56,175 bases of DNA, taken from contig JABIJM010000028.1 of assembly GCA_018655525.1 (NCBI GenBank), forward strand, positions 1 through 56,175. Direction: 5' to 3'. Shown in pieces: positions 1 through 56,175 of the stretch (positions within the stretch are counted from its first letter, which is position 1; every line of letters begins with the position of its first letter). This DNA is from Candidatus Woesearchaeota archaeon. Its GTDB lineage: Archaea > Nanobdellota > Nanobdellia > Woesearchaeales > GW2011-AR9. The position numbers were made by a program, and so were the translations under genes. The notes beneath the pieces were generated by a model, which did no database searches, was not told the DNA's origin, and saw only the letters and a list, made by a program, of their open reading frames with translations.

Positions 1-120
1 TTCTTCTGCTGGTGCTTCTTCAGTTGCAGGTTCTTCTGTTGTTTCTTCCGCTGGTGCTTCTTCAGTTGCAGGTTCTTCTGTTGTTTCTTCCGCTGGTGCT
101 TCTTCAGCAACAGGTTCTTC
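1..120. repeat. 42-bp tandem repeat inside the cold-shock gene
   Basis: Two near-identical 42-bp units and a partial third encode the EETTEEPATEEAPA repeat of the acidic tail. The array continues past the left edge of the window. Length variation between strains would be expected from slippage. Confidence 0.8.
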
Positions 121-378
121 CGCTTCCGGTGCAGCTTCTTCAGTTGTTTCCTCTTCAGCTGGTAAATCTGTTCGTTCGCTTCCTTTTTCAAGTAATTGAA
201 CATTATCTGCTTTTGGTCCACGGTCTCCTTCACCTGGTTCAAAAGACACACGATCATTATCTCTTAGAAATACACCTTGTGCTAATGCTGTTGAATGCAC
301 AAAATAGTCGTTTCCGTCATCACCTTGGACGAATCCAAATCCTTTTTTTCTGTTAAAAAACTTTACTGTTCCTTCCAT
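1..378 (-). CDS. Cold-shock domain protein with acidic repeat tail (3' end outside the window)
   Basis: The 126 visible codons start at ATG 378, preceded by a strong SD (TAGGAGG, 384-390). Residues 1-65 form a cold-shock domain with RNP1 KGFGFVQ and RNP2 YFVHST, so the protein should bind single-stranded nucleic acid, probably as an RNA chaperone. After about residue 70 the sequence becomes an acidic Glu/Thr/Pro/Ala tail built from a 14-residue unit (EETTEEPATEEAPA) encoded by a nearly exact 42-bp tandem repeat. The frame is open at position 1, so the total length is unknown. Classic CspA proteins have only about 70 residues; the acidic tail is the odd part and could work as a solubility or protein-interaction arm (inference). 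The CSD call is secure. Confidence 0.9.
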   Translation of the reverse strand, partial: MEGTVKFFNRKKGFGFVQGDDGNDYFVHSTALAQGVFLRDNDRVSFEPGEGDRGPKADNVQLLEKGSERTDLPAEEETTEEAAPEAEEPVAEEAPAEETTEEPATEEAPAEETTEEPATEEAPAEE

Positions 379-544
379 TTTTTCCTCCTACTAAGGTAAT
401 CCTCAAAGAAAAACTCAATTTTTTTTCCTCTTTGAACACGTTTTACCTTATATTACTACAATCAATCTGGAATGTGATTAGATTTATAAGTTTTTGTATA
501 ATTTGGGGGAGGTTTTAAATAGAATTCGGCTGTTTTTATCTATA

Positions 545-623
545 GTGGAGAGCGCGATGACGGTAGTGAACACCAACTGACCCTTCGGGGAATGATGAAC
601 GGTAGTAACTTCCTAGCGCCCAC
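545..623 (+). ncRNA. Candidate box C/D-like small RNA (K-turn guide RNA)
   Basis: A 79-nt segment folds on itself: GTGG (545-548) pairs with CCAC (620-623) and GCGC (552-555) with GCGC (616-619). Inside lie a C-like box GCGATGA (554-560), a D' box CTGA (577-580), a stem CCC-UUCG-GGG, and a perfect C' box ATGATGA (592-598). The D position reads CCTA/CTAG instead of CTGA. The two candidate guides (561-576 and 599-611) share CGGTAGT. A TATA-like TTTTAAATA (513-521) lies about 25 nt upstream, supporting the plus strand. It ends 2 nt before the stop of the convergent PAN gene. The layout matches an archaeal C/D sRNA apart from the degenerate D box; the rRNA or tRNA target was not identified. Confidence 0.5.
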
Positions 624-625
624 AA

Positions 626-1849
626 TTACCCTAATAAACTACGATGTTCAATCCCATCATCTTCTTCTTCAAATCTAATTTTTTCTGTTGCTTCTAAGAA
701 ATCTTCATGTGTCACATGATCTCTATCTTCACGAATTGCAAAGAAACCTGATTCTGTACAGACAGCTTTAATTTCAGCTCCTGTGAATCCCTCCATTTCT
801 GCAGCAAGTTTTTTCAAACTTACTTTTTGAAGATTCATTTTTTTAGTATGTACTTTTAGAATATCTGTTCTTCCTTGTTCGTTTGGAAGATCAATTTCAA
901 TTAATCTATCTAATCTTCCAGGTCTAATAATTGCGGTGTCTAAAATATCTAATCTGTTTGTTGCACCAATTATTTTTACGTTATCTAATGATTTGAATCC
1001 ATCAACTTCTGCAAGTAACTGCATGAACGTTCTATTTACTTCTCTTTCACCAGATGTTCCTGTATCCATTCTCTGTGCTGCTAATGCATCAATCTCATCA
1101 ATAAAAATAATCGTAGGTGCTTTTGATCGTGCTAATGCAAAAATTTCTTTAACTAATTTTGCACCTTCACCAATAAACTTCTGTACTAATTCAGAACCAA
1201 CAACCTCTATAAATGTTGCATTTGTAGAATGTGCAACAGCTTTTGCTAACAATGTTTTTCCAGTTCCAGGAGGACCATGTAATAAAATCCCTTTTGGTGG
1301 TTCAATTCCTACTTTTTCAAATAAATGTGGTTTTTTTAGTGGTAATTCAATGACTTCTTTAATCTCTTGTATCTCTCTAGCTAAACCACCAATCTCTTTC
1401 CAACTTTGTTTTGGTTTTTCCATGATGACATATTTCTCAACGTCAACATTGTTTACTAAATCTGCACGCCCAACAACGTTTAAAGATTTTTGATCTAAGA
1501 ATACATGGTCTCCGCTTTTGACATCTGTAGCGTCTTTAGAAACGAAACAAAAGAATTTATTTCCGTTCGGTAATTTGATGATTGCTTTGTTGTCTTCATA
1601 GATGTTTGAAACTTCTGCAACAAGTAATGCCGGACTTTTCAAACTATTTAATTCATTGTTTGCATTGTTAAATAGTTCTCTCAACATTGCACTTTCTTCT
1701 TCAAGTCTGTTTAGAGTTTTACTAATTACTAAATTCTCTCCTTGCAAACGTTCTACTGTGGATGTAAGTATTCCATTTTCTGTTTCTACGTCGTGAGGTT
1801 CTATTGTTTCTGAGTACACTATTTTTTTTGCAATGTCTTCTTTTGTCAT
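626..1849 (-). CDS. pan: Proteasome-activating nucleotidase (AAA+ unfoldase)
   Basis: The 407-residue protein is full length for PAN, the hexameric ATPase that unfolds proteins and feeds them into the archaeal 20S proteasome. An N-terminal coiled coil (about 25-72) is followed by an OB-like domain (75-135) and the AAA+ module with Walker A GPPGTGKT (192-199), Walker B IIFIDEID (247-254) and arginine-finger region RPGRLDR. The C-terminus reads SLLG: the usual hydrophobic-Tyr-X (HbYX) motif that docks into alpha-subunit pockets has Leu where Tyr is expected. The proteasome alpha gene is at 37625. CDC48-type ATPases are excluded because there is only one AAA module and a PAN-like N-terminus. Confidence 0.95.
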   Translation of the reverse strand: MTKEDIAKKIVYSETIEPHDVETENGILTSTVERLQGENLVISKTLNRLEEESAMLRELFNNANNELNSLKSPALLVAEVSNIYEDNKAIIKLPNGNKFFCFVSKDATDVKSGDHVFLDQKSLNVVGRADLVNNVDVEKYVIMEKPKQSWKEIGGLAREIQEIKEVIELPLKKPHLFEKVGIEPPKGILLHGPPGTGKTLLAKAVAHSTNATFIEVVGSELVQKFIGEGAKLVKEIFALARSKAPTIIFIDEIDALAAQRMDTGTSGEREVNRTFMQLLAEVDGFKSLDNVKIIGATNRLDILDTAIIRPGRLDRLIEIDLPNEQGRTDILKVHTKKMNLQKVSLKKLAAEMEGFTGAEIKAVCTESGFFAIREDRDHVTHEDFLEATEKIRFEEEDDGIEHRSLLG

Positions 1850-2030
1850 AATTTTACTAAAAACGGTTCTGCTTTTTAAACATTTAGTTATTTCTTGGCG
1901 AGTTTAACATTTTTGAATTATTTTTTTTGTAATTTTTTTTCTTTGTTTTTTTTATTGTCATAAAAAGGAAAACCTTAAAAAGGTAAACTGCTTTTCTAAC
2001 AGTAGAAATATCCTAAAGAGGTGATTGATG

Positions 2031-2609
2031 ATGGCTGTAACAAAAAAAAGAAGCGTGAAAAGAAAAGCGCCAGCAAAAAGAAAGGTAGCTGCTAAGAGGA
2101 AAGTTGTAAAACGAAAAGCACCTGCTAAAAGAAAAGCTCCTGCTAAGAAGAAGGCAGCAGCAAGAAAAAAAGTTGTTAAGAAAAAAGTAGCTAAAAAGAA
2201 AGTTGCTAAGAAGAAAAAAGTAGCTAAAAGAAAAGTAGCAAAGAAAAAACCTGCTAAGAAGAAAAAAGTAGCTAAAAAGAAACCAGCTAAGAAAAAAGCA
2301 GTGAAAAAGAAACCTGCTAAGAAGAAAGTAGCTAAAAAGAAACCAGCTAAGAAAGTAGCAGCAGGCAAAAAAGCAGCAGCAACACGTAAGCGTAAAACCG
2401 CAGTACGTAAGAAAGCAGGCAAGAAAGCAGCAGCAACACGTAAGCGTAAAACCGCAGTACGTAAGAAAGCAGGCAAGAAAGCAGCAGCAACCGTAAAGCG
2501 TAAAAAAGCAGTACGAAGAGCAGCAGGCAAGAAAGCAGCAGTAACTCGTAAGAAAAAAACAGCAGTTCGTAAGAAAGCTGGAAAAAAAGCGGCTAAAAAA
2601 CGTAAATAA
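2031..2609 (+). CDS. Lysine/alanine-rich, H1-like DNA-binding repeat protein
   Basis: This 192-residue protein is almost entirely Lys, Arg, Ala, Val and Pro. The first half consists of KKVAKKKPAKK-type motifs; the last 81 residues are four and a half copies of an 18-residue unit (GKKAAATRKRKTAVRKKA). It resembles the basic tails of eukaryotic H1 and bacterial HupB or Hc1, so a nucleoid-compacting role is likely (inference). It has no histone fold or HU domain. TTG 2025, ATG 2028 and ATG 2031 are all in frame; 2031 is chosen because GAGGTG (2018-2023) lies 7 nt upstream. A TATA-like CTTAAAAA sits near 1970. A long T-rich tract follows the stop. Confidence 0.75.
   Translation: MAVTKKRSVKRKAPAKRKVAAKRKVVKRKAPAKRKAPAKKKAAARKKVVKKKVAKKKVAKKKKVAKRKVAKKKPAKKKKVAKKKPAKKKAVKKKPAKKKVAKKKPAKKVAAGKKAAATRKRKTAVRKKAGKKAAATRKRKTAVRKKAGKKAAATVKRKKAVRRAAGKKAAVTRKKKTAVRKKAGKKAAKKRK
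2364..2606 (+). repeat. 54-bp tandem repeat (18-aa units)
   Basis: Four 54-bp units and a partial fifth encode GKKAAATRKRKTAVRKKA and variants. Units 1 and 2 are almost identical at DNA level, units 3 and 4 have diverged, so the array has probably expanded recently by slippage or unequal exchange. Confidence 0.85.
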
Positions 2610-2637
2610 ATTTATTTTTTATTTTTTTTATTTTTTC
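2610..2637 (+). terminator. T-rich terminator between convergent genes
   Basis: Several T runs (TTTATTTTTTATTTTTTTTATTTT pattern) immediately follow the stop of the Lys-rich gene. Archaeal RNA polymerase stops at such U tracts. The opposing gene ends at 2637. Confidence 0.5.
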
Positions 2638-4589
2638 TAGAATAATTTAAGAAATATATTAAAGAACATCTTGAGTTTTTCTTCTAACCTTTCTGAATTA
2701 ACTTTAAGATTTTCGGTTATGATTTTATTATATTCATTTCCTTCTTCATCTTTCCAACTAATCTCTATTACAATCTTATTATTAAAGCTAAAAGGTGGGT
2801 CATTTAATTGAAGTGTTAATTCTTGTTTATCATTTAAATCATTTAAGTTCCATGCATTTTCAAATTTAGGTCCTTTAATTGATACTTTGACTTCTTTTGG
2901 TATTGCAAAAGATTCTTTTCTGACATCTATTTTAAAATTAGCAGTCTTTCCGTATTCAAGGTTCTTTGGAAGAATTACTTCAGTGATAATTAAAGGTTTA
3001 TCGACTATTTGATAATCGTAAGATTCCCTTTTCTCTATATTTCCGTTTTCTGCAGAAACAAAAACCTTTTGCCACCCTGCATCTTCTGTTTTTACGGTAA
3101 TCTCTTCTGTGATTTTTTGGTTAATTGCAAGATTTACAATCTCGCAAATGTTTTCAATACAAAAATTGATGTTTTTTAGATTTTTATTACCTGTGTTTTT
3201 TATTGTACAGGGAATTTTTAATAATTCATTTTGTTGTATTGACTTTGGCATATTACAATCAAAAGAAATTTTTTGAGAATACGTTTTATCTTCATTTTTC
3301 ACTTCTAATTGTTTGATTTCATCAAATGAAAACGTTTGTTCTCCTTTTTCAGCTCTAAAACTATCAGAAATACTATTGTTTTTTTCTGAATATAAAGAGA
3401 TGGGAAATTCATACCAGTATTTCTGATCCAATTTGTCATTCAGTTTTAACGTCCAGTACGTTTCCTTACGTTCCCCAGGTGCAAGAAGAATTGTTCTTCT
3501 ATTTCGTTCAATAATTTCAACTTCTTTAGGTACTGCAAGTTGTAACGTCGTTGCTTGATAATAATTCTCATTGTTTATGATAATCCCTTTAACACGATTA
3601 TAACTATTAAACCCAATTTTTGATGCGTGGACGTCTGTGGAAAGAACAATTTCATCTTCTGTCAATGTTCCTTGATCTAATACTTTCACATTGAAATCAA
3701 GATTTTTAGCTTCTAAATCAATGTTGTTTGCAAACCATTCAAACTCTGTTGCAGGTTCCTTTGGATCAAATCCATCTCGCAATTTAATATGTGTTACATC
3801 TACATATCCATATTCGCCAAATGTAATATCAAATCCAACCCATCCCACTTCAGGAAAATATACTTCTCCCCATCCATGTGGTTGCCAAGGTTCATCAAAT
3901 AAATCTGATGTTGAATAACTAATGCCTGATGCAAATCTTGCAGGAATTCCCAAAGAACGTGCCATCGCTACAAACAGAGAAGTCATCTCATCACATACAC
4001 CATTTTTGTTTTCTAACGTCCATGACGCAGTTTGTGAAGCAGATGCAGTTAATGTGTTTAAATCGTATTTGATATTTTTTTCAACCCATTCTGCAAGTTT
4101 AAATGATACCTTAAACAAATCATCTTCGCCTTCAGCTAACTCGGAAGCCATTTTAATGATGTTAATATCGTTAGAATCAATTGTTTCGGTTGGTTCAGTA
4201 TATTGTTCAAAACCAATTAATTTTTCTTTGGATATTGGAAACGCAATTTTTTTTGAAACTTTATTTCTTTTATTTTTTGTTTGAACTGTTGCCTCATAAC
4301 CATATTGTTTTTCTTCGACTCTTTTATCTGTCCAGATATAATTAATATGATTCTCTTCAACAATCCCTTCAGTATCTATATTTACAATGGTTTGTCTAAA
4401 ATTGTCTTTTGGGAATAATAATAAATTTGTTTTTACTTGTTTAATTGTTCCTCCGGATTGTGTTGGAATTAAATCAAATGAACCATCAACTTCCAATTCT
4501 AAGACTAATTGGTCGTAATCATAGAGGCTTGCAGCAGATACCGTAGAAATACAGAGTAATAATACTAATAGGAACACACCTCTTTTCAT
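2637..4589 (-). CDS. Secreted transglutaminase-like (papain-fold) protein
   Basis: The 650-residue product has a Sec signal peptide (MKRGVFLLVLLLCISTVSA, cleavage after about residue 19). A transglutaminase-like domain (about 140-262) shows the triad: Cys199 in NGVCDEMTSLF, His238 in WQPHGWGEVYF and Asp254 in GWVGFDITFG. This superfamily covers cross-linkers, proteases and peptidases, so the reaction is not settled. Residues 290-600 look like several beta-sandwich segments of the kind found in archaeal surface proteins, and the chain ends in a short hydrophobic stretch (MFFNIFLKLF). Action at the cell surface is inferred from the signal peptide. It is convergent with the Lys-rich gene and divergent from the ThiI-like gene. 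Confidence 0.85.
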   Translation of the reverse strand: MKRGVFLLVLLLCISTVSAASLYDYDQLVLELEVDGSFDLIPTQSGGTIKQVKTNLLLFPKDNFRQTIVNIDTEGIVEENHINYIWTDKRVEEKQYGYEATVQTKNKRNKVSKKIAFPISKEKLIGFEQYTEPTETIDSNDINIIKMASELAEGEDDLFKVSFKLAEWVEKNIKYDLNTLTASASQTASWTLENKNGVCDEMTSLFVAMARSLGIPARFASGISYSTSDLFDEPWQPHGWGEVYFPEVGWVGFDITFGEYGYVDVTHIKLRDGFDPKEPATEFEWFANNIDLEAKNLDFNVKVLDQGTLTEDEIVLSTDVHASKIGFNSYNRVKGIIINNENYYQATTLQLAVPKEVEIIERNRRTILLAPGERKETYWTLKLNDKLDQKYWYEFPISLYSEKNNSISDSFRAEKGEQTFSFDEIKQLEVKNEDKTYSQKISFDCNMPKSIQQNELLKIPCTIKNTGNKNLKNINFCIENICEIVNLAINQKITEEITVKTEDAGWQKVFVSAENGNIEKRESYDYQIVDKPLIITEVILPKNLEYGKTANFKIDVRKESFAIPKEVKVSIKGPKFENAWNLNDLNDKQELTLQLNDPPFSFNNKIVIEISWKDEEGNEYNKIITENLKVNSERLEEKLKMFFNIFLKLF

Positions 4590-4635
4590 ATAGTTGTAAT
4601 GATGATTGGGATTATAAATGTTTTCACACCCAAAA

Positions 4636-4646
4636 AACTTAAATAC
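4636..4646 (+). promoter_or_regulatory. TATA box for the ThiI-like gene
   Basis: AAACTTAAATAC lies about 25 nt upstream of ATG 4668 with no SD between, as expected of a leaderless archaeal transcript. It decides the start over the TTG at 4659. Confidence 0.6.
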
Positions 4647-4667
4647 CCTATATAATACTTGAATCTC

Positions 4668-5285
4668 ATGGAAAAAGGGGTAGCATTACTTTCTGGAGGC
4701 ATTGATTCGCCAGTTGCAATTCATATGATGCAGAATAGACTAGATGTTATTGCAGCACATTTTCATCAAGAACCGTTAGCAGATAAAAAGGAAGTTGAAA
4801 AGGTAAAAGAACTTGTGAAACATCTTGGGTTAAAGAAAGTCTATTTAATTCCATTCGTGCCAGTGTTGAAAGCATTAGTAGATAAATGTGACCACAAGAA
4901 CTATTTTATTCTGCAGAAAATTTTAATGTTTAAATCTGCGTCAATTATTGCGAAGAAGGAAGGAGCTAAAGCATTAATTACAGGAGAAAATCTTGGTCAA
5001 GTAAGTAGTCAGACTTTATCTAACCTAAAAACAATCTCTTTACATGTTGATTGTGAAATCTTTCGTCCTCTTCTTACATTTGATAAACAAGAGATTATTA
5101 ACATTGCAAAAAAGATTGAAACATATGAGATCTCAAAAGGTCCAGAAATTTGTAACCTTCTTGGACCAAAATCACCAGCAACAAAATCCAAACCTGAATT
5201 AATTACGAAGGAATTGGAAAGATTTGATTATGCTACGTTCTTGGAAGAAGCTTTAAATAATGCAGATATTATAAAAATAAAATAA
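4668..5285 (+). CDS. Short ThiI-like PP-loop sulfurtransferase, no THUMP domain
   Basis: This 205-residue protein matches the adenylation (AANH) domain of ThiI, which makes 4-thiouridine in tRNA or takes part in thiazole synthesis. The PP-loop SGGIDSPVA is at residues 9-17, followed by the family signatures TGENLGQVSSQTL, FRPLLTFDKQEII and TYEISKGPEICNLLGPK. Canonical ThiI (about 380-480 residues) has N-terminal ferredoxin-like and THUMP domains that bind tRNA; here translation begins directly at the catalytic domain, and the TATA-ATG spacing supports this start, so it is not a miscalled start. Either a separate THUMP protein supplies tRNA binding or the substrate differs (inference). Confidence 0.8.
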   Translation: MEKGVALLSGGIDSPVAIHMMQNRLDVIAAHFHQEPLADKKEVEKVKELVKHLGLKKVYLIPFVPVLKALVDKCDHKNYFILQKILMFKSASIIAKKEGAKALITGENLGQVSSQTLSNLKTISLHVDCEIFRPLLTFDKQEIINIAKKIETYEISKGPEICNLLGPKSPATKSKPELITKELERFDYATFLEEALNNADIIKIK

Positions 5286-5289
5286 AAAA

Positions 5290-5877
5290 TTAACGTAATG
5301 TTGCGTGTGTTTCAAAGATTTTACAATTACGCATATAACAATGAGCAACATTATCAAAAAGTGCACCATCTAATTTAAAATCTTCCATCACTTCTGCACA
5401 AATTTGATATAATCTTGAAACTTGATTGTTTGAATCCAATGAACTTGGAACAGATTTTATATCTTTTTTTGTTCGTTTGAATGTGTTTCCATCTTCTGTC
5501 CATGCTACATATCCAAAATCTTCATTTCCTGTATTTAACCAATTAAAGAGTTCCTGACTTAGTGGATATGCTCCAATTACAAAAGAAGGTTCAAATATTG
5601 GGTTTTGTGCAAATTCTCCGTTTAGATCTCCGAATTGTGCTAGGTATACTACTCCTTGCATTTTTGATACGGTTGTTGCACCTGCCATAATCATACCATC
5701 AAGAAAATCTTTTTTTAGTTGCCTAACAGGATATTTATTTTCTTCAAAATCTTGATCTAAACAAATAGGATCCCTTTCTAAATTTACTGTTCTAAGATTG
5801 TGGTTGGGCTCATAATTATATTTGGATTGAATTCTTGCCTTATATTCTTCATCCGATTCTACTGCTTGGTCTGCCAT
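5290..5877 (-). CDS. Hypothetical acidic soluble protein
   Basis: I do not recognise this 195-residue protein. It has no signal peptide or membrane helix, an acidic N-terminus (MADQAVESDEEYKARI) and scattered Cys and aromatic residues without a metal-binding pattern. The start at 5877 is supported by GGAG upstream in GGAGATATAAAATGG. Its stop lies 4 nt from the stop of the convergent ThiI-like gene. Confidence 0.65.
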   Translation of the reverse strand: MADQAVESDEEYKARIQSKYNYEPNHNLRTVNLERDPICLDQDFEENKYPVRQLKKDFLDGMIMAGATTVSKMQGVVYLAQFGDLNGEFAQNPIFEPSFVIGAYPLSQELFNWLNTGNEDFGYVAWTEDGNTFKRTKKDIKSVPSSLDSNNQVSRLYQICAEVMEDFKLDGALFDNVAHCYMRNCKIFETHATLR

Positions 5878-6016
5878 TTTATATCTCCAACCCCAAAACC
5901 AATTTAATACTTAAATAAGATATTCACTTTATAAACTTTTCTTGGTATTTTTCTCACTTTTTCAAGAAAATTAAGAGAGAATGTTGAGTTATAGAGGACA
6001 CTTCCAAAAGAAAGTT

Positions 6017-6034
6017 TTAAGAATGTCAAGATTC
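6017..6034 (+). promoter_or_regulatory. Small inverted repeat just upstream of cysS
   Basis: AAGAAT and ATTCTT flank a 6-nt loop, ending 13 nt before the cysS ATG and just after the TTTTAA core-promoter candidate (6014-6019). It sits where transcription starts, so it could be a small operator; it is weak evidence on its own. Confidence 0.25.
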
Positions 6035-6047
6035 TTGCTATCTCATT

Positions 6048-7415
6048 ATGGTATTAATACTATACAATACATTAACACGTAAAAAAGAACCATTTAAACC
6101 AATTGTAAAAGGAAATGTTGGACTTTATACATGTGGTCCAACAGTTTATCATTACGCACATATTGGAAATTTACGTAGTTTTATCTTTGAAGATGTATTG
6201 AAACGTGTTCTTCTTTTGAATAAACTTAAAGTTAAACATGTGATGAACATAACAGATGTTGGTCATCTTACATCAGATTCTGATGAGGGTGAAGATAAGA
6301 TGTTGAAAGGTGCAAGACGTGAGAAAAAAACTGTATGGGAAGTCGCAGAATTTTATACAAAAGCATTTCAAGATGATTTGAAGAAGTTGAATATTATCTC
6401 TCCTAACAAATGGGCAAAGGCAACAGACCATATCAAAGAACAAATATCTATGATCCAAACTTTAGAAAAGAAAGGATTTACATATGCGTCTGGTGGCAAT
6501 GTATATTTTGATACTTCTAAATCTAAAGATTATGGAAAACTTACAAATCTTGATTTTGAAAGTAAAGCACGTGTTTCCAAAGATAAGAATAAAAAAAATC
6601 AACATGATTTTGTATTATGGTTTACAAAATCTAAATTTGATTCTCAAGAAATGAAATGGGATTCTCCTTTTGGAAAAGGATATCCTGGTTGGCATTTAGA
6701 ATGTTCAGCAATGGCTTCTAAATACTTAGGAGAACAATTTGATATTCATTGTGGTGGTATGGATCTTGCACCAATACATCACACAAACGAAATTGCACAA
6801 TCAGAAGGTGCATTTGGAAAGAAATGGGTGAATTACTGGTTACATAGCGAATTCCTTGTATTAAAGAAAGGCGAAAAGATGTCTAAGAGTTCAGGAGATT
6901 TCTTGACATTATCTGTATTAGGTGAGAAAGGATTTGATCCTCTTGTCTATAGATATTTCTGTTTAGGAACATCTTATAGGAATCCTTTAATGTATTCAGA
7001 GGATGCTTTAGTTTCCTCTGGAAATGCTTTACGTAAATTATATGATAAGATTCTTGAAATAAAAGGAACCAGTGGTAAAGTAAGTAAGAAACATCTAAAA
7101 TCATTTACAGATGCTGTCTCCGATGATTTAAACACACCAAAAGGATTAGCAGTTATGTGGGAAGTTCTTGGAAGTAATTTGAAAGATGCAGATAAATATG
7201 CTACTTTATTAGAATTTGATTCTGTGTTAGGATTAGGATTGAAAAGTTTGAAGAAAGAAAAGATTCCTACAGAAGTTGTAAAGTTGGCAAAGGAACGATT
7301 GGCAGCAAGAAATTCTAAGGAATGGGCCAAATCCGACAAATTACGTGAGAAAATACGTGGTTTGGGCTGGGACATTGGCGATACGAAGGATGGCTATGAT
7401 TTGAGGAAAGCATAA
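6048..7415 (+). CDS. cysS: Cysteinyl-tRNA synthetase
   Basis: The 455-residue class I synthetase charges tRNA-Cys. The HIGH motif is HIGN (38-41) within [17 protein letters not shown] is at 277-281, and zinc ligands Cys29, Cys219 (GWHLECS), His244 and Glu248 ([13 protein letters not shown]) are all present. The C-terminal anticodon-binding segment is present and the total length is normal for the family. The final 22 nt overlap the end of the convergent DHH gene. Confidence 0.97.
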
Positions 7416-8344
7416 TCCTTAGATTTTATCATTTCTTTGATTTTTGGAACCATTTCTTTTCGCATAATGTGGTGATCTGTTTTAGCAATATTTTTTTTAA
7501 AATTTATACCTAACGTGGATGTGAGGATTTCTTTAGTTTCTTTTTCTATAGCTACAAAAATATTAAATCCTTTTTCTAAGTCAATACAATTTAGGAACAT
7601 ATACTGCACAGATCTCTCATTTTTTATTTTTTGTAACAATTCTTGTAATTCTAGTAAATTTTTATTAATAAAATCATCAACATTAACAATTTCTAATTGT
7701 GCAATTCCAATTTTTCCATTCGTAGATTCAAAATCTTTAAAATCACTTAATAACACGTCCTTTAAAGGTTCTGTAAACTTTGATTTATGAGAAAACATTT
7801 GGTGAACATAATCTTCCGGAATATCTACTTTTTCTTTTAACCATTCTGCCATATTTTTATCCCTTACAGTTGTCAATTTTCCTTTGAAATTTAAAGTATT
7901 AGAAACAATTGCGGAAAAAAGTAAAATTGCAGATTCTTTTGAAATTTCTATTTTTTCTTTCTTAAACCTTTCAGTTATAAGAGTCGCACATGAACCAACT
8001 AATTCAACTTGGGTTATTGCACCTGGGAATTTTTTTAGATCTTCTGATTTCCTATGGTCAATAATTTCAATTATCTGTTCTGCTTTTATCTTTGAGGGTA
8101 TTCTTAAAATTTCACTAGCATCAACTAATATTATCTTTTTATATTCATTTATTAATTTCTCTGCATTTTTTATTTTAATGTTAAATTTATCTAATACAAA
8201 TTGGGCTTCTTTATGGACTTTTCCAAAAACTCCTGCTTGCGCATTAATATTCTTATTTCGCAGGAATTCAGAGTATGCATAAGAACAAGCAGTCCCATCT
8301 ACATCGGGGTTATTGTAAGAAGTAACTAAGATTTTTTCATCCAT
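7394..8344 (-). CDS. DHH/DHHA2 phosphoesterase, family II pyrophosphatase-like with altered metal motifs
   Basis: The 316-residue protein has the two-domain layout of Mn-dependent (family II) inorganic pyrophosphatases: a DHH domain with NPDVDG (about 14-19), [14 protein letters not shown] and [11 protein letters not shown], and a DHHA2 domain ending in RKEMVPKI. The first motif, normally GHKNPDTDS, here reads SYNNPDVDG, and DHH reads DHR, so two usual metal-coordinating His are replaced. Activity or metal use may differ; related exopolyphosphatases or oligonucleotide phosphatases are alternatives. Start at 8344 is chosen because a TATA-like CATATAAAC (8366-8374) lies about 26 nt upstream; ATGs at 8350 and 8356 are in frame. 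Confidence 0.75.
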
Positions 8345-8385
8345 GGTCATATTCATCTATCCTAACATATAAACATTTCCATAAC

Positions 8386-8423
8386 CTATAAATACCTAAA
8401 ACCGTTTCTTAGATAAAGGTGAT
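8386..8423 (+). promoter_or_regulatory. TATA box and SD of the thiol-redox operon
   Basis: CTATAAATAC (8386-8395) is a textbook archaeal TATA box, followed by the SD AAGGTGAT (8416-8423) before ATG 8427. A second TATA on the other strand (8366-8374) serves the divergent DHH gene. Confidence 0.6.
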
Positions 8424-8426
8424 TAG

Positions 8427-8993
8427 ATGAAAAAGATATTATTACTTTTATTAATATTAGTTCTTGTAGTTGGATGTACTGAGCAATTTAAGAAAGGAGG
8501 AACTCCTTTATCAGACAATGGTCCTGAAGAAATTGAAGAGTCTCCAACACAAGAAGTTAAATCCAACTGGCAAGACATTCCACTAAAAGATGTAGCAACA
8601 CAAAAAACATTCAAAATATCTGATTTCAGAGGGAAACCTGTATTATTGGAATCATTTGCAGTGTGGTGTCCGACATGTACAAAACAACAGAAAAACATTA
8701 AAGAATTGCATAAAATTGTTGGCGATGATGTTGTTTCAATTTCTCTTGATACTGATCCAAATGAAGATGCTGATTACGTAAATAAACATATTACAGAAAA
8801 TGGGTTTGATTGGTTGTATGCAATTTCTCCAAAAGAACTTGCCACAGGTTTAATCGATGAATTTGGAATTAATGTCGTTAATGCACCTTCAGCTCCTGTG
8901 GTATTAGTATGTGCAGATGGTTCAACACGTTTTCTTGGAAGAGGATTAAAATCTGTAAGTGAATTACAAGAAGAAATAAAGAAGGGATGCTAA
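8427..8993 (+). CDS. TlpA/ResA-like thioredoxin lipoprotein
   Basis: A 16-residue signal ends in the lipobox LVVGC (Cys17), so the 188-residue protein should be lipid-anchored outside the membrane. A thioredoxin-like TlpA domain spans about 45-185, with active site WCPTC (Cys81, Cys84) and the cis-Pro region near NAPSAPVV. A further Cys is the last residue. TlpA/ResA proteins reduce extracytoplasmic disulfides with electrons delivered by CcdA. The ccdA-like gene begins directly after the stop (TAA-ATG), so the two are co-transcribed and probably work as a pair. Confidence 0.9.
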   Translation: MKKILLLLLILVLVVGCTEQFKKGGTPLSDNGPEEIEESPTQEVKSNWQDIPLKDVATQKTFKISDFRGKPVLLESFAVWCPTCTKQQKNIKELHKIVGDDVVSISLDTDPNEDADYVNKHITENGFDWLYAISPKELATGLIDEFGINVVNAPSAPVVLVCADGSTRFLGRGLKSVSELQEEIKKGC

Positions 8994-9689
8994 ATGGTTG
9001 ATGTTATTGGAATATTATCAAACTTACCTTTAATTGGTTCTTTGTTTGCAGGATTATTTGCACCTCTTGGTGCAGTATGTGTTCTTCCATTATATCCAGG
9101 ATTCTTATCATATCTAGCAGGACAATTAACAACGGAAGAAGATCTTAGCAAAAAAATCAAACTTTTAGGAATTGTCGTAACATTAGGTGTTATTTTATCA
9201 ATGGGAATTGTAGGTTTAATATTTACATTATTCCTCCAAGATTCATTAACTGAAGCGATTGGAATCATTTCACCAATTGCATTTGGAATTCTTGCGATTG
9301 CAAGTCTCTTCCTTATCTTTAATTTTGATTTAGGAAGATTTTTTCCAAAAGTACATGCACCTGTGAAAAAGAACCCTTACCTCTCTGCGCTAATTTTTGG
9401 ATTATTTTTTGGAGCTATTGTACTTCCTTGTAATCCAGCATCATTAATTGTACTATTTGCATTAACCTCATCTGTCATGAGTTTTTTCAGTCATTTGTTA
9501 AACTTCATCCTTTTTGGGTTTGGAATGGCATTACCTCTCCTTATTTTTTCATGGATTTCAGCAGGTAAAAGTAAAAGTATTATTGGATGGTTAACAACTA
9601 ACAAAAAAGCAATAAACATTACAGCAGGAATTATCATGCTTGCGATATCTTTATATTATCTAATAATAGTATTTAGGATACTAGGATAA
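8994..9689 (+). CDS. CcdA/DsbD-type thiol-electron transporter
   Basis: The 231-residue polytopic protein (six predicted helices) belongs to the CcdA/DsbD transmembrane family, which carries electrons from cytoplasmic thioredoxin to the outside. The two transmembrane cysteines lie in GAVCVLPLYPGFLSYL (Cys29) and VLPCNPASLIV (Cys146), the family's redox pair. It directly follows the TlpA-like gene. The usual partner in bacteria is cytochrome c maturation, but no c-type cytochrome gene is seen here, so general extracytoplasmic disulfide reduction is more likely. Confidence 0.88.
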   Translation: MVDVIGILSNLPLIGSLFAGLFAPLGAVCVLPLYPGFLSYLAGQLTTEEDLSKKIKLLGIVVTLGVILSMGIVGLIFTLFLQDSLTEAIGIISPIAFGILAIASLFLIFNFDLGRFFPKVHAPVKKNPYLSALIFGLFFGAIVLPCNPASLIVLFALTSSVMSFFSHLLNFILFGFGMALPLLIFSWISAGKSKSIIGWLTTNKKAINITAGIIMLAISLYYLIIVFRILG

Positions 9690-9709
9690 AAAACTAATTT
9701 AGTTTCGTT

Positions 9710-9780
9710 CCAATGAGCAGGGCACGGCACTGGTGATTTTGTGATATTCTTCACAAAATGTGCCTCCATTGGCGCTGCTC
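9710..9780 (+). other. Structured intergenic element with competing stems
   Basis: Between the ccdA-like and the next gene, ATTTTGTGA (9736-9744) pairs perfectly with TCACAAAAT (9751-9759), GTGCC (9760-9764) can pair with either of two tandem GGCAC copies (9721-9730), and GAGCAG (9715-9720) pairs with CTGCTC (9775-9780). CCAAT (9710-9714) can alternatively pair with ATTGG (9768-9772), which crosses the outer stem. The fold could be a cis-regulator of the gene starting at 9811 or a separate small RNA. No ACA box or K-turn is obvious. Confidence 0.5.
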
Positions 9781-9810
9781 AACCACGAAATTAAATCAAA
9801 ATTAATAAAA

Positions 9811-10188
9811 ATGGAATTCATAGAACTTCACGGAAAAACTGTACGGAAATTATCTCATTATAGTTTTTATTCAGCAATGATTGGAAAATTTCTCATCTTT
9901 TTTACGTTTGGTTCTTTCTTTTCAATCTTGGGAAACTCTGTAGGTTATCTTCTATTGTTAATTTCTGCATTTATTCTTATTAGTTATGTTATTCATAGTT
10001 TTATGAGTTGGCATGCAAAAAAAGAGATCACTTATAAAAATCATCTAGTAGGTGCAATAGGATTAATTTTATTAATCTTATATCTGGGAATTCAATCTCC
10101 TCAACTACTTGGAAGAAAATACATCATGATTATCGGATTTGTATTATTACTGCCTGCAACTATTGAATTGGCAAGAAAGAAAAGATGA
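9811..10188 (+). CDS. Small polytopic membrane protein
   Basis: I do not recognise this 125-residue protein. It has three or four hydrophobic segments (about 27-45, 49-66, 80-97 and 103-117) after a charged N-terminus (MEFIELHGKTVRK). ATG 9811 is preferred because the in-frame GTG at 9760 lies inside the structured element. The stop overlaps the ATG of the next gene (ATGA), so the two are coupled. Confidence 0.65.
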   Translation: MEFIELHGKTVRKLSHYSFYSAMIGKFLIFFTFGSFFSILGNSVGYLLLLISAFILISYVIHSFMSWHAKKEITYKNHLVGAIGLILLILYLGIQSPQLLGRKYIMIIGFVLLLPATIELARKKR

Positions 10189-10814
10189 AGAAACATAAAA
10201 TCAATAAAAATCATTTTCGTGTTGCAATCTTCGGCTCTGCAAGATTAAAGAAAAATGATTCACGTTACAAATTAGTTCATAATTTAGCGAAAGCAATTGC
10301 AAAAGAAAATATGGATGTTGTCTCAGGAGGCGGTCCTGGGTTGATGGATGCTGCAAGTAAAGGACATCATGCAGGAAGAGGGAAAGAAGATATTCATTCT
10401 GTAGGATTGACCATTAAACTTCCTATGGAACAAGTTGACGGGTATCATTTAGATATCAAAGAAGATTTTGATAGATTTTCTGGAAGATTAGATAAATTCA
10501 TGAAACTTTCAAATGTTGTTGTTGTTGCACCCGGTGGTGTGGGAACTGCATTAGAATTCTTTTACACATGGCAACTGATTCAGGTTAAACATATTTGTAA
10601 TACTCCTATTATTCTTCTTGGTCCAATGTGGGACGGTTTAATAAAATGGTTAAAAACACAACCAGTAAAGAAAGGATTGATTAGCAAAGGCGATTTAGAA
10701 TCCATCTTTTGTGTGAAAACCGTTGCACAAGCAATGAAAATAATTAAACAATCAAAAATTGAATTTGATAAAGGCGGAAAATACGTTTGTAGAAATATAA
10801 AAAAATATAAATAA
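10185..10814 (+). CDS. LOG-family (TIGR00730-type) nucleotide-processing protein
   Basis: The 209-residue Rossmann-like protein shows the LOG signatures: FGSAR near the N-terminus, VVSGGGPGLMDAASKG, and APGGVGTALEFF. Family members are often annotated as lysine decarboxylases, but characterised ones (LOG, PpnN) cleave nucleotide 5'-monophosphates to base and ribose phosphate. Which nucleotide is used here is unknown. It overlaps the preceding membrane-protein gene by 4 nt. Confidence 0.85.
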   Translation: MKKHKINKNHFRVAIFGSARLKKNDSRYKLVHNLAKAIAKENMDVVSGGGPGLMDAASKGHHAGRGKEDIHSVGLTIKLPMEQVDGYHLDIKEDFDRFSGRLDKFMKLSNVVVVAPGGVGTALEFFYTWQLIQVKHICNTPIILLGPMWDGLIKWLKTQPVKKGLISKGDLESIFCVKTVAQAMKIIKQSKIEFDKGGKYVCRNIKKYK

Positions 10815-10817
10815 TTT

Positions 10818-11057
10818 TTACTTTATTTTCTTTAATGCTTCTTCAAATGCTTCTGGATTGAATCCTACGATAATCTCTTTTCCAATTTCAATCACAGGTA
10901 CACCCATTTGACCTGATTTTTCAATCATTGCATCTCTACCCTTCTCATCAGATGTAACATCTACATTTGTAAAAGAAATTTTATGTTCTTTAAACCATTC
11001 TTTACTTTTTTTACACCAAGGACACGTTTTTGTGGTGTATATAATTATCTTTGTCAT
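10818..11057 (-). CDS. Glutaredoxin-like thiol oxidoreductase
   Basis: The 79-residue protein is a minimal glutaredoxin fold with active site CPWC (residues 12-15), cis-Pro motif GVPVIEIG and C-terminal GFNPEAFEEAL. It should act in the cytoplasm as a small dithiol reductant (NrdH or Grx-like). GAGGT stands 8 nt ahead of its ATG. It lies 22 nt downstream of the homing-endonuclease-like gene on the same strand, in the middle of the thiol-redox island. Confidence 0.92.
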   Translation of the reverse strand: MTKIIIYTTKTCPWCKKSKEWFKEHKISFTNVDVTSDEKGRDAMIEKSGQMGVPVIEIGKEIIVGFNPEAFEEALKKIK

Positions 11058-11079
11058 TTTATACCTCGTAATCCATTGT

Positions 11080-11751
11080 TTATTTTGTTCTATTAAAATC
11101 TTTTGATTGTGTCAATCTATATGAATTAATTACTTTGTTTAATACCCTTTGTTTTCTTCCAATAGAAAAACCTATATTGTTGAAATAATATTTAATTCCA
11201 TTAAAATTGTAGATTTTTATTTCATATTGAATTTTCTCACTTCCAAAACCAGAATGAATTCTACTCCTAAAAGAATATTTGATATTAAACTCATTAAGAA
11301 TTCTTTTAACCAAATATATTATTATTGCATCACTATTTGAAAAATGTAACCAACGTTTGGCTTTAGTTCTGTTATTTAGATCTCTTCCAATAATTCCTCC
11401 GTCTGAATCAAATAGGCCTCTCAAGAAAGCATGTTTAAAATTCTTATCTTTCGAAAGTATTTCTGTTGGTTCAAAATTTATTATTTTTTGGGTATGTTCT
11501 TTGGAATATAAACAAGAAATATATCTTTTTCCATAAAAAAAGAGTTTTGCTTCTCTAGAGGACCATTCTTCAAGGTGGTTTTTAAAATTTTTGGCAAAGT
11601 CTTCATCATTTACCTTTAATATGATCTCTCCACTTGTTCTATTTTTACTTTTTCTGACTCTTACGTGGCCATCTCCATATACAGTTCCAAGTATATAAGC
11701 AAAGGTAGGTGAAGAGGTCTCCAAAGTTTTTATGTTTTTTATGAAACTCAT
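11080..11751 (-). CDS. Free-standing LAGLIDADG homing endonuclease-like protein
   Basis: The 223-residue protein contains two LAGLIDADG-type helices: FAYILGTVYGDG (about 17-28) and HAFLRGLFDSDGG (about 107-119), each with the acidic catalytic residue. This is the usual size of a single-chain double-motif enzyme or of a WhiA/LAGLIDADG-3 relative. No split host gene, intein junction or intron was found at either end, so it is stand-alone. It is transcribed toward the glutaredoxin gene, probably from a TATA-like element around 11766-11775. Confidence 0.85.
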   Translation of the reverse strand: MSFIKNIKTLETSSPTFAYILGTVYGDGHVRVRKSKNRTSGEIILKVNDEDFAKNFKNHLEEWSSREAKLFFYGKRYISCLYSKEHTQKIINFEPTEILSKDKNFKHAFLRGLFDSDGGIIGRDLNNRTKAKRWLHFSNSDAIIIYLVKRILNEFNIKYSFRSRIHSGFGSEKIQYEIKIYNFNGIKYYFNNIGFSIGRKQRVLNKVINSYRLTQSKDFNRTK

Positions 11752-11830
11752 TGTAACTCACTTGACATATAATCTACAGTACTTGTTATTTATCCATAAT
11801 CTTTATTAAATGAACTCTGTTTAGGCTAAT

Positions 11831-12361
11831 ATGAAACGGAATTTGTTGATATATGCGATAATTGTCTTAAGCCTTGTAGGTTTATTTACATCTGTCTATT
11901 TGTTTCAACATCATTATGCCTTATTATCTGGAAGTACGAATTGTGATCTCTCTGAAACCATTTCTTGTGATATCGTAAATGGTAGTGTTTATGCAGAAAT
12001 ATTGTATGTTCCTGTTGCATTGCTTGGTTTATTATGGTTTGTTGTCATGATCTTTCTTACATGGCATGCCATTCCTAAACCTAAACTCTTTATTCCAGCA
12101 ATGACTGCGTGGAGTGGTGTTGGTTTTCTGTTTTTATTTTACTTGGTAGGCGTAGAAATTTTATTGAGAACAATCTGTCCTTATTGTACTATTGTTCATA
12201 TAATTGTGTTTACTAGTTTTGTAATTTCATTATATTTACATAAAAACTTGAAAAACAAATATTCATGGAAACAAATCTTTTCTAAATTAAAAAATTGGAT
12301 TTTTGCAATAGTAGTGTTGTATGCAATTCCTTTCATTTATTATAATTTCTTTGTAGGGTAA
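11831..12361 (+). CDS. VKOR-family disulfide oxidase
   Basis: The 176-residue four- to five-helix membrane protein matches the VKOR family, which oxidises disulfide-forming partners and passes electrons to quinone. The loop cysteines Cys38 and Cys46 (NCDLSETISCD) and the quinone-side CPYC (Cys116, Cys119) are all present. The last hydrophobic segment (about 153-174) is additional. There is no thioredoxin domain, unlike the next gene. A large palindrome starts 6 nt after the stop. Confidence 0.92.
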   Translation: MKRNLLIYAIIVLSLVGLFTSVYLFQHHYALLSGSTNCDLSETISCDIVNGSVYAEILYVPVALLGLLWFVVMIFLTWHAIPKPKLFIPAMTAWSGVGFLFLFYLVGVEILLRTICPYCTIVHIIVFTSFVISLYLHKNLKNKYSWKQIFSKLKNWIFAIVVLYAIPFIYYNFFVG

Positions 12362-12366
12362 AGCGC

Positions 12367-12471
12367 TGTCCAAAAAGTCACTATTTTGTATACTACCTGC
12401 AATAGGTGCATTTTTTCTAGAAAAAATAATCGCACCGGCACGTAGTATACATTTTTATGATTTTCTGGACA
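12367..12471. repeat. 105-bp near-perfect palindrome between the two VKOR genes
   Basis: Two arms of about 50 bp are mirror images around CTAG (12417-12420). Paired segments are TGTCCA/TGGACA at the tips (12367-12372, 12466-12471), GTATACTAC/GTAGTATAC (12388-12396, 12442-12450), GGTGC/GCACC and the central TTTTTTCTAGAAAAAA. Only a few mismatches and two short indels interrupt them. It could be an imperfect-palindrome mobile element (MITE-like), a very strong RNA hairpin ending the first VKOR transcript, or a structured RNA. No target-site duplication is evident. Confidence 0.75.
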
Positions 12472-12535
12472 TGCTATAGGATAAAGAAACATTTATTAAT
12501 CTCTATTTTATTCTATGAACAAAAGAGGTTGTAAT

Positions 12536-13381
12536 ATGCAAAGAAAAAAAGAACTCATTATTTTTAAAATTATCATTGTCTTAAGTCTTTTAGGATTTTT
12601 AACATCATTATATCTCGTTCAATCCCATATATCTCCCGCAACTGAAGGATCTGTGTGTGATATCTCTTCTTCGGTTTCATGTTCTCTTGTAAATACACGT
12701 GAATTCTCAGAATTATTTAATGTGCCTGTTGCAGTCTTTGGTGCACTGTGGTTTGTGTTCTTAGGTTTACTCGCATGGAAATCTATGAAGAATAAAAAAT
12801 TAATCCCTGGATTATTTTGGTGGAATCTTCTTGGAATTGCGTTTGTAGTATATTTAATAGCAGCAGAATTTATCCTTAAAGCACTTTGTCCATTTTGTAC
12901 AGTTGTGCATGTCATTACAGTTGTAACATTTGGATTAATCTTTATTTTACATAGAGGAAAGAAAAAATTAGTTCCTTTAAAGACATTTAAAACATGGATT
13001 GCATGGATTATTATTCTTAACCTCATCCCATTAATTGCATTTAATGTTGGTGGAGGAGAAGATGTTGATTATTCTTCTCTCACAAAATGTGTTGCAGATA
13101 AAGGTGTGGATATGTATGGGTCATTTAAATGTGGTATTTGTGCAAAACAGCGTCAGTTATTGGGAGATTCATTTGAACATATTAATGAAATTGAATGCCA
13201 TCCTCAAGGTGAAAACCCTCAAACACAATTATGTATTGATAAAAAGATTGATGGTACACCTACGTGGATTTTAGAACAAAATGGTGTTGAACAAAAACGT
13301 CAAGAAGGATTTATGTCAATTGAAGAATTAGAAGAATTTTCTGGTTGTACATTTGAAGAGGTTGTAGAAGATGCTTCCTGA
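12536..13381 (+). CDS. VKOR fused to a thioredoxin-like domain
   Basis: The 281-residue protein combines a VKOR membrane domain (about 1-172; loop Cys41 and Cys49, CPFC at 118-121) with an extracytoplasmic thioredoxin-like domain (about 178-270) containing CGIC (199-202) and a GTPTW cis-Pro region. Fusion of oxidase and its DsbA-like partner is known from bacteria and plants, so this is a self-contained disulfide-forming enzyme. ATG 12536 is chosen because AGAGGTT lies 8 nt upstream; an in-frame ATG at 12515 precedes that SD. The 3' end overlaps the next gene by 11 nt. Confidence 0.92.
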   Translation: MQRKKELIIFKIIIVLSLLGFLTSLYLVQSHISPATEGSVCDISSSVSCSLVNTREFSELFNVPVAVFGALWFVFLGLLAWKSMKNKKLIPGLFWWNLLGIAFVVYLIAAEFILKALCPFCTVVHVITVVTFGLIFILHRGKKKLVPLKTFKTWIAWIIILNLIPLIAFNVGGGEDVDYSSLTKCVADKGVDMYGSFKCGICAKQRQLLGDSFEHINEIECHPQGENPQTQLCIDKKIDGTPTWILEQNGVEQKRQEGFMSIEELEEFSGCTFEEVVEDAS

Positions 13382-14081
13382 TGGTTTAACCCTTCCAATT
13401 TTAGTTGGCGCTGCATTATTAGATAGTATTAATCCCTGTGTGTTTGGTGTCTTAATATTTTTAATTGCTTTTATGACAAAGATGTTTAAATCCCCTAAGA
13501 AAATGCTTCTTGGTGGATTAATTTATACATCTGTTGTCTATGTGACGTATTTAGTTTTAGGATTAGGATTCTTAAAAATTACAGTTTCATTTGGATTCAC
13601 TGTATGGATTTATTGGATTGCAGCAGTGATTGCAATTCTTGCAGGTTTATTAGAAATTAAAGATTATTTTTGGTATGGGAAGGGATTCTCCTTACAAATT
13701 ATTCCTGGTGGTGCAAAACGAATTAAGATGTACACAGATAAAATGAAGAAATGGAATAAAAAAGGTAGTTGGGTAACATACTTAGCAGCTGTTCCTTTAG
13801 GAATCTTTGTAACTTTAGTAGAACTTCCGTGTACGGGAGCACCATACCTTGCAGTTTTAGCGATTATTGGAAAAGGAAACTATTCATCAGGATTACCCTT
13901 ATTAATGTTATATAACTTAATTTTCATCCTTCCATTATTTTTTATTATTGGTGTTGCGTATTTTGGAAAATCTTCAAAGATTTTGGAAGATTGGAGAAAG
14001 CGACATAGAGGTTTAATGCGTTTAAGTGTAGGTTTATTTTTAATTGCACTTGGAGCGTATATGATTTATACTGTAGTTTAA
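13371..14081 (+). CDS. Second CcdA/DsbD-type membrane protein
   Basis: The 236-residue polytopic protein carries the family's paired cysteines in LDSINPCVFGVLIF (Cys23) and VELPCTGAPYLAVL (Cys154), flanked by about six helices. It overlaps the VKOR-Trx gene by 11 nt, so the two are translated together. CcdA proteins normally reduce and VKOR proteins oxidise, which makes the pairing notable; the redox direction here is not known. It differs clearly in sequence from the CcdA-like protein at 8994. Confidence 0.87.
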   Translation: MLPDGLTLPILVGAALLDSINPCVFGVLIFLIAFMTKMFKSPKKMLLGGLIYTSVVYVTYLVLGLGFLKITVSFGFTVWIYWIAAVIAILAGLLEIKDYFWYGKGFSLQIIPGGAKRIKMYTDKMKKWNKKGSWVTYLAAVPLGIFVTLVELPCTGAPYLAVLAIIGKGNYSSGLPLLMLYNLIFILPLFFIIGVAYFGKSSKILEDWRKRHRGLMRLSVGLFLIALGAYMIYTVV

Positions 14082-14091
14082 ACAATAAGAG

Positions 14092-14529
14092 GTGAATAAA
14101 ATAGCAAAGAAAAAAAGTAAAAAGTGTTGTTTAAGTTTGAAAGAATACTTTACAACTGCTGAAGGAATTTTGCGGTTAGGTATCTTTGGAAGTTTCCTTG
14201 GACATGGTATGTTTGCGTTAGGCGCTAAAGCTGGCTGGTTCAAATATTTTGCAGCGGTAGGTTTGACAGATTCATTTGCTCAAACATGGCTTCCAGTGAT
14301 TGGTGCAATGGATATCGTTGTTGCAGTTCTAGCGTTATTTTGGCCAATTAGAATAGTTTTAGCTTGGGCAGCAGCATGGGGATTATGGACCGCTCTTTTA
14401 AGATGGCCTGTAGGACCAGATCCAATTTGGGACTTTGTTGAACGTTCTGCGAATTGGGCAGCTCCATTAGCTTTGTTAGCGTTACATGGATGGCCTAAGA
14501 AAGCACGAGATTGGTTGAGAGTTAAGTAA
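14092..14529 (+). CDS. DoxX/DoxD-like membrane protein, start uncertain (possible AUA)
   Basis: About four hydrophobic segments (ILRLGIFGSFLGHGMFAL, TWLPVIGAMDIVVAVLALFW and two more) resemble the DoxX/DoxD family, linked to thiosulfate:quinone and other membrane redox complexes. The basic N-terminus KKKSKKCC contains two adjacent Cys. The coordinates use the GTG at 14092, but that codon lies inside the SD GAGGTG (14089-14094). Six nt after the SD stands ATA GCA AAG AAA AAA, which would read Met-Ala-Lys-Lys-Lys if AUA initiates, with the spacing seen at psmA. No ATG occurs near. Family assignment is moderate. Confidence 0.7.
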   Translation: MNKIAKKKSKKCCLSLKEYFTTAEGILRLGIFGSFLGHGMFALGAKAGWFKYFAAVGLTDSFAQTWLPVIGAMDIVVAVLALFWPIRIVLAWAAAWGLWTALLRWPVGPDPIWDFVERSANWAAPLALLALHGWPKKARDWLRVK

Positions 14530-14556
14530 TTTAATTTTTTTTTTTTCTTTTTTTTT
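14530..14556 (+). terminator. Long T tract after the redox island
   Basis: Two T runs of 9 or more follow the stop of the DoxX-like gene, the longest such tract in this part of the window, and precede the promoter of the transketolase unit. Confidence 0.55.
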
Positions 14557-14608
14557 CAAAGCATACAAAAACAAACCTTTATTAATTCTAAAAAAATAGT
14601 TTCTTAAA

Positions 14609-14670
14609 AGAGGTACGAGAAATTTGAAAATAAATTTCTGGATCTCCTTTTTGTGAACAAAAAAGAGGTG
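14609..14670 (+). promoter_or_regulatory. Leader with 10-codon ORF and SD-masking hairpin
   Basis: Downstream of a TATA-like TTTATTAAT (about 14577) an SD AGAGGT (14609-14614) precedes TTG 14624, which opens a 10-residue frame (MKINFWISFL) ending at TGA 14654-14656. That stop lies in the loop of a hairpin formed by TTTTTG (14648-14653) and CAAAAA (14658-14663), extended by CTC/GAG, which covers the GAGGTG SD (14665-14670) of the next gene. Translation of the leader would open the hairpin, giving coupling or attenuation. The structure is seen; the function is inferred. Confidence 0.35.
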
Positions 14671-14677
14671 GTGCTAG

Positions 14678-14794
14678 ATGGCTAAAAAAGCTTCTCCAAA
14701 AAAACCAGTTAAAAAAACAACTAAAAAACCTGCTACTAAAAAAGGTAAAAAGAAAGTAACAATTACAAAAGGTAAAGTCTGTGAATTTTGCTAA
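14678..14794 (+). CDS. 38-residue Lys-rich microprotein with C-terminal CEFC
   Basis: ATG 14678 has GAGGTG 7 nt upstream. The product starts MAKKASPKKPVKKTTKK, is about 40% lysine, and ends KVCEFC, a CxxC pair on the last four residues. The stop overlaps the start of the transketolase subunit gene (TAATG), so it is translationally coupled and likely real. The basic part resembles the Lys-rich protein at 2031, suggesting nucleic-acid binding, while the CxxC tail could be redox-active or bind a metal. I know no named family for it. Confidence 0.6.
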   Translation: MAKKASPKKPVKKTTKKPATKKGKKKVTITKGKVCEFC

Positions 14795-15678
14795 TGAAAC
14801 TCAATAAAATCAAAGACCTGAAGATGATGGCAGATGTCATCAGAGAAGATATCATTACTTCTTTAGTTACAGCTAAATCTGGACATTCAGCAGGACCTTT
14901 AGGAATGGCAGACATTTTCACTGCACTTTATTTTAATGTTCTCAAACATAATCCAAAGAAACCTAAATGGGATGGAAGAGATAGGTTTGTTCTTTCTAAT
15001 GGTCATATTTGTCCTGTTCTTTATGCAACAATGGCTAATATAGGATATTTCCCTAAAAAAGAATTGTTAACTTTACGAAAATGGGGTTCAAGATTACAAG
15101 GACATCCACATAGAACTTCTTTACCAGGATTGGAAACAACTTCTGGTCCACTTGGATCTGGATTATCGCAAGCAGCGGGAATGGCACTTGCATTTCAAAG
15201 AGACAAGAAATCAAACAAAGTTTTTGTATCTCTCGGAGATGGTGAGCAGGATGAAGGGAATCATTGGGAAGCCGTGATGTTTGCGGGCAAACATAAATTA
15301 TCAAATTTAATTGGAATTACTGATCGGAATTATATTCAAATTGATGGAAATACAGAAGATGTCATGCCACTTGATCCATTAGATAAAAAATATGAAGCGT
15401 TCAATTGGAATGTAAAAATAATTGATGGACATGATATGAAACAAATTATTAAAGTTTTGAAGGCTTCTAGAACCAACAAAGGAAAACCATTGATGATTAT
15501 CGCAAATACAATTCCTGGAAAAGGCGTTGATTTCATGGAAGGGAAATTTGAGTGGCATGGAAAACCGCCGAAACCAGATGAAGCAGAACTTGCACTAGAA
15601 GAAATTCATGCACATGAAGTAGAAGAACGAGGAGATTGGGTCACAAAACACAACAAGTGGAAACCAATACATAAATGA
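14794..15678 (+). CDS. Transketolase, N-terminal (ThDP-binding) subunit
   Basis: The 294-residue protein matches the first half of transketolase: GHSAGPLGMADI, RFVLSNGH, GPLGSGLSQAAGMA and the ThDP/Mg motif SLGDGEQDEGNHWEA. Archaea often encode transketolase as two subunits, and the C-terminal one follows directly with overlapping stop and start. The enzyme transfers two-carbon units between sugar phosphates for ribose and aromatic precursor supply. ATG 14794 overlaps the stop of the microprotein; the in-frame TTG at 14788 is less likely. Confidence 0.95.
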   Translation: MKLNKIKDLKMMADVIREDIITSLVTAKSGHSAGPLGMADIFTALYFNVLKHNPKKPKWDGRDRFVLSNGHICPVLYATMANIGYFPKKELLTLRKWGSRLQGHPHRTSLPGLETTSGPLGSGLSQAAGMALAFQRDKKSNKVFVSLGDGEQDEGNHWEAVMFAGKHKLSNLIGITDRNYIQIDGNTEDVMPLDPLDKKYEAFNWNVKIIDGHDMKQIIKVLKASRTNKGKPLMIIANTIPGKGVDFMEGKFEWHGKPPKPDEAELALEEIHAHEVEERGDWVTKHNKWKPIHK

Positions 15679-16643
15679 TGAAAGGATTAAATAAAAATTT
15701 ACATTTGAATTTTGACCGTAAATTAGTGCCAACAAGGTCTGGTTACGGTGATGCTCTTGTAGAGTTAGGTAGAAGTAAAAAAATCATGGTTCTTTGTGCA
15801 GATTTAACAGATTCAACGAAAGTAAATAAATTTGCAAAAAAATATCCTAAACAATTTGTAGAAATGGGTGTAGCTGAACAAAATCTTGTGACTGTTGCAT
15901 CTGGATTAGCTGCAGTTGGTAAAATTCCATTTGCATCTTCTTATGCCGCATTTTGTCCAGGGAGATGTTGGGAACAAATTCGTACAACAATTTGTTACAA
16001 CGACCAGAATGTCAAAATTATCGGTGCACATGCAGGCGTTTCAGTTGGACCAGACGGTGCAACACATCAAATGTTGGAAGATATTGGTATAATGAGAACT
16101 TTACCTAATATGGTTGTTGTTGTACCAGCAGATTATGAACAAACGAAGAAAGCAACGAAAGCAATTGCAAAATTTAAAGGACCATGTTACATGCGATTCG
16201 CACGAAGTGCATCTGCACAAATGACAACCTCTAAAACTCCGTTTAAAATTGGTAAAGCGCAAGTTCTCAAGAATGGAACAGACATCGCTTTAATCGCAGC
16301 AGGTCCTGTTGTAGCAGAATGTATGCAAGCAGCTGAAGATTTAGAAGAAAAAGGAATCAATGTCATGGTTATTAATTCTCACACCATCAAACCACTTGAT
16401 AAGAAAACCATCTTAATGGCTGCAAAGAAATGCAAGAAAATTATTACAGTTGAAGAAGGTCAAATTACAGGTGGATTAGGTGGTGCAGTTGCAGAATTCT
16501 TATCTGAGAATTATCCTGTGTTAGTAAAAAGAATCGGAATGAAAGATCGGTTCGGAGAATCAGGTGAACCTGCAGAATTATTGAAAAAGTTTGGGTTTAG
16601 TGCTGGGCATGTTGTTAAGGAAGCTTTGAAGATGTGTCGTTAG
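15675..16643 (+). CDS. Transketolase, C-terminal subunit
   Basis: The 322-residue protein contains the pyrimidine-binding domain (FVEMGVAEQNLVTVASGLA with the catalytic Glu, and HAGVSVGPDGATHQ) and the C-terminal regulatory domain (EEGQITGGLGGAVAEFL). It completes the transketolase begun by the preceding gene; they overlap by 4 nt. The same fold occurs in DXP synthase and pyruvate dehydrogenase E1 beta, but the gene pair and the GPDGATHQ motif favour transketolase. Confidence 0.94.
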   Translation: MMKGLNKNLHLNFDRKLVPTRSGYGDALVELGRSKKIMVLCADLTDSTKVNKFAKKYPKQFVEMGVAEQNLVTVASGLAAVGKIPFASSYAAFCPGRCWEQIRTTICYNDQNVKIIGAHAGVSVGPDGATHQMLEDIGIMRTLPNMVVVVPADYEQTKKATKAIAKFKGPCYMRFARSASAQMTTSKTPFKIGKAQVLKNGTDIALIAAGPVVAECMQAAEDLEEKGINVMVINSHTIKPLDKKTILMAAKKCKKIITVEEGQITGGLGGAVAEFLSENYPVLVKRIGMKDRFGESGEPAELLKKFGFSAGHVVKEALKMCR

Positions 16644-16644
16644 T

Positions 16645-17022
16645 TTAATTTTGAAGCAATGTTCTATCGGCATAAAAAGTAACTTGCACATTATCCTCAG
16701 ACCCCGGAAGAGAGAATGTTTTCTTATTTCCATATTTAACTAAACTAATCCCTTCGTGTGATTCTCTTGCTTTTTGTTCTAGTTCACTTAATGGAAGTTC
16801 AACTACTCTGTTCCCATCAAGGTAAAGTCCTTTAAGAGGATCTCCTCCACGTTCATCAATATCTATAAGGTGTGATTGAATCATTCCCATATAGCAATCA
16901 CAAGCTGTATCTAAAGTACTATCATAACCAGAGACTATTGGTAAATCACGTGCAAGAGAATCTAAAGCAACAAACAGCCCAGTGTCTTGATCTTTTGTAA
17001 TATATACTTGAATTGGATGCAT
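16645..17022 (-). CDS. Hypothetical protein, loosely HicB-like N-terminus
   Basis: The 125-residue protein begins HPIQVYITKDQDTGLFVALDSLARDLPIVSGYD split over a beta-beta-alpha pattern that vaguely recalls HicB-type folds (a strand, an acidic turn, a strand, then a helix rich in small residues). No HicA toxin gene lies next to it, so a toxin-antitoxin role is not supported. It starts from its own AT-rich promoter region and ends 2 nt from the transketolase stop. Confidence 0.6.
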   Translation of the reverse strand: MHPIQVYITKDQDTGLFVALDSLARDLPIVSGYDSTLDTACDCYMGMIQSHLIDIDERGGDPLKGLYLDGNRVVELPLSELEQKARESHEGISLVKYGNKKTFSLPGSEDNVQVTFYADRTLLQN

Positions 17023-17079
17023 AATCTGATTAAATATTTGAAGTTTATATTTATTGTGGGTTTATAACACTAATCAATT

Positions 17080-18429
17080 TCACAAAGGAACATTACCTGC
17101 TGCTCTCTGCACAACTTCATTTAAAGCTGGATGCACATGAACCACATTTCTAAGTAACTTCAAACCATCTTTAGCTTTCATTGCAATCAAGACTTCATGT
17201 AATAACACAGAAGCATTCGGTCCAAGAATATGGCATCCAAGAATCTTTTTATTTGGAGCAACGATGAACTTCACAAATCCATCTTTTTCATTGAGTGCTT
17301 CTCCTTTTCCTGTGTTTTTATAGAAGGCTTTCCCCACAACATACTTTCCTTTCACTTCTTGTTCCGTTACACCAACGCCTGCAATCTCTGGAGAAGTAAA
17401 TACAGCGTGTGGCATTGGAAAATAATCAACAGCTTGTTTTTTCTTATTGAGAATATTAAATGCAGCGAAATCTGCTTCTAAATTTGCACTGTGACGAAAC
17501 ATAAACACACCAGAAACGTCACCTAATGCCCATATGTTCTTCTGAGATGTTTCCATGAACTTATTGATTTTAATGAATCCTCTTTTGTTAACTTTCACAC
17601 CAGTTTTAGTTACATCTAATAAATCTGAATTTGGTTTTACGCCTGTAGCAACAAGAATCTTTTCCGCAGTAAATGTTTTATTTCTATTTCCAACTTTTGC
17701 AGTAACAGCAATCAACTTTCCTTTCTTAGAAACTTTCGTTGCAGATGCATTCAGAATAACATTGAATTTCTTTGAAAATATCTTAGTAAATGTTTTTGCA
17801 ACATCTACATCTTCTCTTGGTAACAATAAGTTTCCTCGTTGTAAGATTGTGACCTTACAACCAAGAGCTCCATAAAAGTTTCCTAGTTCTGCGCCAATGT
17901 ATCCTCCACCAATCACAATCATTGATTTCGGAAGCTTTGTTTGACGTAATGCTTCAGTTGACGTCATGTAAGGAACTTTATCTAAACCTTCAATAGGTGG
18001 GATGAATGGACGTGCTCCAGACGCAATCAAAACTTTCTTTCCTTTAATTTGTTTTTTTCCAACTTGAACTGTATAAGGTGCAATAAATTTTGCTGTACCT
18101 TGAATCAATTTAGGATTTTTTCCTTTGAGCAAAGATTTCTGAATACTACGCGCATCTGCATCAACAGTTTTATTTGCACGATTTGTAACATATTTAAAAT
18201 TAATTTTTGAAATTGAAGAGGTAATCCCAAATTCTTTAGACCTTTCAATAACTTCTGCAACTTCAGCTGAATGAATGACTATCTTAGAGGGAATGCAGCC
18301 TCTATTCAAACATGTTCCACCAAGAGGACCTTTCTCTACAATGCAAACTTTCAAACCTGCTTGAGCGGCTTCAACAGCAACATTTAATCCCGCACCAGAT
18401 CCAATTACCAATAAATCATACACATCCAT
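17080..18429 (-). CDS. FAD-dependent disulfide reductase (dihydrolipoyl dehydrogenase-like)
   Basis: The 449-residue class I flavoprotein has the N-terminal FAD motif VIGSGAG (8-14), redox-active disulfide GGTCLNRGCIPSK (Cys40, Cys45), NAD(P) motif VIGGGYIGAELGNF, the second FAD motif WALGDVSG and the C-terminal HPALNEVVQRAA with the catalytic His-Glu pair. It resembles dihydrolipoyl dehydrogenase and mercuric reductase. No 2-oxoacid dehydrogenase or glycine-cleavage genes are nearby, so the disulfide substrate is open; a low-molecular-weight thiol is possible. ATG 18429 begins MDVYDLLVIG; the upstream in-frame extension has no homology and crosses a hairpin. Confidence 0.9.
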   Translation of the reverse strand: MDVYDLLVIGSGAGLNVAVEAAQAGLKVCIVEKGPLGGTCLNRGCIPSKIVIHSAEVAEVIERSKEFGITSSISKINFKYVTNRANKTVDADARSIQKSLLKGKNPKLIQGTAKFIAPYTVQVGKKQIKGKKVLIASGARPFIPPIEGLDKVPYMTSTEALRQTKLPKSMIVIGGGYIGAELGNFYGALGCKVTILQRGNLLLPREDVDVAKTFTKIFSKKFNVILNASATKVSKKGKLIAVTAKVGNRNKTFTAEKILVATGVKPNSDLLDVTKTGVKVNKRGFIKINKFMETSQKNIWALGDVSGVFMFRHSANLEADFAAFNILNKKKQAVDYFPMPHAVFTSPEIAGVGVTEQEVKGKYVVGKAFYKNTGKGEALNEKDGFVKFIVAPNKKILGCHILGPNASVLLHEVLIAMKAKDGLKLLRNVVHVHPALNEVVQRAAGNVPL

Positions 18430-18483
18430 CAAAGAGAAGAATATTTTTTTTGTTAATAAGTGTTTGGTTTTAAGAAAAAAATG

Positions 18484-18525
18484 AGAAATCAAAAATGATT
18501 TCTGGTCATTCTCTCTAAAGAGAAT
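18484..18525 (-). terminator. Two tandem hairpins between minus-strand genes
   Basis: ATTCTCT/AGAGAAT (18508-18514 with 18519-18525) and AGAAATCA/TGATTTCT (18484-18491 with 18496-18503) are perfect stems with 4-nt loops. On the minus strand they follow the gene at 18543 and precede a T run, so they probably end that transcript or lie in the leader of the flavoprotein gene. Confidence 0.5.
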
Positions 18526-18542
18526 AAATAAAAATAAAAAAA

Positions 18543-18989
18543 TTACAAATTTTTCATCATTCTTTGATGTTTAGCATCAGCATCATGTTTTGGGTTTGTA
18601 AATTTGTCTTGAACTTTCGCAAGAAGTGAATCATATTTTCCCACCTTTTTTCCATAAACTATTTCATCTCGTGAATAGGTTTCTTCTTTTCGACCATCTG
18701 TAAACGAAGTAACTTCATTTGCTGTATTATCACAGTTAATGTCTTTTACTCTGAATTCTCTTTCAGTTCTTTCATCTTTAAATACTTTGTAGACATTTAG
18801 AAAACATGTGTCTTGAAGTGGTAAATCTGAGCCAAAATCATCTACAGAATAGGTGACCTTTTTTCCATCTAACATTCCTTCATAACGCTTATGTTCTAAT
18901 TCTGAAGGAATTATTGTTGCATATGCGATTGCACCTGCTGCAAGTAAACCTACAATTCCACCCATTACTTTCGTTTCTTTATCAATCAT
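18543..18989 (-). CDS. Hypothetical membrane-anchored protein
   Basis: The 148-residue protein has one N-terminal helix (VMGGIVGLLAAGAIAYATII, about 8-27) and a hydrophilic remainder with two cysteines (near 62 and 85) that could form a disulfide outside the cell. The C-terminus is rich in Lys, His and Asp. No family is recognised. The extracytoplasmic orientation is inferred from the uncleaved signal-like helix. Confidence 0.65.
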   Translation of the reverse strand: MIDKETKVMGGIVGLLAAGAIAYATIIPSELEHKRYEGMLDGKKVTYSVDDFGSDLPLQDTCFLNVYKVFKDERTEREFRVKDINCDNTANEVTSFTDGRKEETYSRDEIVYGKKVGKYDSLLAKVQDKFTNPKHDADAKHQRMMKNL

Positions 18990-19117
18990 TTTATTGTGCC
19001 TCTGTTTAGTTCTTATTGGTTAGTGAAGACTGCCATGTATTAATAGTTTTCTTATATTGTTCATATGATTCATATTATTTACAAAAGGTTTAAAAATATG
19101 GAAGAAATAAAATCTTT

Positions 19118-20005
19118 ATGAAACGAAAATTGATTAAACAGGGTCAAGGTGGATTTACCGTTACGGTTCCTGTCAAATGGGTGCGTGAATTTAATCTTAA
19201 AAGTGGATCAGAGATTGATGTCAATGAAACAGAAGATGGTTTATTAATTTCAGCTCAACTTGTAAAACGAGAACGCGCAATTGTTCTTGATATCACCCCA
19301 TATCATAAACGCATGATTCTTAATCTTTTGAATCAAAGTTATAGATTAGGTTACGATATCATTACAATTAAATGCAAAGATTCACAGAAAAAAAGTATAG
19401 AAGAGTTTCTTCCACGATTACTCGGATTTGAAATCACAAATACAAAAGGAGATTATGTTCTTCAAAATATCGCAGAACCTGATTCTGAAAAATTTGATAC
19501 AATCTTACGACGAATGTTTCTTTTAATTCTTGAACTTTCAGAAGAAATTGTTAGCGCAATTGAATCTGGGAATCAAATTGATTTAGTAAAGAAAAAAGAA
19601 AATATTGATCGTCTTACAAACTATCTTAGGAGAACGGTTATTCGGTCACATATTGGAGGATCTAAATCCTCTTTTCTTTATTCACTTATTTCAAAACAAT
19701 CTTTGATTTCACATTCATATACCTATTTTTACCAGTATTTTAATAGACAAAATATTTCTATTTCAAAGGACTTTCTTCTACATCTTAAAACTACAACTGT
19801 ATTTTACAGAGAGTTTTATAATGCTTATTATAAAAAAGATTTAAATTTATTATCAGAAATTGATACGAAGAAAAAAGAATTATTTTTGAATAATGATACT
19901 TTAATTCTTGGAAAAGGTCATCAGAATATTCTCTTAACCCATATGAGGGAAATTATAAGATTAACCCAAATGTCATCGACATTTGCTATAGGGTATTATC
20001 TTTAG
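19118..20005 (+). CDS. AbrB/PhoU-type phosphate-uptake regulator
   Basis: The 295-residue protein joins an N-terminal AbrB/SpoVT-like swapped-hairpin DNA-binding domain (about 1-45: KRKLIKQGQGGFTVTVPVKW) to a PhoU-like helical domain (about 120-290). This arrangement is widespread in archaea and is annotated as a phosphate-uptake regulator, though no pst genes are present in this window. A TATA-like GGTTTAAAAATA (19087-19098) supports leaderless ATG 19118. The 3' end overlaps the convergent kinase-like gene by 4 nt. Confidence 0.82.
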   Translation: MKRKLIKQGQGGFTVTVPVKWVREFNLKSGSEIDVNETEDGLLISAQLVKRERAIVLDITPYHKRMILNLLNQSYRLGYDIITIKCKDSQKKSIEEFLPRLLGFEITNTKGDYVLQNIAEPDSEKFDTILRRMFLLILELSEEIVSAIESGNQIDLVKKKENIDRLTNYLRRTVIRSHIGGSKSSFLYSLISKQSLISHSYTYFYQYFNRQNISISKDFLLHLKTTTVFYREFYNAYYKKDLNLLSEIDTKKKELFLNNDTLILGKGHQNILLTHMREIIRLTQMSSTFAIGYYL

Positions 20006-21123
20006 AGATAATACTGATCCATCTGTTCTCCTAGTTCCCAGACGGGGTCCATAAATATTGGTAATCTTTGTCCAAATGTTTTATTTACAATGAATCTTGA
20101 GATTTGAGATCCTTTTTGTGGATCTTCGAAAACAATATTTCCATGTTCTCGTTCAACTAACGCAGCAACCGAACTATGATAATCAATTTCACTAAATGTT
20201 TTTTTAAGTGATTTGAATGCTGCTACAAACGCCATTTTGCGACCTTCATGTATTCTTTTTTTACATATCTCTAATCCTTCTTTAGTAGCTTGCAGTCTAT
20301 AACCTGCAATCACGGTGTTTTTATGTAACGTAGCTATCATAAAAGCGGTGAAATAATCCTTTGGATTCATTTCTGGTGCTGAAATCTTACGGATTTCATC
20401 AATTAGTTCCGTTCGTTCTTCGTGGTTTTTACAGACTCCAAGAAATCCATGAAATAAATATAGTCCTGTAACAGCTGCTAGGTCAACTTGTGAGGGAGCA
20501 TATCTTATGCTGTTAAAATCAAATGGGACTTGGGTTATTCCATCAATAGATGCATTATTCCATAAATTATTATCACCTACCCATTGACCAGAGGTTTGAC
20601 ATAATTCATCTAATTTTTTTCCAATTGTGTGTGTATAATTTTGCATGAACTGTTCATCATATATTCCCATTGCCGATAAGGCCCTGCAAGCCCAATAATT
20701 TATTTCAATCTCTTTGATTGATAAATCTCTTCCTGCTAATTTATTAATGGAATTTCTAAGTTTTTCTTTTTGATCTAATTCTAAATCGTTTTTTTCTTCA
20801 TTTGTTAGAACTTTTCCAATAATCTTGTTTACGCTGGTTCGCGTTTTTACTAGATTTAAAACTTGGGCTTTTGATCGCATTTTTTCATATCCACCATTTA
20901 CCATTTGATCCGCCATGTTTATTCCAGCATCTTCCACAAGAATTCTTACATCATCAACTCTATATATCTCAGGAACTCTAATCCCTTCTTCCCGTAAACC
21001 TGCATAAATCCTTGCCTCAATATCGGTAACTCTTTTTGAAGGATTTGTTTTGGCATAGAACTTTCTACCTTTAATCCATGCTTCTTCTACATCTCCTGTT
21101 CTTCCTGGACTTATGAATTTCAT
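20002..21123 (-). CDS. Kinase-fold (APH-like) protein
   Basis: The 373-residue protein shows traces of the aminoglycoside-phosphotransferase/protein-kinase fold: FYAKTNP (candidate ATP-binding Lys), an IEARIYAGLREEGIRVPEIY helix region, the hinge RILVEDAG, a catalytic-loop-like QWVGDNNLWNN, and VPFDFNSIRYAP as the DFG-like metal site. The usual HxD is replaced by VGD. Substrate unknown. A nine-base inverted repeat flanks its TATA box, so it is probably repressor-controlled. Confidence 0.65.
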   Translation of the reverse strand: MKFISPGRTGDVEEAWIKGRKFYAKTNPSKRVTDIEARIYAGLREEGIRVPEIYRVDDVRILVEDAGINMADQMVNGGYEKMRSKAQVLNLVKTRTSVNKIIGKVLTNEEKNDLELDQKEKLRNSINKLAGRDLSIKEIEINYWACRALSAMGIYDEQFMQNYTHTIGKKLDELCQTSGQWVGDNNLWNNASIDGITQVPFDFNSIRYAPSQVDLAAVTGLYLFHGFLGVCKNHEERTELIDEIRKISAPEMNPKDYFTAFMIATLHKNTVIAGYRLQATKEGLEICKKRIHEGRKMAFVAAFKSLKKTFSEIDYHSSVAALVEREHGNIVFEDPQKGSQISRFIVNKTFGQRLPIFMDPVWELGEQMDQYYL

Positions 21124-21134
21124 ATGATTAAATG

Positions 21135-21166
21135 AATTGGGCAGTTTATAAACGTTTTGCCCAATT
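21135..21166 (-). promoter_or_regulatory. Inverted repeat flanking the TATA box of the kinase-like gene
   Basis: AATTGGGCA (21135-21143) and TGCCCAATT (21158-21166) are perfect inverted copies separated by 14 nt, and the gap holds GTTTATAAAC (21144-21153), the expected TATA box for the minus-strand gene starting at 21123. A dimeric regulator bound here would block TBP. Confidence 0.6.
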
Positions 21167-21217
21167 TGTCACTATTGGAAGACAACGCGAAACCTCCTCT
21201 CCAAAGGTAGTTACGAA

Positions 21218-21228
21218 TATTTATATAC
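21218..21228 (+). promoter_or_regulatory. TATA box of the 2-hydroxyacid dehydrogenase gene
   Basis: TATTTATATAC lies about 26 nt upstream of ATG 21249, setting the leaderless start and excluding the longer upstream frame. Confidence 0.6.
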
Positions 21229-21248
21229 AGAAAAAAAATCCTCACAAC

Positions 21249-22217
21249 ATGCAAAAACCAAAAGTTTTCGTAACAAGAAAAATTCCAGATAAGGGTCTTA
21301 CGCTCTTAAAGAAACATTGTGACGTTAAAATTCATAAACATGACAAAGTAATCTCAAAAAAAGAATTACTTGCTGGTGTAAAATGGTGTGACGCACTTCT
21401 CTGCTTACTTACAGATAAAATTGACAAATCTATCATAAATGCTAATCCAAACTTGAAAATCATTTCCAATTATGCAGTTGGTTACAATAATATTGATATA
21501 AAACATGCACAATCAAAAAAGATTCCTGTAGGAAATACGCCAGGTGTATTAACAGATGCCGTTGCAGAACATACATTTGCACTTATGCTTGCAATTACAA
21601 AACGTATTACCGAATCAGATCAATTTACGAAGAAAGGAAAATACAAAGGTTGGGCTCCAATGTTACTATTGGGAACAGAATTAAAGGGAAAAACTCTTGG
21701 AGTTGTAGGATTAGGAAGAATTGGCGCAGAAGTTGCAGAAAAAGCTGTTAAAGGGATGGAAATGAATGTATTGTATCATAACATTCACAAAAAACCAAAA
21801 TTTGAAAAAAAATATCATGCAAAAAAAGTGTCACTTCCTACATTATTGAAAAAATCAGATGTCATTTCAATTCATGTTCCCTTGATTCCATCAACACATC
21901 ATTTAATTGGAAAAAAGGAATTAGCATTAATGAAGAAAACCGCATATCTTGTCAATACATCCAGAGGACCTGTGGTTGATGAGAAAGCCCTTGTGGTTGC
22001 GTTAAAGAAAAGACAAATACGTGGAGCAGCGTTAGATGTGTATGAACATGAACCTAAATTATCTAAAGGCTTGAATAAATTGAAGAACGTTGTATTAACA
22101 CCACATACAGCATCTGCTACCATTGAAGCACGTCAAGCGATGTCAGAGATTGCAGCAAAGAATATTTTAGGAGTTTTGTTTAAGAAATTTAAAAGCCCTT
22201 CTTTGGTTAAGGTTTGA
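21249..22217 (+). CDS. D-2-hydroxyacid dehydrogenase (glyoxylate reductase-like)
   Basis: The 322-residue NAD(P)-dependent enzyme has the substrate-domain motif IISNYAVGYNNID, Rossmann motif GVVGLGRIGAEVA, the catalytic Arg in NTSRGPVVDE, Glu in DVYEHEP, and His in LTPHTASAT. The family includes glyoxylate reductase, D-lactate and phosphoglycerate dehydrogenases; the VGYNNID and PHTASAT signatures fit glyoxylate/hydroxypyruvate reductases best. No serine or glycolate pathway genes are adjacent. The last 11 nt overlap the convergent lipoprotein gene. Confidence 0.88.
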   Translation: MQKPKVFVTRKIPDKGLTLLKKHCDVKIHKHDKVISKKELLAGVKWCDALLCLLTDKIDKSIINANPNLKIISNYAVGYNNIDIKHAQSKKIPVGNTPGVLTDAVAEHTFALMLAITKRITESDQFTKKGKYKGWAPMLLLGTELKGKTLGVVGLGRIGAEVAEKAVKGMEMNVLYHNIHKKPKFEKKYHAKKVSLPTLLKKSDVISIHVPLIPSTHHLIGKKELALMKKTAYLVNTSRGPVVDEKALVVALKKRQIRGAALDVYEHEPKLSKGLNKLKNVVLTPHTASATIEARQAMSEIAAKNILGVLFKKFKSPSLVKV

Positions 22218-22476
22218 GTTTTTTGTAAAATAGATTTTCTTCTAATTTTTTTATAAATGGAGTTACTGGATCTATTCTCATTGCTTTATATCCCATATAA
22301 ATCGTTGGTTCTGGAGTAAATTGAGGATAATCTCCTGTATCGGGAAGTTCAACAACTTCTGGTGATCCTACTGTATCTACAACTTCTTCTAAAGGTATAT
22401 ATTGTGAACTACTAACGGAATCTGAACATCCAAACATTCCTAAACAAAGAGCCATTGCAGCTATTTTTCTTTTCAT
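22207..22476 (-). CDS. Small secreted lipoprotein
   Basis: The 89-residue product begins MKRKIAAMALCLGMFGCSDS, with lipobox GMFGC at about residue 17, then an acidic, proline-rich segment. It should be anchored to the outer face of the membrane. The in-frame ATG at 22500 gives a less typical signal. No domain is recognised. Confidence 0.6.
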   Translation of the reverse strand: MKRKIAAMALCLGMFGCSDSVSSSQYIPLEEVVDTVGSPEVVELPDTGDYPQFTPEPTIYMGYKAMRIDPVTPFIKKLEENLFYKKLKP

Positions 22477-22514
22477 ATATTCTTGAGAGAGAATCCCCAT
22501 TTAATATTTATGGC

Positions 22515-23201
22515 TCAAAAGCTCCAACTAGCCATAATAATAATGGAATACAAAATAAATCCTACTGAAAAGTATCCTATTCTTCCTTTTCTTCCGAATG
22601 GAATATGGTGCCGTATAATTGTAAATAAGAGAATCCCAGCAGCAAAACCAACTAGAGAGAAATGAACCCATTGCGGGACAAATCTCCAAATGGATAATGC
22701 TAATAACACACCAATTAAGGTAGATGTTGAAAGAAATAATGCTCGTTGTACTGATCTATGTTTAAGGGAAGGCAAATTACTTACAGCTGTGAATGAAAGG
22801 ATTGTAAAGAATAAGAGTAATACTTTAGTTGTACTCTCCAAACTGAATGTTACAATTACTGTTCCTAAAAGGATGTGGTAAAAAAAGTAGAATAAATGTT
22901 CCTCTAAAGTTAACATTTTTACAAGATCGTGTTTATAATTATGTTTATAAATTTCTTTCTCAATTAAATGATGGCTGATAAATCCTAAAGGTAATGCCAG
23001 GATGAGATATTTGTTAAACCCTAATGCAGCTTCCATAAAATTAGGTAATAATTCTAATAACAAATATGTAATTGAAACACCTGCAGAAAATGAAAGAATT
23101 TTACTACTATATTTTTTTCCAGAAAGATTGATACGCTTACTAAAATATTCAACAACCCCTACAATTATCGCCAATAAGACTGGCACAAACATCTCTTTCA
23201 T
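22515..23201 (-). CDS. ZIP-like polytopic membrane protein
   Basis: The 228-residue protein has about seven hydrophobic segments. SFSAGVSITYLLLELLPNF resembles the ZIP metal-binding helix (usually HxxxE-like; here His is absent), and FISHHLIEKEIY carries the His-rich second motif. A divalent-metal transporter of the ZIP superfamily is plausible, but the lost metal residue leaves this uncertain. A TATA-like element at about 23225-23230 supports leaderless ATG 23201. Confidence 0.6.
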   Translation of the reverse strand: MKEMFVPVLLAIIVGVVEYFSKRINLSGKKYSSKILSFSAGVSITYLLLELLPNFMEAALGFNKYLILALPLGFISHHLIEKEIYKHNYKHDLVKMLTLEEHLFYFFYHILLGTVIVTFSLESTTKVLLLFFTILSFTAVSNLPSLKHRSVQRALFLSTSTLIGVLLALSIWRFVPQWVHFSLVGFAAGILLFTIIRHHIPFGRKGRIGYFSVGFILYSIIIMASWSF

Positions 23202-23266
23202 GTAATTGAAATTTTTTAAGAACTTTTAAATGTTTGTATGATTTAAAAAAATAAAAAAATAAAAAA

Positions 23267-23443
23267 TTATTTAGCTTCTTCAGCTGGTTTTTTACTTGGT
23301 AGGATTCTAACCATTGTTGTAGAACATGTTGGGCACTTACCTTTCATGATTGGTCTTTGCTTACCGCCTTTACCATTCATTGTTGTTTCTTTACCTTCTA
23401 ACATCTCTCTTTTTGCTTTACATTTAACACAATATGCTTCCAT
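23267..23443 (-). CDS. Small zinc-ribbon protein (DUF5679-like)
   Basis: The 58-residue protein has CVKC near the N-terminus and CPTC near residue 40, a four-Cys zinc ribbon of the DUF5679 kind, with a basic, Gly-rich loop between the pairs. GAGGTG stands 7 nt ahead of ATG 23443; the ATG at 23458 overlaps that SD and is rejected. Family members are common small archaeal and bacterial proteins of unknown function. Confidence 0.75.
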   Translation of the reverse strand: MEAYCVKCKAKREMLEGKETTMNGKGGKQRPIMKGKCPTCSTTMVRILPSKKPAEEAK

Positions 23444-23547
23444 TTTATTACACCTCATTGATTAATTATTAACGTAAAATACGTCTATTTGTGTATCTAT
23501 GCATTCGCTCGCTTAAATATCTTTCGTAAAATTGAGCCTATTTAAGC

Positions 23548-25974
23548 TTAATTCACTACACCAATGTTAATTCCAAATCTTTCAGAATTAAGAGAAGTTT
23601 CACCTTCAAAGGCGATTTCTTTAACATGTAATACTGCTTTCAAATCATCTTGTATTGAAAGAACCATCTCTTTAAAATTAGCTTCATCACTTACTAAAAT
23701 AATTCTTGAAAGTTCTTCTTTCATGGATACCTGATTCTCGGATTTATACTTCCGTATAGAATTAATAATATCCACACCTAAATCTCCTGCAATTTCAGCA
23801 TTCTCATTCACAAGAGATTCATTAAAAGAAGGCCATTCTGAAGTATGAATACTTTCTTTACCTTCTTTATCCTTGAAATATAATTGATAGACTTCTTCTG
23901 TAATGTGAGGCATGATTGGTGCAATCATTTTTAGAATATCACGTAAAGTTACAAATAATGCTTGTTGCCCACTTTTTCGTTGTTCAATACCACGTAATTC
24001 TGGTTTATACAAACGATCCTTCACAATTTCTAAATATTGGTCACAGAATGATTGCCAGAAAAATATGTCTACTTCAGATTTAACTTTAGAATACTCATAT
24101 TTTTCAAAACTTTCAGTCGCAGATTTGATGACTTTCTGTAGTTTACTTAATAACCATTGGTCAAAGACCTCAGAAACTTGTGATTCTTTGTAATCTTCAA
24201 GATGCATCAAACTAAATTTACTTGCATTAAATATTTTAGTTGCAGTTTTTTGACCGGTTAGCAAATCTTTCTCTTGGAATGGTAAATCATCTCCAAGTTT
24301 AGATGTTGCAGCCCAAAATCTAAGTGCATCAGCGGAATATTTTTCAATCATTGCCATAGGATCAATTCCGTTCCCCATAGATTTGGACATTTTTCTTCCT
24401 GCAGAATCTTGAGCATGTCCAGAGATTGCAACATTCTTCCAAGGAATTCTATCAAAATGGAAATATGATTTTGCTAATGTATAAAATAGCCAAGTTCTGA
24501 TGATATCATGTGCTTGTGGACGTAAATCCATAGGAGCGTCAACATATTCAATATCGTATTCTCCTTTATGTACCCAATTACGTGCAATTTCGGGTGTTAC
24601 TGAAGATGTTGCCCATGTGTCGAGTACATCTGTTTCCCCAATTAATTCTGAAGAACCACATTTACACGCATTTTTTGTTTTTGCAGTTGTGGGATCAATC
24701 GGAAGTTCATCTAATTCTGGTACGACAAATTCTTGGCATTTTTGACATTGCCATACAGGAATTGGAATCCCGAAATGTCTCTGCCGAGAAATACACCAAT
24801 CCCAATTAAGGTTTTCAACCCAATGATCATACCGTACTTTCATATGTTCAGGATACCATGTGATTTTGTTTCCTGCTTCTAATAATTCTTTTTTCTTATC
24901 TAAAATTTTGATGTACCATTGTTTTGTTTTCATAAATTCAATGGGTGTTTTACATCGTTCATGAACATTTGTTGCATGCGTGATTTCTTTTTGATTTACA
25001 AGTGCACCAGTTTCTTCAAGTTTTGCTAAGATTGCTTTACGCCCATCTTTGATTTTCAATCCTTTGAACTCTCCAGCAAGATCATTCATCTTTCCCCATT
25101 TCTCAAATACAACACGTAAACCTAAATTATGCTTATGCCATTTTTCAACATCTTCTTTATCTCCAAATGTACACACCATCATTAACCCAGTTCCTTTTTC
25201 CTTATCAACTGATTTGTCAGCAATAATTGGAACCTCATAATTAAATACGGGAACTGTTGCTTTTTTTCCTTCTAAATGCTTGTAACGGTCATCTTCAGGA
25301 TGGTAAAATAACGCAACACAGGCAGGAACTAATTCTGGACGTGTTGTAGAAATAATTAAATCTTCATCTCCAGATGTAAATTTAATATCGTTAAAGTGAG
25401 ACCCTTTTTCAATAGATTCAAATTCAGCTTGTGCGATTGCAGTTTGACATGATACGCACCATGCAACCGGAGACTCTTTTTGTCCAATTCTTTCTTTTTT
25501 GAATAAATCTATGAACGAAGCTTGTGATGTGATTTGAGAATGTTCGTTAATTGTAGAATAACTTCGTTTAAAATCTGCAGACATCCCAATCTCTTTCCAA
25601 CTTTTGATGAAAAGAGGTTTTGTTTCTTCAATAACTTCATTACATAAATGAACGAAATCTTCACGGCTCATATTACGTGAAAGAACTTTCTTTTTCTTCT
25701 CAACTAATTTCCCTGTTGGCAATCCATTATCATCAGTTCCAAATGGAAAGAATACATTTTTCCCTTTCATACGTTGATAACGTACAACAATATCTTGCTG
25801 TGTATAAGAAAATGCGTGACCAAGATGCATTGCACCAGAAACTGTTGGAGGAGGTGTATCTACACTATACGTTTCTCTTTCATCGGGATGGTATGTATAA
25901 ATATCATTGTCTGCCCAATACTTCTGCCACTTTTGTTCGGCTTCTTTAGGGTCGTATCTCTTAGGAAGTTCCAT
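23548..25974 (-). CDS. valS: Valyl-tRNA synthetase
   Basis: The 808-residue class I synthetase starts MELPKRYDPKEAEQKWQKYW. It shows the HIGH motif HLGH in SGAMHLGHAFSYTQQD, the editing (CP1) domain, zinc-binding Cys pairs (CQKCQEF, CKCGSS) and KMSKS in GRKMSKSMGNGIDP, followed by the anticodon-binding helical domain. The C-terminal coiled-coil arm of bacterial ValRS is absent, as usual for archaea. The upstream in-frame extension to 26070 lies in promoter sequence. Confidence 0.97.
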   Translation of the reverse strand: MELPKRYDPKEAEQKWQKYWADNDIYTYHPDERETYSVDTPPPTVSGAMHLGHAFSYTQQDIVVRYQRMKGKNVFFPFGTDDNGLPTGKLVEKKKKVLSRNMSREDFVHLCNEVIEETKPLFIKSWKEIGMSADFKRSYSTINEHSQITSQASFIDLFKKERIGQKESPVAWCVSCQTAIAQAEFESIEKGSHFNDIKFTSGDEDLIISTTRPELVPACVALFYHPEDDRYKHLEGKKATVPVFNYEVPIIADKSVDKEKGTGLMMVCTFGDKEDVEKWHKHNLGLRVVFEKWGKMNDLAGEFKGLKIKDGRKAILAKLEETGALVNQKEITHATNVHERCKTPIEFMKTKQWYIKILDKKKELLEAGNKITWYPEHMKVRYDHWVENLNWDWCISRQRHFGIPIPVWQCQKCQEFVVPELDELPIDPTTAKTKNACKCGSSELIGETDVLDTWATSSVTPEIARNWVHKGEYDIEYVDAPMDLRPQAHDIIRTWLFYTLAKSYFHFDRIPWKNVAISGHAQDSAGRKMSKSMGNGIDPMAMIEKYSADALRFWAATSKLGDDLPFQEKDLLTGQKTATKIFNASKFSLMHLEDYKESQVSEVFDQWLLSKLQKVIKSATESFEKYEYSKVKSEVDIFFWQSFCDQYLEIVKDRLYKPELRGIEQRKSGQQALFVTLRDILKMIAPIMPHITEEVYQLYFKDKEGKESIHTSEWPSFNESLVNENAEIAGDLGVDIINSIRKYKSENQVSMKEELSRIILVSDEANFKEMVLSIQDDLKAVLHVKEIAFEGETSLNSERFGINIGVVN

Positions 25975-26081
25975 TTTTGTTTGAAGAAGGTTTTTCTTTA
26001 AATAGTTATTGTAGTTTTTATAATTATATAATGTATATATTTCACCATAATGTTTATAAATACTGCCCATAAATCTTTCTT

Positions 26082-26381
26082 ATGGCAAATACTCTTGATT
26101 GTTTAGTACCTGGAATTCGTACTATTCCGAAAACTAATTGGAAGGCAAACATTACACCTTCTTCTCATGTTTTAGAAGCTCGGCATAAAAATGCAGTATA
26201 CCGAGTTGAGCGTGACCCTAGAGATAATTGTTTGGTAATTTCATCTGATTTTGGTAACGGTATAGGAAATCGTATCTTTGGAGCTTATAACTCTTTAAAC
26301 ACAAGTAAGTCTGGAATTGTAAAATGCCATAATTCAGCTTTCTATGACTCCCTAATGAGTCAAGTTAAATATCAAGAATGA
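26082..26381 (+). CDS. Hypothetical protein
   Basis: The 99-residue product is not recognised. It is a soluble, beta-rich-looking sequence (AVYRVERDPRDNCLVISSDFG) without a signal or metal motif. A TATA-like GTTTATAAATAC (26051-26062) gives a leaderless ATG 26082. It is divergent from valS and overlaps the next convergent gene by 10 nt. Confidence 0.6.
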   Translation: MANTLDCLVPGIRTIPKTNWKANITPSSHVLEARHKNAVYRVERDPRDNCLVISSDFGNGIGNRIFGAYNSLNTSKSGIVKCHNSAFYDSLMSQVKYQE

Positions 26382-26674
26382 ATATATTCTGCTTTTTTCA
26401 TAATATCACTAACTTTAATGTATGATCTCTTCTTTTTAATGATCTCTGTAACGTAACCTAAAGAGATTAATTTATCCATATCATTATCTGAAGGTTTTCC
26501 ATCGAGAAATGCATGTTTTGGCATTGGTTTTCCCATGTCATGCAAGGCAGATAAGAATAATACATAACTTGGTCTGATATGTTCCTGTATTTGATCATCA
26601 ACTACATATCTCCAATTATTAACTTTTGCATATCTATTAAGATTTTCAAATATTTCTTCTAATGTAGTCATCAT
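26372..26674 (-). CDS. Hypothetical small protein
   Basis: The 100-residue, mostly helical product ends in a beta-hairpin-like IKKKRSYIKVSDIMKKAEY. The pattern helix-helix-wing could be a winged helix, but I cannot confirm it. A TATA-like element (about 26690-26700) stands upstream. Two consecutive ATGs (26674, 26671) are possible starts. Confidence 0.6.
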   Translation of the reverse strand: MMTTLEEIFENLNRYAKVNNWRYVVDDQIQEHIRPSYVLFLSALHDMGKPMPKHAFLDGKPSDNDMDKLISLGYVTEIIKKKRSYIKVSDIMKKAEYIHS

Positions 26675-26717
26675 CGCATCTCTTTCTCATTTATTTATAA
26701 AACTTTATGAAGAAAAC

Positions 26718-28136
26718 TTATTCACTTAATTTTTCGCCTCTGGATTGGGATTCTTTCCAACCAGATGCGGTAATTCTTATAAATTCTGCATTAGCTTGCA
26801 TCTCTTGAATATTATGAGCTCCACAATAACTAATACCACTTTGTAATCCTTTAACAATTCCTTTTACAACATCGCCTACTGAACCTTTGTAATCCACTAA
26901 TGTAGAAACACCTTCAACAAATACATCTAATTTCTCTTTTACTTTCTTTTTCTGAAGGTTTTCTTTACGTTCATGGCTACTATCGTAAGAAGATGAACCC
27001 ATGTACCGTTTGTACCGTTTTCCATTTTTCATGATGATGAACCCTGGTGCTTCATCCGTTCCTGCAAAAAAGGTTCCTGAATAAATTGTAGATGCGCCTG
27101 CAGCAATTGCTTTCGCAACATCTCCAGGAAACTTCATACCACCATCACAACTCACTGGCACATTATATTGGGCAGCAACTTTAACAACATCTATCACAGC
27201 CGTTATTTGTGGGATTCCCACACCTGATATGATTCTTGTTGTACAAATTGCGCCAGGTCCAATACCAATTTTCAAACCATCTGCACCAGCTTCAATTAAA
27301 TCTCGTGCGGCATCTGCTGTTGCAATATTTCCTACCATCACATCAATCTGGAAACTTGCTTTAAGACTTTTTAATTTTTCAATGACTAAATCTGAATGAG
27401 CATGTGCAACATCCAGAACAAGAACATCAACCCCTACTTTAATCAATTCTCTCGCACGTTCCATAGCATCTTTTACGCCGACTGCTGCTCCTACTCGTAA
27501 ACGTCCTTTTTGATCTCGTGTACAATTTGGCCAATGTTCTAATTTCCGGATATCTTTTGTTGTAATTAACCCTCTTACTTCCCCGTTCTCTATTAATGGT
27601 AATTTTTCAATACGATGTTCATGAAGAATTCTTTTTGCTTCATCCATCTCTACATTTGGATTCGCTGTAATCATTTTCTCAAATGGTGTCATAACAGCAG
27701 AAATTAATTTTAAGTGATCTTTTTCAAATAAATAATCACGATGTGTGAAAATTCCTTTTAATTGGTTATGTTCCGTTACAAGAAGACTTGTGACTCCTGT
27801 ATTTTTCATTGTTTCAATTGCTTCTTTGATAGAAATGTGAGGTGACACAGAAATTGGATCTTCAATTACATAACTTGTAGAACGTTTAACTCTCTTCACT
27901 TCCGCAACCTGTTCTTCAACTGTATTAAACTGATGAATAATCCCGAGACCACCTTCTCTTGCCATTGCAATTGCCATGCGATGTTCGGTTACAGTTGCCA
28001 TATTCGCAGAAACTAAAGGAACATGTAAATTGATATTTTTTGTAAATTTTGTAGAAGTATCGGCTTCACTTCTTGATTTAAGTGGCGTTCTTTTTGGTAC
28101 AAGAAGCACATCTGAGAATGTTAAACCAGTTTCCAT
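26718..28136 (-). CDS. guaB: IMP dehydrogenase
   Basis: The 472-residue protein oxidises IMP to XMP in guanine nucleotide synthesis. The TIM barrel is split by two CBS domains (about 95-205). The catalytic loop GIGPGAICTT, the IMP-binding CDGGMKFPGDVAKAIAAGAS and the mobile flap YMGSSSYDSS are present. The C-terminal segment GLQSGISYCGAHNIQEM is complete. It is divergent from rfcL across a 108-nt promoter region. Confidence 0.97.
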   Translation of the reverse strand: METGLTFSDVLLVPKRTPLKSRSEADTSTKFTKNINLHVPLVSANMATVTEHRMAIAMAREGGLGIIHQFNTVEEQVAEVKRVKRSTSYVIEDPISVSPHISIKEAIETMKNTGVTSLLVTEHNQLKGIFTHRDYLFEKDHLKLISAVMTPFEKMITANPNVEMDEAKRILHEHRIEKLPLIENGEVRGLITTKDIRKLEHWPNCTRDQKGRLRVGAAVGVKDAMERARELIKVGVDVLVLDVAHAHSDLVIEKLKSLKASFQIDVMVGNIATADAARDLIEAGADGLKIGIGPGAICTTRIISGVGIPQITAVIDVVKVAAQYNVPVSCDGGMKFPGDVAKAIAAGASTIYSGTFFAGTDEAPGFIIMKNGKRYKRYMGSSSYDSSHERKENLQKKKVKEKLDVFVEGVSTLVDYKGSVGDVVKGIVKGLQSGISYCGAHNIQEMQANAEFIRITASGWKESQSRGEKLSE

Positions 28137-28244
28137 GGAATATTTGGAGGTGGTTGGATTTATATTGATTGTTGTTGTTGGGTTTATATTAAATCCTATA
28201 AGACAACCACAAACAATTTAAACTTCTAACTCTCAAATATCTCC
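28137..28244. promoter_or_regulatory. Divergent guaB-rfcL promoter region
   Basis: For guaB the minus strand holds CAATATAAATCC (about 28160-28171) and a second similar AATATAAACCC further out, together forming an imperfect 20-bp-spaced direct repeat. For rfcL the plus strand holds CAATTTAAAC (28214-28223) about 25 nt before ATG 28245. Confidence 0.45.
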
Positions 28245-29429
28245 ATGTACACACATAGATATGCACCAAAGAATTCTGCACAAGTATTTGGACAGCAATT
28301 AGCAGTCTCACAATTGAAAGATTTCATTGTGAATTACAAGCAGCAGAAACAGAGATCTGCATTATTATATGGTCCAATTGGAAATGGAAAAACGAGTTCC
28401 GTGTATGCATTGGCGAACGAATTAAATTTTGAAGTACTTGAAATTAATTCTTCAGACTTGAGGAAAGCAGATAACATTAAATCATTTTTAGATTCTGCAT
28501 TAGGACAACAATCGTTGTTCTTCAAACCTAAATTAATCTTAATTGATGAAATAGATAATGTTTCAGGTGTCAAGGATAGAGGCTGTGTTCCAGCAATTGT
28601 GAAAGCAATCAGCAAATCTTCGTTTCCCGTAATTTTAACAGCAAACGATCCTTTTGATAAAAAGCTAAAACCTCTGAAGAAAATATCAAAAGAAATAGAA
28701 TATCACAAATTACAATATCGGACTATTGCCCATGCATTAACATGGATTTGTCAACAAGAGAATATCAAATATGATGAAAAAGCAATCAATTCTTTAGCTA
28801 GGCAAGTTGATGGAGATTTACGTGGTGCGTTGATTGATTTACAAACATGTGGCAAAGAACTGACTTTTGAAAAAGTTGTTGGACTTTCAGATAGAAAACG
28901 AACACAATCTATTACCAGTGCTCTTCAAATCATCTTTAAATCTTCAACTGCAGATAATGCATTAAGAGCTTTAGATGATGTCGGTTTACAACCAAATGAA
29001 GTCTTTTTATGGGTAGATTACAATCTTCCTAAAGAATATAAGGATCCTAAATCTTTGGCAAAGGCATATGAACATCTTGCACGAGCAGATCAATTTCATG
29101 GAAGAATCAGAAGACGACAACATTGGCGATTTCTAGCGTATATATACAATCTCTTAACAGCAGGTATTAGTTCAGCAAAGATTGAAAGAAATCCAGAATT
29201 TGTACAATACAAACCAACCATGCGGTTACTTAGAATTTGGCAATCAAACATGTCAAATGCCAAGAAAAAAGAAATTGTTGCAAAATTAGCAACTGCAACT
29301 CACACATCTACGAAAGTCGCGCATCAGCAACTTCCATATCTACGTGAATTGTTTAGAAACGGCGGTGGGAAAGACATTGCTTCCGAATTAGAACTTACTG
29401 GTGAAGAAGTTGGTTGGTTGAAGAAGTGA
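28245..29429 (+). CDS. rfcL: Replication factor C large subunit
   Basis: The 394-residue AAA+ protein is the large subunit of the archaeal clamp loader, which opens PCNA rings at primer ends. It shows Walker A GPIGNGKT (43-50), Walker B LILIDEID (97-104), a sensor-1 region ILTANDP and the lid helices, followed by the RFC collar domain. The C-terminal region is shorter than in large euryarchaeal RfcL and no clear PIP box is seen. The small subunit gene is not in the window. Confidence 0.95.
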   Translation: MYTHRYAPKNSAQVFGQQLAVSQLKDFIVNYKQQKQRSALLYGPIGNGKTSSVYALANELNFEVLEINSSDLRKADNIKSFLDSALGQQSLFFKPKLILIDEIDNVSGVKDRGCVPAIVKAISKSSFPVILTANDPFDKKLKPLKKISKEIEYHKLQYRTIAHALTWICQQENIKYDEKAINSLARQVDGDLRGALIDLQTCGKELTFEKVVGLSDRKRTQSITSALQIIFKSSTADNALRALDDVGLQPNEVFLWVDYNLPKEYKDPKSLAKAYEHLARADQFHGRIRRRQHWRFLAYIYNLLTAGISSAKIERNPEFVQYKPTMRLLRIWQSNMSNAKKKEIVAKLATATHTSTKVAHQQLPYLRELFRNGGGKDIASELELTGEEVGWLKK

Positions 29430-29430
29430 A

Positions 29431-29778
29431 TCACTTATAATTAGTCAATCTCAAAGGATAAAACCAAAAAAAATTTACTTTTTCTCCGATCACTTCATAG
29501 CATTCTCCTTCTTGGACATTATATCTCCTATTACTACGATATTCAATTTTTTCTCCTTGGTTTGTTTTTAAAAGATAATCTGTGTATTCTACAAAACCTG
29601 ATAAATCCGTGTAATAACTAATTTCCTTTACTTCTTCAAAACAACCTTGAGTTTTGATTTTTTCATCATCAATAATCTCATAATAGAATGCACTTGTAAT
29701 ATCGGTTGAAACCCAAAGGGCACTTCCAACAACACATGCACTTACAATATTTTTTTTAATTCTTTCAGTAAGTTTCAT
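29431..29778 (-). CDS. Hypothetical membrane-anchored protein, last gene of a four-gene exported-protein operon
   Basis: The 115-residue protein has an N-terminal hydrophobic stretch (IVSACVVGSALWVSTDITSAF) that may be a signal or anchor, then a beta-rich part with two Cys (GCFEEV, GECYEV) and a C-terminal aromatic patch. It overlaps the preceding gene by 4 nt and ends 1 nt from the rfcL stop. No family recognised. Confidence 0.6.
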   Translation of the reverse strand: MKLTERIKKNIVSACVVGSALWVSTDITSAFYYEIIDDEKIKTQGCFEEVKEISYYTDLSGFVEYTDYLLKTNQGEKIEYRSNRRYNVQEGECYEVIGEKVNFFWFYPLRLTNYK

Positions 29779-30683
29779 ATTGGTGTCTCATATAAAAGAT
29801 CATTTGTAATGTCACCTAACTTGTTGTGTTTTTCTTTTCCTTTGACAAAATTATTACGGTGCTCAGTTAAAAGTGGACTTTTTGTGTCTCCATTTTGATT
29901 TAGATAATCTAACGAATATGTCTCTTCAAGTGATGTGGTATTGTACCACGTTCCCCTCATAAGAAGAACTCCTTTAAATTTTCGTTCACACTTCCTTTCT
30001 GATGGTGTGCTATAATCTATGTAAACCCTTTTCCCCTTTATATTTAAAGAAAGTCTTTCTCTTTCTTGTCTTACTATAATGTACTCTTTTTTAGGTTTAA
30101 TAAACCCATCACTTAACATAACACTTGGAGTTTCATGTGTTTTTGTATATCTTTTAAAGTGCAATCGTTTTCCGGGTCCAACTAAAATAAAATATTCGCC
30201 ATCTACTTTAGCCATCTCTGAAGAATCTCTTAAATATATTCTTTTTCCAAATGTTTCTTCAACAACGGTTGGTTTTTCAGTAAACTTTCCATCTAGCTCA
30301 TATGGTTGGTGTTCTATTGGTTCTTCTTGTTTCATTTTTTTACGAGTAAGATATGATACAATGGTGTCATGGGCTACTACTGCTGTTGTTAAACCAGTTG
30401 CAATGGCAATAGCTCCACACCCCAATAACATAAAGGAAAATCCTATGTTTGCAATTTTTTCTAGAATCTCTGGATGATCTCCACTATTTGTAATTAGAGA
30501 ATAAAAATAATTTGTTCCTATTATTGAACCTCCTAAAAATGCAGATACTACTGCTCCCGATTTATATCCGTTTTTAATTCTTTCATCAATATACTCTTTG
30601 GGGTTTGTAGGAGAAATTTCTGTCAATCTACTAAAACATTCTTCAGGTGATGAATTTTCATCTAATATCTTTTCTAGTGTCAT
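29775..30683 (-). CDS. Hypothetical protein with two membrane helices
   Basis: The 302-residue protein has two hydrophobic helices (about 43-65 and 78-108) near the N-terminus and a hydrophilic C-terminal part of about 190 residues rich in beta-strand patterns and charged residues. The start follows the upstream stop directly, so it belongs to the operon 31432-29431. No conserved domain is recognised. Confidence 0.62.
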   Translation of the reverse strand: MTLEKILDENSSPEECFSRLTEISPTNPKEYIDERIKNGYKSGAVVSAFLGGSIIGTNYFYSLITNSGDHPEILEKIANIGFSFMLLGCGAIAIATGLTTAVVAHDTIVSYLTRKKMKQEEPIEHQPYELDGKFTEKPTVVEETFGKRIYLRDSSEMAKVDGEYFILVGPGKRLHFKRYTKTHETPSVMLSDGFIKPKKEYIIVRQERERLSLNIKGKRVYIDYSTPSERKCERKFKGVLLMRGTWYNTTSLEETYSLDYLNQNGDTKSPLLTEHRNNFVKGKEKHNKLGDITNDLLYETPI

Positions 30684-30929
30684 TTAATCGTCCGGACACC
30701 AACAACAATATTTGTCTTGAGTTTCTCCTTTAAATGAACAATTAGGTGGACAGTCATAATTTTCATTATTAGAAGAATACACTGATCCAGAATATGTTCC
30801 ACCTTCATTTCCTTTAAGGCTGTAATTCATACTTGCACAATCATCTTCACTTCCACATCCTAGTGTTACACTTAAAGCAAGTGCGGAGATTCCTGTTGAA
30901 AACTTTCTTATTAATTTATTTTCTAACAT
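30684..30929 (-). CDS. Cys-rich small lipoprotein
   Basis: The 81-residue protein has a signal ending in lipobox SVTLGC (about residue 25) and a mature part with seven more Cys in CPPNCSF and YCCWCPDD patterns, so it is probably disulfide-rich at the surface. It begins MLEN like the gene upstream and shares its leader (AGGAGG/GAGGAAAATAAAAATG pattern), pointing to a copied start region. Confidence 0.65.
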   Translation of the reverse strand: MLENKLIRKFSTGISALALSVTLGCGSEDDCASMNYSLKGNEGGTYSGSVYSSNNENYDCPPNCSFKGETQDKYCCWCPDD

Positions 30930-30931
30930 TT

Positions 30932-31432
30932 TTATTTTCCTCTTGGTCTATATTTTGCTTTGAAATTAGCTGGTATTGGTGAAAAATTTCTTTGTGGTCT
31001 TATGATGGTTGTTACTTTTGGTGAATAAGATGAAGATTTACTTCCAGAACTTCCACTACCTGAACTTTTTGGAAAACAAGAAGTTGTTCCATTTGAATTA
31101 TTTAAGAATGCATTTTTTTCTACATTGTCATCTAAAAATGGGTCATAACTTTCTTTTTCTTCCGGTTGATTATATGTAGCTATTCTAGCCATTTCTAGTG
31201 CTTGTTTTTTGTTGAACACTTCAACAACTGTTTTACAGGGATGATCAGTAGAATAAATTGTTTCAGAATTACAAATGTATGCGATATTTGTTTTTGTGTT
31301 TAAGTGATGGATATTTGCACCACAACCATATAATTGGCCCACCATTAAAGAGAATCCTAAAATCATTGGTGTTGTTCCTTTTTTCAAACTATCATAACTT
31401 TCTTTTAATCCATTAATTGTGTTTTCTAACAT
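30932..31432 (-). CDS. Hypothetical secreted protein with Ser/Gly-rich linker
   Basis: The 166-residue protein starts MLENTINGLKES, followed by a hydrophobic helix (PMILGFSLMVGQLYGC) whose end resembles a lipobox, a compact region with two Cys (CNSETI, CKTVVEVF), and a flexible Ser/Gly-rich linker with basic C-terminus. It is the first gene of the operon. SD GGAGG lies 8-9 nt ahead of ATG 31432. The unusually long segment before the hydrophobic helix makes secretion likely but not certain. Confidence 0.6.
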   Translation of the reverse strand: MLENTINGLKESYDSLKKGTTPMILGFSLMVGQLYGCGANIHHLNTKTNIAYICNSETIYSTDHPCKTVVEVFNKKQALEMARIATYNQPEEKESYDPFLDDNVEKNAFLNNSNGTTSCFPKSSGSGSSGSKSSSYSPKVTTIIRPQRNFSPIPANFKAKYRPRGK

Positions 31433-31542
31433 TTTTGTTTTCCTCCTAGATTATTACAAGAAAACCAAATATATGAAACAATCTTTCATTTTTTTTACAA
31501 AAAACATATAAAGTTAGGGGATTATTGTCTTTCTGGAGAAAA

Positions 31543-32586
31543 ATGGATGGTAACAGCTTTAAAGGACAAGTACTAGAATTTAATCGTCACCCACATAATC
31601 GTGAGGCAATTAAATTGGATTTGGTAGATAGAAAAATATTGTATTTGTTATCAGAAAATGCTCGTTATTCACATACTTCTTTAGCAAAAAAACTAAAAAT
31701 TAAACGTGAAACAATCTCTTATCGTATAAAGAAAATGATGGATCATGATTTTCTTCATGGATATTTAACATTATTAGATCATCGGAGATTGGGATTCAAG
31801 AATTATCTTGTTTATTTAAAGTTAAGAACAGTACACAATGAAAAAGAATTACTTGATTATTTATCTCATTTTAATGAAATCACAAGATTAAAAAATTGTT
31901 CTGGAAGTTTTGATGTTCAAATTGTTTCTACAGTAAAAAAGGAAGAAGATTTTTTGGAAATGATGGAGAAAATTACAAATAATTATCATTCTTTAATTCA
32001 ACGTTCTGAAATTTTAAAAATAATTGAAGAAGATTTTTTAGGTTTGAGTTTATTACTAAATCAGGATACATCAACTAATCTAAAAATTATTGAACACAAA
32101 GGTTCAAGCTTTCAAAAAGAGTTCGGTAAACATGATCCAGAGGTTAATTTAAATCAAAAAGATAAAGATATTTTAAACATATTAAAATTGGATGCAAAAA
32201 TTAGTATTAAAAATTTATCTCAAAAAGTTAATTTATCTTCAATTTCTGTAGAAAATAGAATTAAAAAAATGATTCATATGGGCGTTATCAAAAGATTTAT
32301 GCCTTTAGCTTCCTTAAATGAGCTTGGGTATCAATGGTGGAAAGTATTTTTTAAATTTAAGAATTTAGATAAAGAAAAATTTGTTACATTCTTAAAATAT
32401 AATCCTAATATTTTATGGTACATGCGTTTACTAGGAAAATGGGATTATCAATGTAGTATTTTTGCAAAAGATAATGCAGAATTTCATCAAATTCTTGATA
32501 ATATGCGTTCAGAATTTGCAGAGAATATCATTAATTATGATTCTATAATTATACATAATCAGTTTAAGTATGTCCAGAAGGTTTGA
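31543..32586 (+). CDS. Tandem Lrp/AsnC-type transcription regulator
   Basis: The 347-residue protein is two Lrp/AsnC units in one chain. The first winged HTH (about 18-75: DLVDRKILYLLSENARYSHTSLA split) and its RAM-like domain are followed by a second HTH (NQKDKDILNILKLDAKIS) and RAM-like domain. Ordinary Lrp proteins have about 150 residues and form dimers, so this is an internal pseudo-dimer. A TATA-like ACATATAAAG (31504-31513) supports ATG 31543 rather than the TTG at 31525. It is divergent from the exported-protein operon and could control it (inference). Confidence 0.82.
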   Translation: MDGNSFKGQVLEFNRHPHNREAIKLDLVDRKILYLLSENARYSHTSLAKKLKIKRETISYRIKKMMDHDFLHGYLTLLDHRRLGFKNYLVYLKLRTVHNEKELLDYLSHFNEITRLKNCSGSFDVQIVSTVKKEEDFLEMMEKITNNYHSLIQRSEILKIIEEDFLGLSLLLNQDTSTNLKIIEHKGSSFQKEFGKHDPEVNLNQKDKDILNILKLDAKISIKNLSQKVNLSSISVENRIKKMIHMGVIKRFMPLASLNELGYQWWKVFFKFKNLDKEKFVTFLKYNPNILWYMRLLGKWDYQCSIFAKDNAEFHQILDNMRSEFAENIINYDSIIIHNQFKYVQKV

Positions 32587-32591
32587 GTCAA

Positions 32592-33836
32592 TTAAAACAT
32601 CTGAAATAAATGGTATAGCAGGATGTGATACCCAACAATTGCACCTCCTTTAAGTGCTGCTTTTTTAAAAAAATGAAGGTCTTGATCTCTTTTCAAATCA
32701 ATTTCTGCTCCTGTTATGGTTCCTTTAGTTGGACTAAAACTAGCACCTAATCCAAAATGATTTTTTTTATTATAACTGTGCCAAGAATCATTATATTGTT
32801 CGCCTCTATATTGTTGTTCACTTCCAATGAACATAGAAAAATGTTCTGAACCCTGAGCTGAAGAAATTATTTTGTGTGTTCCTTCAACCTCTTTATTTAA
32901 TTCAACTAAATATCCTTTATCTCTTTTTTTTCCTGAAATTAATTCATAGTTTAATCTCTTTTTTTCTTTCTTTGCTACATAATTTATAAAATGGATTGGT
33001 TCGTTTTGGTTCTCAGAATGTTGGGTATTAAGGATCACCTTTCCATATCCTTTTTCTAAAGCAAATTGTATGATCCCTTTCCAAATATAAGGAAAAAGGT
33101 CACAATTATTTCCTAAAACGCCTTCAACAAGAAGATATTTTTCATCTTGATTTTTGATTGCTTTAGTTTCTATAAGAATTGCCACATTATATCTTTCATC
33201 AGATGGTTCTTCACTAGTTGTATGGAGATAATGTGTTTCTGGTGATGCTGAATGTAAAAGAGAGCCAATCCAATGGTCTCCATTCTGAAAAAGGCAATAA
33301 GGTTTTTCATCATTACCTCTATAATCTTGAAGTATGCCAAATGTATTTTCAAATGGGTTTGTTAATATTCTGCTTATTATGCTTCCTTCTGGAAGTACTC
33401 TTGGTATCCCTCCAGCCGCTGGACTACCTCCTGACCTAACTTTATCTTTATCATAATCATCATATCTAAAATTAGTGGGATGTAAATCTTTATAATTTTC
33501 TTCTAAATATCGTAATAATTTGAAGAGATGGATACGTTTTGTAAGGGGTATTTTTTCTTGAACTTCATTAAATTGTGGATTTCCAAGATTTCCATTAAAT
33601 TCTAACCCATAAGATATACGCCATATTTCTTTAACAAAAGCATCATAGCTTTCAAATGAAGATTCAATTAATGGGTTTCCTTGAAAAAAAGTATTGTAGT
33701 CTAAGAAAATATCTGGAGTATTTTCTAAAATGGGTCTTAATCCCGGCGAAGTAGAATTGATCTTCTTTTTAATGGCTCTAGCAACATCTAATCTTACAGC
33801 AGCTTTTGAACTTTCTAATAATTTTTCTAAACCCAT
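32592..33836 (-). CDS. Hypothetical protein, possible acyltransferase-like core
   Basis: The 414-residue protein is unrecognised overall. The middle (about 235-300) contains KYLLVEGVLGNN, PYIWKGIIQFALEKGYGKVI and NTQHSENQNEPIHFINYVAKK, an order of beta-strand, helix and strand that resembles GNAT-type acetyl-CoA folds; no substrate can be named. The C-terminus ends in a hydrophobic helix (AIVGYHILLYHLFQMF). It is leaderless from a TATA-like element about 33857-33866. Its 3' end is 6 nt from the Lrp gene stop. Confidence 0.6.
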   Translation of the reverse strand: MGLEKLLESSKAAVRLDVARAIKKKINSTSPGLRPILENTPDIFLDYNTFFQGNPLIESSFESYDAFVKEIWRISYGLEFNGNLGNPQFNEVQEKIPLTKRIHLFKLLRYLEENYKDLHPTNFRYDDYDKDKVRSGGSPAAGGIPRVLPEGSIISRILTNPFENTFGILQDYRGNDEKPYCLFQNGDHWIGSLLHSASPETHYLHTTSEEPSDERYNVAILIETKAIKNQDEKYLLVEGVLGNNCDLFPYIWKGIIQFALEKGYGKVILNTQHSENQNEPIHFINYVAKKEKKRLNYELISGKKRDKGYLVELNKEVEGTHKIISSAQGSEHFSMFIGSEQQYRGEQYNDSWHSYNKKNHFGLGASFSPTKGTITGAEIDLKRDQDLHFFKKAALKGGAIVGYHILLYHLFQMF

Positions 33837-33930
33837 AAGTTGTAATTATGTCTATTTTTATAAAAAACTTCATCTCCATTTTTTGTTTTTTTCAAAAACC
33901 TTAATAAACTATCAACCTCTACTAAACACA

Positions 33931-35409
33931 ATGACACACACATCCCAAGAACTTGCAACTTTCTGTAAAAAGAAAGGATTCATCTATCGTAGCTCTGAAA
34001 TCTATGGTGGATTAGCAGGATTCTATGATTATGGACACTTAGGAACTTCCTTGAAACATAATTTTCAAGATCTTTGGAGAGGATATTTTCTTAGTCTTCA
34101 CGATAATTTTCATGAAATTGAAGCTTCTGAAATTATGCATGAAAAGGTATTCAAAGCATCTGGTCATTTGGATAACTTTGTAGATCCTATTACAAAATGT
34201 TCAGAATGTCAAGTAAATTATAGGGCTGACCATTTAATTGAAGGTGCAATCAATAAAAGAGTTGAGGGATTGATTCCAGAACAATTAACAAATCTTATTG
34301 AAGAAAATGAAATTAAATGTCCAAATTGTAAATCAGATTTAATGCCAGTAGAAGTAATGAATATGATGTTCCCTGTGCAATTAGGTGTTGGTGGAACTCA
34401 TAAAGGTTATTTAAGACCAGAAACCGCACAATCTCCTTTTGTAAATTTCAAATTACAATTTGAATTATTACGAAAAAAAATTCCAATGGGTCTTGCAATG
34501 ATTGGAAGGGCATATCGGAATGAAATCTCTCCACGGAATTTAACATTACGGCAAAGAGCTTTCACTCAAGCAGAACTTCAAATATTTTTTAATCCAAGTA
34601 AAGTAAACGAACATCCAGATTTTGAAAAAGTGAAAGATTATCCTTTACGTGTCATGTTGCAAGAAGATCGTGAAGCTAATATGGTTGTTGAACGGACTGC
34701 ACAAGAATTGGTTGATCGTGGATTACCAAAATTTTATGTGTTTCATTTAGCGTACATTCAAAAATTGTATCTTACTGAACTTAGCGTTCCAAAAGAAAAA
34801 TTTAGATTGTATGAATTAGATGATAAAGAAAAAGCATTCTATAATAAAAATCATTTTGATATTGAAATAGATTTAAATTCACATGGATTTACAGAGATGG
34901 GTGGTTTACATTACAGAACCGACCATGATTTGAAAGGACATCAAGAAGTATCTAAAGAAAAAATGGATGTTGTAGATGAAACAACAGGTGAAAAGTTTAT
35001 TCCACATGTATTAGAATTATCTTTTGGTGTGGATCGAAATGTCTATGCCTTATTAGATTTGAATTATCACAAAGGAGAACAACGTGGAAATGATGTATTA
35101 GCATTACCTTCTGTGTTTACACCTTTCTATTGTGCAGTATTTCCATTAGTAAAAAATAAAGACCCTGTTGTAAGTAAAGCAAGAGATGTTTATAATCAAA
35201 TTCATGGGCGTTTTTCATGTTTTTATGATCAATCATCTTCAGTAGGAAAACGATATGCACGTGCTGATGAAATTGGGACGAAGTATTGCATTACAATTGA
35301 TTTTGAAACCTTAGAAGACGAATGTGTAACTGTAAGAGATAGGGATACAACCGAACAACAAAGGATCAAAATAGTAGATTTATTAGATTATTTACAGAAA
35401 AATCAGTAG
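33931..35409 (+). CDS. glyS: Glycyl-tRNA synthetase (archaeal/eukaryotic homodimeric type)
   Basis: The 492-residue class II enzyme shows motif 1 around GFYDYGHLG, a zinc-ribbon insertion (CSECQ ... CPNCKSD), motif 2 in IGRAYRNEISPRNLTLRQR-like sequence, and motif 3 near LELSFGVDRNVYALL, with the C-terminal anticodon domain. The start is ATG 33931, with TATA-like CCTTAATAAAC about 25 nt upstream; the long in-frame extension to 33730 is noise opposite another gene. Confidence 0.96.
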   Translation: MTHTSQELATFCKKKGFIYRSSEIYGGLAGFYDYGHLGTSLKHNFQDLWRGYFLSLHDNFHEIEASEIMHEKVFKASGHLDNFVDPITKCSECQVNYRADHLIEGAINKRVEGLIPEQLTNLIEENEIKCPNCKSDLMPVEVMNMMFPVQLGVGGTHKGYLRPETAQSPFVNFKLQFELLRKKIPMGLAMIGRAYRNEISPRNLTLRQRAFTQAELQIFFNPSKVNEHPDFEKVKDYPLRVMLQEDREANMVVERTAQELVDRGLPKFYVFHLAYIQKLYLTELSVPKEKFRLYELDDKEKAFYNKNHFDIEIDLNSHGFTEMGGLHYRTDHDLKGHQEVSKEKMDVVDETTGEKFIPHVLELSFGVDRNVYALLDLNYHKGEQRGNDVLALPSVFTPFYCAVFPLVKNKDPVVSKARDVYNQIHGRFSCFYDQSSSVGKRYARADEIGTKYCITIDFETLEDECVTVRDRDTTEQQRIKIVDLLDYLQKNQ

Positions 35410-35439
35410 AAATACTAGCAAAAAATCAACAAGGTATAA

Positions 35440-35976
35440 ATGATTACAAAAAAAAGTGGGTTATTAGTAACGTTGATTATTGTATTTATTGTTTCATTAA
35501 TATTATTTCTTTTCACTGGGTCTGTAGGTTTAAAATTCTTATCTTTAGTTTTTGCAATTCTTTCGTTCATTTTTGGATTTGTTGTGTTTCATCATTCCGT
35601 ATGGACATCTGCACGAAAAATAGAATCAACTCTTGAACTTCTTCTTGCAAAAGCACATAATATTCCTTTAGAAATTTTAAAGAAAGAATACAAAAATCTT
35701 TATGGACGTTACTTAAAAATGTCATCTGCTAAAAAGAAAGATCATTATCCTAAATTAATGAAATTACGTCAAAAAATTGAAGACCTTATGCAGAAAGGAA
35801 AAGAATTTGAAACTAAATTAATGAACGTAACTGCTGGATCTTTAAAAGAAATTAAATCTAAAACAAGAGATTTAGAAAGACATTTTAATAGATTGCCTGC
35901 ACATCATCAAAAAAAGTATGCACAACACATGATGCAATTGAAAGAGCAAGTTAGCAAGGGAAGAGTTTCTAAGTGA
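35440..35976 (+). CDS. Two-helix membrane protein with coiled-coil tail
   Basis: The 178-residue protein has two hydrophobic segments (about 8-26 and 30-52) and a C-terminal Lys/Glu-rich, probably coiled-coil part of about 120 residues. SD AAGGT lies 8 nt before the ATG. It may be co-transcribed with glyS (30-nt gap). No family recognised. Confidence 0.65.
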   Translation: MITKKSGLLVTLIIVFIVSLILFLFTGSVGLKFLSLVFAILSFIFGFVVFHHSVWTSARKIESTLELLLAKAHNIPLEILKKEYKNLYGRYLKMSSAKKKDHYPKLMKLRQKIEDLMQKGKEFETKLMNVTAGSLKEIKSKTRDLERHFNRLPAHHQKKYAQHMMQLKEQVSKGRVSK

Positions 35977-35994
35977 AGTTTTGGATGTGTTCAT

Positions 35995-36747
35995 TCATAA
36001 AAATAATAATTTAGCTACAGATAATATTACTACAATGGTAAATACTATTTTAACTAATGCACTACCTTTTTTAATTGCAATATTTGCTCCCAAATATCCC
36101 CCTAAAATTCCTCCCATCATTAAAAATAATCCTATCATCCAATCTATTAATCCATAATATGTGAAAATAATACTGCTTACAATAGCTAATGTTAATCCAG
36201 TTATTCTTCTTATGGCATTTATTTCTAAATAAGTCAAACCCATAAAGATAATAATTGATAAACTGGAAAGAAGACCTCCGCCAACTCCAACAAAAGAATC
36301 AAGAATAAAAATAAAGAAGTTGATAACGTAACCACTAATTTCTTTTGATTTAGAAACTATTTTCCTTTTCATTCCAAATGATTTTTTAAAAAAAGTAAAT
36401 GGTAATGCCACTAACATCATTATAGCAATAAGATTCTTTATTAATTCTTCATTGATTGCAATTAATATGTTAGCTCCAATAATTGTAGCGATAACAGTAA
36501 TTGCAGCAAGAATTATAGCAATTTTCCAGTCTATCTTCTTAAATTTATGGAATTGATATGCAGCAATTCCGTGACCTCCAATAGCAGAAAATTTTCTTGT
36601 GGCAACAGTAATTTTAGGAGGAACACCTAACATTAATAATAATGGGGCTTCTATTAATCCGGCTCCCCCACCAGCAAGATTAGAAAGTAATCTAGCAAAA
36701 AATCCAATTATAAAAACAATTATTAAAATAGTAATATCCACATTCAT
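35995..36747 (-). CDS. TauE/SafE-family transporter
   Basis: The 250-residue protein has eight hydrophobic segments and the family signatures GFFARLLSNLAGGGAGLIEAPLL near the N-terminus and DSFVGVGGGLLSSLSII in the middle, the two half-repeats of TauE/SafE (DUF81). Members export sulfite, sulfoacetate or other organic sulfur anions. The substrate here is unknown; a link to the thiol-redox genes is only speculative. Confidence 0.85.
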   Translation of the reverse strand: MNVDITILIIVFIIGFFARLLSNLAGGGAGLIEAPLLLMLGVPPKITVATRKFSAIGGHGIAAYQFHKFKKIDWKIAIILAAITVIATIIGANILIAINEELIKNLIAIMMLVALPFTFFKKSFGMKRKIVSKSKEISGYVINFFIFILDSFVGVGGGLLSSLSIIIFMGLTYLEINAIRRITGLTLAIVSSIIFTYYGLIDWMIGLFLMMGGILGGYLGANIAIKKGSALVKIVFTIVVILSVAKLLFL

Positions 36748-36827
36748 ATGGTTAATTATTATTATAAAAGATTATTGGTTGTATATTCATAAAATTCTCT
36801 CAAATTTTATTCTCAAAATCAGAAACC

Positions 36828-36870
36828 TTAAATACTACTTTGTTCTTAATCTATAACTAATATAAGGTGG
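36828..36870 (+). promoter_or_regulatory. TATA box and SD of the SSB-pop5-psmA unit
   Basis: TTAAATAC (36828-36835) is the TATA box; the SD AAGGTGG (36864-36870) stands 4 nt before ATG 36875. Confidence 0.6.
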
Positions 36871-36874
36871 AAAT

Positions 36875-37282
36875 ATGGAAATAAAAGACTTACAAGCAAA
36901 TCAAGGAAAAGTTGACCTCGTTGTTGAGGTTGTGGAATTAAAAGAAGCAAGAACTTTTGAAAAGTTTGGGAAATCAGGAAAGGTATGTAATGCTGTTGTA
37001 AAGGATGCAACCGGATCCGTCACATTAACATTATGGAATGACGATGTTGATAAAGTTACACAAGGTGCACGTCTTCATATTAAAAATGGATGGTGCTCAG
37101 AATATAGAGATGAAAAACAAGTTTCTTCGGGAAAATTTGGAGAAATTGAAATTCTTGAAGCTTCTGCAGGTGGACAGCAACCAGGTGAAATGTTAACAAA
37201 TTCACCAGAAATCATGGCAGGTCAACCTCTTCCCGGAGATGAAGAAGAAAAACCTTTAGATGTTGAGGAAATGGTTGAATAA
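36875..37282 (+). CDS. OB-fold single-stranded DNA-binding protein (SOSS-B/RPA-like)
   Basis: The 135-residue protein has a single OB fold (about 8-95) with the KVDLVVEVVELKEAR, VKDATGSVTLTLWNDD and LHIKNGWCSEYR strands typical of archaeal SSB and human SOSS-B, then an acidic C-terminal tail (DEEEKPLDVEEMVE) resembling the protein-interaction tails of SSBs. It begins the unit with pop5 and psmA, which are 5 and 22 nt apart. Confidence 0.87.
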   Translation: MEIKDLQANQGKVDLVVEVVELKEARTFEKFGKSGKVCNAVVKDATGSVTLTLWNDDVDKVTQGARLHIKNGWCSEYRDEKQVSSGKFGEIEILEASAGGQQPGEMLTNSPEIMAGQPLPGDEEEKPLDVEEMVE

Positions 37283-37287
37283 ATTCT

Positions 37288-37602
37288 ATGAAACTCCTGA
37301 AATCATTGAAACAAAAGAAACGGTACATTGTATTTGATATTAGTCAGGATTTTTCTTTATTAGATTTAAAAAATGCAGTAGACTTGGCTTTAGAAAAATA
37401 CTTTGGCCAATTAGGTTTATCTAAAGTATCCCCCTTATTTGTAAAGGCTGAGGGCAAAAGATTTATATTAAAAGTAAATCACCAATATGTTGATGATACT
37501 ATTGCAGGAATCATCTTAATCAAAAAGATTAAAAATGTGTCAGTGATTATAAAATCTATAATTGTTTCAGGCACATTAAAAAAAGCTAGTGAAAAACTAT
37601 AA
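37288..37602 (+). CDS. rnp2: RNase P protein Pop5 (Rnp2)
   Basis: The 104-residue protein matches archaeal Pop5, which with Rpp30 activates the RNase P RNA for 5' tRNA processing. The RRM-like fold is visible: KRYIVFDISQ, LALEKYFGQLG, KRFILKVNHQYVDDTIAGIIL. In archaea pop5 commonly sits beside psmA and the exosome operon, as here. Rpp30 is not in the window. Confidence 0.85.
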   Translation: MKLLKSLKQKKRYIVFDISQDFSLLDLKNAVDLALEKYFGQLGLSKVSPLFVKAEGKRFILKVNHQYVDDTIAGIILIKKIKNVSVIIKSIIVSGTLKKASEKL

Positions 37603-37624
37603 TACTTAATGAGGTGTGTGAATT

Positions 37625-38350
37625 ATGAATCCAAGTAAACAAATGATTGATAAAATGGGCTATGATCGGTCCATTACAATGTTTTCTCCTGATGGAAGGT
37701 TACTCCAAGTAGAATACGCAAAGAAAACTGTAAGGCAAGGTTCAACTGCAATTGCAATTACATGTAAAGATGGCGTTGTTTTTGTTTCTGATAAACCAAT
37801 CAGATCAAAATTAGTTGTGCCAGAAGCGATTGAAAAAACATTTCGTGTAGATGATCACATTGCAGCAAGTGCAGCAGGGATCATTTCAGATGCGCGTGTT
37901 TTAGTTGATAGAGCACAAGTAAAAGCGCAACAACATGCAGTAACATACGATTCAAAAATTGATATTTTATCAGTTGTAAAAGACATGTGTGATTTGAAAC
38001 AAATCTGTACACAATCAGCAGGATTACGACCATTCGGAGTATCCTTATTAGTTGGTGGTGTTGAAGAAGATGGAACAATCAAGTTATTCGTAACAGAACC
38101 ATATGGATTATACTTCCAGCATAGAGCTGCAGTAATTGGAGAAGGAGAAGCAATTGTAGATCCAATTTTACAAAAGAAATGGAAAGCTAATCTAGGTGTT
38201 CAAGATGGTATTAAATTAGGATTATCAGCATTAAAAGAATTCCTTGGTGGAGATTTTAACTTTGATCGTGTTGATGCATCTTACATTAATTCAGACAAGA
38301 AACGGTTTGTAAAATTATCTAATGCAGAATTACAAGGATTAGTGAAATAA
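37625..38350 (+). CDS. psmA: Proteasome alpha subunit
   Basis: The 241-residue protein has the alpha N-terminal extension and signature YDRSITMFSPDGRLLQVEYA, which gates the 20S channel, and the core GSTAIAI strand. It forms the outer rings of the proteasome and receives PAN. SD GAGGTG lies 6 nt before ATG 37625. No beta-subunit gene is in this window. Confidence 0.97.
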   Translation: MNPSKQMIDKMGYDRSITMFSPDGRLLQVEYAKKTVRQGSTAIAITCKDGVVFVSDKPIRSKLVVPEAIEKTFRVDDHIAASAAGIISDARVLVDRAQVKAQQHAVTYDSKIDILSVVKDMCDLKQICTQSAGLRPFGVSLLVGGVEEDGTIKLFVTEPYGLYFQHRAAVIGEGEAIVDPILQKKWKANLGVQDGIKLGLSALKEFLGGDFNFDRVDASYINSDKKRFVKLSNAELQGLVK

Positions 38351-38380
38351 TTTTTTTTTGTATTTTTCTTTTTACTCAAC

Positions 38381-38390
38381 ATTTAAATAT
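38381..38390 (+). promoter_or_regulatory. TATA box of sdo1
   Basis: ATTTAAATAT lies about 26 nt upstream of ATG 38412, giving a leaderless start for sdo1 and an extra internal promoter in the superoperon. Confidence 0.55.
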
Positions 38391-38411
38391 CATCTTCTTT
38401 CTCCTTTTATT

Positions 38412-39110
38412 ATGGCAGGAGAAATTTCTCAAAATAAAGTTAAATTAAATCTCGCAAGAATCAAAAAGTTTGGAAAAACATTTGAAATTCCAATAGATCC
38501 TGATAAAGCGTTATTGTATAAGAAAGGTGAAGCAGATTTACGTGAAGTTTTGATGGCTGATGATATCTATTCTGATGCAAAAAAAGGTCAAATCGTTTCT
38601 AGTGCAGAATTAGAAGAAGTGTTTGAAACTTCTGATGTGAAAAAAGTTGCAGACCAAATTTTAATGAAAGGAGAAATTCAGTTAACTTCTGAACATAGGT
38701 CAGCTGAGAGGGAACAGAAACTCAAGAAACTTGTTCATATGATTAACAAAAATGCCTGTGATCCCAAAACCGGATTACCGCATCCTGTTACACGAATTGA
38801 ACTTGCATTAGAACAAGGAAAAATTCATCTTGATTACAATAAAACTGTTGAAGAACAATTTGCAGAAATTATTTCTAAATTACGTCCGATCATTCCTATC
38901 TCTATAGAGAAAAAGAAATTAACGATTACAGTTCCTGGACAATTTACAGGAAAAGCTTACGGATACGTCAAACAAAATTCTACAATGTTGAAAGATGACT
39001 GGCTTGGAGATGGATCGTGGAAAGTTACTGTAGAGTTAGCAGCAGGAATGGTGCAAGATTTCATAGATGCATTGAATGGCATGACGCAAGGACAAGTTCG
39101 TGTTGAGTGA
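38412..39110 (+). CDS. sdo1: Ribosome maturation protein SBDS/Sdo1
   Basis: The 232-residue protein has three domains of the SBDS family: N-terminal FYSH (LNLARIKKFGKTFEIPID, LREVLMADDIYSDAKKG), a helical middle domain (EQKLKKLVHMINKNACDPKTG split) and a C-terminal ferredoxin-like domain. It takes part in large-subunit maturation with EF-2-like GTPases. Location before the exosome genes follows the conserved archaeal order. The stop is 2 nt before the next ATG. Confidence 0.95.
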   Translation: MAGEISQNKVKLNLARIKKFGKTFEIPIDPDKALLYKKGEADLREVLMADDIYSDAKKGQIVSSAELEEVFETSDVKKVADQILMKGEIQLTSEHRSAEREQKLKKLVHMINKNACDPKTGLPHPVTRIELALEQGKIHLDYNKTVEEQFAEIISKLRPIIPISIEKKKLTITVPGQFTGKAYGYVKQNSTMLKDDWLGDGSWKVTVELAAGMVQDFIDALNGMTQGQVRVE

Positions 39111-39112
39111 GA

Positions 39113-39523
39113 ATGAAGTTTTACGTTTCTGCAAAATGGCATCTTAAAGATCACGTTTCTGCAATGAATGAATATTTACGTTCACAAGGTCATGAATCTA
39201 CGGCAGATTGGACTGTAAGGGCTTATGCACGTGGTTATGGTGGTGAGAATGCGCAAATGTCGGATGAACTTTCTGAAGAAGAAATTCATGCCATTTTAGA
39301 ATCAGATTTATTTATTCATCTTTCAGATATGGGTGGTAAAGGAAAATATATAGATTTAGGAATTGCACTTGCAGGACATAAACTCCAAGGAAAACCAGAT
39401 ATTTACATTCTTGGAAAGGATGCTAATGAATCTCAGTTTTATTTTAACAGATCTGTGAAAGGAAGAATTCAAACAGAAGATGTTGTTGAATGTTTGGATG
39501 AAATTTTAAAGAATTATTCCTAA
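39113..39523 (+). CDS. Nucleoside 2-deoxyribosyltransferase-like protein
   Basis: The 136-residue protein has the fold pattern of nucleoside 2-deoxyribosyltransferases and related TIR-like hydrolases: KFYVSAKWHLKDHV, then a TADWTVRAYARG loop, EEEIHAILESDLFIHLSD with an acidic pair, and GKYIDLGIALAGH. Members cleave N-glycosidic bonds of nucleosides or nucleotides. It is inserted in the superoperon between sdo1 and rrp4, co-translated with sdo1, an unusual placement. Confidence 0.7.
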   Translation: MKFYVSAKWHLKDHVSAMNEYLRSQGHESTADWTVRAYARGYGGENAQMSDELSEEEIHAILESDLFIHLSDMGGKGKYIDLGIALAGHKLQGKPDIYILGKDANESQFYFNRSVKGRIQTEDVVECLDEILKNYS

Positions 39524-39759
39524 CCCCAGAGATATCCTGTATTAAATGCAACTTTTTCAAGCAGGCCCATGTTTTCATACTCTTGTTCTTGAGTTTTTAG
39601 AAATCCATCATTTTTTCCATATTGATCTTCCATTCTTTTAAAATCACTTGCAGGAACATGTTCTGACATGATTCCAAATAAATTGGAATTTCTTTTTGCA
39701 AGTTCCCAATGATTCACGCCTTTTTCATGTGCTTTATATAATTTATCTCTAATCCCCAT
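39520..39759 (-). CDS. Small hypothetical protein
   Basis: The 79-residue product is unrecognised; it is charged and mostly helical (GIRDKLYKAHEKGVNHWELA), ending in hydrophobic YLWG. It overlaps the preceding convergent gene by 4 nt and interrupts the exosome superoperon on the opposite strand. Confidence 0.5.
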   Translation of the reverse strand: MGIRDKLYKAHEKGVNHWELAKRNSNLFGIMSEHVPASDFKRMEDQYGKNDGFLKTQEQEYENMGLLEKVAFNTGYLWG

Positions 39760-39816
39760 TTTAGCTTGTAAAATTTGTTTCTTTTAAAAACCTTTTTCTT
39801 AAAATTTAACCGATAT

Positions 39817-39826
39817 CTTTATAAAC
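39817..39826 (+). promoter_or_regulatory. TATA box of the exosome operon
   Basis: CTTTATAAAC is a strong TATA box; a start about 25 nt downstream would give a 5' UTR of roughly 70 nt before the rrp4 ATG. A weaker CCTAAATAC (39833-39841) could act as a second one. Confidence 0.55.
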
Positions 39827-39861
39827 CCTAAGCCTAAATACTGCATACAAAGAAAAACGAA

Positions 39862-39906
39862 TAGGAGGCGGTATTCTTATTCTTAAAAAACGTATACAAG
39901 AGTACC
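39862..39906 (+). promoter_or_regulatory. Leader hairpin upstream of rrp4
   Basis: GGTATTCTT (39870-39878) pairs with AAGAGTACC (39898-39906) in a 9-bp stem with one G-U pair and a 19-nt loop. An SD-like AGGAGG (39863-39868) lies directly before the stem, but 52 nt from the rrp4 ATG, so it does not serve rrp4. Autoregulation of the exosome operon through this hairpin is possible. Confidence 0.45.
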
Positions 39907-39920
39907 GACACAAATAAAAA

Positions 39921-40688
39921 ATGAGTAATATAGTAGTAGAAAACAGGGATATCGTAATCCCAGGAGATCTTCTTGCTGAAGGAATGGATTATATTCCAGG
40001 TGACTTCACATTCAGAGAAGATGAAAAAATATTTTCAAAAATATTAGGTATGGTTTCCGTATCAGGTAGAGTGCTAAAAGTAACAGCATTATCAGGACCA
40101 TATGCACCAAAAATTGGCGATAAAATCATCGCAAAAGTAACTGATGTTCTAATGAGTGGGTGGAGAGTTAATACAAACACAGCATACACTGCTGTCTTAA
40201 ATGTAAGAGACGCAACCACACGATTCGTGAGAAAAGGTGAAGATTTAACAGGAATCCTAGATATTGGCGATTTCCTTGTTTGTAAGATTTCTAATGTAAC
40301 CTCACAGAACTTAATTGATGTTACCATGAAAGAACCTGGCTTAAAGAAAGTTGAAGGTGGAAGAATCATGAAAATCAATTGTAACAAAGTTCCACGAGTG
40401 ATTGGAAAGAAAGCAAGCATGATTCAATTAATCAAAGAAGCAACAGGTGTTGAAATTACAGTGGGTCAAAATGGTTTAGTGTGGTTACGTGGTTCTGCAG
40501 ATGGAGAACTTAAAGCACAACAAGTTGTACGTATGATCGAACAACGAGCACATGAATCTGGTTTAACAGGTAAGGTTTCAAAATTCTTAGGTGTAGCTCA
40601 TAAACCGGTAACACCAACACCAACACCAACACCAACACCAGCTCCTGTACCAAAAGCAGAGCCGGTTGTAGAAGGAGGTGAGCAATAA
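39921..40688 (+). CDS. rrp4: Exosome RNA-binding subunit Rrp4
   Basis: The 255-residue cap subunit has an N-terminal domain (VVENRDIVIPGDLLAEG), an S1 domain (about 60-135) and a KH domain (about 143-205, with VIGKKASMIQLIKEATG). It feeds RNA into the Rrp41/Rrp42 ring. A C-terminal Pro/Thr-rich tail (PTPTPTPTPTPAPVP) encoded by hexanucleotide repeats is unusual for the family. The stop overlaps the rrp41 ATG by one base. Confidence 0.96.
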   Translation: MSNIVVENRDIVIPGDLLAEGMDYIPGDFTFREDEKIFSKILGMVSVSGRVLKVTALSGPYAPKIGDKIIAKVTDVLMSGWRVNTNTAYTAVLNVRDATTRFVRKGEDLTGILDIGDFLVCKISNVTSQNLIDVTMKEPGLKKVEGGRIMKINCNKVPRVIGKKASMIQLIKEATGVEITVGQNGLVWLRGSADGELKAQQVVRMIEQRAHESGLTGKVSKFLGVAHKPVTPTPTPTPTPAPVPKAEPVVEGGEQ

Positions 40689-41395
40689 TGGCTTACACAA
40701 AACGATTAGACGGACGTAAAGCAGACGGTCTTAGAGAAATGTCAGGTAAAGTTGGAGTTATTCCAAATGCTGACGGATCTGCAGAATTTAGAACAGGGAA
40801 AACCTGGGCTATCGCTGCAGTCTACGGACCTAGAGAAGTACTTCCAAGATTTATGGCAAATCCAAAGAAAGGATTTATCAGATGTGCATATACAATGATG
40901 CCTTTCTCCGGAACAGGAGATAGAATTAGACCAGGAAGGTCAAGAAGAGCACAAGAAATTGCAATGGTTATGGATAAAGCATTAGAACCAGTAGTGGATC
41001 TAACAGCATTTCCAAATTCAGTTGTTGATATTTTTGTAGAATTACCACAAACAGATGCAGGAACCAGATGTGCAGCGATCACCGCAGCAGCTATGGCACT
41101 TGCAGATGCAGGTATTCCAATGAGAGATATGGTTTGTTCCGTTTCAGTTGGAACCGTTGATGGTACAGTTGTTGCAGATTTAACATACAACGAAGAAGCA
41201 TTTGATGGACATGTCTCCGACATTCCAGTTGCAATGACAGCACGTACAAAAGAAATTACCTTGTTACAGATGGACGGTCATGTTCAGAAGGACCAGTTAA
41301 AGAAAGCTTTAGAAATGGCACGAGATGTTATGGAAAAAGTGTATGATGTACAGAAGAAAGCATTAAAGGCTAAGTTTGTGGAGGTATCACAATGA
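40688..41395 (+). CDS. rrp41: Exosome catalytic subunit Rrp41
   Basis: The 235-residue RNase PH-fold protein is the active phosphorolytic subunit. Visible are KRLDGRKADGLREM, IRCAYTMMPFSG, RIRPGRSRRAQEIAM (phosphate and RNA binding) and the catalytic-loop region AGTRCAAITAAAMALADAG. It overlaps rrp42 by 4 nt. Confidence 0.97.
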   Translation: MAYTKRLDGRKADGLREMSGKVGVIPNADGSAEFRTGKTWAIAAVYGPREVLPRFMANPKKGFIRCAYTMMPFSGTGDRIRPGRSRRAQEIAMVMDKALEPVVDLTAFPNSVVDIFVELPQTDAGTRCAAITAAAMALADAGIPMRDMVCSVSVGTVDGTVVADLTYNEEAFDGHVSDIPVAMTARTKEITLLQMDGHVQKDQLKKALEMARDVMEKVYDVQKKALKAKFVEVSQ

Positions 41396-42183
41396 ATACC
41401 GCAATGATTTCATTTAATAAAAGTTCAGTTCTTGCATTAGCAAAGAACGGAAAGCGATTTGATGGACGTAAATTAGACGAATACAGGGGACCAATTGAAA
41501 TAGAATCAAGCATTTCAAAATCCGCTGAAGGTTCAGTTAAAGTAACAATGGGCGACACTGTTGTAATCGCTGGAGTAAAGTTAAGTTTAGAAAAACCATA
41601 CTCTGACACACCTGATCAAGGTGGATTAATGATTAACGCAGAATTATCTCCGTTATCATCTTCACGATATGAACCAGGTCCACCACAGATGCCTGCAATT
41701 GAACTTGCACGTGTTACAGACCGTGGAATCAGAGAATCTCATGTTATTGATACAAAGAAACTTTGTATTGAGAAAGGTGAGAAAGCATGGTTCGTTATTG
41801 TAGATATCATCTCAGTTAACGATGCAGGAAACTTATTTGATGCAGCTGGATTAGCAGTAATGGCAGCTCTTCGTAATACAACATTTCCCAAAGTTGATGA
41901 TGAAGGAAAAGTAAACTACAAAGAACATACCGATGAAGCTTTACCAATTGCGAAAGACACATTGTCAATTACGATTCGTAGAGTTGGAAAAAATTTAATT
42001 GTTGATCCAACTGTAGAAGAAGAAGACGCAAGCGATGCACGTTTAACAGTTTCTTCAGAATCTGACGGTGTAATTTCTGCAATGCAGAAAGGTGGAGAAG
42101 GAACAATGACAATTGAAGAAGTCATGAAGGCAGTAGATCTTGCTTTGGATAAAGCAAACTTCCTTCGGGGTAAACTAAAATGA
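41392..42183 (+). CDS. rrp42: Exosome subunit Rrp42
   Basis: The 263-residue RNase PH-fold protein lacks the catalytic Asp set of Rrp41 but supplies RNA-contacting residues to the hexameric ring. [38 protein letters not shown] split, and [18 protein letters not shown] are family signatures. ATG overlaps the rrp41 stop and its own stop overlaps rpoK. Confidence 0.96.
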
Positions 42184-42389
42184 GTGATGAACATAAATAT
42201 ACAAAATATGAGAAAGCACGAATGATTGGTTCCAGGGCATTACAACTTAGTATGGGTGCACCTTTTTTGGTGAAGTTAAATGAAGCAGAATTAACTGCAA
42301 TTAACTTTGACCCAATTGAAATTGCAATGCTTGAGTTTGATGAAGGCGTTCTTCCAATTTCCGTAAAGCGGCCTAAAAAGGCAGCTTAG
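42180..42389 (+). CDS. rpoK: RNA polymerase subunit K (Rpb6/omega)
   Basis: The 69-residue protein has the Rpb6/omega core [19 protein letters not shown] followed by PFLVKLNE and the acidic-then-basic end ([16 protein letters not shown]). It stabilises the RNA polymerase clamp assembly. It overlaps rrp42 by 4 nt, extending the exosome operon into transcription. In many archaea rpoK lies in a ribosomal-protein operon instead, and L37Ae follows rrp42. Confidence 0.93.
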
Positions 42390-42412
42390 TTTTTTTGTTT
42401 TTTTATTTTAGG
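42390..42412 (+). terminator. T-rich terminator of the exosome-rpoK operon
   Basis: TTTTTTGTTTTTTTATTTTA directly follows the rpoK stop, an archaeal U-tract terminator. Confidence 0.6.
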
Positions 42413-42496
42413 ATTTCTAATAATTGAGTGGGAGAGGATTGTTTATTTTTTAGGTTTAGTTTTGGATTGTGGAAAAATAGAGGATTATTTAGGTCT

Positions 42497-42820
42497 TTAA
42501 AAAAAATCCATTTTATACTGTAAAATTATCCCAATCAGTAAAAAAATGAAGATTATAATGTATCTATTAATTTTCCATTTTTCAGAATTAAATTTTCCAA
42601 AACTAATCATCCCTAGCAATGTGCCCCAAAGAATTGCTGATCCCATTGAAAGGAATGGAATTAGGAAGATTGCAACCCATCCAGATCCTTCAGATAATCC
42701 AAGAAGAGAAATGATTGAAAAGGAAGAAAACATAAAAAACAAAAGAGAGATAAAGAAACCAGTGTACAAGCCAACTCCAGCTGATAAAACAGTCAATAGA
42801 ATCTTAATATTATCTCTCAT
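42497..42820 (-). CDS. Small polytopic membrane protein
   Basis: The 107-residue product has three hydrophobic segments (about 8-34, 46-70 and 86-102) and no other recognisable motif. It may be expressed from a TATA-like element near 42848-42858, just beside repeat copy A. Confidence 0.58.
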   Translation of the reverse strand: MRDNIKILLTVLSAGVGLYTGFFISLLFFMFSSFSIISLLGLSEGSGWVAIFLIPFLSMGSAILWGTLLGMISFGKFNSEKWKINRYIIIFIFLLIGIILQYKMDFF

Positions 42821-42857
42821 GTAATATCTAAGGATAATTAACTAATATATTAAACTA

Positions 42858-42922
42858 ACCTCCAAATAATCGTATCTTTATTTATTCTAATTTTTCTCAA
42901 GGGGTTTATTTACAAACAAAGG
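42858..42922. repeat. Direct repeat copy A bounding the 43-45 kb cassette
   Basis: This 65-bp sequence (ACCTCCAAATAA ... TTTACAAACAAAGG) is about 83% identical to 45022-45087 in the same orientation. Its right end covers the stop codon and the last codons of the GrpB-like gene. Confidence 0.75.
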
Positions 42923-42966
42923 CACCTTTATTGAGTATGAAAAAACCCCGATTGTTCGTAAATAAA
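42905..42966. repeat. Inverted repeat at the cassette edge
   Basis: TTTATTTACAAACAA (42905-42919) recurs inverted as TTGTTCGTAAATAAA (42952-42966), 14 of 15 matching, with GGGGTTT/AAACCCC (42901-42907, 42943-42949) also paired. It lies within the 3' end of the GrpB-like gene. Confidence 0.65.
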
Positions 42967-43535
42967 GGTGTTTTAGAATTATTTAGAAAAGTAAAAAACT
43001 CGTTATGGGGAGGTTTATTCATAGTTAAGATTTTTCTAATAAATGGTTGTTTGTGTGCATTATAATCACAATTTTCAAATTTTCCTTTTCCAATTGCTTC
43101 ATTCTTTATCTTAGCATATTCTTTCAATAATGTTTTACTCTTAAGAAGACGATCTCTGAAATTAATCATATTATAATAATCACTGCTATTTGAATTAGTC
43201 ATATGACAATGGATATAATATTTTTTGTTTCTATACTTAATTGCTCCTTGAAATAGAATTGTTTTTCTCTTTGTTTTCTTAACTAAATCCTTTTGAAAAC
43301 CTAGCAAAATTAATTTCTTTGAAACCAATTTATATTTCTGCGGTGAGGAAACAACTAATACATCAATTATACCCTTACCTCCAACCCCTATTGCCGAACT
43401 TCCGACATGTTCTAATCTAATTTGAGGTAACTTATCATGAATGATTTCTTGAATCTTCTTAAAAACAAAAGGGGAATTTTTATCAAATTTACAAAACACA
43501 CAAACATTCTCATTAAACTTTAGTATTATAGACAT
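42906..43535 (-). CDS. GrpB/UPF0157-like nucleotidyltransferase-fold protein
   Basis: The 209-residue protein shows the GrpB core: RLEHVGSSAIGVGGKGIIDVLV (read as LEHVGSSAIG and GKGIIDVLV), with the helix and strand order of the nucleotidyltransferase fold, and HNAHKQPFIRKIL-type sequence later (NAHKQPFIRKIL). Reaction unknown for the family. The final about 30 residues (after KPPHNEFF) overlap the inverted and direct repeats and look like a non-homologous extension. Confidence 0.72.
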   Translation of the reverse strand: MSIILKFNENVCVFCKFDKNSPFVFKKIQEIIHDKLPQIRLEHVGSSAIGVGGKGIIDVLVVSSPQKYKLVSKKLILLGFQKDLVKKTKRKTILFQGAIKYRNKKYYIHCHMTNSNSSDYYNMINFRDRLLKSKTLLKEYAKIKNEAIGKGKFENCDYNAHKQPFIRKILTMNKPPHNEFFTFLNNSKTPLFTNNRGFFILNKGAFVCK

Positions 43536-43579
43536 ATTACTTACAAAATAATTGATAATTAAAAAACTTTCTAAATTAT

Positions 43580-43596
43580 AAGTATCCTTGATACTT
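43580..43596 (-). terminator. Hairpin between hydrolase and GrpB-like genes
   Basis: AAGTATC and GATACTT form a perfect 7-bp stem with a 3-nt loop in the 85-nt gap; it may end the hydrolase transcript. Confidence 0.35.
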
Positions 43597-43620
43597 CCTA
43601 AAGGATGAAGGCTTAAGCGT

Positions 43621-44391
43621 CTAATCTAAACTAGCTTCTCCTTTTTCAAACCAATCTCCAAATAACTCATTAGAAACTGTTCTATCTCCATTTATACCAA
43701 GTCCATGATCTGCATCTTTTAGAACAATTAATTTACCATTAGAAAATCCCTTAATTACTTTTTTACTTTGTTCTATGAGTACGGATTTATCAGCATCTCC
43801 ATGAATAATAAGAACAGGACATTTAATAGCTTTAACTTGGTCATACATAACATGTTTTTTTGTATCTTCATAAAAAGAATAGTTTATTTTCAATTTCCCT
43901 CTATCTCTACTATTAAAATAATTAAAGCCGTCTTTCTTCCAATTCTTAATTCCAGCTTCACCTAATTTTCTCAATTTTTGCGTAGGATAATCAGAAACAG
44001 GAGCTTTAAGACCTATTCTTTTGATTTCAGGATGATTTAAAGCAGTGACCATAACAGTTATTCCTCCTGCGCTTGAACCAAAAAGATTAATTTCATTATA
44101 TCCTTTTTCTTTCATTAGTTCAATAGCATGACTGACATCATCTGCTGCACTTGAAATTGTATGTTCCGAGAAATCCCCTTCACTTTCACCACAGCCATCA
44201 AGATCTATTCTAAAAGAATTAATGTTTCTTTTTTCAAGTTCCTCTGACATCTGCTTTGATGAACTTCCGTTCTTATTACTAGAATAACCATGAACAAGAA
44301 TAACAACTTCTTCTTTGTTTTCATTTGGTTCTAGAAGAATACCATAAATTTTTTGTTCGTTTGAATTTTTAAAATATAACTTGTTCATCAT
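43621..44391 (-). CDS. Alpha/beta hydrolase
   Basis: The 256-residue protein has the oxyanion segment VVILVHGYSSNKNG, nucleophile elbow GSSAGG (Ser107), Asp in IHGDADKSV and His in DADHGLG, a full catalytic triad. It resembles BAAT/acyl-thioesterase or serine aminopeptidase-type hydrolases; the substrate is unknown. ATG 44391 overlaps the stop of the HD gene (ATGA) and has GAGGT 8 nt upstream; ATG 44412 lies before that SD. It is co-transcribed with the HD gene. Confidence 0.85.
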   Translation of the reverse strand: MMNKLYFKNSNEQKIYGILLEPNENKEEVVILVHGYSSNKNGSSSKQMSEELEKRNINSFRIDLDGCGESEGDFSEHTISSAADDVSHAIELMKEKGYNEINLFGSSAGGITVMVTALNHPEIKRIGLKAPVSDYPTQKLRKLGEAGIKNWKKDGFNYFNSRDRGKLKINYSFYEDTKKHVMYDQVKAIKCPVLIIHGDADKSVLIEQSKKVIKGFSNGKLIVLKDADHGLGINGDRTVSNELFGDWFEKGEASLD

Positions 44392-44969
44392 TTTATTAAC
44401 CTCTCTTTCCAATACCTTAAATCTTCAAGAAATAGTTTTTTAGATTTAGTTAAAAAGAATGGGGTTCTCTTTTGTTTTATTTTATAATCCGCCTGAACGG
44501 TTTTGAGAAATTCTCTTCTATTTTGATTGAGAAATTTTCTAACAACATCAAAACCTTTCCTAGACGCCTCCCAAGAGAAGTCAAAATCAGTAAAAATTCT
44601 CCATTCAGGATCTTCAAGAGATTTACCAAAAGCCCAATCATCGTGGTGTTCAATTAACCACAGTGTTTTCTTCCTTTTTGATTTAGGAAAATTAACTTTT
44701 TCAAGGATTACTTTAGCAATTTTAGAACTTTCCTTTGAATGAGCTTTTCTAATTTTTAAATCATAAGGATTGTAACCCTTTGGCATTTTACTATAACCAA
44801 CATCATGAAGAATAGCAAGAGCATAAGTAATATCAAAATCATGCCCTTTCTTTTCAATTGTAGGCTTTAAGTCAAACAACTTCTTACTAATCCAACCAAT
44901 ATGTACTAAATCACCTGATCTTCCTTTCTTGTAAAATGGTTCTGCCAATTTAACTATTTTTTTATACAT
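44388..44969 (-). CDS. HD-domain phosphohydrolase
   Basis: The 193-residue protein has metal-binding His23, the HD pair His55-Asp56 in ALAILHDVGYS, a further His in KAHSKESSKIA and HHDDW near 110. This is the HD-superfamily metal site, used on nucleotides or phosphoesters. TATA-like GCTTAAATAC (about 44993-45002) lies upstream. It is the first gene of the cassette operon next to repeat copy B. Confidence 0.85.
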   Translation of the reverse strand: MYKKIVKLAEPFYKKGRSGDLVHIGWISKKLFDLKPTIEKKGHDFDITYALAILHDVGYSKMPKGYNPYDLKIRKAHSKESSKIAKVILEKVNFPKSKRKKTLWLIEHHDDWAFGKSLEDPEWRIFTDFDFSWEASRKGFDVVRKFLNQNRREFLKTVQADYKIKQKRTPFFLTKSKKLFLEDLRYWKERLIK

Positions 44970-45021
44970 TTACATAAAAGAATAATTATTGAGTATTTAA
45001 GCTTTGAGATTACATAAACAT

Positions 45022-45087
45022 ACCTCCAAATAAGTGTGCTTTTATTTATTTCTAATTCTTGTGAAAGGGTATATTTACAAACAAAGG
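45022..45087. repeat. Direct repeat copy B
   Basis: Diverged copy (66 bp) of 42858-42922, in direct orientation. It lies upstream of the HD gene promoter. The 2.1-kb interval between the copies holds exactly three genes. Confidence 0.75.
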
Positions 45088-45170
45088 AGGGTCTTTTCAT
45101 ATCATGAAATGTCCAATCCTTCACTTTAAAGGGACGAAGAATTTATAAACTCCCCCATTAAAATAAGAAC

Positions 45171-45959
45171 ATGGATACAGCAAAGGCATATTTAGCTTGG
45201 ACGAATGACAATAAAGAAGCATTTGAAGATGCAAAACTAATAGTTGCTCTAGAAGACCTTAGATATGGGGTTAGTTCCAACTTTGAAGGAAAACTGCTTT
45301 TACCTGATGGTTCTTCAATGCCTTACACTCAAATCGGGGTCCTCTTAGAAGAAAAAGCAGAAGGACATAGAGCTCTTCTTAAAAGTGGTCGAGAATTGCC
45401 AGTAGGAGGTTTTAATGGTCCGTTTACTTTTGATATGGTGGATTTATATTTAGGGAGAGGATCACCAGATTATTTTGTCAGTGGAGGATTTGGTAATCAA
45501 GATGCTAGAATCAGAGTTGGTACAAACGAATCTACCCTCCCATTTGATTTAGATTTTGCTCTTTCTGTAGCTTATGCAAACATAATGTCCCAAGGATTTA
45601 GTGATGATGCTAAAAAAGTAATTTATGATTGGAAACCAGGAGAAAATTCTGAACCATCATTAAGAATGGCCAAGGTCTTAGAAAAAGGAAAACTTACTGA
45701 TGTAGAAATAAGATTTGCAGGAAAGTGTCATCAGGAATTAGGTAGTCGGATTCAAGGTTTACTTGATGCTGAAGAAGAAGATCCAAGATTTCATGAACAT
45801 GCAGATGAATCTAAATATACTCATGCCCTGAAGAACTCTAAATACAGCCACGATTTTGTACTTATGGCTGCAGCAAAACTTGGGATCCGCTTAAGTGGAA
45901 GATCACGCAGAACAAGAAACCTTGGAAAGCAAGAAAATTGTCCTACTTTATTTGATTAA
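45171..45959 (+). CDS. Hypothetical protein
   Basis: The 262-residue soluble, acidic protein has no recognised family. It has no signal or membrane helix; a Gly-rich region (LPVGGFNGPFTFDMVDLYLG) and an Asp-rich C-terminal half are visible. A TATA-like TTTATAAAC (45142-45150) supports leaderless ATG 45171. Confidence 0.6.
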   Translation: MDTAKAYLAWTNDNKEAFEDAKLIVALEDLRYGVSSNFEGKLLLPDGSSMPYTQIGVLLEEKAEGHRALLKSGRELPVGGFNGPFTFDMVDLYLGRGSPDYFVSGGFGNQDARIRVGTNESTLPFDLDFALSVAYANIMSQGFSDDAKKVIYDWKPGENSEPSLRMAKVLEKGKLTDVEIRFAGKCHQELGSRIQGLLDAEEEDPRFHEHADESKYTHALKNSKYSHDFVLMAAAKLGIRLSGRSRRTRNLGKQENCPTLFD

Positions 45960-46061
45960 TTTTCTAAATAAACATTCCTCCCTTTTTTGAATATTAATAA
46001 AATCAGCACTTCATCCTTGTAAACAGAGAAAGATATAAATAGATTAAATCATTTCTAAGAG

Positions 46062-46127
46062 ATAAATTAAAGAAATAATGTCAAGCTTTCTATCTTAAAT
46101 TAGGCACCCGCCTGGGGCTCTTTTTTT
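46062..46127 (+). ncRNA. Candidate short RNA with own promoter and U-tract terminator
   Basis: TATA-like GATATAAATAG (46031-46041) is followed by a segment ending in AGGC-ACCC-GCCT (46102-46113), GGGGCTC and T7 (46121-46127), a terminator-like end. It encloses only a 6-codon frame (46078-46098). The protein gene at 46212 has its own TATA (46182-46192), so this RNA appears independent. It contains no C/D or H/ACA signature. Confidence 0.3.
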
Positions 46128-46181
46128 AATTCTGCAAGATTAGAGGTATGAGAATTAGTTACGAGTTAGTGAAAAAAGAAT

Positions 46182-46192
46182 TATTTAAACTA
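46182..46192 (+). promoter_or_regulatory. TATA box for the coiled-coil protein gene
   Basis: TTATTTAAACT lies about 25 nt upstream of ATG 46212. Confidence 0.5.
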
Positions 46193-46211
46193 GAAAGCTA
46201 ATTTACAAAAA

Positions 46212-46673
46212 ATGAGATTATTTAAAAGAACAAAGCCAAATGAAATTTTAATGTTTTCAAATGAAGCTTCTAACCAAGCTAGAGTTGTAGCAAAGCTTGA
46301 AAAAGAGTTCTTAAAATATGCTAAAATTGCTTCTGCGAAAACATATCAAACTAATGAAGAACGAAAGGCAGTACGAGAGGTATTTTCTAATAAATTAGAA
46401 GAGTTACGACATGCGTTAATGTCTTTAAGAGCAAAGGCAGTAAATCTTGAAATGAAAAGTGTTAAAGCTATCACATCACTAGGATCAAAACATCTTGATT
46501 TAGTAAAAAGTGCACCAAAAGCTCTCAAAAAGAAAGTGATTAAAGAAGAAATTAAAGTTCAAAATGAAATTGTTGGTTATTCTAAAGAAGAAGAAAGAAT
46601 CTGGGCTGAGATAAAAGCCGAAGCAATGGCTGAAACTAAAAATCTTCAAAGTCAAAATCGAAGAGCTGCCTAA
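46212..46673 (+). CDS. Coiled-coil protein of unknown function
   Basis: The 153-residue, highly charged, almost entirely helical protein (Lys/Glu/Ala-rich) is probably a coiled coil from about residue 15 to the end. No motif, signal or membrane helix is recognised. It lies 38 nt upstream of the pilin gene, which has its own TATA box. Confidence 0.6.
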   Translation: MRLFKRTKPNEILMFSNEASNQARVVAKLEKEFLKYAKIASAKTYQTNEERKAVREVFSNKLEELRHALMSLRAKAVNLEMKSVKAITSLGSKHLDLVKSAPKALKKKVIKEEIKVQNEIVGYSKEEERIWAEIKAEAMAETKNLQSQNRRAA

Positions 46674-46711
46674 AAGAAGAATTTATATATCAAAACTCTT
46701 TCTCTAACAAT

Positions 46712-47170
46712 ATGGATAAAAGAGGGATTGCACCTTTAATTGCTACGATGTTACTTATTTCTTTTGCAGTTTCACTAGGTATGGTTGTCATGAACTTTGG
46801 ACGAGCACAAGTTGAATTGCAAGCTCAATGTGCAATTGATGTTAATTTAAAAATTTCCGAGATTGCGGGAGCAAAGGAAGTTTGTCTTGATCCTGCAAAA
46901 CAAGAATTAAAATTTACAGTTGAAAATGGTGTTAATATTAAGGTTGAAGGGCTTCTCGTTAATGTGATAGGATCGGAGCGTGCCGAAACATTTGAATTGA
47001 ATGATGCCAGAATGACGAAATCTGGCATTTATTTAGGGAGAGTTCCTTATGATAGCAGTGCTTCAGGAACAATTAGACAAGTACGATTAACACCAAAGGT
47101 AATTCTTTATGATACAGTTGAAGTTTGTGTAGAAAAATCATTAATTTTTGAGGAGATAGGTACATGTTAA
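46712..47170 (+). CDS. Archaeal type IV pilin-like protein
   Basis: The 152-residue protein has a class III signal: DKRG before IAPLIATMLLISFAVSLG, the pilin N-terminal helix that is cleaved by a prepilin peptidase (PibD/FlaK) and packs in the filament or membrane. The rest is beta-rich with two cysteine pairs. A TATA box lies about 46682-46690. No secretion ATPase genes are adjacent. The tail sequence VEVCVEKSLIFEEIGTC is repeated in decayed form at 47457-47552. Confidence 0.85.
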   Translation: MDKRGIAPLIATMLLISFAVSLGMVVMNFGRAQVELQAQCAIDVNLKISEIAGAKEVCLDPAKQELKFTVENGVNIKVEGLLVNVIGSERAETFELNDARMTKSGIYLGRVPYDSSASGTIRQVRLTPKVILYDTVEVCVEKSLIFEEIGTC

Positions 47171-47171
47171 A

Positions 47172-47456
47172 ATGAGATTTAAATTCCCGTTTCAGTTTAG
47201 AACAAAATATAAAATTGCACAACGTGGAATTCAAACAGAAGCACAAAGATTGGATCAAATTTTGTCTTCAAGTTATTCACCTTCATTTGTTTACAAAAGT
47301 AAATTTTCTGGATTAATTCAAAGTCCATATGTTTTTCCACCAGGAGATCAAAGTCATTTCCTCACAAGAGTTTATTTTGGTGAAGAAAGAAATTTAGAAA
47401 AACAACTTCTAGAAAACGTGCCAGATGCAAAACCAACTATTCTTTGTAGATTCTGA
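47172..47456 (+). CDS. Hypothetical small protein after the pilin gene
   Basis: The 94-residue basic protein (FKFPFQFRTKYKIA, later RVYFGEERNLEKQLLENV) has no recognised family. It begins 1 nt after the pilin stop. Its reading frame continues beyond the TGA stop into a pilin-like tail, so it may be part of a rearranged duplicate. Confidence 0.5.
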   Translation: MRFKFPFQFRTKYKIAQRGIQTEAQRLDQILSSSYSPSFVYKSKFSGLIQSPYVFPPGDQSHFLTRVYFGEERNLEKQLLENVPDAKPTILCRF

Positions 47457-47552
47457 AAGTACATAAACCCTAAAATAATCTCAAATATTTATGATATAGT
47501 TGAAATTAGTGTTGAAAAATCTTTAATATTTGAGGAGATTGGAAATTGTTAA
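47457..47552 (+). pseudogene. Remnant of a duplicated pilin C-terminus
   Basis: In frame after the stop at 47454, the sequence encodes VEISVEKSLIFEEIGNC then TAA, matching the pilin C-terminus VEVCVEKSLIFEEIGTC almost residue for residue. Upstream INPKI corresponds to TPKVI. No N-terminal pilin helix is left, so it is a truncated duplicate. It abuts the metF stop. Confidence 0.75.
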
Positions 47553-48503
47553 TTAATCATACAATCTTTTCATAACTTCGTTGATAGGTCCTGTACGTTG
47601 CATTATATAAAAATGGACAGCAGGAACCTTTGCATCCAATAATTCTCTTGCTTGCTTAACAGCCCAATTAATCCCAATTTTTTTAACATGTTTGTTATCT
47701 GTTCCCATTATTTCAAGATAAAGTTCATTAGGGATATCAACATGGAATGTTTTAGGAATATTTGTTAATTGAGATTTTGCAGTAATGATTTTAATACCTG
47801 GAATAATTGGTACATTAATTCCTTGCTCCATACATTTTTTAATAAACTCAAAATATTTCTTGTTGTCATAAGATAACTGAGAAACAACATAACTTGCACC
47901 AGCATCAATTTTTCTTTTTAAATTATGAACATCAACTTCTATATTTGGAGCTTCAAAATGTTTTTCTGGATAACCAGCAACACCGACGCACAGATCTGTA
48001 GGAGCAGCATTTGGTTCTAAAGTTAAATAATTACCCTTGTTCATATCAATTATTTGAGAAACTAAATCTGAAGCAAATTCATTTCTGGTTTTACCTTGAG
48101 GGGTTGGTTTATGATACCCATTAACATCTCCTCTTATTGCTAGAATATTATCTATCCCGATGTAATTTAAATCAATGATTAAATCTTCAGTTTCTTCCCT
48201 TGTAAACCCTGTACAAAGAAGGTGAGGTATAGCATCAATATTATATTTATGTTGAATTACTGAACAGATTCCCAGAGTACCTGGTCTTTTCCGTTTAACA
48301 ATTTTCTTATGTCTTCCATCTTCCATGCCAATGTATTCTACAACAGCAGCATGGCTTGTCACATCAATAAATGGAGGGTTATATTTAGCAATGTTTGCAA
48401 TGACTTTTTCTAAATTTACAAAACTACCTCCTCGTTTTGGAGGAATGATTTCAAAACTAATTAATGGTTCTGATGCTTTTTCTAAATGCTCAATAACTTT
48501 CAT
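47553..48503 (-). CDS. metF: Methylenetetrahydrofolate reductase
   Basis: The 316-residue TIM-barrel flavoprotein shows MetF signatures: SFEIIPPKRGG, IDVTSHAAVVEY, DNILAIRGD and FVSQLSYD-like VVSQLSYDNK. It reduces methylene-tetrahydrofolate to the methyl form for methionine synthesis. No other folate or methionine gene is in the window. A bacterial-type metF is unexpected in a small DPANN genome and may have been acquired by transfer (inference). Confidence 0.9.
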   Translation of the reverse strand: MKVIEHLEKASEPLISFEIIPPKRGGSFVNLEKVIANIAKYNPPFIDVTSHAAVVEYIGMEDGRHKKIVKRKRPGTLGICSVIQHKYNIDAIPHLLCTGFTREETEDLIIDLNYIGIDNILAIRGDVNGYHKPTPQGKTRNEFASDLVSQIIDMNKGNYLTLEPNAAPTDLCVGVAGYPEKHFEAPNIEVDVHNLKRKIDAGASYVVSQLSYDNKKYFEFIKKCMEQGINVPIIPGIKIITAKSQLTNIPKTFHVDIPNELYLEIMGTDNKHVKKIGINWAVKQARELLDAKVPAVHFYIMQRTGPINEVMKRLYD

Positions 48504-48617
48504 ACTTTAATTTTATTAATTGTAGGTTAAAAGTTTTCTGGAACTTAAGAATTAAATTTCTTCTCTTTTTGAAAAAATAAGCTAAATCTTTAAAAACAAC
48601 CTTAATATTTAGATATT

Positions 48618-49241
48618 ATGACAAAAATAAAACTTCCTCAAAACATTGAAATTAAACAGAGACATGAAGCTTTAGAAATCATTTCAGGATTTGAAACTAA
48701 AAACAAATATGACATTCTAGATAATCATCAACAAAACATTCTTTTTGCATACGAGGAGAGTGGATTTCTATGGCGATGGTTTATGAAACGACAAAGAAAA
48801 TTACAAGTGCATATCGTGGATTTAGAAAAGAAAGATCTCATAACAATCAAACGAGATTGGTACTTTTTAAAACCAAAACATGAAATTCTAGATGAAAACG
48901 GACACGTATTAGGAAAGATCATTCAAGAGAAGATCCATTTTATTCGGATTAAGTACCATATTTATGATGCACATAATCAATTCCTTTTTACATGTGAATA
49001 TAATTTGAAAGATTTCAAGAAATTTAAATTAAAAGATCCAAAATTCAGTTATCGTATTGCAAAGGATGGTCAAACGCTTGCAACAATTACACGTAAATAT
49101 GGATTAAAACAAATTGCAATAAGTACAATCTCAGATGCAAATAATTTATTCGTTGATTTTATGGATGTTAAAGATGAAAAGAAAAAGAAGTTAATCTTAG
49201 CTGCAGCATTTGCACTTGATTTACATGTATGGGAAAGGTAA
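48618..49241 (+). CDS. Phospholipid scramblase/LURP-one-related family protein
   Basis: The 207-residue protein has the tubby-like barrel pattern of the scramblase/LURP-one group: HQQNILFAYEESGFLWRWFM, LQVHIVDLEKKDLITIKR and GKIIQEKIHFIRIKYHIYD. These are soluble 12-strand barrels of uncertain function in prokaryotes. A TATA-like CCTTAATATTTAG precedes ATG 48618. Confidence 0.75.
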   Translation: MTKIKLPQNIEIKQRHEALEIISGFETKNKYDILDNHQQNILFAYEESGFLWRWFMKRQRKLQVHIVDLEKKDLITIKRDWYFLKPKHEILDENGHVLGKIIQEKIHFIRIKYHIYDAHNQFLFTCEYNLKDFKKFKLKDPKFSYRIAKDGQTLATITRKYGLKQIAISTISDANNLFVDFMDVKDEKKKKLILAAAFALDLHVWER

Positions 49242-49263
49242 TAAATATCACAAAAAAATAGAA

Positions 49264-49309
49264 GTGGGGGTAAGCAAAGCGCATCCCTCACATTGGGCAT
49301 GATAAAGCC
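49264..49309 (+). promoter_or_regulatory. Structured leader upstream of the NFACT-like gene
   Basis: GTGGGGG (49264-49270) pairs with CCCTCAC (49285-49291, one G-U), followed by GGC/GCC (49296-49298, 49307-49309). TATA-like AATAAATATC (49239-49248) lies upstream, so the hairpin is in the 5' UTR of the gene at 49321 or is a separate small RNA. Confidence 0.4.
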
Positions 49310-49320
49310 GTAGGGTTTAT

Positions 49321-50100
49321 ATGGAAATTGAAATATCTCTAAACAAAAACGTGGACGAAAATGCAGGCATCTATTTTAACCTTGCAAAGAAAGCAAAGAA
49401 GAAATTAGAAGGTGCAAATAAAGCGTTAGGAGATAGTAAAAAGGAACTGGCATCATTAGAGAAGAATGAAGAAAAGTTTCAACTAGAGCAAGAAAAGAAG
49501 CAAGAGAAGAAGCAACGAAAGAAGGAATGGTATGAAAAGTTCCATTGGTTTATGTCTTCAGAAGATTTTCTCTGTGTTGGCGGAAAGGATGCAACATCAA
49601 ATGAGATTATTGTAAAGAAACATATGGAGAAAGATGATATTGTATTCCATACAGATATGGCTGGATCACCGTTCTTTGTAATTAAGAATGGAAAAGATGC
49701 TTCTGAAATCACATTAAAAGAAACAGCACAAGCTGTTGCTGTATATTCTAGAGCATGGAAGTTAGGCCATGCATCTGCAGATGTATTTTATGTTAAACCT
49801 GAACAGGTGACAAAAGAAGCGCAATCAGGGGAAAGTTTGAGTAAAGGAAGTTTTATGGTTTATGGAAAAACTGAATATTTACATCCTAAATTAGAATATG
49901 CGATTGGATTAGTTGAAGATGAGATCATCGGTGGACCTGTAACAGCGATTGAAAAGAAAACAAAGAAATATGTAATAGTTATTTCTGGAAGAAATAAAAA
50001 ATCTGCATTGGCAAAGAAAATTAAAGCAAAGTTAAAAGGCGGAGACCTAGATGATATTATTAAATTCCTACCTGCTGGTGGAGCTGAGATGAAAAAATGA
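49321..50100 (+). CDS. NFACT-R (RqcH/NEMF C-terminal half) protein
   Basis: The 259-residue protein keeps the coiled-coil region (ENAGIYFNLAKKAKKKLEGA split) and the NFACT-R domain: KEWYEKFHWFMSSEDFLCVGG, IVKKHMEKDDIVFHTDMAGS (DxxG) and related motifs. Full RqcH/NEMF proteins (about 560-700 residues) have an N-terminal NFACT-N domain which recognises tRNA and the ribosome; here it is missing. The role may still be in ribosome quality control (inference). It overlaps the next gene by 4 nt. Confidence 0.85.
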   Translation: MEIEISLNKNVDENAGIYFNLAKKAKKKLEGANKALGDSKKELASLEKNEEKFQLEQEKKQEKKQRKKEWYEKFHWFMSSEDFLCVGGKDATSNEIIVKKHMEKDDIVFHTDMAGSPFFVIKNGKDASEITLKETAQAVAVYSRAWKLGHASADVFYVKPEQVTKEAQSGESLSKGSFMVYGKTEYLHPKLEYAIGLVEDEIIGGPVTAIEKKTKKYVIVISGRNKKSALAKKIKAKLKGGDLDDIIKFLPAGGAEMKK

Positions 50101-50480
50101 CTGAAGAAGGAAGGTATTATCAAGGGTTTTTATTGGCGTTACGGGAACATACAGATACTTTTCCACTTGATGGAGAACGATTTCATCAGGCTTTTGTTAA
50201 AGCAACAAAAGATTCGTGTTTGGAATCAGAGTTAGATCCTGTTTTTGGAACGTCACAAGAAGCAAAATTATTATGGATTGAAGGAACAAGATCATTGCTT
50301 TTAGAATCAAATAATACTCATGCTTTTTATAGATTAGGCCATAAATATTGTTCAACTGTTCTTAGAGAAGAAAGATTCAAAGACCAAGCAGAAATATATA
50401 GAACTGCTGCAAAGATTTTCTGGGATGATTTGAATGAGCGAAAACCATATAAAGAAGTTCTAGTCAATAATTTTCTATGA
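50097..50480 (+). CDS. Hypothetical protein coupled to the NFACT-like gene
   Basis: The 127-residue, helical, acidic protein is unrecognised. Its ATG overlaps the NFACT-like stop and its stop overlaps the next start (both ATGA), so the three form one translational unit. Confidence 0.6.
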   Translation: MTEEGRYYQGFLLALREHTDTFPLDGERFHQAFVKATKDSCLESELDPVFGTSQEAKLLWIEGTRSLLLESNNTHAFYRLGHKYCSTVLREERFKDQAEIYRTAAKIFWDDLNERKPYKEVLVNNFL

Positions 50481-50821
50481 GAAAAAGAGATGTTATAAAT
50501 TATTTTTTAGAAAAGAAAACACTTGAAGGTGCACCCGGTGTTGAAGTTTTAGGATCTATAGATGACGTTCAAAATGGAAGTGTAATTTATTTTCCATGCA
50601 TTGTAAATACAGAACTTGTCACTATTAGAATTAAAGAAATGCGGCATTGCTTAACTCATGTTGTATTAGATGAAGGAGGATTTCTTTCAGAAGGTAAAAG
50701 TTCATCATTTGGGACATCATTTCCAAAGGAAAAAGGTCATTTAACAATGCCAGAGCGTTATCTTAAAATATATCCAAAAGATATCGCAGAAAGAGGAATT
50801 TATCACACTAGGCCTGAATAG
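50477..50821 (+). CDS. Hypothetical protein, third of the NFACT-like unit
   Basis: The 114-residue protein is unrecognised. A possible beta-strand core (GVEVLGSIDDVQNGSVIYF, LVTIRIKEMRHCLTHVVLD) is followed by a basic C-terminal part. No signal or metal motif is seen. Confidence 0.6.
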   Translation: MRKRDVINYFLEKKTLEGAPGVEVLGSIDDVQNGSVIYFPCIVNTELVTIRIKEMRHCLTHVVLDEGGFLSEGKSSSFGTSFPKEKGHLTMPERYLKIYPKDIAERGIYHTRPE

Positions 50822-50826
50822 AATAT

Positions 50827-51300
50827 TTAACGATACTTCTTTACATCCACAAAAATATCCTTAGGACCAAATCCTAAAGGAAGAAGTTCTTTAATCGTTG
50901 CAATCACAATTTTGTCTTTCTTTGTAGATGACATGATCACTTCTAAATCTTTTCCAGAAATTTGTGCTAATTCAAATAGCATCTGTCTACATACACCACA
51001 AGGAGAGGTGATATCCTTTGTATCAAATGTGTCTCCTCTTGCAATGATTGCAACTTTATCAAATACTCTAACACCTTTTGCGTTTGCTGACACGATTGCG
51101 GATCTCTCTGCACAAATGGTTGAACTATATCCTGCATTTTCTACATTTGATCCTGTGAAGGTTTTGCCATTTTCAGACAAAAGTGCAGCGCCAACTAAGA
51201 AATGCGAATAAGGATTATATGCTGTCTTCATTGCTTTCTCTGCAGCATCTAATAATTTTCTTTGTGTTTCTGATAATTTTTTATAGGTTATATTTTTCAT
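50827..51300 (-). CDS. cdd: Cytidine deaminase
   Basis: The 157-residue protein has the zinc site of the tetrameric deaminases: TICAERSAIV (Cys63, catalytic Glu65) and SPCGVCRQML (Cys101, Cys104), plus NPYSHFLVGAAL at the substrate side. It recycles cytidine and deoxycytidine to uridines. ATG 51300 follows dus by 8 nt on the same strand; the upstream in-frame TTG overlaps the dus stop. Confidence 0.92.
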   Translation of the reverse strand: MKNITYKKLSETQRKLLDAAEKAMKTAYNPYSHFLVGAALLSENGKTFTGSNVENAGYSSTICAERSAIVSANAKGVRVFDKVAIIARGDTFDTKDITSPCGVCRQMLFELAQISGKDLEVIMSSTKKDKIVIATIKELLPLGFGPKDIFVDVKKYR

Positions 51301-51308
51301 TTTATGTA

Positions 51309-52232
51309 TCAAACCAACTTTTTCTTTTTATTAGGAGAATGATATCCCAATTTTCCATGAACATGATCCATGAATGTTTTACGGTGATATGTTAAAAATT
51401 TATCTTTTGCATTATACTGAATTGCAATGTATTCATATTCTGCTAATGCTGCGGCATAATCTTTATCTCTTCTGCTTACTTTTCCTGTTCTAAGATATTC
51501 TTTAATTTCTTCAAAGATCCATGGGTTTACAATTGCGCTACGTGCAATCATGACACCAGAACAACCCATATCAAAGAAATGTTTTGCACTTTTTCCATCT
51601 TTGACAAAACCATTTCCAATTATTGGAACTTTTGCAATTGCAAGGATTTCACGAAGTGCATCTAAATCAAGAGGATCAAATGAATTTTTATCCGCTGTTT
51701 TAGGATGAACTGTAATCCAATCTAATCCTATTTCATTTGCAAGTTCTACAACACGAAGGTAAACTTTATTCCTTCTATCAGCAGTGCCTAAACCTAAACG
51801 CATTTTCATTCCACATGGAACAGGTGATTCTTTCTTAAGTGTTGTAAGAAGGTCTCGCATTCGTTGCTCTCTCTTAAGTAAAGCAGGTCCTGCACCTTTT
51901 GTAATGACATCTTTTGAAGGACATCCGAAATTTAAATCTATACACACAATATTAAGATATCTTTGATCTCCTTCTTCTCGTTTCTTTGAGATCATTTTTA
52001 ACGCTTTTTCAAGTGTTGCAGGTTTTGAAGCAAGAAGTTGAAGTCCGGTTGGCACTTCTTTAAGAAATGTGTCAATAAGTTCAATCGTTGCTTTATTATT
52101 ACGTACTAACGCATCTGCTCTTATCATCTCTGTGAATGTAAGATCTGCGCCACGTTTGACGCAAACGCTTCTAAATCCGAGGTCTGATACACCTTCCATT
52201 GGTGAGAGCCATAATGCATTTTTTATCTTCAT
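51309..52232 (-). CDS. dus: tRNA-dihydrouridine synthase
   Basis: The 307-residue FMN enzyme starts MKIKNALWLSPMEGVSD. The catalytic Cys104 lies in DLNFGCPSKDVITKGAGPALL; PVPCGMKMRLG and GNGFVKDGKS form the flavin-binding barrel. It reduces specific uridines in tRNA. The in-frame extension to 52286 is rejected since it crosses promoter sequence. It is followed on the same strand by cdd. Confidence 0.93.
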   Translation of the reverse strand: MKIKNALWLSPMEGVSDLGFRSVCVKRGADLTFTEMIRADALVRNNKATIELIDTFLKEVPTGLQLLASKPATLEKALKMISKKREEGDQRYLNIVCIDLNFGCPSKDVITKGAGPALLKREQRMRDLLTTLKKESPVPCGMKMRLGLGTADRRNKVYLRVVELANEIGLDWITVHPKTADKNSFDPLDLDALREILAIAKVPIIGNGFVKDGKSAKHFFDMGCSGVMIARSAIVNPWIFEEIKEYLRTGKVSRRDKDYAAALAEYEYIAIQYNAKDKFLTYHRKTFMDHVHGKLGYHSPNKKKKLV

Positions 52233-52315
52233 GAAGCTTATAAAAACAGGCTTTATTAAAAAGCCTTTGTATATTAACCAGAACATTTAAAAGAACCCTT
52301 CAAATCAATACTTCT

Positions 52316-52645
52316 ATGGCAGCTGTTAGATATAAAATGAAATGTCCGAAATGTCGGAAGAATTATGTCGTTGTGACAAGAAGGCAATCCTTCGTACGAT
52401 GTTATGATTGTCAGAAGGCAGATATGAAAGGAGAAATTAAAGATCCTAAGATGAAGAAGATGTTTAAGATTCCTGAAGAATTCTATAAAGAGAATTCTTT
52501 CTTACGTGCTATTAAAGTTAATTATTTGAGATATGAATCTCTTTCTGAAAGACAAGTTGAAGCGTTTGAGAAAGTTGTTAAGCAGATGAAGGAAGATAAA
52601 AAGGAAGCAAAGAAAGAAGAGAAAAAACCTACTTCTTCTGCGTAA
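52316..52645 (+). CDS. Zinc-ribbon protein
   Basis: The 109-residue protein starts with a ribbon (MKCPKCRKNYVVV, then VRCYDCQKADM), followed by a helical, Lys/Glu-rich tail. Zinc ribbons of this kind are frequent in archaeal RNA- or ribosome-linked proteins. The 3' end overlaps the convergent microprotein gene by 17 nt. TATA-like CATTTAAAAG lies upstream (about 52285-52294). Confidence 0.65.
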   Translation: MAAVRYKMKCPKCRKNYVVVTRRQSFVRCYDCQKADMKGEIKDPKMKKMFKIPEEFYKENSFLRAIKVNYLRYESLSERQVEAFEKVVKQMKEDKKEAKKEEKKPTSSA

Positions 52646-52796
52646 GATCAACATATCCAGTATCTTTTTGTTTCTTTTTACTTTTCAAATGAAAGAATAA
52701 TTTTTCATGATATTTTGCTAACTTTTCAACAAGATTCAATTTCTTTCCTTTTGGTTCTAAAGATTCGTCCAGTTTAATGTAGCCTCTTTTTTTCAT
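52629..52796 (-). CDS. 55-residue basic microprotein
   Basis: The ATG at 52796 lies 3 nt after the stop of the upstream Zn-ribbon gene (TAAAATATG), so it is co-translated with it. The product, MKKRGYIKLDESLEPKGKKL then NLVEKLAKYHEKLFF and a Lys-rich end, is basic and helical. Spacing and codon pattern support a real gene. Function unknown. Confidence 0.6.
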   Translation of the reverse strand: MKKRGYIKLDESLEPKGKKLNLVEKLAKYHEKLFFHLKSKKKQKDTGYVDLTQKK

Positions 52797-52799
52797 ATT

Positions 52800-53186
52800 T
52801 TACAACATACTAAATGTTCTCATTCTAGGAATGTCTGTATCGCAATACGGACAACTTCCTGGTTTCTTTCGGAACGGGTCATATTTGAATTCATATTTGC
52901 ATCCTGTACATTTACATTTGACATAATCTGTACCTGGAATCTTTGTAAATTGACTCTTTGTTTCTTCTTGTTTCATTTTAGAAAGACGTTCTAGATATTC
53001 ATCTTCCTGATCCCAACCTCTAGGTTTTCGTATTTCTTCAACTTTCTTTCGTTCTTCAGCTTCTTTCTTTTTTTGATTTTTTCCAGTAAAACATCCTGGA
53101 CACACCATTTGCCTATAAGTATGGTGAAGTTTAAACTGATCTGAGGGAGATGATTGATTACAAACTTTACATAATGCTTTTATCAT
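52800..53186 (-). CDS. Double zinc-ribbon protein
   Basis: The 128-residue protein has CKVCNQS and CPGCFTG near the N-terminus and a second four-Cys site (CKCTGCKYEF ... CPYCDTD) at the C-terminus, with a charged helical linker (KKKEAEERKKVEEIRK). The pattern suits an RNA- or protein-bridging role. It precedes the 55-residue gene by 3 nt. Confidence 0.65.
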   Translation of the reverse strand: MIKALCKVCNQSSPSDQFKLHHTYRQMVCPGCFTGKNQKKKEAEERKKVEEIRKPRGWDQEDEYLERLSKMKQEETKSQFTKIPGTDYVKCKCTGCKYEFKYDPFRKKPGSCPYCDTDIPRMRTFSML

Positions 53187-53286
53187 ATCATAAAGAAAAA
53201 AGAGTTGTTTTTATATTTATTGCTTCCAGAGATATAGATACCTAAAAAAGATAGATTTAAATACTCAAATTTCTTTCTTAGAAACC

Positions 53287-53664
53287 ATGTCACGTAAAAA
53301 GAGGACTCAAAGAATGAGGCGTCACATCAATAGACGTATAAGATCAGAACCAAGATCTGAAGGAGGAAATCCTTTTGTTATTGGTTTCATTGCACTTATT
53401 TTAGTAGGAATTATTTTTATGGCAGTAACTTCTGAAAATGTTGAACCAGAAACTCTAGGGAAAGCATTTGAACCAAATGTATTTGCAAACAATCAAGTAA
53501 TACCTGAAGATACTCTTCTTGCAAATGAAATTTCTGACGCTAAATTAGAACATGTAATGTATTTAGTTGAAAATTCAGATGCAGATTTTAGTGTTAAACT
53601 TGCAGTTAAAAAAGAATTGTTAGATGTTCAAGCATTAACAGAAGCTTCTTGTAATCTAGAATAA
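53287..53664 (+). CDS. Single-helix membrane protein
   Basis: The 125-residue product has a strongly basic N-terminus (MSRKKRTQRMRRHINRRIRS), one helix (PFVIGFIALILVGIIFMAV, about 29-47) and an acidic rest with one terminal Cys. By the positive-inside rule the tail is extracytoplasmic. TATA-like GATTTAAATACTC (53253-53265) precedes ATG 53287. Confidence 0.62.
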   Translation: MSRKKRTQRMRRHINRRIRSEPRSEGGNPFVIGFIALILVGIIFMAVTSENVEPETLGKAFEPNVFANNQVIPEDTLLANEISDAKLEHVMYLVENSDADFSVKLAVKKELLDVQALTEASCNLE

Positions 53665-53673
53665 ATTTATATT

Positions 53674-54909
53674 TTAATAAATTTTAATTTTCTTAATCTT
53701 TTCTTTCACATATTTATCTTTAAAAACATTTTTTACAAAATCATCTAATAGTGTAAATTCCCTCCTTACTTCTGCAACAACATGCATTTTCTTTACACTT
53801 GTTTTCTTATGTTTTTTCTTAAACGCATGTACAGCTTCTTTCAAATGAGTTGGAGGACCAACACGTTCTTCAATCTTAGGTAATTCATTTTTTCCAAGAA
53901 TTGCATAAATCCATCCTTGTTCCCCTTTATCCCATTCCCAACCAGATTTTACAATATCATAATCTTGTAATTTACGTACAAGATGATCGTGAACCTTAAT
54001 GATTTTCATTCCAACAACATCTGCTTTTCCTTCAAGAGGATCAACTTTTAGTAATAATAAATGATTTTTTTTTGCTTGTTTTTGTAATTTCTGTATATCA
54101 AACGGTTTTCTCTCAAAAAAAGAAACATCATGATTCTTTAAATATTGACGTGCAACTTTCTTGGTTAATAGAAATTTCTCTTTTGTTAATGCTGCAAGTG
54201 CATTCCTACATTTATCAATAGGATCAATCAATGTAAGAATAGAATGTTTTGATTTGTTTAAATTAAATAATGCATCCTTCTTTGGGTAATGTTTTTCTAC
54301 ATCAACAACCATGCCTTCTTTCCATTTCTCAGCTGCTTTTAATAAATTTTCAAATGAGCCATAATGAATCATTAAAATTTCTAAGGTATATCCGCTAAAT
54401 CCCCCTATGTGAGATTCTGCGCCATACAATTTCTGAGCTTTAAAAAATTGTTTTGCTAATAAAATTTCATCTTTCAATTTTTTGGTATGTTTATTTACCC
54501 AATCTGCATGCAATGGCGAGATGTCTGTAATATTAAGTGCTTCTTTAAGTGTTCTAATCTTAAGTACGGGTACAACTTCAAACTCAAAATCTTTGTATAA
54601 AAGTTGGAAATAATCCCTACTTCCATGAACACGTTTAATCTTAATTTTTGGAAACGCTTTCTTTAATCCTTCTTCTAACATGTCAGAAAGTTCCATTGTT
54701 TTATGACTGCATTCATCATAATCAAATCGTGCAAAACAATCAATATCATGATTCTTTGTTAACCATGTCCCTTTTGCTCCACTTCCTCCAAGAACAACTT
54801 CAGCATTTTTAAGTTTTTTATTTAGTTTTTTAAGAAATTCTTCTGTAATCTTCTGAAATTCTACGATTTCTTCCTTCTTCGGTTTGATTCTTTTAAGGAT
54901 CTCTTTCAT
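53674..54909 (-). CDS. cca: CCA tRNA nucleotidyltransferase (class I, archaeal)
   Basis: The 411-residue protein has the archaeal CCA-adding signature GGSGAKGTWL (41-50) with the metal carboxylates in HDIDCF (Asp55, Asp57), the conserved FEFEVVPVL strand and HADWVN, and a C-terminal tRNA-binding tail. It rebuilds 3' CCA. The tRNA-Ser gene at 56040 does not encode CCA, which matches the need for this enzyme. Confidence 0.96.
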   Translation of the reverse strand: MKEILKRIKPKKEEIVEFQKITEEFLKKLNKKLKNAEVVLGGSGAKGTWLTKNHDIDCFARFDYDECSHKTMELSDMLEEGLKKAFPKIKIKRVHGSRDYFQLLYKDFEFEVVPVLKIRTLKEALNITDISPLHADWVNKHTKKLKDEILLAKQFFKAQKLYGAESHIGGFSGYTLEILMIHYGSFENLLKAAEKWKEGMVVDVEKHYPKKDALFNLNKSKHSILTLIDPIDKCRNALAALTKEKFLLTKKVARQYLKNHDVSFFERKPFDIQKLQKQAKKNHLLLLKVDPLEGKADVVGMKIIKVHDHLVRKLQDYDIVKSGWEWDKGEQGWIYAILGKNELPKIEERVGPPTHLKEAVHAFKKKHKKTSVKKMHVVAEVRREFTLLDDFVKNVFKDKYVKEKIKKIKIY

Positions 54910-54999
54910 AGTATTTAAGAATGAATTTTATTATATATAACTTTTGTTTAGCAACAATGGTAACACAGATTTTTATAGTATTTCTATTCACAGCATTGT

Positions 55000-55275
55000 A
55001 TGGTCGTGATAAAATCTCGTGTAAACTGTTACCAATGTCATCAACCAGTTGAGAAATCAGAAACGCTTCTTGTTATGTCTAAGGGCTTGCTTAAATTATA
55101 TCAATGTGCTGATTGTTATAAAATTAAGAAGCCACAAGGGTATTTTGAACATCGTAAAGGATTTTATTGTGAGAAATGCAAGTATAAGTTCTCTTCTAAA
55201 AAGCCAGTGTGTCCATACTGTAATAGTTCTGAGAGATTAACTAAAAGTGATGTCAGTGTGCATGACCTTATATGA
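55000..55275 (+). CDS. Small Zn-ribbon protein
   Basis: The 91-residue protein has CYQCHQP, CADCYK, CEKCKYKF and CPYCNSS pairs: two zinc-binding ribbons. A TATA-like ATTTTTATAGTATT (54968-54981) lies upstream. Function unknown. Confidence 0.65.
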   Translation: MVVIKSRVNCYQCHQPVEKSETLLVMSKGLLKLYQCADCYKIKKPQGYFEHRKGFYCEKCKYKFSSKKPVCPYCNSSERLTKSDVSVHDLI

Positions 55276-55310
55276 TAAACTTTATATACGACTTTAGTTT
55301 CTTTATAGAC

Positions 55311-55709
55311 ATGAGTAAAAAGATGTTGATGGGAATTGAAGTGGGATTACTAGCACTTCTTATAATTGCAGCTGTATTTATTATTGATACGAGTAAAGTC
55401 TCCGGACTCATTATTCTTGGTGTTGCATTGATTCTAGTATTTGGTGTTGTCGTAGTTCTTGAGAAGAAACGTGAAGCGTTACCTGAAGAGGAAGCCGTTC
55501 CAGAACAATCACCTGGCGAAGGTGCAGTTGCACAAGTTGATCAAAAAGCAGAAGCTGCAGTACAAGAAACACAAAATCCTTCAGAACCAGTAGTAGCTCC
55601 AGAACCAATTAGAAATGTTCCTCCTTCAACACCGCCTCCTGCTGTAGAAAATGAAGAAGAAATAAAATCAAAAATAAATACACAATATAGATGGCGTAGA
55701 AAAGTTTAA
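55311..55709 (+). CDS. Two-helix membrane protein with Glu/Pro-rich tail
   Basis: The 132-residue protein has two hydrophobic segments (about 7-25 and 32-49) and a disordered-looking acidic and Pro-rich tail of about 75 residues ending in basic RWRRKV. TATA-like CTTTATATAC (55280-55289) gives leaderless ATG 55311; the in-frame ATG at 55272 would overlap the upstream stop. Confidence 0.62.
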   Translation: MSKKMLMGIEVGLLALLIIAAVFIIDTSKVSGLIILGVALILVFGVVVVLEKKREALPEEEAVPEQSPGEGAVAQVDQKAEAAVQETQNPSEPVVAPEPIRNVPPSTPPPAVENEEEIKSKINTQYRWRRKV

Positions 55710-55987
55710 TTTATCTGATATCTTTCTGTTTCTCTTTTAATTGCATCATCAATTGTCGTTCTATCAGGTTGTTTAATTGGAAGATAATTCTCATCAGGAG
55801 TTGGAAATTTAAAAGAATTCTTCCTTAACTGAGTTACATCTAAACCTGGCGTTGTAGCATATGTATTAAAAACTTCCGAGATTAATGCGCTAGGACATTC
55901 ATTATGTTCATGAACAAGCCACTCACCCATTGCTTGATACAAGCCACTTTGTTCTTTTCTTATTGAAACTTTCATTGGATTTACCAT
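55706..55987 (-). CDS. Hypothetical small protein
   Basis: The 93-residue protein is unrecognised. Its start (MVNPMKVSIRKEQSGLYQAM) resembles the beginning of the protein at 16645 in pattern only. TATA-like TTTATAAAC (56009-56017) supports leaderless ATG 55987. It overlaps the convergent gene by 4 nt. Confidence 0.55.
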   Translation of the reverse strand: MVNPMKVSIRKEQSGLYQAMGEWLVHEHNECPSALISEVFNTYATTPGLDVTQLRKNSFKFPTPDENYLPIKQPDRTTIDDAIKRETERYQIN

Positions 55988-56028
55988 GTTGGGAAGGGAA
56001 AGAATGTTGTTTATAAAGTTTTTGGAGA

Positions 56029-56038
56029 TTAGAAAAAA
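56029..56038 (-). terminator. U-tract terminator of the tRNA gene
   Basis: On the minus strand CTTTTTTCT follows the discriminator base of tRNA-Ser directly. Confidence 0.6.
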
Positions 56039-56039
56039 G

Positions 56040-56142
56040 CGCCAACACCCGGATTTGAACCGGGAATTCCAAAAGGAACTGGTTCTCTATTAAACCGAAG
56101 TTTGTTCAAGACCAGCGCAATACCAGATTATGCGATGTTGGC
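56040..56142 (-). tRNA. tRNA-Ser(UGA) with a 20-nt intron
   Basis: Read on the minus strand, GCCAACA/TGTTGGC forms the acceptor stem, CTGGT/ACCAG the anticodon stem, TTCC-TTTT-GGAA a long (class II) variable arm, and CCCGG-TTCAAAT-CCGGG the T arm. The discriminator is G73 and CCA is not encoded. The anticodon loop is CTTGAA plus A, giving anticodon UGA (Ser), with 20 extra nt (CAAACTTCGGTTTAATAGAG) after position 37, the standard archaeal intron site. The intron forms AAAC-UUCG-GUUU. TATA-like TTTAAATATT is at the window edge. Confidence 0.93.
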
Positions 56143-56175
56143 AGTAATATTAGTTTTAATACTGAATATTTAAAA

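Follow-up and report, generated by a model that had tools for sequence, protein, structure and literature searches.

Palindromic spacers and inverted boundary elements delimit accessory genes in a woesearchaeal genus, in an arrangement that looks like a gene-cassette system

The superintegron of Vibrio cholerae carries long palindromic repeats (VCR), one per cassette, that are conserved in sequence within one lineage. The attC sites of integrons have RYYYAAC and GTTRRRY cores at their ends and measure 57-141 bp (PMC3053210), and the integrons so far described in archaea harbor canonical attC sites and cassettes that generally share the same orientation (Ghaly et al. 2022, PMC9668308). Among open-licence papers, we found archaeal integrons described and nothing with a site of the type reported below. 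Here, we analyzed a stretch of 56,175 nucleotides of a Candidatus Woesearchaeota genome (hereafter the window and G000, respectively), which contains an island of accessory genes that looks like part of a gene-cassette system with an integron-like layout and different DNA sites. The exosome (Rrp41/Rrp42) and rpoK genes of the window are consistent with a woesearchaeal origin.

The first-pass annotation of this DNA had singled out two direct repeats enclosing exactly three genes, and had read them as a cassette inserted by recombination or as the edge of a mobile element. The repeats are real (42851-42922 vs. 45015-45087, 82% identical) and do enclose three genes (GrpB-like, alpha/beta-hydrolase, and HD), each on the minus strand. 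The inverted 15-mer noted in copy A is also present (42905-42919 and 42952-42966, 93%), and corresponds to the inner arm of a palindrome of ~175 bp, hereafter the P element, whereas copy B, as had been overlooked, is only half of such an element. The unusual tail ascribed to the GrpB-like protein is equally genuine, since the Pfam domain covers the protein only up to residue 170 of 209 and the open reading frame then reads into element A and stops inside it, so that residues ~171 to 209 are encoded by the element and match element copies elsewhere. Also overlooked were two boundary elements of a second type (S), which lie farther out, are inverted relative to each other, and delimit an island of five genes (~42428-46004; table 1): that of a 107-aa membrane-like protein, the GrpB/hydrolase/HD unit, and that of a 262-aa protein. 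The repeats are thus intergenic palindromic spacers within a larger island that has its own inverted boundaries, and the idea of a plain insertion with a direct repeat on either side can be discarded. What holds of the initial reading is its cassette part: further copies of the repeat with different gene contents are present at other loci of G000 and in a genome of the same genus (G002), and loci devoid of the cassette are found in G002 and in another relative (G001). The base composition of the island, barely AT-richer than its flanks, is uninformative, and two sequence searches against structure databases likewise yielded nothing of use.

Table 1. Positions in the window of the genes and elements that make up the island.
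Feature	Position	Strand	Supporting observation
Left boundary element (S type, short form)	42428..42496	+	Tip GGAGGATTATTT toward island; begins 39 bp past rpoK stop
107-aa hydrophobic (membrane-like) protein, first cassette	42497..42820	-	ORF; stop 13 nt from boundary tip
Copy A, complete ~175-bp palindromic spacer (P element)	42848..43024	-	Covariance model 153.5 bits, E=1e-25
GrpB-family (PF04229) protein	42906..43535	-	PF04229 E=4e-20, residues 18-170
Alpha/beta-hydrolase (Hydrolase_4), GSSAGG nucleophile motif	43621..44391	-	PF12146 E=4e-18; overlaps HD stop
HD-domain protein, first gene of the likely three-gene unit	44388..44969	-	PF01966 E=9e-5, 23.2 bits vs. cut-off 22
Copy B, left half of P element	45010..45100	+	Recognizable only to element center
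262-aa protein, last cassette	45171..45959	+	ORF; stop 17 nt from right boundary tip
Right boundary element (S type), inverted vs. left one	45966..46004	-	Tip TAAACATTCCTCC

Since the hydrolase gene overlaps the stop of the HD gene, the three enzymes are probably encoded by one transcription unit, and HD-hydrolase-GrpB likely forms one co-transcribed cassette unit. The first-pass annotation had proposed that they could constitute a small defense or stress module, an idea in keeping with their shared enzymatic appearance and their probable co-transcription. However, none of the five proteins of the island has a PADLOC match, and the homologs of the HD protein in relatives (it has homologs in 5 of 59 other genomes searched) neighbor neither GrpB nor the hydrolase, which leaves this proposal extremely improbable. 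The HD protein has no relative in viral contigs. As for the outer cassettes, neither the 107-aa nor the 262-aa protein matches Pfam, NCBIfam, or PADLOC; no counterpart of the former is encoded beside rpoK in G001 and G002, and none of the latter in 12 relatives. Outside the island, at 46712-47549, the C-terminal 27 residues of a pilin-like 152-aa protein recur with 65% identity past the next ORF (47463-47549), as though this were the remnant of a truncated second pilin.

The P element is an imperfect palindrome (168-179 bp) with ends AAAYATTCCTCC...GGAGGAATGTTTAT and center TTTTT-N8-AAAAA. Near this center, almost every copy displays one AGGGGG-type and one GGTGCC-type flank, an asymmetry that gives the palindrome a direction; in copy A, it is on the minus strand that the AGGGGG-core precedes the GGTGCC-core. 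The family profile aligns to each element in both orientations, for the most part over the whole length. When built without the window copies, it recovers A (E=5e-27) and B (E=3e-12, covering positions 92-178 of the model on the minus strand and 4-85 on the plus), the next best match in the window being at E=1.5, and a model derived from the G002 copies alone likewise recovers both. Copies are 70-85% identical and look mosaic, and besides the half-length copy B, some other elements are degenerate. RNAalifold retrieved almost no structure from unoriented copies; the copies were then oriented by their asymmetric core, and the dyad symmetry thus aligned comprises 43 pairs, in which 81.6% of cells pair. 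Compensatory (both-side) changes are found in 12 of these 43 pairs, and the covariation score is 0.186 versus 0.05-0.086 when the partner is slid (0 of 500 shuffles), some of these paired changes being ones that exchange of the two arms between copies, rather than selection, could have produced. When folded as single-stranded DNA, three of seven full-length P elements depart clearly from shuffled sequences (z of -4.0 for C23a, -4.5 for G2b, and -3.5 for G2c; -1.6, -0.5, -0.3, and -0.2 for the remaining four). Identity as a small RNA was rejected, no Rfam match coming near threshold.

With copy A as query, G000 (0.96 Mb, 30 contigs) yielded copy B and two matches on contig C23, and a cluster of four matches was found in G002. 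With a covariance model and strict filters, P elements were detected among 49 genomes of the family only in G000 (94% complete) and G002 (80% complete; G001 is 76% complete), the other 47 having none. In G000 they occupy three loci, namely the window (contig C5), C23 (three copies, 90.5-92.2 kb), and C11 (one copy, 24.0 kb), and in G002 a single one (contig C26, three copies). All matches of the P model are clustered in islands between accessory genes, whichever the orientation of these genes, and no full P element was found outside these islands in the roughly 283 kb of G000 that were scanned. Viral contigs yielded no match to a 21-base core pattern or a 20-base boundary pattern, and the 16 viral contigs with a short tip pattern contain no element; in GTDB genomes, only two sources matched the core pattern repeatedly, namely the contig of the related Woesearchaeota and one Mycoplasma genome, in which the matches lie apart from each other. 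A BLAST match in G005 proved spurious, as it falls inside a gene. On C23, a fourth, much altered, and longer element lies between o387 and o420 (L013 9420-9740), and apparently consists of P-type and S-type sequence joined together.

At the window and at the C23 locus, a sequence of the form GGGAGAGGATTGTTTATTTTTTAG...GGAGGA(A/T)T(G/A)TTTA is found 39-50 bp past the last conserved gene. An S model built without the window copies gave its two best window matches on either side of the repeats and in inverted orientation, with modest scores: the left one (42430-42491(+), E=0.0056) is the top match of the 56-kb window, and a near-identical GGGAGAGGATTGTTTATTTTTTAG stands at the edge of the C23 island; the right one (46002-45969(-), E=0.014) comes second. 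S elements were sought in about 283 kb of the 964-kb G000, and a second model was retrained on six confident copies. Both models identified facing pairs around the C23 island (L013 5256+/11166-), around a one-gene island (L013 12692+/13461-), around the C11 genes (L079 9562+/11716-), and around two genes at ~169 kb of C23 (L149 3220+/4872-). Overall, inverted S ends are found at the window island, two C23 islands, the ABC-locus island, and the C11 island. These facing pairs define an island layout of S+ gene P gene P gene S-, in which compact cassettes of one to three genes are separated by P elements and the whole is bracketed by inverted S elements. Elsewhere, a lone and weak S-like sequence (L157 15362-15453, E=3e-5), for which no partner was found, lies upstream of a PAC2-like gene. 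The G002 island is flanked on each side by a ~25-bp sequence, TTTATAAAGCAWTTCTACAGAGCC (L027 40-66 and 4315-4338), and at its right end a nucleotidyltransferase-like gene (104 aa) adjoins a 149-aa gene (L027 4408-5211), the two being possibly a toxin-antitoxin pair.

Most elements aim a GGAGGAATGTTTATA-like tip at the adjacent gene, so that cassettes are typically flanked by inverted tips. Eighteen genes were tabulated, and GrpB (whose ORF enters element A) and HD (whose 3' end adjoins the hydrolase) were left out of the count. In 13 of the 16 gene 3' ends that face an element, 1-24 nt separate the stop codon from the tip (at most 19 nt in 12), and two further 3' ends use a variant tip; the stop codon is often formed by the tip itself (TAAACATTCCTCC). 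As a background, the motif occurs within 20 nt in 5 of 181 ORFs, with the caveat that the tip motif was picked after the elements had been seen, the same motif being scored in both gene sets. Stop codons abut tips irrespective of gene strand, and start codons with a recognized upstream tip stand 21-69 nt from it, a gap that leaves room for a promoter. The elements could be imagined as expression signals, which would end and start transcription in both directions and so insulate each accessory gene: the TTTATA that terminates the tips is a TATA-like box, often located 20-55 nt ahead of a start codon, and T-runs occur on both strands at the center of the element. Yet the same tip also faces the 3' ends of genes, elements are found between divergent, convergent, and tandem genes alike, and core genes do without them, all of which makes a role as expression signals very unlikely.

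The same observations bear on whether P and S elements might be noncoding palindromic repeats akin to MITEs or ERICs, inserting in the gaps of hypervariable islands whose genes came otherwise. P elements resemble such repeats in being of similar length, palindromic, noncoding, and intergenic; they are imperfect palindromes of ~175 bp without an open gene, conserved in sequence among copies, and they read into adjacent ORFs, as seen in the tail of the GrpB-like protein. Palindromic elements of Rickettsia also read into neighboring ORFs. Unlike dispersed repeats, however, every detectable P copy lies inside islands and none elsewhere in the genome, S elements are inverted at island ends, and gene ends are flush with the tips on either strand. 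No target-site duplication was recognized by eye at the ends of the elements, the AT-rich flanks making short ones undecidable. Overall, we regard insertion of MITE- or ERIC-like repeats as an unlikely account of the P and S elements.

Comparison with relatives reveals empty sites and variable contents at these loci. The CBS-o121 interval hosts an island of 8.3 kb in G000, spans about 0.2 kb in G001, and in G002 measures 1.1 kb, is devoid of elements, and contains a single unrelated gene. Next to rpoK, G001 and G002 encode o122-DUF357-TrmB-Pth2, when in G000 rpoK is followed by the island and DUF357-TrmB is found on C11, where elements also begin. At this break of synteny (window 42389 and L079 9516), rpoK and DUF357-TrmB are on separate G000 contigs, with elements at both ends. 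That content can be exchanged behind a fixed boundary is most strongly indicated by the ABC-o158 interval: immediately after the ABC gene, G000 and G002 have the same S element, past which G002 encodes o240, o284, SET, and o88 with P elements between them, whereas G000 encodes a TrmB-like gene and a 218-aa gene, unrelated to the content of G002. Gene content is thus unrelated between sites, and also between the two species, both of one woesearchaeal genus, where they share a site. Not one cassette turned up at more than one location, and no gene of one island was found in another.

Such changes of content might in principle require no dedicated recombinase: once DNA has been taken up, the intergenic repeats could simply undergo ordinary homologous recombination. 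The 70-85% identity of the elements and their mosaic look could be explained in this way, as could the rpoK-DUF357 break, whose two sides carry elements as expected of recombining repeats. Nevertheless, an identity of 75-85% over 175 bp is a poor substrate for efficient homologous recombination, and both the covariation and the conserved asymmetry of the core suggest that a partner binds the element specifically; this passive route therefore seems quite unlikely to us. Taken together, the unit layout, the exchange behind a fixed boundary, and the polar palindrome suggest site-specific cassette recombination. The reading that we favor, with moderate confidence, is that these loci are islands of accessory gene cassettes delimited by P and S elements; the cassettes would be acquired, lost, and swapped as whole units, probably through the action in trans of a recombinase. 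P and S would then serve as the recombination sites, the asymmetric core, with AGGGGG on one side and GGTGCC on the other, would provide the polarity of the palindrome, and individual cassettes would be mobile.

Regarding the enzyme that might drive this exchange, G000 encodes two tyrosine recombinases. The first, on C23, has similarly scoring counterparts in G001 and G002, and the second lies beside the C11 island. The latter is an accessory tyrosine recombinase (407 aa, with a zinc-ribbon tail) that adjoins a serine recombinase (196 aa) beside element-bearing genes (L079 12031-14357), and these two would be the best candidates. The C11 tyrosine recombinase scores 39.9 bits where the cut-off of integron integrases is 265 and can be dismissed as an IntI; it also falls under the cut-off of archaeal XerA (107 vs. 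220). Several degenerate GGTTCAAAGGT repeats lie between the two C11 recombinase genes (12640-13000). Among all but a few of the proteins of the window, C23, and G002 islands, a Pfam scan recognized no recombinase or transposase, several of these proteins being without any family match.

The favored cassette reading invites comparison with integrons and archaeal CALINs. The islands share with them compact cassettes, imperfect palindromic and polar sites, stop codons near the site, a variable content behind a fixed boundary element (here at one locus), the fact that most arrays have no integrase beside them, and a palindromic site able to fold single-stranded, as indicated by dyad covariation and by folding that is clear in three copies. 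In contrast, the RYYYAAC/GTTRRRY cores are absent from seven of eight P elements, the eighth having a single internal match that is not at an end; P elements are longer than attC; genes are in mixed orientation, with divergent and convergent neighbors in the C23 and G002 islands; boundary elements stand at both ends and are inverted; each gene seems to have space for a promoter of its own; and the single recombinase tested is not an IntI. Membership in the integrons consequently fails on the lack of attC cores, the excess length, and the mixed orientation. VCR are likewise long palindromic repeats conserved in sequence within a lineage, but they have no core sequence in common with P elements, which moreover occur in islands of few cassettes, with several islands per genome. 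Cargo transposons with asymmetric ends also have inverted ends that share a tip and differ inside, together with a variable cargo; they differ from the present islands in that no transposase was recognized in the window, C23, and G002 islands and that extra palindromes lie between the cargo genes.

On a more tentative note, it is possible, if less than probable, that these islands represent a cassette-capture system of DPANN archaea that is non-homologous to integrons, with its own ~175-bp palindromic and inverted boundary sites, several fixed places in the chromosome, and a recombinase other than IntI. How DPANN archaea with small genomes acquire and exchange accessory genes is poorly known, and the islands offer a handle on variable genes, most of which belong to no known family, in these uncultivated archaea. 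If a dedicated exchange system does underlie them, it would constitute a second cassette platform, with an integron-like layout and unrelated sites.
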